The notes below the pieces were generated by a model, which did no database searches, was not told the origin of the DNA, and saw nothing but the letters and a program-made list of their open reading frames with translations. 11,388 bases of DNA, from positions 1 through 11,388 of the forward strand of contig JAUXJX010000020.1 in assembly GCA_030624545.1 (NCBI GenBank), in the 5' to 3' direction. Source of the stretch: Bacteroidota bacterium. GTDB lineage: Bacteria > Zhuqueibacterota > JdFR-76 > DREG01. Made by a program: the position numbers and the translations under genes. Below, in pieces: positions 1-11,388 of this stretch (position 1 is the first letter of the stretch; every line of letters starts with the position of its first letter).

Positions 1-1290
1 AGTCGTACTATACGACCCTATCTTTCCTCTTACGAAGCCGACTATTTCCAGGGCGCGGCATTCGAGAGCAGACGTGGTTCCTGGCAGTTTGGGGGCTGGT
101 ATTCGGATGCCAATATTGACGCCGGCCGCACCGATTCTGGCGAGCTCTCCAGCATTGTTCGCACTGGCTTGCATCGGACGGACACAGAGCGCAAAAAACG
201 CGGAGAAGCCCGCATTCGGATGCTGGGCGGTTTCCTCTACTACGAATTCCCCTTTGGAGTTGATTTGCAGTTTACGGGTTTTCAAGCAAGGTTCCAACCC
301 GGCGTAGCCGTCTCCCGGGACGAGCCTGGCGACTTCGGGCTCTCAGGCGAGAAGCTGCGGGTCCTGGGAGTGAACGCGCGCGGTAGCGTTGAACATTTTT
401 CCTATTTCGGCGAGGCTGTTTGGAATGAGAATGGCGCGGTGGCATTCCTAATTAGTGGGATGCGGCGGTGGCAGAAATTGAAGCTGCTCGGACTGTATCG
501 GAATTATTCGCCAAGATATGAAAATCCCTATGCACACGGCTTCGGTGAGCGGGACGGCACGCAAAATGAAAAAGGCTGGTACCTCGCGTCAGAATACCGG
601 CCATTTAAGAGTTCAACATTCACTGCCTGGTTCGATCATTTTTCCACACCGTGGCGAACCTTTGGCACCCCGCTTCCACAGCGTGGTTCGGATTTATTTC
701 TGCAGTGGGACCAGAAAGTAAATTCCTCATTTCGCTTTTATCTGCGCTATACAAACGATATAAAAACCTCCATCTTGCGAATTCCATCGGAATCCGTCCT
801 TTATGAGAAAGTAATTTTGCCGTACACAAGAGAGCGCGTGCGCCTGCATGTGCAATTCAGGCTGCAGAGAAATTATGAAATGGCGGGCAGAATGGAGACG
901 GTTGGTTATGGCTTGGCTGCGGAAGCGAACGAATCCATTCCCCGCAGAACAGATGAGGGATGGGTTCTCTATTGGGAGCTGAGAAAATCACGGCCCAGGA
1001 ACGGTCTGCGCGGCGGGGTTCGTCTCACATTTTTTGACACCGAATCTTTCGATGCGCGGCTCTACCAATTCGAGCAGGATCTGCCGGGTGTGCTTACCAA
1101 CAAACTGTTGTCAGGGCGAGGCGTTCGGTTTTATGTTTTTGTTCGATCACAAATTCTCAAACATTTTACCGTGTCCGCAAAATATGCAAGTACCCGTTTT
1201 GAAGATAGGGACACGATTGGCAGCGGTTTGGATACCATTGTTTCTCCGGTCCGGCATGATGTTTCTCTGCAGGTGGATGTGAGGTTTTGA
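1..1290 (+). CDS. C-terminal part of a predicted outer-membrane beta-barrel protein (helix-hairpin-helix protein family)
   Basis: Frame 1 is open from the first base of the window to a TGA at 1288-1290, so the 5' end is cut off and 429 residues remain. An internal TTG at 169 is not a credible start, because the same reading frame and style of sequence continue upstream of it. The protein is rich in alternating aromatic, small and charged residues (for example LGGFLYYEFPFGVDLQFTGF) and ends in a strand closing on phenylalanine (SLQVDVRF), as expected for an outer-membrane barrel recognised by the BAM machinery. The opening residues SRTTIRPYLSSYEADYFQG and the overall pattern recall the barrel that follows helix-hairpin-helix repeats in large secreted proteins of the FCB group. 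That resemblance is from memory, and the HHH part itself is not in the window. The role is unknown. Outer-membrane location is inferred. I would not assign DNA uptake from this fragment alone. Confidence 0.7.
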   Translation, partial: SRTIRPYLSSYEADYFQGAAFESRRGSWQFGGWYSDANIDAGRTDSGELSSIVRTGLHRTDTERKKRGEARIRMLGGFLYYEFPFGVDLQFTGFQARFQPGVAVSRDEPGDFGLSGEKLRVLGVNARGSVEHFSYFGEAVWNENGAVAFLISGMRRWQKLKLLGLYRNYSPRYENPYAHGFGERDGTQNEKGWYLASEYRPFKSSTFTAWFDHFSTPWRTFGTPLPQRGSDLFLQWDQKVNSSFRFYLRYTNDIKTSILRIPSESVLYEKVILPYTRERVRLHVQFRLQRNYEMAGRMETVGYGLAAEANESIPRRTDEGWVLYWELRKSRPRNGLRGGVRLTFFDTESFDARLYQFEQDLPGVLTNKLLSGRGVRFYVFVRSQILKHFTVSAKYASTRFEDRDTIGSGLDTIVSPVRHDVSLQVDVRF

Positions 1291-1378
1291 AGGGATAAAA
1301 AATGGCTTGTCTTCTAATTCTAGTCGGTTATATTATTCACTGATTTGGATAATCCCCCTTTTGGTTTAGACCAAAGTC

Positions 1379-1412
1379 GCAAGGCTGCGAATAATCGTAG
1401 CCTTTGCTTTTT
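1379..1412 (+). terminator. rho-independent terminator after the barrel-protein gene
   Basis: The arms at 1379-1389 and 1396-1407 pair over about 11 bp, with one bulged T and one G-T pair, around the loop AATAAT. Five Ts follow directly at 1408-1412. A smaller hairpin just upstream has perfect arms TTTGGT/ACCAAA (1360-1365 and 1370-1375). The terminator lies 89 nt past the stop of the first gene and 29 nt before phhB. It therefore probably ends the upstream transcript and separates it from phhB. An attenuator role for phhB is less likely but possible. Confidence 0.6.
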
Positions 1413-1440
1413 GGATTTGTAATTACGAATTGGAGCTAAT

Positions 1441-1782
1441 ATGCAAAACCTTACCGAACTAAAATGCACCGCCTGCCACAGAGACGCACCAAAGGTCACG
1501 CAAGAAGAGATCGCGGAATTGCATCCGCAGGTGTCCGAATGGGAACTTGTAGAGCGGGATGAAATCAAACGGCTCGAGCGATTATTCAAATTCGAGGACT
1601 TCGCACAGGCTCTGGCCTTCACAAACAAAGTGGGTGAATTGGCAGAGGAGGAGGGTCATCATCCCGCCCTTCTGACCGAATGGGGCAAAGTGACCGTCAC
1701 TTGGTGGACGCACAAGATCAAGGGGCTGCATCGCAACGATTTCATCATGGCGGCGAAGACGGATCAATTGTATGAATCATAA
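1441..1782 (+). CDS. phhB: 4a-hydroxytetrahydrobiopterin dehydratase (pterin-4a-carbinolamine dehydratase)
   Basis: The 113-residue product has the usual length for this single-domain family. The enzyme dehydrates 4a-hydroxytetrahydrobiopterin to quinonoid dihydrobiopterin, regenerating the cofactor of aromatic amino acid hydroxylases in the cytoplasm. The signature EEEGHHP is at residues 69-75. The three histidines that form the active site in the family are at 73, 74 and 91, with the spacing seen in human DCoH (61, 62, 79). The stretch [21 protein letters not shown] is typical of the C-terminal half, and the N-terminal [11 protein letters not shown] is common in bacterial members. The ATG has a GGAG at 1432-1435. 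No phenylalanine hydroxylase gene is in the window, so the physiological partner is unknown; many bacteria carry this protein without one. The next gene starts 64 nt downstream on the same strand. Confidence 0.95.
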
Positions 1783-1799
1783 AGGAAAGAAGAAATGGA

Positions 1800-1822
1800 G
1801 GGGCGGATGGCCCATTCGCCCT
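1800..1822. repeat. short imperfect palindrome between phhB and the 112-residue ORF
   Basis: The arms around 1800-1809 and 1813-1822 can form a stem of about 10 bp with a 3-nt loop; two of the pairs are G-T. The core reads GGGCGGATGG/CCCATTCGCCC. No T-run follows, so it is not an intrinsic terminator. It lies between two same-strand genes and could be a REP-like intergenic element or an RNA processing/stability hairpin. From memory, strings of this kind (GGGCGAATGGCCATTCGCCC) are dispersed in many environmental bacterial genomes. Confidence 0.5.
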
Positions 1823-1846
1823 TACAATAATCAGAGGTAAGTTCCA

Positions 1847-2185
1847 ATGACGGTTCAAGAACTGTGCACCAGATTTCCCGAGATTCCCCCAGATCTTCAT
1901 GCCGAACCGCTGCTGGCTCGGTTCGCCGAAACCTGCGGTGACCTCCTGCAAATCGCGCACAAGCCCAGCGCCTGTTCCACCGAGCACGATGCGGGCAATC
2001 ATTTTTATCTCAAGCTGATTGGCCCAATGGACATCTACCGCTATGGCCTGTCCACCAGGCATAAAGTGCTCACCCAAATTCAGGATCTTCTGGATCAACA
2101 CCAAGCCGATCCGAACGGTTTTGCCGCAAGCCTGCTTCCCGCGGATACGGCTGGGAAGGAAATCAAGGGCCCCGGGTGTGAGTAG
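1847..2185 (+). CDS. conserved-looking hypothetical protein, 112 aa
   Basis: I do not recognise this protein. It starts at ATG 1847 with the ribosome binding site AGAGG at 1833-1837, and ends at TAG 2183-2185. It is soluble, with no signal peptide or membrane segment. The N-terminus (MTVQELCTRFPEIPPDLHAEPLLARFAETCGDLL) looks helical. The middle contains KPSACSTEHDAGNHFYLKLIGPMDIYRYGLS, and the C-terminus carries AASLLPADTAGKEIKGPGCE. Cysteines are at about residues 7, 30, 43 and 111, too scattered for an obvious metal motif. The codon pattern, ribosome binding site and close position behind phhB (64 nt, same strand) argue that it is a real gene, possibly co-transcribed with phhB. No function is assigned. 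Confidence 0.75.
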   Translation: MTVQELCTRFPEIPPDLHAEPLLARFAETCGDLLQIAHKPSACSTEHDAGNHFYLKLIGPMDIYRYGLSTRHKVLTQIQDLLDQHQADPNGFAASLLPADTAGKEIKGPGCE

Positions 2186-2215
2186 CTCTCCTGGGATTGA
2201 CACAATCAAGAACTG

Positions 2216-2286
2216 AACCGCCAAGGCGCAAAGGTCGCCAAGACAGAGTATTATTAACTCATCGCGTCCTTCGCGGCTTTGCGGTT
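2216..2286. repeat. imperfect inverted repeat in a convergent intergenic gap, built of triplicated CGC-AAGG units
   Basis: The arms 2216-2238 and 2264-2286 pair at 19 of 23 positions, with mismatches at nearly regular intervals (2222, 2226, 2230, 2235), around a loop of about 25 nt. The left arm is itself three near copies of one unit: CGCCAAGG at 2219, CGCAAAGG at 2227 and CGCCAAGA at 2236. The gap lies between two converging genes. A T6 run at 2293-2298 follows the right arm on the plus strand after a short spacer, so the element may also act as a weak terminator. A 13-mer of the right arm (2266-2278) recurs inverted at 3785-3797. Confidence 0.55.
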
Positions 2287-2315
2287 AAAGAGTTTTTTCT
2301 GGCTGATATCCCGAA

Positions 2316-3764
2316 TCATTGGTAGTTGACCAAAACCGCAATGGCCAGAAATATAGCCGCAATCACCATGAGCTGCAAAAACAGCGGCAGAACGAACTTC
2401 AGCCATTTTTGATAGGGGATCTTCGCCAGGGTCAGCATGGCCATCAGAATTCCGGACGTCGGCACCAGGGTGTTGGAGAAGCCGTCGCCACATTGAAATG
2501 CGAAAACGGCCGTCTGGCGAGTGAGGCCGATGACGTCTGAAATGGGCGCCATGATGGGCATGGTAACCGCGGCCTGACCCGAGCCGGAGGGGATCAAAAA
2601 ATTCAGACAGGTCTGGAATATCAGCATGCCTTGTGCGGCGACAAATAAAGGAACCTGCTCCAACGTAGATGCGGCGGCATAAATGATGGTATCCAGTATC
2701 TGGCCATCCGCAAAAACTACCTGAATGCCCCTGGCAAACCCGACCACCAGCGCCGCGACCACCATTTCCTCCATTCCCTTCACAAAAGCCTTAGTCGCCT
2801 CGGCGATGGGCAGTCTGGCAATAATGGTCGCAACGATTCCCATCAGAAAGAATCCACCTGCCAAGTCGGGTATCCCCCAGTCCAGGGTTTGCACCGAATA
2901 AAGGATAAAACCGAAAATTGCGGCGCAGGCCACGACGATCCAGAGGTGAGCCCGGGTAAATTCATGCTTTTCGAGATGATGTTCTTCCAATTCAAATTTA
3001 TCTTCGGGCATGATGCCGGCTGCGGGATTTCTCTTGATCTTCGCGCCATATCGCAGCAGAAAGCTGACGGTGACTATCATAATGACCAGGAAGAAAATGG
3101 CTCGCAGCCAGAGGCCACTGTTGAGCGGCAGTTCGGCGATGCCTTGCGCAACGTTCACCGTAAAAGGATTGGTCGTAGCCGCGGCAAAACCCATATCGGC
3201 GGCCCGCATGACAAGCGCGAGACCGTAAATGCGGTCATAGCCCAACTCTTTGGATACCATCAGGAGGATAGGCACGAGCGGAATGTATTCCTCGCCCATA
3301 CCCAGGGTCGATCCGCCTGCCGCGAAAACAAACATGAGAATAATGGTCAGGAGCGGGCCCGATTGGCCAAACTTGCCCAGCAATTTGTGAATTACTCCGC
3401 TAATCGTTCCGGTACGCTGGAAGATTCCGAATACACCGCCTATGATAAAAATGAAAAAGATGATGTCGGCGGCGTCTTCCAGGCCACGGGGGATGGCGGT
3501 GAGAAAGCTGTGTAAACTGGCAGGCGTTGTCTTTCCTTCGACATCTTCGCCAATGACGATGCCTCGCAGGCTGATGTGCTTCTCCGACTGCTGGTAAGTT
3601 CCGGGAACCACGATGGTGCGAGTCTGGCCGCCGATTTCCTGCGTTTGACGTTGGTAGGAACCGGATGGAATTATGTATGTGAGAAGCGTGCTGACAAATA
3701 TCACGCCGGTGAGCAATGTGAAGACATGAGGAATCTTGATGCGCTGGAAGAAGGAAGTTGACAC
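2316..3764 (-). CDS. yfcC: YfcC/DcuC-family integral membrane transporter
   Basis: The 482-residue protein is predominantly hydrophobic, with roughly 11-13 membrane segments, starting near residues 14-32. It is predicted to be a secondary transporter in the inner membrane. The family (Pfam DcuC, YfcC subgroup) is usually annotated as C4-dicarboxylate or putative basic amino acid carriers, and the substrate cannot be read from sequence. Family-type conserved stretches are TTNPFTVNVAQ (197-207), IPSGSGQAAVTMPI (391-404) and GDGFSNTLVPTSG (426-438). These look like paired re-entrant or binding loops in two inverted halves. A charged loop (about 240-272, with EEHHLEKHE) divides the halves. The start is GTG at 3764, backed by a strong ribosome binding site. 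The gene lies 128 nt downstream of the aconitase-family gene on the same strand, so co-transcription and transport of a di- or tricarboxylate-related substrate are possible but inferred. Confidence 0.88.
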   Translation of the reverse strand: MSTSFFQRIKIPHVFTLLTGVIFVSTLLTYIIPSGSYQRQTQEIGGQTRTIVVPGTYQQSEKHISLRGIVIGEDVEGKTTPASLHSFLTAIPRGLEDAADIIFFIFIIGGVFGIFQRTGTISGVIHKLLGKFGQSGPLLTIILMFVFAAGGSTLGMGEEYIPLVPILLMVSKELGYDRIYGLALVMRAADMGFAAATTNPFTVNVAQGIAELPLNSGLWLRAIFFLVIMIVTVSFLLRYGAKIKRNPAAGIMPEDKFELEEHHLEKHEFTRAHLWIVVACAAIFGFILYSVQTLDWGIPDLAGGFFLMGIVATIIARLPIAEATKAFVKGMEEMVVAALVVGFARGIQVVFADGQILDTIIYAAASTLEQVPLFVAAQGMLIFQTCLNFLIPSGSGQAAVTMPIMAPISDVIGLTRQTAVFAFQCGDGFSNTLVPTSGILMAMLTLAKIPYQKWLKFVLPLFLQLMVIAAIFLAIAVLVNYQ

Positions 3765-3770
3765 GTGTGG

Positions 3771-3777
3771 TCTCCTT
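3771..3777 (-). promoter_or_regulatory. ribosome binding site fixing the GTG start of yfcC
   Basis: On the minus strand AAGGAGA ends 6 nt before the GTG at 3764. This favours the GTG as the true start and gives the typical short N-terminus before the first membrane segment. Confidence 0.7.
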
Positions 3778-3787
3778 GTTATTTAGC

Positions 3788-3814
3788 CGCGAAGGACACG
3801 AAGAGGCGCGAAGG
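3788..3814. repeat. triplicated CGCGAAGG-type units between the aconitase-family gene and yfcC
   Basis: Three related 8-mers follow one another: CGCGAAGG at 3788, CACGAAGA at 3797 and CGCGAAGG at 3807, spaced 9 and 10 nt. The 13-mer AGCCGCGAAGGAC (3785-3797) is the exact reverse complement of 2266-2278. The array sits just upstream of the yfcC ribosome binding site, in the 128-nt gap between the two minus-strand genes. Confidence 0.5.
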
Positions 3815-3892
3815 TCGCTGAGAAAGAAGAATTGCCGTTGTCCTTTAAAGTTTTTAGTTTCAGTCTCCGAAATCCGGTCTTCGTTCTCCGTT

Positions 3893-5869
3893 CTACTCCA
3901 AACGCGCCCGCACCCACTTCTCCAATCCCCCCACCAATACCAACTCCTGAGCAGCTTTTCCAACCGGGCTAAACTGATATTGCTTTCCGTTAGCTTCCAT
4001 TTGGGCCGTGCGGAAATCCAATTTCGCTTTGAATCCGGTTCGAACGGTTAACTTCTCTTCACCAAATTTTTCTTTCAAGTCGTTCACGAGCTCAGGCGCC
4101 TCGAGGGACAGGAAGCCGTTGTTCAATGCGTTGCGTTTGTAGGTTTCGCTGAAGGAGCCGGCAATCACCAATGCAAGCCCGCGGTGCATGAGGGCCGTGG
4201 CTGCCTGCTCGCGTGAGCTGCCGGTGCCGAAATTGAACCCGCCAACCAGAATATCCCCTTTCTCAACCAATTTGGTGAATTCAGGATCGTAATTCTCCAT
4301 AACCACCTGGGCCTGCTGCTCGGCGGTGAAATCATCCATGTAGGTATATTTGCCCGGATAGATGCCGTCCGTATTCAGGTTATCTTGATGGCAAAAGATC
4401 AGCTCGCCGTCGAGCGTTTCGGAAAAGCCAGGCAAAATGGTCATGGCTCCAGCGCCGCCAACAGTTTTTTCCTTTGGGCTGGTTTTTCCAGCCGGCTGAT
4501 AATCTTCCCAGTCACCGGGATGATCGATGATACCGGCAATAGCAGAAGCAGCTACCACGGCAGGGGAAGCCAGGTACACTTCCGCGTCCCTTGAACCCAT
4601 TCTTCCCTTGAAATTTCGATTGGTTGCCGAGATGCCAACCTCCCCTTCGTTTAATGTGCCCTTGCCCAGGCCAATGCATGGGCCGCAACCCGGCGGCAGC
4701 GGAGTGGCGCCCGCATCCAGCAGTGCCTGCCAGTCGCCACGCCTTTCACTCTCTGCCTGCACCTCGCTGGAAGCCGCGGCGATATAAAATTCCACGCCCT
4801 CCGCCACCTTCTTTCCTCTCACCATTGCGGCCGCCGAACTGAGATCCCCCACCCGGCTGTTGACACAGGAAACCAGGTAGGCTTTGTCGATCTTTACCTG
4901 GCGTTTGCGCATCTCCGCGACTGGCGCCATGATCTTGACGGAATTGGGACCGGAGATATTGGGTTGGACGGTATCGAGATTAAAAATGAGTTCCTTCGCA
5001 TAATATGCGCCTGTGTCTTCTTTGAGATGGTTCGGTTCTCTCTCAAGTTGCTCAATTCTCTGCAGGTTCAGCCGCGGATGCATGCCATTGTTGTCGGCAT
5101 CGGAAGGGACATTTTCCGGGCCGCGGCGCTCCACAAATTCTGCCCTCTTCTTGAGCCAATCGAGGGTAATCTCATCGACTGGGAAGACGCCTGCCAATGC
5201 GCCCCATTCGGTAGTCATGTTGGCGATGGTTAGCCGCTCATCCAGGGCGAGATTTTTGATGCCGTCGCCCACGAACTCGATCACATGATTCAACACCTCA
5301 TCCTCGTTGAAAAAGCCGCACAATGCGATGATCACATCCTTTCCGGTCACGCCCGGTCTTAGTTCGCCGGTGAGTTCTACCCTTGCTACCGGCGGCACCT
5401 GCCACCACGTGCGACCGGTCGCCCAGATGGCGGCGGCGTCGGTACGGACTACGGGAGTTCCCAAACAGCCGATGCCGCCGTACATATTGGAGTGGCTGTC
5501 AGATGCGACTACCAAGGTGCCCGGCCAGGCGTAGCCTTCTTCAACCATCACTTGGTGGCCAATACCCCTTCCGGCGGGATAGAAATCGGCTCCCATCTCT
5601 CTGGCAAAAGCCTCGATGTTCGCGTATTTCTGCAGGTTCTTTTCGCTTTCGTTTTGGATGTCGTGATCGATGGTGACAACCACCTGGCGAGGATTGTGCA
5701 GCCTTCTCGCCCCGATGCTGCGAAATTTGGGGATCACGGCTCCGGTGTTGTCGTGGGTCATCACATAGGCGGGCCGGATGGAGAGATAGTCGCCGCTGCG
5801 GACTTCATGACCATCCTCCGGATCAACCGCGAAGCGCTGGGCGATTTTTTCTATTAGGTTCTGTGGCAT
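3893..5869 (-). CDS. single-chain LYS4-like homoaconitase / aconitase-family [4Fe-4S] hydratase
   Basis: The 658-residue protein carries the whole aconitase fold in one chain: catalytic domains 1-3, a linker, then the swivel domain from about residue 478. The three [4Fe-4S] cysteines are C335 (LVSCVNSR) and C395/C398 (GCGPCIGLG). The swivel domain has the substrate-binding loop FNFGTGSSREQAATAL (545-560). The text resembles fungal mitochondrial homoaconitase LYS4 as I remember it more than AcnA or AcnB. Examples are KNLQKYANIEAFA, PAGRGIGHQVMVEEGYAWPG, SDSHSNMYGG, TGRTWWQVPP and DGIYPGKYTYMDDFTAEQ. LYS4 hydrates homoaconitate to homoisocitrate in the alpha-aminoadipate lysine route, but bacterial members may act as ordinary aconitases or on related tricarboxylates. 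No homocitrate synthase or homoisocitrate dehydrogenase gene is nearby. The ATG at 5869 is preceded by AAGAGGA. It is cytoplasmic and needs cluster assembly; nfuA is divergent to it. Confidence 0.88.
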   Translation of the reverse strand: MPQNLIEKIAQRFAVDPEDGHEVRSGDYLSIRPAYVMTHDNTGAVIPKFRSIGARRLHNPRQVVVTIDHDIQNESEKNLQKYANIEAFAREMGADFYPAGRGIGHQVMVEEGYAWPGTLVVASDSHSNMYGGIGCLGTPVVRTDAAAIWATGRTWWQVPPVARVELTGELRPGVTGKDVIIALCGFFNEDEVLNHVIEFVGDGIKNLALDERLTIANMTTEWGALAGVFPVDEITLDWLKKRAEFVERRGPENVPSDADNNGMHPRLNLQRIEQLEREPNHLKEDTGAYYAKELIFNLDTVQPNISGPNSVKIMAPVAEMRKRQVKIDKAYLVSCVNSRVGDLSSAAAMVRGKKVAEGVEFYIAAASSEVQAESERRGDWQALLDAGATPLPPGCGPCIGLGKGTLNEGEVGISATNRNFKGRMGSRDAEVYLASPAVVAASAIAGIIDHPGDWEDYQPAGKTSPKEKTVGGAGAMTILPGFSETLDGELIFCHQDNLNTDGIYPGKYTYMDDFTAEQQAQVVMENYDPEFTKLVEKGDILVGGFNFGTGSSREQAATALMHRGLALVIAGSFSETYKRNALNNGFLSLEAPELVNDLKEKFGEEKLTVRTGFKAKLDFRTAQMEANGKQYQFSPVGKAAQELVLVGGLEKWVRARLE

Positions 5870-6341
5870 TTCTCAGTCCTCTTGGGGAACAAGAATTGCG
5901 ATGGCCAACACCAACGGTTTTAAAGAAAGTCTGCAACAACCTTTCTCCGACGGCAGGCGCTCGCACCTACTATGTTGTACTAATATCACGGGGGCTCATA
6001 TTGTATGTTTTTGAAAATAGGAGTTTTGCAATAGAAACGAGTTAAAATAGCCAGATTTCTCCGAGCAAGCAAACGAAAAATCTGTTTATCTGTTGCGTGG
6101 AAAGTAATCCTTGGATTCAAGAACAATATTCGGAGATTGCTTTTAGCCCGTGCGGAATAGATTTGGAAACCTTGAAACGGATACAGACAAAAGATCGTAA
6201 CAATTCACCCACGAATGAAGAGGATGTCCGAAAATGCTAAAAGTTAGATGTCATTCATCCAAGAATAATGCTAGAAATCTTGGGGAAATAGGATATATTA
6301 TACCGTGCAATTTATTATGTTTGAATAGTAAGGAGTAGAGC
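5870..6341. other. AT-rich divergent intergenic region with no convincing gene
   Basis: This 472-nt gap separates two divergently transcribed genes and must hold both promoters. It is visibly more AT-rich than its flanks, especially from about 5990. AT-rich strings such as GGATATATTATACC (about 6292-6305) lie upstream of nfuA and could hold a -10 element, but I could not match a properly spaced -35. A reading frame is open from 6046 to a TAA at 6238-6240 (64 codons) without an ATG start or ribosome binding site. It would encode a tail including LFICCVESNPWIQEQYSE. I do not recognise it and treat it as chance or a gene remnant. Confidence 0.4.
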
Positions 6342-6926
6342 ATGCTTACCATAAGCGAAAGCGCGCAGCAAAAGATTGCTGAACTAATTGGATCCGCAGT
6401 CGGAGAGATTCATGGGATCCGTATTTCTGCCGTGGCCAAATCTCCTTTTAAGGCGGAGTACAAAATCGATTTCCAAAAGGATGAAGCGGGGGAACCGGAC
6501 GACACCATCATCAATTTTGCCGACTTCAACATCTACATATCACCCGAGAGCTACCCCTATCTCAAAGATGCCAAGATGCTTCTTCAGGAAAGCGAGTGGG
6601 GGGGCGAGTTCAAGATCGAAAACCCATCCTTGAAGGCTCCGGAACTTAAAGGGCCGGTTCCTGAGAAAATCCAAAAACTGTTGGACGAGCAGATTAACCC
6701 GGCGGTCGCTTCCCATGGTGGCGTTGTCACCCTAATCGACTTCAAGAACAGCACGGCCTATATCGAACTCGGTGGTGGCTGCAAGGGCTGCGGCATGGTG
6801 GACGTCACTCTTAAGCAAGGTGTGGAGGTGCTGCTCAAGGAAAATGTTCCGGAAATCAAGGAGGTGTTGGACGTTACCGACCATGCGAGCGGCACCAATC
6901 CCTACTATCAGCCATCCGATAAGTAG
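6342..6926 (+). CDS. nfuA: NfuA-type iron-sulfur cluster carrier protein
   Basis: The 194-residue protein matches the length of E. coli NfuA (191). Residues 1 to about 100 form an A-type (HesB/IscA-like) domain that lacks the cysteines of true A-type carriers, as is usual for NfuA. Residues about 106-180 form the NifU C-terminal domain. There GGGCKGCGMVDVTLKQGVE carries the cluster-binding C147-x-x-C150. The dimer binds one [4Fe-4S] cluster and hands it to apo-enzymes such as aconitases and radical SAM proteins. The C-terminal SGTNPYYQP recalls the tyrosine-containing tail of proteobacterial NfuA. The ATG has an excellent ribosome binding site (AAGGAG, 6330-6335). The radical SAM gene follows closely on the same strand, and the LYS4-like hydratase is divergent, so both neighbours are likely cluster clients (inference). 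Confidence 0.93.
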   Translation: MLTISESAQQKIAELIGSAVGEIHGIRISAVAKSPFKAEYKIDFQKDEAGEPDDTIINFADFNIYISPESYPYLKDAKMLLQESEWGGEFKIENPSLKAPELKGPVPEKIQKLLDEQINPAVASHGGVVTLIDFKNSTAYIELGGGCKGCGMVDVTLKQGVEVLLKENVPEIKEVLDVTDHASGTNPYYQPSDK

Positions 6927-6959
6927 TTCTTAGGAACCATCAAGAGATACCCCATTTCC

Positions 6960-6996
6960 TTGAATATTCTCCTGATTTCTACGTATGAGCTTGGGC
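6960..6996 (+). other. out-of-frame N-terminal codons of the radical SAM protein; probable frameshift
   Basis: Reading from TTG 6960 gives (M/L)NILLISTYELG, a hydrophobic first strand as expected at the start of a B12-binding Rossmann domain. This frame then diverges from the main one: GAG CTT GGG at 6987-6995 is followed by a single C (6996) before CAG CCT TTC of the main frame. Removing that C would give ELG-QPFGLASPAAWL. Adding two bases would give ELG-x-QPFG. The ATG at 6985 of the main frame lacks a visible ribosome binding site and would produce a protein without this strand. I read this as a frameshift mutation or an assembly/sequencing error, less likely programmed frameshifting. Confidence 0.6.
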
Positions 6997-8370
6997 CAGC
7001 CTTTCGGCCTTGCCTCGCCTGCTGCCTGGCTACGCACCGAAGGATTCGATGCCACTTGTGTCGATCTCGCGGTTGATTCTCTGTTGCCAGAGACAGTTCG
7101 GGCGGCAGACCTCATCGCCTTTTATGTTCCCATGCACACCGCAACGCGACTCGCCATTCAGTATCTGCAGCGAATCAGAGAATTGAATCCGGTTGCCCAC
7201 ATCTGTTTCTATGGCCTCTATGCGCCGATGAACGAGGCCTATCTGCGCCGGCTCGGGGTTCATACAATCCTGGGAGGAGAATTTGAAGCCGGGCTGGTTT
7301 CGCTTTGTCATCGTTTGCGGAATGGCGACAACAATTCCTCCTTCGGGCAGCTGGGACCCCGAATCTCCATCGACCGCCAACGGTTTCTTATTCCCGACCG
7401 GCATGATCTGCCTGGTCTGTCACGATACGCTCGCATGCATCTGAATGGTTCCGTGCAAGGCAAGGTTGTGGGCTACGTGGAGGCCTCTAGAGGCTGCAAG
7501 CACAAATGTCGCCACTGTCCGGTGGTACCGGTGTATGATGGAAGATTTCGCGTCGTGCAGCGCGACGTAGTGCTTGAGGATATCAGGCAGCAGGTTGCCC
7601 TTGGCGCGGAACATATCACCTTTGGTGATCCCGATTTCTTCAATGGCATAGGCCACGCCATTCCCATCGTGGAGGGACTGCATGAGAATTTTCCCAATCT
7701 GACCTACGACGTGACCGTCAAAATCGAGCATCTGATTCAGCATAACGCATGCCTGCCCTTGCTGAAAGAAGCCGGCTGTGTTCTGATCACGAGCGCCGTG
7801 GAATCAATTGATGATGCAATTCTGGGGATTCTCGATAAAGGGCATACCCGTCAGGATTTCATTAACGTTATCGAGCTGTTCAGAGAGATTGGCTTGACGC
7901 TGAATCCGACCTTTGTCCCGTTTATGCCCTGGACCACTTTGGAAGGCTATCGTGAGTTACTTGCTTTTCTATTTGAAATGGGTTTGGTAGAGCATGTGTC
8001 GCCCATTCAACTGGCCATCAGGCTCTTGATCCCCGAAGGGTCGAAGTTACTGGAATTGCCGGAATTGCGGGCCATGGCTTTGCCGTTCAATGAAGCAATG
8101 TTGATGTATGAATGGCGCCACGAGGATTTTCGGGTGGATGAGCTTCAACGGGAAATTTTTTCGATTGTCAGTGCCGCAAACCAAAGAAATGTCACGCGGC
8201 GTGAGGTGTTTGGCGAGATCTGGGGAGAGGCCAGCCGGGTACTGGATGTTGACGATGGCTTGCCCGATTTGCCCGATATTCGCCCCCGCGCCGCCATCCC
8301 CTACCTTGATGAACCCTGGTACTGCTGAGCGGAGCCTACGGAAGAGCAGTTTGCTCTTGTTGGTATTTGA
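6985..8370 (+). CDS. B12-binding-type radical SAM selenoprotein of the CUAEP-tail family; in-frame TGA at 8326-8328 read as selenocysteine
   Basis: Residues 1-115 resemble a cobalamin-binding-type Rossmann domain. The radical SAM core follows: RGCKHKCRHC holds the cluster motif C171-x3-C175-x2-C178, then ITFGDPDFFN, TVKIEHL, ITSAVESIDD and FVPFMPWTT. Conventional translation stops at residue 447 (EPWYC) with TGA. The same frame continues for 13 codons, AEPTEEQFALVGI, to a second TGA at 8368-8370. The tail WYC-U-AEPTEEQ matches the CUAEP/CCAEP-tail radical SAM (seleno)protein family, in which a Cys-Sec or Cys-Cys pair precedes AEP. The full product is 461 residues from ATG 6985, or about 470 if the out-of-frame codons from 6960 belong. 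A SECIS-like hairpin lies just past the UGA. The substrate is unknown. The radical SAM cluster makes a 5'-deoxyadenosyl radical, and the vicinal Cys-Sec probably has a redox or binding role (inference). nfuA ends 58 nt upstream. Confidence 0.88.
8337..8365 (+). promoter_or_regulatory. candidate bacterial SECIS element for UGA 8326-8328
   Basis: A perfect 7-bp stem, AAGAGCA (8342-8348) with TGCTCTT (8352-8358), closes a GTT loop that begins with G. The flanking bases TAC (8337-8339) and GTA (8363-8365) can add a lower stem across a small internal loop. Twenty nucleotides separate the UGA from the apical loop. As I recall, bacterial SECIS elements need roughly 16-37 nt and a G in the first loop positions for SelB. 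The hairpin lies wholly inside the extended reading frame, as usual for bacteria. Confidence 0.75.
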
Positions 8371-8378
8371 TTGGCTGA

Positions 8379-8422
8379 CCACGGAGGCGTGTTTTTTCTC
8401 TGTGATCTCTGTGTCTCTGTGG
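8379..8422. repeat. triplicated CTCTGTG units with an inverted partner arm in the convergent gap
   Basis: CTCTGTG occurs at 8398, 8407 and 8415 (spacing 9 and 8). On the other strand this reads as a CACAGAG triplet string. The left end CCACGGAGGC (8379-8388) pairs imperfectly with the right end around 8413-8422, so the whole element can fold back on itself like the one at 2216-2286. It fills most of the 61-nt gap between the stops of the selenoprotein and ATP-grasp genes. Confidence 0.5.
8380..8397 (+). terminator. weak terminator candidate after the selenoprotein gene
   Basis: CACG (8380-8383) pairs with CGTG (8388-8391) around a GAGG loop, followed directly by six Ts (8392-8397). The stem is only 4 bp, so it is a marginal intrinsic terminator. 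Its place just after the second TGA (8370) fits the extended gene end. It overlaps the dispersed repeat. Confidence 0.3.
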
Positions 8423-8431
8423 CTGTTTTTC

Positions 8432-9664
8432 TTATTCGATTACAATCTTAAGTTTGGCGTACGCCGCCCGAATCGCCTCTTCAACAAACTCCGGGGACTT
8501 CCCCCGCGCAAAGATAAATCCAAGATAACGGGAACTTCGCGGCAGCACTTCTACCTTCTGGCCGAACGGGATCGAAATGATGATATCCTCAACGCCCGCC
8601 ACAACTCGGGCAGCATCGATACCATTTACTTCCTTCAATATTCCCGCCTGCGGGGTCGGAATCATCATCACACCGGCGGCCAGTTCCTCTCTCTCGAATC
8701 GCCGAATATCCTGGCCCAGAGCATGGCGTAGAATCAGTTCCTCCAATGAGATTCCATTGTTGAAGCGAAGCAGCCTGGAGCAGCATCCGCCGATGGAGCG
8801 GGCCGCAATCTCAATAACGTAGATGCCGAAATCGTTGAAGCGCAGCTCGGCGTGAAGCGGGCCTGTGTGCAGCCCAATGGCGTTTGCCGCTTTTTGGGTG
8901 ATATTCACTATCTCTTCCTGCAGCTTGCTCGGCAGCTGGGAGGGCGTGGTATAAATGGTCTCTTGGAAATAGGGGCCTTGCAATGGATCGGGTTTGTCGA
9001 ACAGGGCCAATAATTTGAGCTTCCCGTCCAGGAGAATTCCCTCCAGGGCCACCTCATTTCCCGGGATGTAATCCTCCACCAAAATCTGTTTGGCTGATTC
9101 ACCTCCCTGCCGGGCAGTTTTGCGGTCCGACAATAGATCCGCAATTTCGGAAAAGGCCTGCACGAACTCACGCTTATCATTGGCGCGGATTACTCCGCGG
9201 CTGGCCGAGAGAAAGGTGGGCTTGAGCACGCAGGGGTAACTGACTTTTTTCGAAATCTCCTTTAAATTTTGATCTGTAGAAAAGAGCCATGCTTCTGGGG
9301 AAGAAAGCCCCCCTTCTGCGAGCCGCTGCCGCATTTCGTATTTGTCGCGCGTGGCCCGGACGGCCGGTAATGGATTGCACGGCAAGGCCAGCGCCTCGCT
9401 TGCCGTCGCCGCCAGGACTACGCTCTCTTCATCCACCCCGATGATCGCCTTGATGGACTTTTCTCGGGCGAACTTCACGATCTTTTTTAACGCCGACTCG
9501 GATTTGTGGAGATCAAAGTCAAGCGTTGTGCCTGGAACCAGGCCTGCCAGGGCCTGGCGCTTTTCCGATCCCACAACAACCTCGATATTTAGAGAGCTTG
9601 CGGCTTCCATGAATGCCCGGGCGCGGTAAGTCGTTGTGGGAAGAATGAGAAGGATTCTGTCCAT
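8432..9664 (-). CDS. ATP-grasp domain protein (carboxylate-amine/thiol ligase-like)
   Basis: From ATG 9664 the protein has 410 residues. A GTG at 9712 would add 16 residues (MLTSRRLHNLREFLEP), but I prefer the ATG because MDRILLILPTTTYRARAF begins the expected N-terminal alpha/beta domain. In the 426-residue numbering, ATP-grasp features are the lysine in PCVLKP (K164), the strand VEDYIPGNEVALEG (212-225), GPLHAELRF with E289, and IEIAARSIGG (300-309) with the second metal ligand E301. Such enzymes form amide or related bonds through an acyl-phosphate. The layout resembles L-amino acid ligases and carnosine-synthase-like enzymes, but the substrates are unknown. The gene converges on the radical SAM selenoprotein gene, with 61 nt between stops, and directly follows DUF2905 on the same strand. 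I recall such ATP-grasp genes near CUAEP-tail genes in other genomes; this needs checking. Confidence 0.88.
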   Translation of the reverse strand: MDRILLILPTTTYRARAFMEAASSLNIEVVVGSEKRQALAGLVPGTTLDFDLHKSESALKKIVKFAREKSIKAIIGVDEESVVLAATASEALALPCNPLPAVRATRDKYEMRQRLAEGGLSSPEAWLFSTDQNLKEISKKVSYPCVLKPTFLSASRGVIRANDKREFVQAFSEIADLLSDRKTARQGGESAKQILVEDYIPGNEVALEGILLDGKLKLLALFDKPDPLQGPYFQETIYTTPSQLPSKLQEEIVNITQKAANAIGLHTGPLHAELRFNDFGIYVIEIAARSIGGCCSRLLRFNNGISLEELILRHALGQDIRRFEREELAAGVMMIPTPQAGILKEVNGIDAARVVAGVEDIIISIPFGQKVEVLPRSSRYLGFIFARGKSPEFVEEAIRAAYAKLKIVIE

Positions 9665-9676
9665 AGGTTCCAGGAA

Positions 9677-9704
9677 CTCCCGCAGGTTGTGAAGCCTGCG
9701 GGAG
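9677..9704 (-). repeat. perfect 10-bp inverted repeat in the leader of the ATP-grasp gene
   Basis: CTCCCGCAGG (9677-9686) and CCTGCGGGAG (9695-9704) are exact reverse complements around an 8-nt loop, extendable by two pairs inside. On the transcribed minus strand the hairpin lies between the DUF2905 stop (9713) and the ATG at 9664. Its 3' arm holds GCGGGAG, the only ribosome-binding-like string there, 12 nt before the ATG. Pairing could hide it. No T-run follows, so it is not an intrinsic terminator. Its intergenic position also supports the ATG over the GTG at 9712. Confidence 0.55.
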
Positions 9705-9712
9705 GTTAACAC

Positions 9713-9913
9713 CTACCTTCGGATGAGCCAAAAAATGAGCGACAAGACAATACTGATAAGGATCATGGTCGTAATGGGAAAGTAAAGACGGAAGTTCTTT
9801 CGCTCAATTACAATGTCCCCAGGAAGATGGCCTAAGCCTATCTTATGAATGACCGGCCAAGCGATTCCCAATATCAGTATGGTCAGGCCAATTGTAATGA
9901 GGATGCGTTGCAT
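9713..9913 (-). CDS. DUF2905 family small membrane protein, 66 aa
   Basis: The 66-residue protein has two membrane segments, about 3-24 (ILITIGLTILILGIAWPVI) and 45-64. A short conserved loop, LGHLPGDIVIERKNFRLYFP, joins them. The PGDI-I-R-N-FYFP pattern and length are those of DUF2905 (Pfam), a family of unknown function. It would sit in the inner membrane. The ATG at 9913 has only a weak AAGAGAG upstream. The ATP-grasp gene follows in the same direction, and the GTG alternative for that gene would abut this stop, so the two are probably co-transcribed. Confidence 0.9.
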   Translation of the reverse strand: MQRILITIGLTILILGIAWPVIHKIGLGHLPGDIVIERKNFRLYFPITTMILISIVLSLIFWLIRR

Positions 9914-9934
9914 TCAATGAAAAACTCTCTTAAC

Positions 9935-9960
9935 CACGGATTGACACGGATTTTCACGGA
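9935..9960. repeat. three CACGGA units at exact 10-bp spacing upstream of DUF2905
   Basis: CACGGA occurs at 9935, 9945 and 9955, a precise 10-nt period within ACCACGGATTGACACGGATT and its continuation. It lies in the 270-nt divergent gap between DUF2905 and priA. The rest of that gap shows AT-rich sequence and no gene I can support. The spacing of one helical turn would fit a protein binding face, but it also fits the other triplet-unit repeats in this window. Confidence 0.55.
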
Positions 9961-10183
9961 TATAAAGACATGGGCTAAAATATATCACTGATTTCTCATC
10001 CATTCAACCAATACAGAACCACTTACAAGTCCACAAATCAGGAATGCTATTAATGAGTCCCGTTTTCTTGGCGCCCATCATTTGTGATTTCGGCATTTAT
10101 GTTTGGTCGATTTGCTTCGGCCAAGATCGGTCTCAATTATCCATATTGATTTACACTTCTTATTTCCCTATTTTAACATTATC

Positions 10184-11388
10184 ATGCCACTCCGAAAGCT
10201 TCCACAATTCGCAGAAGTCGTATTTCCTCTGCCGGTGAGACATGCTTTCACCTACCGGATCCCGGAGGTTTTCCGGATTTTGCTTAAGCCTGGGCATCGG
10301 GTTCTGGCGCCGTTTGGAAGGCGAAGACTAACTGGCTATGTCGTACGGTTGACCGACCAAACCGAGCTCACTGAATTGAAGGATATCGAAGATATTCTCG
10401 ATGCGGATCCGGTTTTGTCGCCCGAAATGCTGTCTCTAACTGGGTGGATTGCGGAATATTATTTTTCCTCCTGGGGAGAGGTTGTCGCCGCCGCCCTGCC
10501 CACCGGACTCAATATACAGAGCCATCGCCAGGTTCGGCTTGCTGATGGACAGGACAAAGAAAGTGTTTCCAATCTGGAGCAAATATCTGAGGAGCAAACC
10601 AAGCTCCTGCTGCTTTTGGCGCGGGAAGGGAGTCTTCGTGTCAGCCAGCTCGAAAGAAAATTGGGGCGAGGCAATTTGAATCATAATCTCCGGCAGTTGC
10701 AGCGGGCAAATTTATTGTCGGTGGGTTCGGAATTGGCGAAGCAAAAAGTAAAGGCGAAATTTGCCAATTATGTTCGCCTGGCAGACTCCCTGAAAGGCAA
10801 CGGGGACGTCCAGGCCAGGATTCATGAATTACAGCAAAAATTCCCTGGCCAGGCGGAAATCCTGCAAAATCTGGCCTCGCATGCAAAAGGGATGAGACAA
10901 ACCGAATTATTGCGACGGACAAAGCTGAGCAGCTCGCCAATCAAAAGTCTATTGAAGAAGGGTTTTGTCTGTGAATACAAAGGAGAGGTGTTTCGCGACG
11001 AAGCTATCGAATATGACTCACAGCCCGCGGAAGAATTTTTACTTAACGAGGATCAGAGAGCAGTTCTGAAGAAGTTGACCGCACGAATTGACGCTGGAGG
11101 TTTTGCACCGGTGCTTTTGCATGGAGTAACGGGTAGCGGCAAAACCCAGGTTTACATCGAGGTGCTCTCGGAAGTCCGTAGGCACGGGAAAAATGCGATC
11201 GTTCTGGTTCCGGAAATCTCATTGACGCCGCAGACAGTAGGCCGCTTCAAGGGACGTTTTGGTGAAGAGGTCGCCGTGCTGCACAGCCGTATGTCTGCTG
11301 GCGAACGCTATGACTCCTGGAGAAAGATGCAGACGGGCAGGGTAAACATTGCTGTCGGCCCGCGTTCGGCGGTTCTTGCGCCGCTCGA
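10184..11388 (+). CDS. priA: primosomal protein N' / replication restart helicase PriA, N-terminal part
   Basis: The frame from ATG 10184 is open to the end of the window: 401 codons, about half of the usual protein. Residues 8-100 are the 3'-DNA-binding domain (FAEVVFPLPVRHAFTYRIPE, VLAPFGRRRLTGYVV). A winged-helix region follows, and the helicase lobe begins at LNEDQ (287-291). Walker A is GVTGSGKT (314-321), and motif Ia is LVPEISLTPQ (341-350). HSRMSAGERYDSW and VGPRSAVLAPL follow, as in PriA. PriA binds stalled or repaired forks and reloads the replicative helicase in the cytoplasm. The zinc-binding cysteines and DEAH box lie beyond the window. There is no clear ribosome binding site before the ATG (upstream is TATTTTAACATTATC), so translation may be weak or leaderless. 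Confidence 0.95.
   Translation, partial: MPLRKLPQFAEVVFPLPVRHAFTYRIPEVFRILLKPGHRVLAPFGRRRLTGYVVRLTDQTELTELKDIEDILDADPVLSPEMLSLTGWIAEYYFSSWGEVVAAALPTGLNIQSHRQVRLADGQDKESVSNLEQISEEQTKLLLLLAREGSLRVSQLERKLGRGNLNHNLRQLQRANLLSVGSELAKQKVKAKFANYVRLADSLKGNGDVQARIHELQQKFPGQAEILQNLASHAKGMRQTELLRRTKLSSSPIKSLLKKGFVCEYKGEVFRDEAIEYDSQPAEEFLLNEDQRAVLKKLTARIDAGGFAPVLLHGVTGSGKTQVYIEVLSEVRRHGKNAIVLVPEISLTPQTVGRFKGRFGEEVAVLHSRMSAGERYDSWRKMQTGRVNIAVGPRSAVLAPL

Follow-up and report, generated by a model that had tools for sequence, protein, structure and literature searches.

Judged by sequence, the nearest characterised relative of the radical SAM protein described here is ArsL, which the available text of PMC8552651 predicts to transfer the 3-amino-3-carboxypropyl group of SAM to As(III). 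The radical SAM enzymes AprD4 (PDB 6fd2), MgmA (9ccb), OxsB, TsrM and MiaB share 14–18% identity with it and catalyse different reactions, and no selenoprotein was found among the structure titles listed beside them. Radical SAM selenoproteins are named in Table 1 of a 2026 selenoprotein inventory (TIGR04167 and TrsS; PMC13188914), and the same table lists an adjacent Cys-Sec (CU) pair for SaoL, SaoC, HgcA, MbdU and a CopZ-like form. These five share the pair with the protein discussed here and, by the names given in that table, belong to other protein families; several of the CU-motif selenoproteins are named there as organometallic or metal-binding. The described L-amino acid ligases BL00235 (3vot) and BacD are 27% identical to the ATP-grasp ligase encoded beside the radical SAM gene. 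Additionally, LMW thiols are reported in the available text of PMC8593673 to act in Fe-S protein assembly, and multicopy sufA or nfu to rescue a strain lacking bacillithiol.

The window, that is, the whole stretch of 11,388 nucleotides analysed, contains a radical SAM gene whose called protein scores 587 bits against the NCBIfam profile NF040546, "CUAEP/CCAEP-tail radical SAM (seleno)protein" (curated cut-off 500). When the TGA that ends the called ORF is read through, the score rises by 22 to 609 bits and the match spans model positions 12–467 of 468. The tail then reads C-TGA-A-E-P at 8323–8337 and, in full, CUAEPTEEQFALVGI, and the radical SAM CxxxCxxC motif is present as CKHKCRHC, its three cysteines being invariant in an alignment of 36 sequences (six further sequences, whose start was left unassigned by the script, were omitted). 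In score, tail and motif the protein is like the family, no difference being found, and by these measures it is a member of NF040546, a family already named by NCBI and recognised from the tail in an earlier note on this DNA. The in-frame TGA, the continuation and the second TGA also lie where that note had placed them (Table 1).

Table 1. Features of the window, with positions counted from its first nucleotide.
Feature	Position	Strand	Details
Homoaconitase-like Fe-S hydro-lyase	3893..5869	-	TIGR00139, 886 bits
NfuA-type Fe-S carrier (A-type and NifU domains)	6342..6926	+	PF01106, 81 bits; PF01521, 32 bits
Likely first codons of the radical SAM gene (LNILLISTYELG)	6960..6995	+	frame differs from the rest
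Radical SAM ORF, standard calling	6985..8325	+	447 aa, ends EPWYC; PF04055, 50 bits
TGA very probably read as selenocysteine	8326..8328	+	TGA or Cys codon there in 41/41 readable relatives
Missed C-terminal extension AEPTEEQFALVGI	8329..8370	+	in frame after the TGA; likely real stop is TGA 8368-8370
SECIS-like hairpin	8342..8358	+	stem AAGAGC/GCTCTT, loop AGTTT
ATP-grasp L-amino-acid-ligase-like protein	8432..9712	-	conserved part begins near 9661

Both ends of the called gene differ from what the family would predict. At the 5' end, the codons at 6960–6995 agree with the conserved N-terminal sequence of the family and lie out of frame with the remainder of the gene in this assembly. A database protein that is 99% identical (P0001) is intact from MNILLISTYELG to EPWYC, which makes it probable that only this assembly or strain has the frame break. 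At the 3' end, standard calling was said in the earlier note to remove 14 residues that include a Cys-Sec pair; selenocysteine and 13 further residues are indeed lost, but the cysteine is kept, so that the pair is split rather than removed. That this pair is redox-active is a guess. PF02310 (cobalamin binding) is precomputed for many database relatives of the protein.

The reading preferred here, in which we place high confidence from comparison with relatives, is that the gene encodes an NF040546 selenoprotein that works with the ligase. SelB, acting at the hairpin downstream, would decode UGA 8326 as selenocysteine, giving a tail that runs Trp-Tyr-Cys-Sec-Ala-Glu-Pro.

The ligase carries an ATP-grasp domain and an L-amino-acid-ligase C-terminal domain. 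Its near-obligate co-occurrence with the enzyme in the samples searched, together with frequent linkage, suggests that the two work together. In a sample of 297 genomes, taken from the phylum of one relative's genome titled Acidobacteria, the ligase was found in 50 of 51 enzyme-bearing genomes against 4 of 246 others. Among 82 genomes from the phylum of the window it was found in 8/8 enzyme-bearing genomes and 4/74 others at a threshold of 1e-60, which was chosen after a search at 1e-15 (8/8 and 6/74). Counted by genus, the figures for this phylum are 5/5 and 3/54 (p 1.1e-5), and, the genomes within each sample being related, such Fisher values overstate independence. Across the genomes of the family members themselves, the ligase is present in 39 of 42 and absent from three (those of loci L025, L029 and L041); a Fisher test of 39/42 against 4/74 would mix two samples and was not used. 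At six loci, covered to about 8 kb on each side, the ligase lies elsewhere in the genome. Neighbouring ORFs were taken from a simple longest-ORF script that misses genes, and the ligases at two loci (L021 and L033) were shown by tblastn. In one genome that has the ligase and no NF040546 match at E 1e-60 (locus L077), the ligase is followed after about 22 bp by a class-V aminotransferase gene (PF00266).

The genes around the enzyme and ligase are often associated with iron. In the window, the NfuA-type gene ends 58 bp before the called radical SAM ORF begins, and the homoaconitase-like gene, which is divergent from the Nfu gene, is possibly a chance neighbour. Within 1.5 kb at 69 loci with the enzyme or ligase, some genomes giving two, the neighbours included Nfu-type genes (16 loci), YggX (PF04362, Fe(2+) trafficking; 15 loci) and genes of the aconitase family (11 loci), these family assignments having been checked on representatives. 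Nine of the 11 aconitase-family neighbours are in Acidobacteriota, while those of YggX are spread over Acidobacteriota (9), Chloroflexota (3), the phylum of the window (2) and Tectomicrobia (1). Ligase genes located away from the enzyme gene often adjoin Nfu or YggX.

Within the 297-genome sample, 55 genomes have the enzyme or ligase and 30 of these have YggX, compared with 97 of the 242 others, a difference in presence that is not significant (p 0.07). It is the position of YggX alone that stands out, since in 20 of the 30 genomes it lies within 600 bp of either gene, a proximity count that has no formal null.

Other neighbours were also observed. Four loci of Rhodospirillales (L032, L038, L039 and L040) have the order glycosyltransferase, Nfu, CCAEP enzyme and ligase, and by clustering three of the four have a threonine-aldolase-like gene on the opposite strand. 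The glycosyltransferase was considered as MshA or BshA and rejected, the matches being weak, among those to other glycosyltransferase families, and far under the cut-off. In the window itself, an ORF of 112 aa at 1847–2185 that has no Pfam or NCBIfam match adjoins a pterin dehydratase gene.

A sequence of reactions may be proposed from these associations. The [4Fe-4S]/SAM core, which is homologous to that of ArsL, would produce an amino acid of an unusual kind. The Cys-Sec tail may hold a soft atom to which the 3-amino-3-carboxypropyl group is transferred from SAM; alternatively, the tail may supply electrons or close the active site. By analogy, such chemistry is quite possible, at a confidence somewhat short of even. 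The ligase would then join the amino acid made by the enzyme to another amino acid, a step that we infer and consider just about probable. The small peptide produced may serve iron or Fe-S cluster homeostasis, a role suggested tentatively from the neighbouring genes only, because both genes are often found beside Nfu, YggX or aconitase genes. Taken as a whole, a two-enzyme pathway to a new amino-acid-derived peptide (a thiol, a selenol or a metal-binding dipeptide) connected with Nfu and YggX, and using the Cys-Sec pair as a swinging arm, is speculative and rather doubtful. The radical SAM centre would receive the soft atom, or electrons, from such an arm, and the CC pair of ArsL may likewise carry arsenite.

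A narrower version of the product, that the enzyme and ligase make an LMW thiol or iron-binding dipeptide analogous to glutathione or bacillithiol and used in Fe-S trafficking, is unlikely. The neighbour counts at the 69 loci, with YggX in four phyla, and the closeness of YggX in most YggX-bearing genomes of the sample would agree with it, as would the nfu rescue mentioned above; given the tie between LMW thiols, Fe-S assembly and Nfu in the available text of PMC8593673, a thiol-like product would be attractive to test for. However, a thiol-specific enzyme was not found, and Nfu may merely serve the cluster of the radical SAM enzyme itself.

Less probable again, and a poor prospect, is that the enzyme forms C-As bonds as ArsL does, yielding arsinothricin-type amino acids from which the ligase makes a peptide. 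ArsL (NF040542) is the only other NCBIfam model to score highly, at 301 bits, the following model reaching 44, but this is below its cut-off of 450. ArsL and one family member (L008) are similar over most of their length at 30–34% identity, a low level at which to transfer chemistry. An alignment of seven family members with three ArsL proteins has 50 invariant columns, including, in the numbering of L008, the radical SAM cysteines, D231, D233, P331-W332, Q358, R362-L363 and the C-terminal Cys pair, the last aligned across a long gap, which does not prove the tails homologous. The tails themselves differ, that of ArsL being RCCLKC at the very end (120/120 of the best 120 of 189 relatives) and that of the family discussed here C-U/C-A-E-P.

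The gene clusters offer evidence on both sides of this alternative. An ATP-grasp gene is present in 5/5 of the ArsL plasmid loci examined (three genera, among at least 16 records so labelled), where it lies beside the arsenic genes ArsR, ArsM or ArsN1 or a transporter; the three such ATP-grasp proteins compared are 22–24% identical to the ligase of the window. By contrast, when proteins of the ArsL clusters were searched by BLASTP against neighbouring ORFs of the window and the 46 loci of its relatives, no ArsR, ArsN1, aquaporin, GTPase or carboxymuconolactone-decarboxylase was found, and the matches to other cluster proteins were one weak ArsM-like match (about 26%, locus L013) and two weak MFS matches. 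Membership of ArsL was accordingly rejected on the score, a tail that is not RCCLKC and the lack of ars genes nearby. Separately, the ATP-grasp gene in all five ArsL clusters (L064–L068) suggests that arsinothricin itself may become part of a peptide.

The preferred reading, that of a selenoprotein with a partner ligase, depends on how the TGA is decoded. Relatives of the radical SAM gene were sought in genome contigs; of the 46 obtained, 41 have readable tails: 30 are C-U-A-E-P, with a TGA, and 11 are C-C-A-E-P, with a Cys codon. The five with unread tails are outside the counts of tails and those of SelA and ligase by genome. The in-frame UGA thus aligns with Cys in homologues, A-E-P follows in 41/41, and homologues that stop at EPWYC with no such continuation, which the earlier note had named as evidence against its reading, were not among them. 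TGA 8326–8328 very probably encodes selenocysteine, as judged from these tails together with the hairpin and the machinery in the genome, and as that note had claimed.

Were the TGA an ordinary stop, the protein would end at EPWYC and the similarity downstream would reflect chance or conservation of untranslated sequence, which is very improbable. Gene callers do end the protein directly after W[YF]C in 105 of the best 120 of at least 7997 database proteins scored (E up to 0.001, the lower ranks of which may include other radical SAM families). However, 15 of the same 120 extend as CCAEP, and these Cys forms speak strongly against an ordinary stop, as do the constancy of [TGA/Cys]-A-E-P, the higher NF040546 score on read-through, and a hairpin under selection in the TGA forms only.

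This hairpin has its stem at 8342–8347 and 8353–8358 and its loop, AGUUU, at 8348–8352. As the earlier note had it, a stem-loop follows the UGA; 20 nt lie between the UGA and the loop G at 8349, a base found without exception in the 24 Sec sequences aligned. The arrangement fits what we take to be the layout of bacterial SECIS elements. In 35 Sec genes (the window, 30 relatives, three from the phylum of the window, two of them from one genome, and Thermomicrobium roseum), the mean number of contiguous pairs was 5.51, compared with 1.96 +/- 0.20 in synonymous recodings, none of 1000 being as high. The corresponding mean for 11 Cys genes was 1.27 against 1.10 +/- 0.22, with 236/1000 recodings as high. 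A repeat with 21 further Sec genes, from which five loci already used were excluded (the tail was not found in two others), gave 6.38 pairs against 1.88 +/- 0.26 and again 0/1000 as high, and one further Cys gene had a run of 1. Runs of merely 2–3 pairs occur in 4/35 Sec genes, by a measure that ends at the first mismatch.

Covariation was assessed in the 24 of the 35 Sec sequences (23 distinct) that share the register of a five-base loop; in the remaining 11 the loop is of four bases and the stem is displaced by one base. In this set 94% of cells were paired and changes on both sides were seen in 5/6 pairs, compared with 44% of cells in 11 Cys sequences, which is no excess over shuffles. Conservation of the hairpin is specific to the Sec forms and lost in the Cys forms. 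Folded alone (39 nt), the hairpin of the window is not remarkable, with z -0.54 and 54/200 shuffles equally good, a point in favour of an ordinary stop, and its support accordingly comes only from the comparison across relatives. A scan of the window against Rfam gave no family at the gathering score.

The genome of the window (2.86 Mb in 566 contigs, 77% complete) has all four of the genes that the earlier note had proposed looking for: selA (560 bits) and selB (372 bits) on the same contig, selD (382 bits), which carries an in-frame TGA, and tRNA-Sec (selC, 64 bits). ARAGORN found no tRNA in the window or in the selA, selB and selD loci, the tRNA-Sec lying elsewhere in the genome. The TGA of selD is near its start (CAGUASK), which would make SelD a second likely selenoprotein of this genome; the position is presumably that of the active site. 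Reading the TGA of the radical SAM gene as some other amino acid, through a reassigned code or leaky read-through, is likewise very improbable and has nothing specific for it, whereas TGA ends 2/7 of the other genes that stop inside the window, the selenocysteine machinery (SelA, SelB, SelD and tRNA-Sec) is encoded in the genome, and the SECIS-like hairpin is lost where the TGA becomes a Cys codon.

Across the relatives, SelA was found in 30/31 genomes with the Sec form and 5/11 with the Cys form (p 5e-4); the one Sec-form genome without it may be an incomplete assembly, and another, with two fragments under the cut-off, was counted as having it. In the 297-genome sample, SelA is present with 37/38 TGA forms and 5/8 stop-free forms that reach the end of the model. 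As it was found in 192/297 genomes of this sample overall, the enzyme family does not explain the use of selenocysteine in that phylum.

Five changes between Sec and Cys are needed in a tree built from 46 members of the family together with three ArsL proteins. Such counts give no direction, and that Sec is the ancestral state is only suggested, by the Sec forms that lie closest to the ArsL root. Judged from record titles, the enzyme and ligase are spread over eight or more bacterial phyla, candidate phyla included. One family member belongs to a named, cultured organism, Thermomicrobium roseum, where it is annotated on a plasmid of 918 kb (NC_011961.1, 796591–798027) as ending at the TGA. The frame beyond this TGA has CUAEP and a hairpin, and the annotation looks truncated. 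No ligase was found in the 21 kb around this gene.

The literature search found no paper naming CUAEP, CCAEP, NF040546 or RCCLKC, and none that joins selenoprotein, radical SAM and ATP-grasp, arsinothricin and ATP-grasp, or YggX, ATP-grasp and radical SAM. The statement in the earlier note that the family is uncharacterised fits this search, which may miss relevant work, as Haft and Gwadz (2023) and Haft and Tolstoy (2025) may describe the family. The table in PMC13188914, which holds 119 families by its own count, does not name the CUAEP family. As far as the searches go, the ligase partnership and the linkage to Nfu and YggX are new.

The family is large, and 105 of its best 120 database entries end before the selenocysteine. 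With the partner ligase and the kinship with ArsL, a family that had a name but no function becomes a testable two-gene pathway and, if the analogy with ArsL holds, selenocysteine-tailed enzymes would be added to those that carry out radical C-X bond chemistry.
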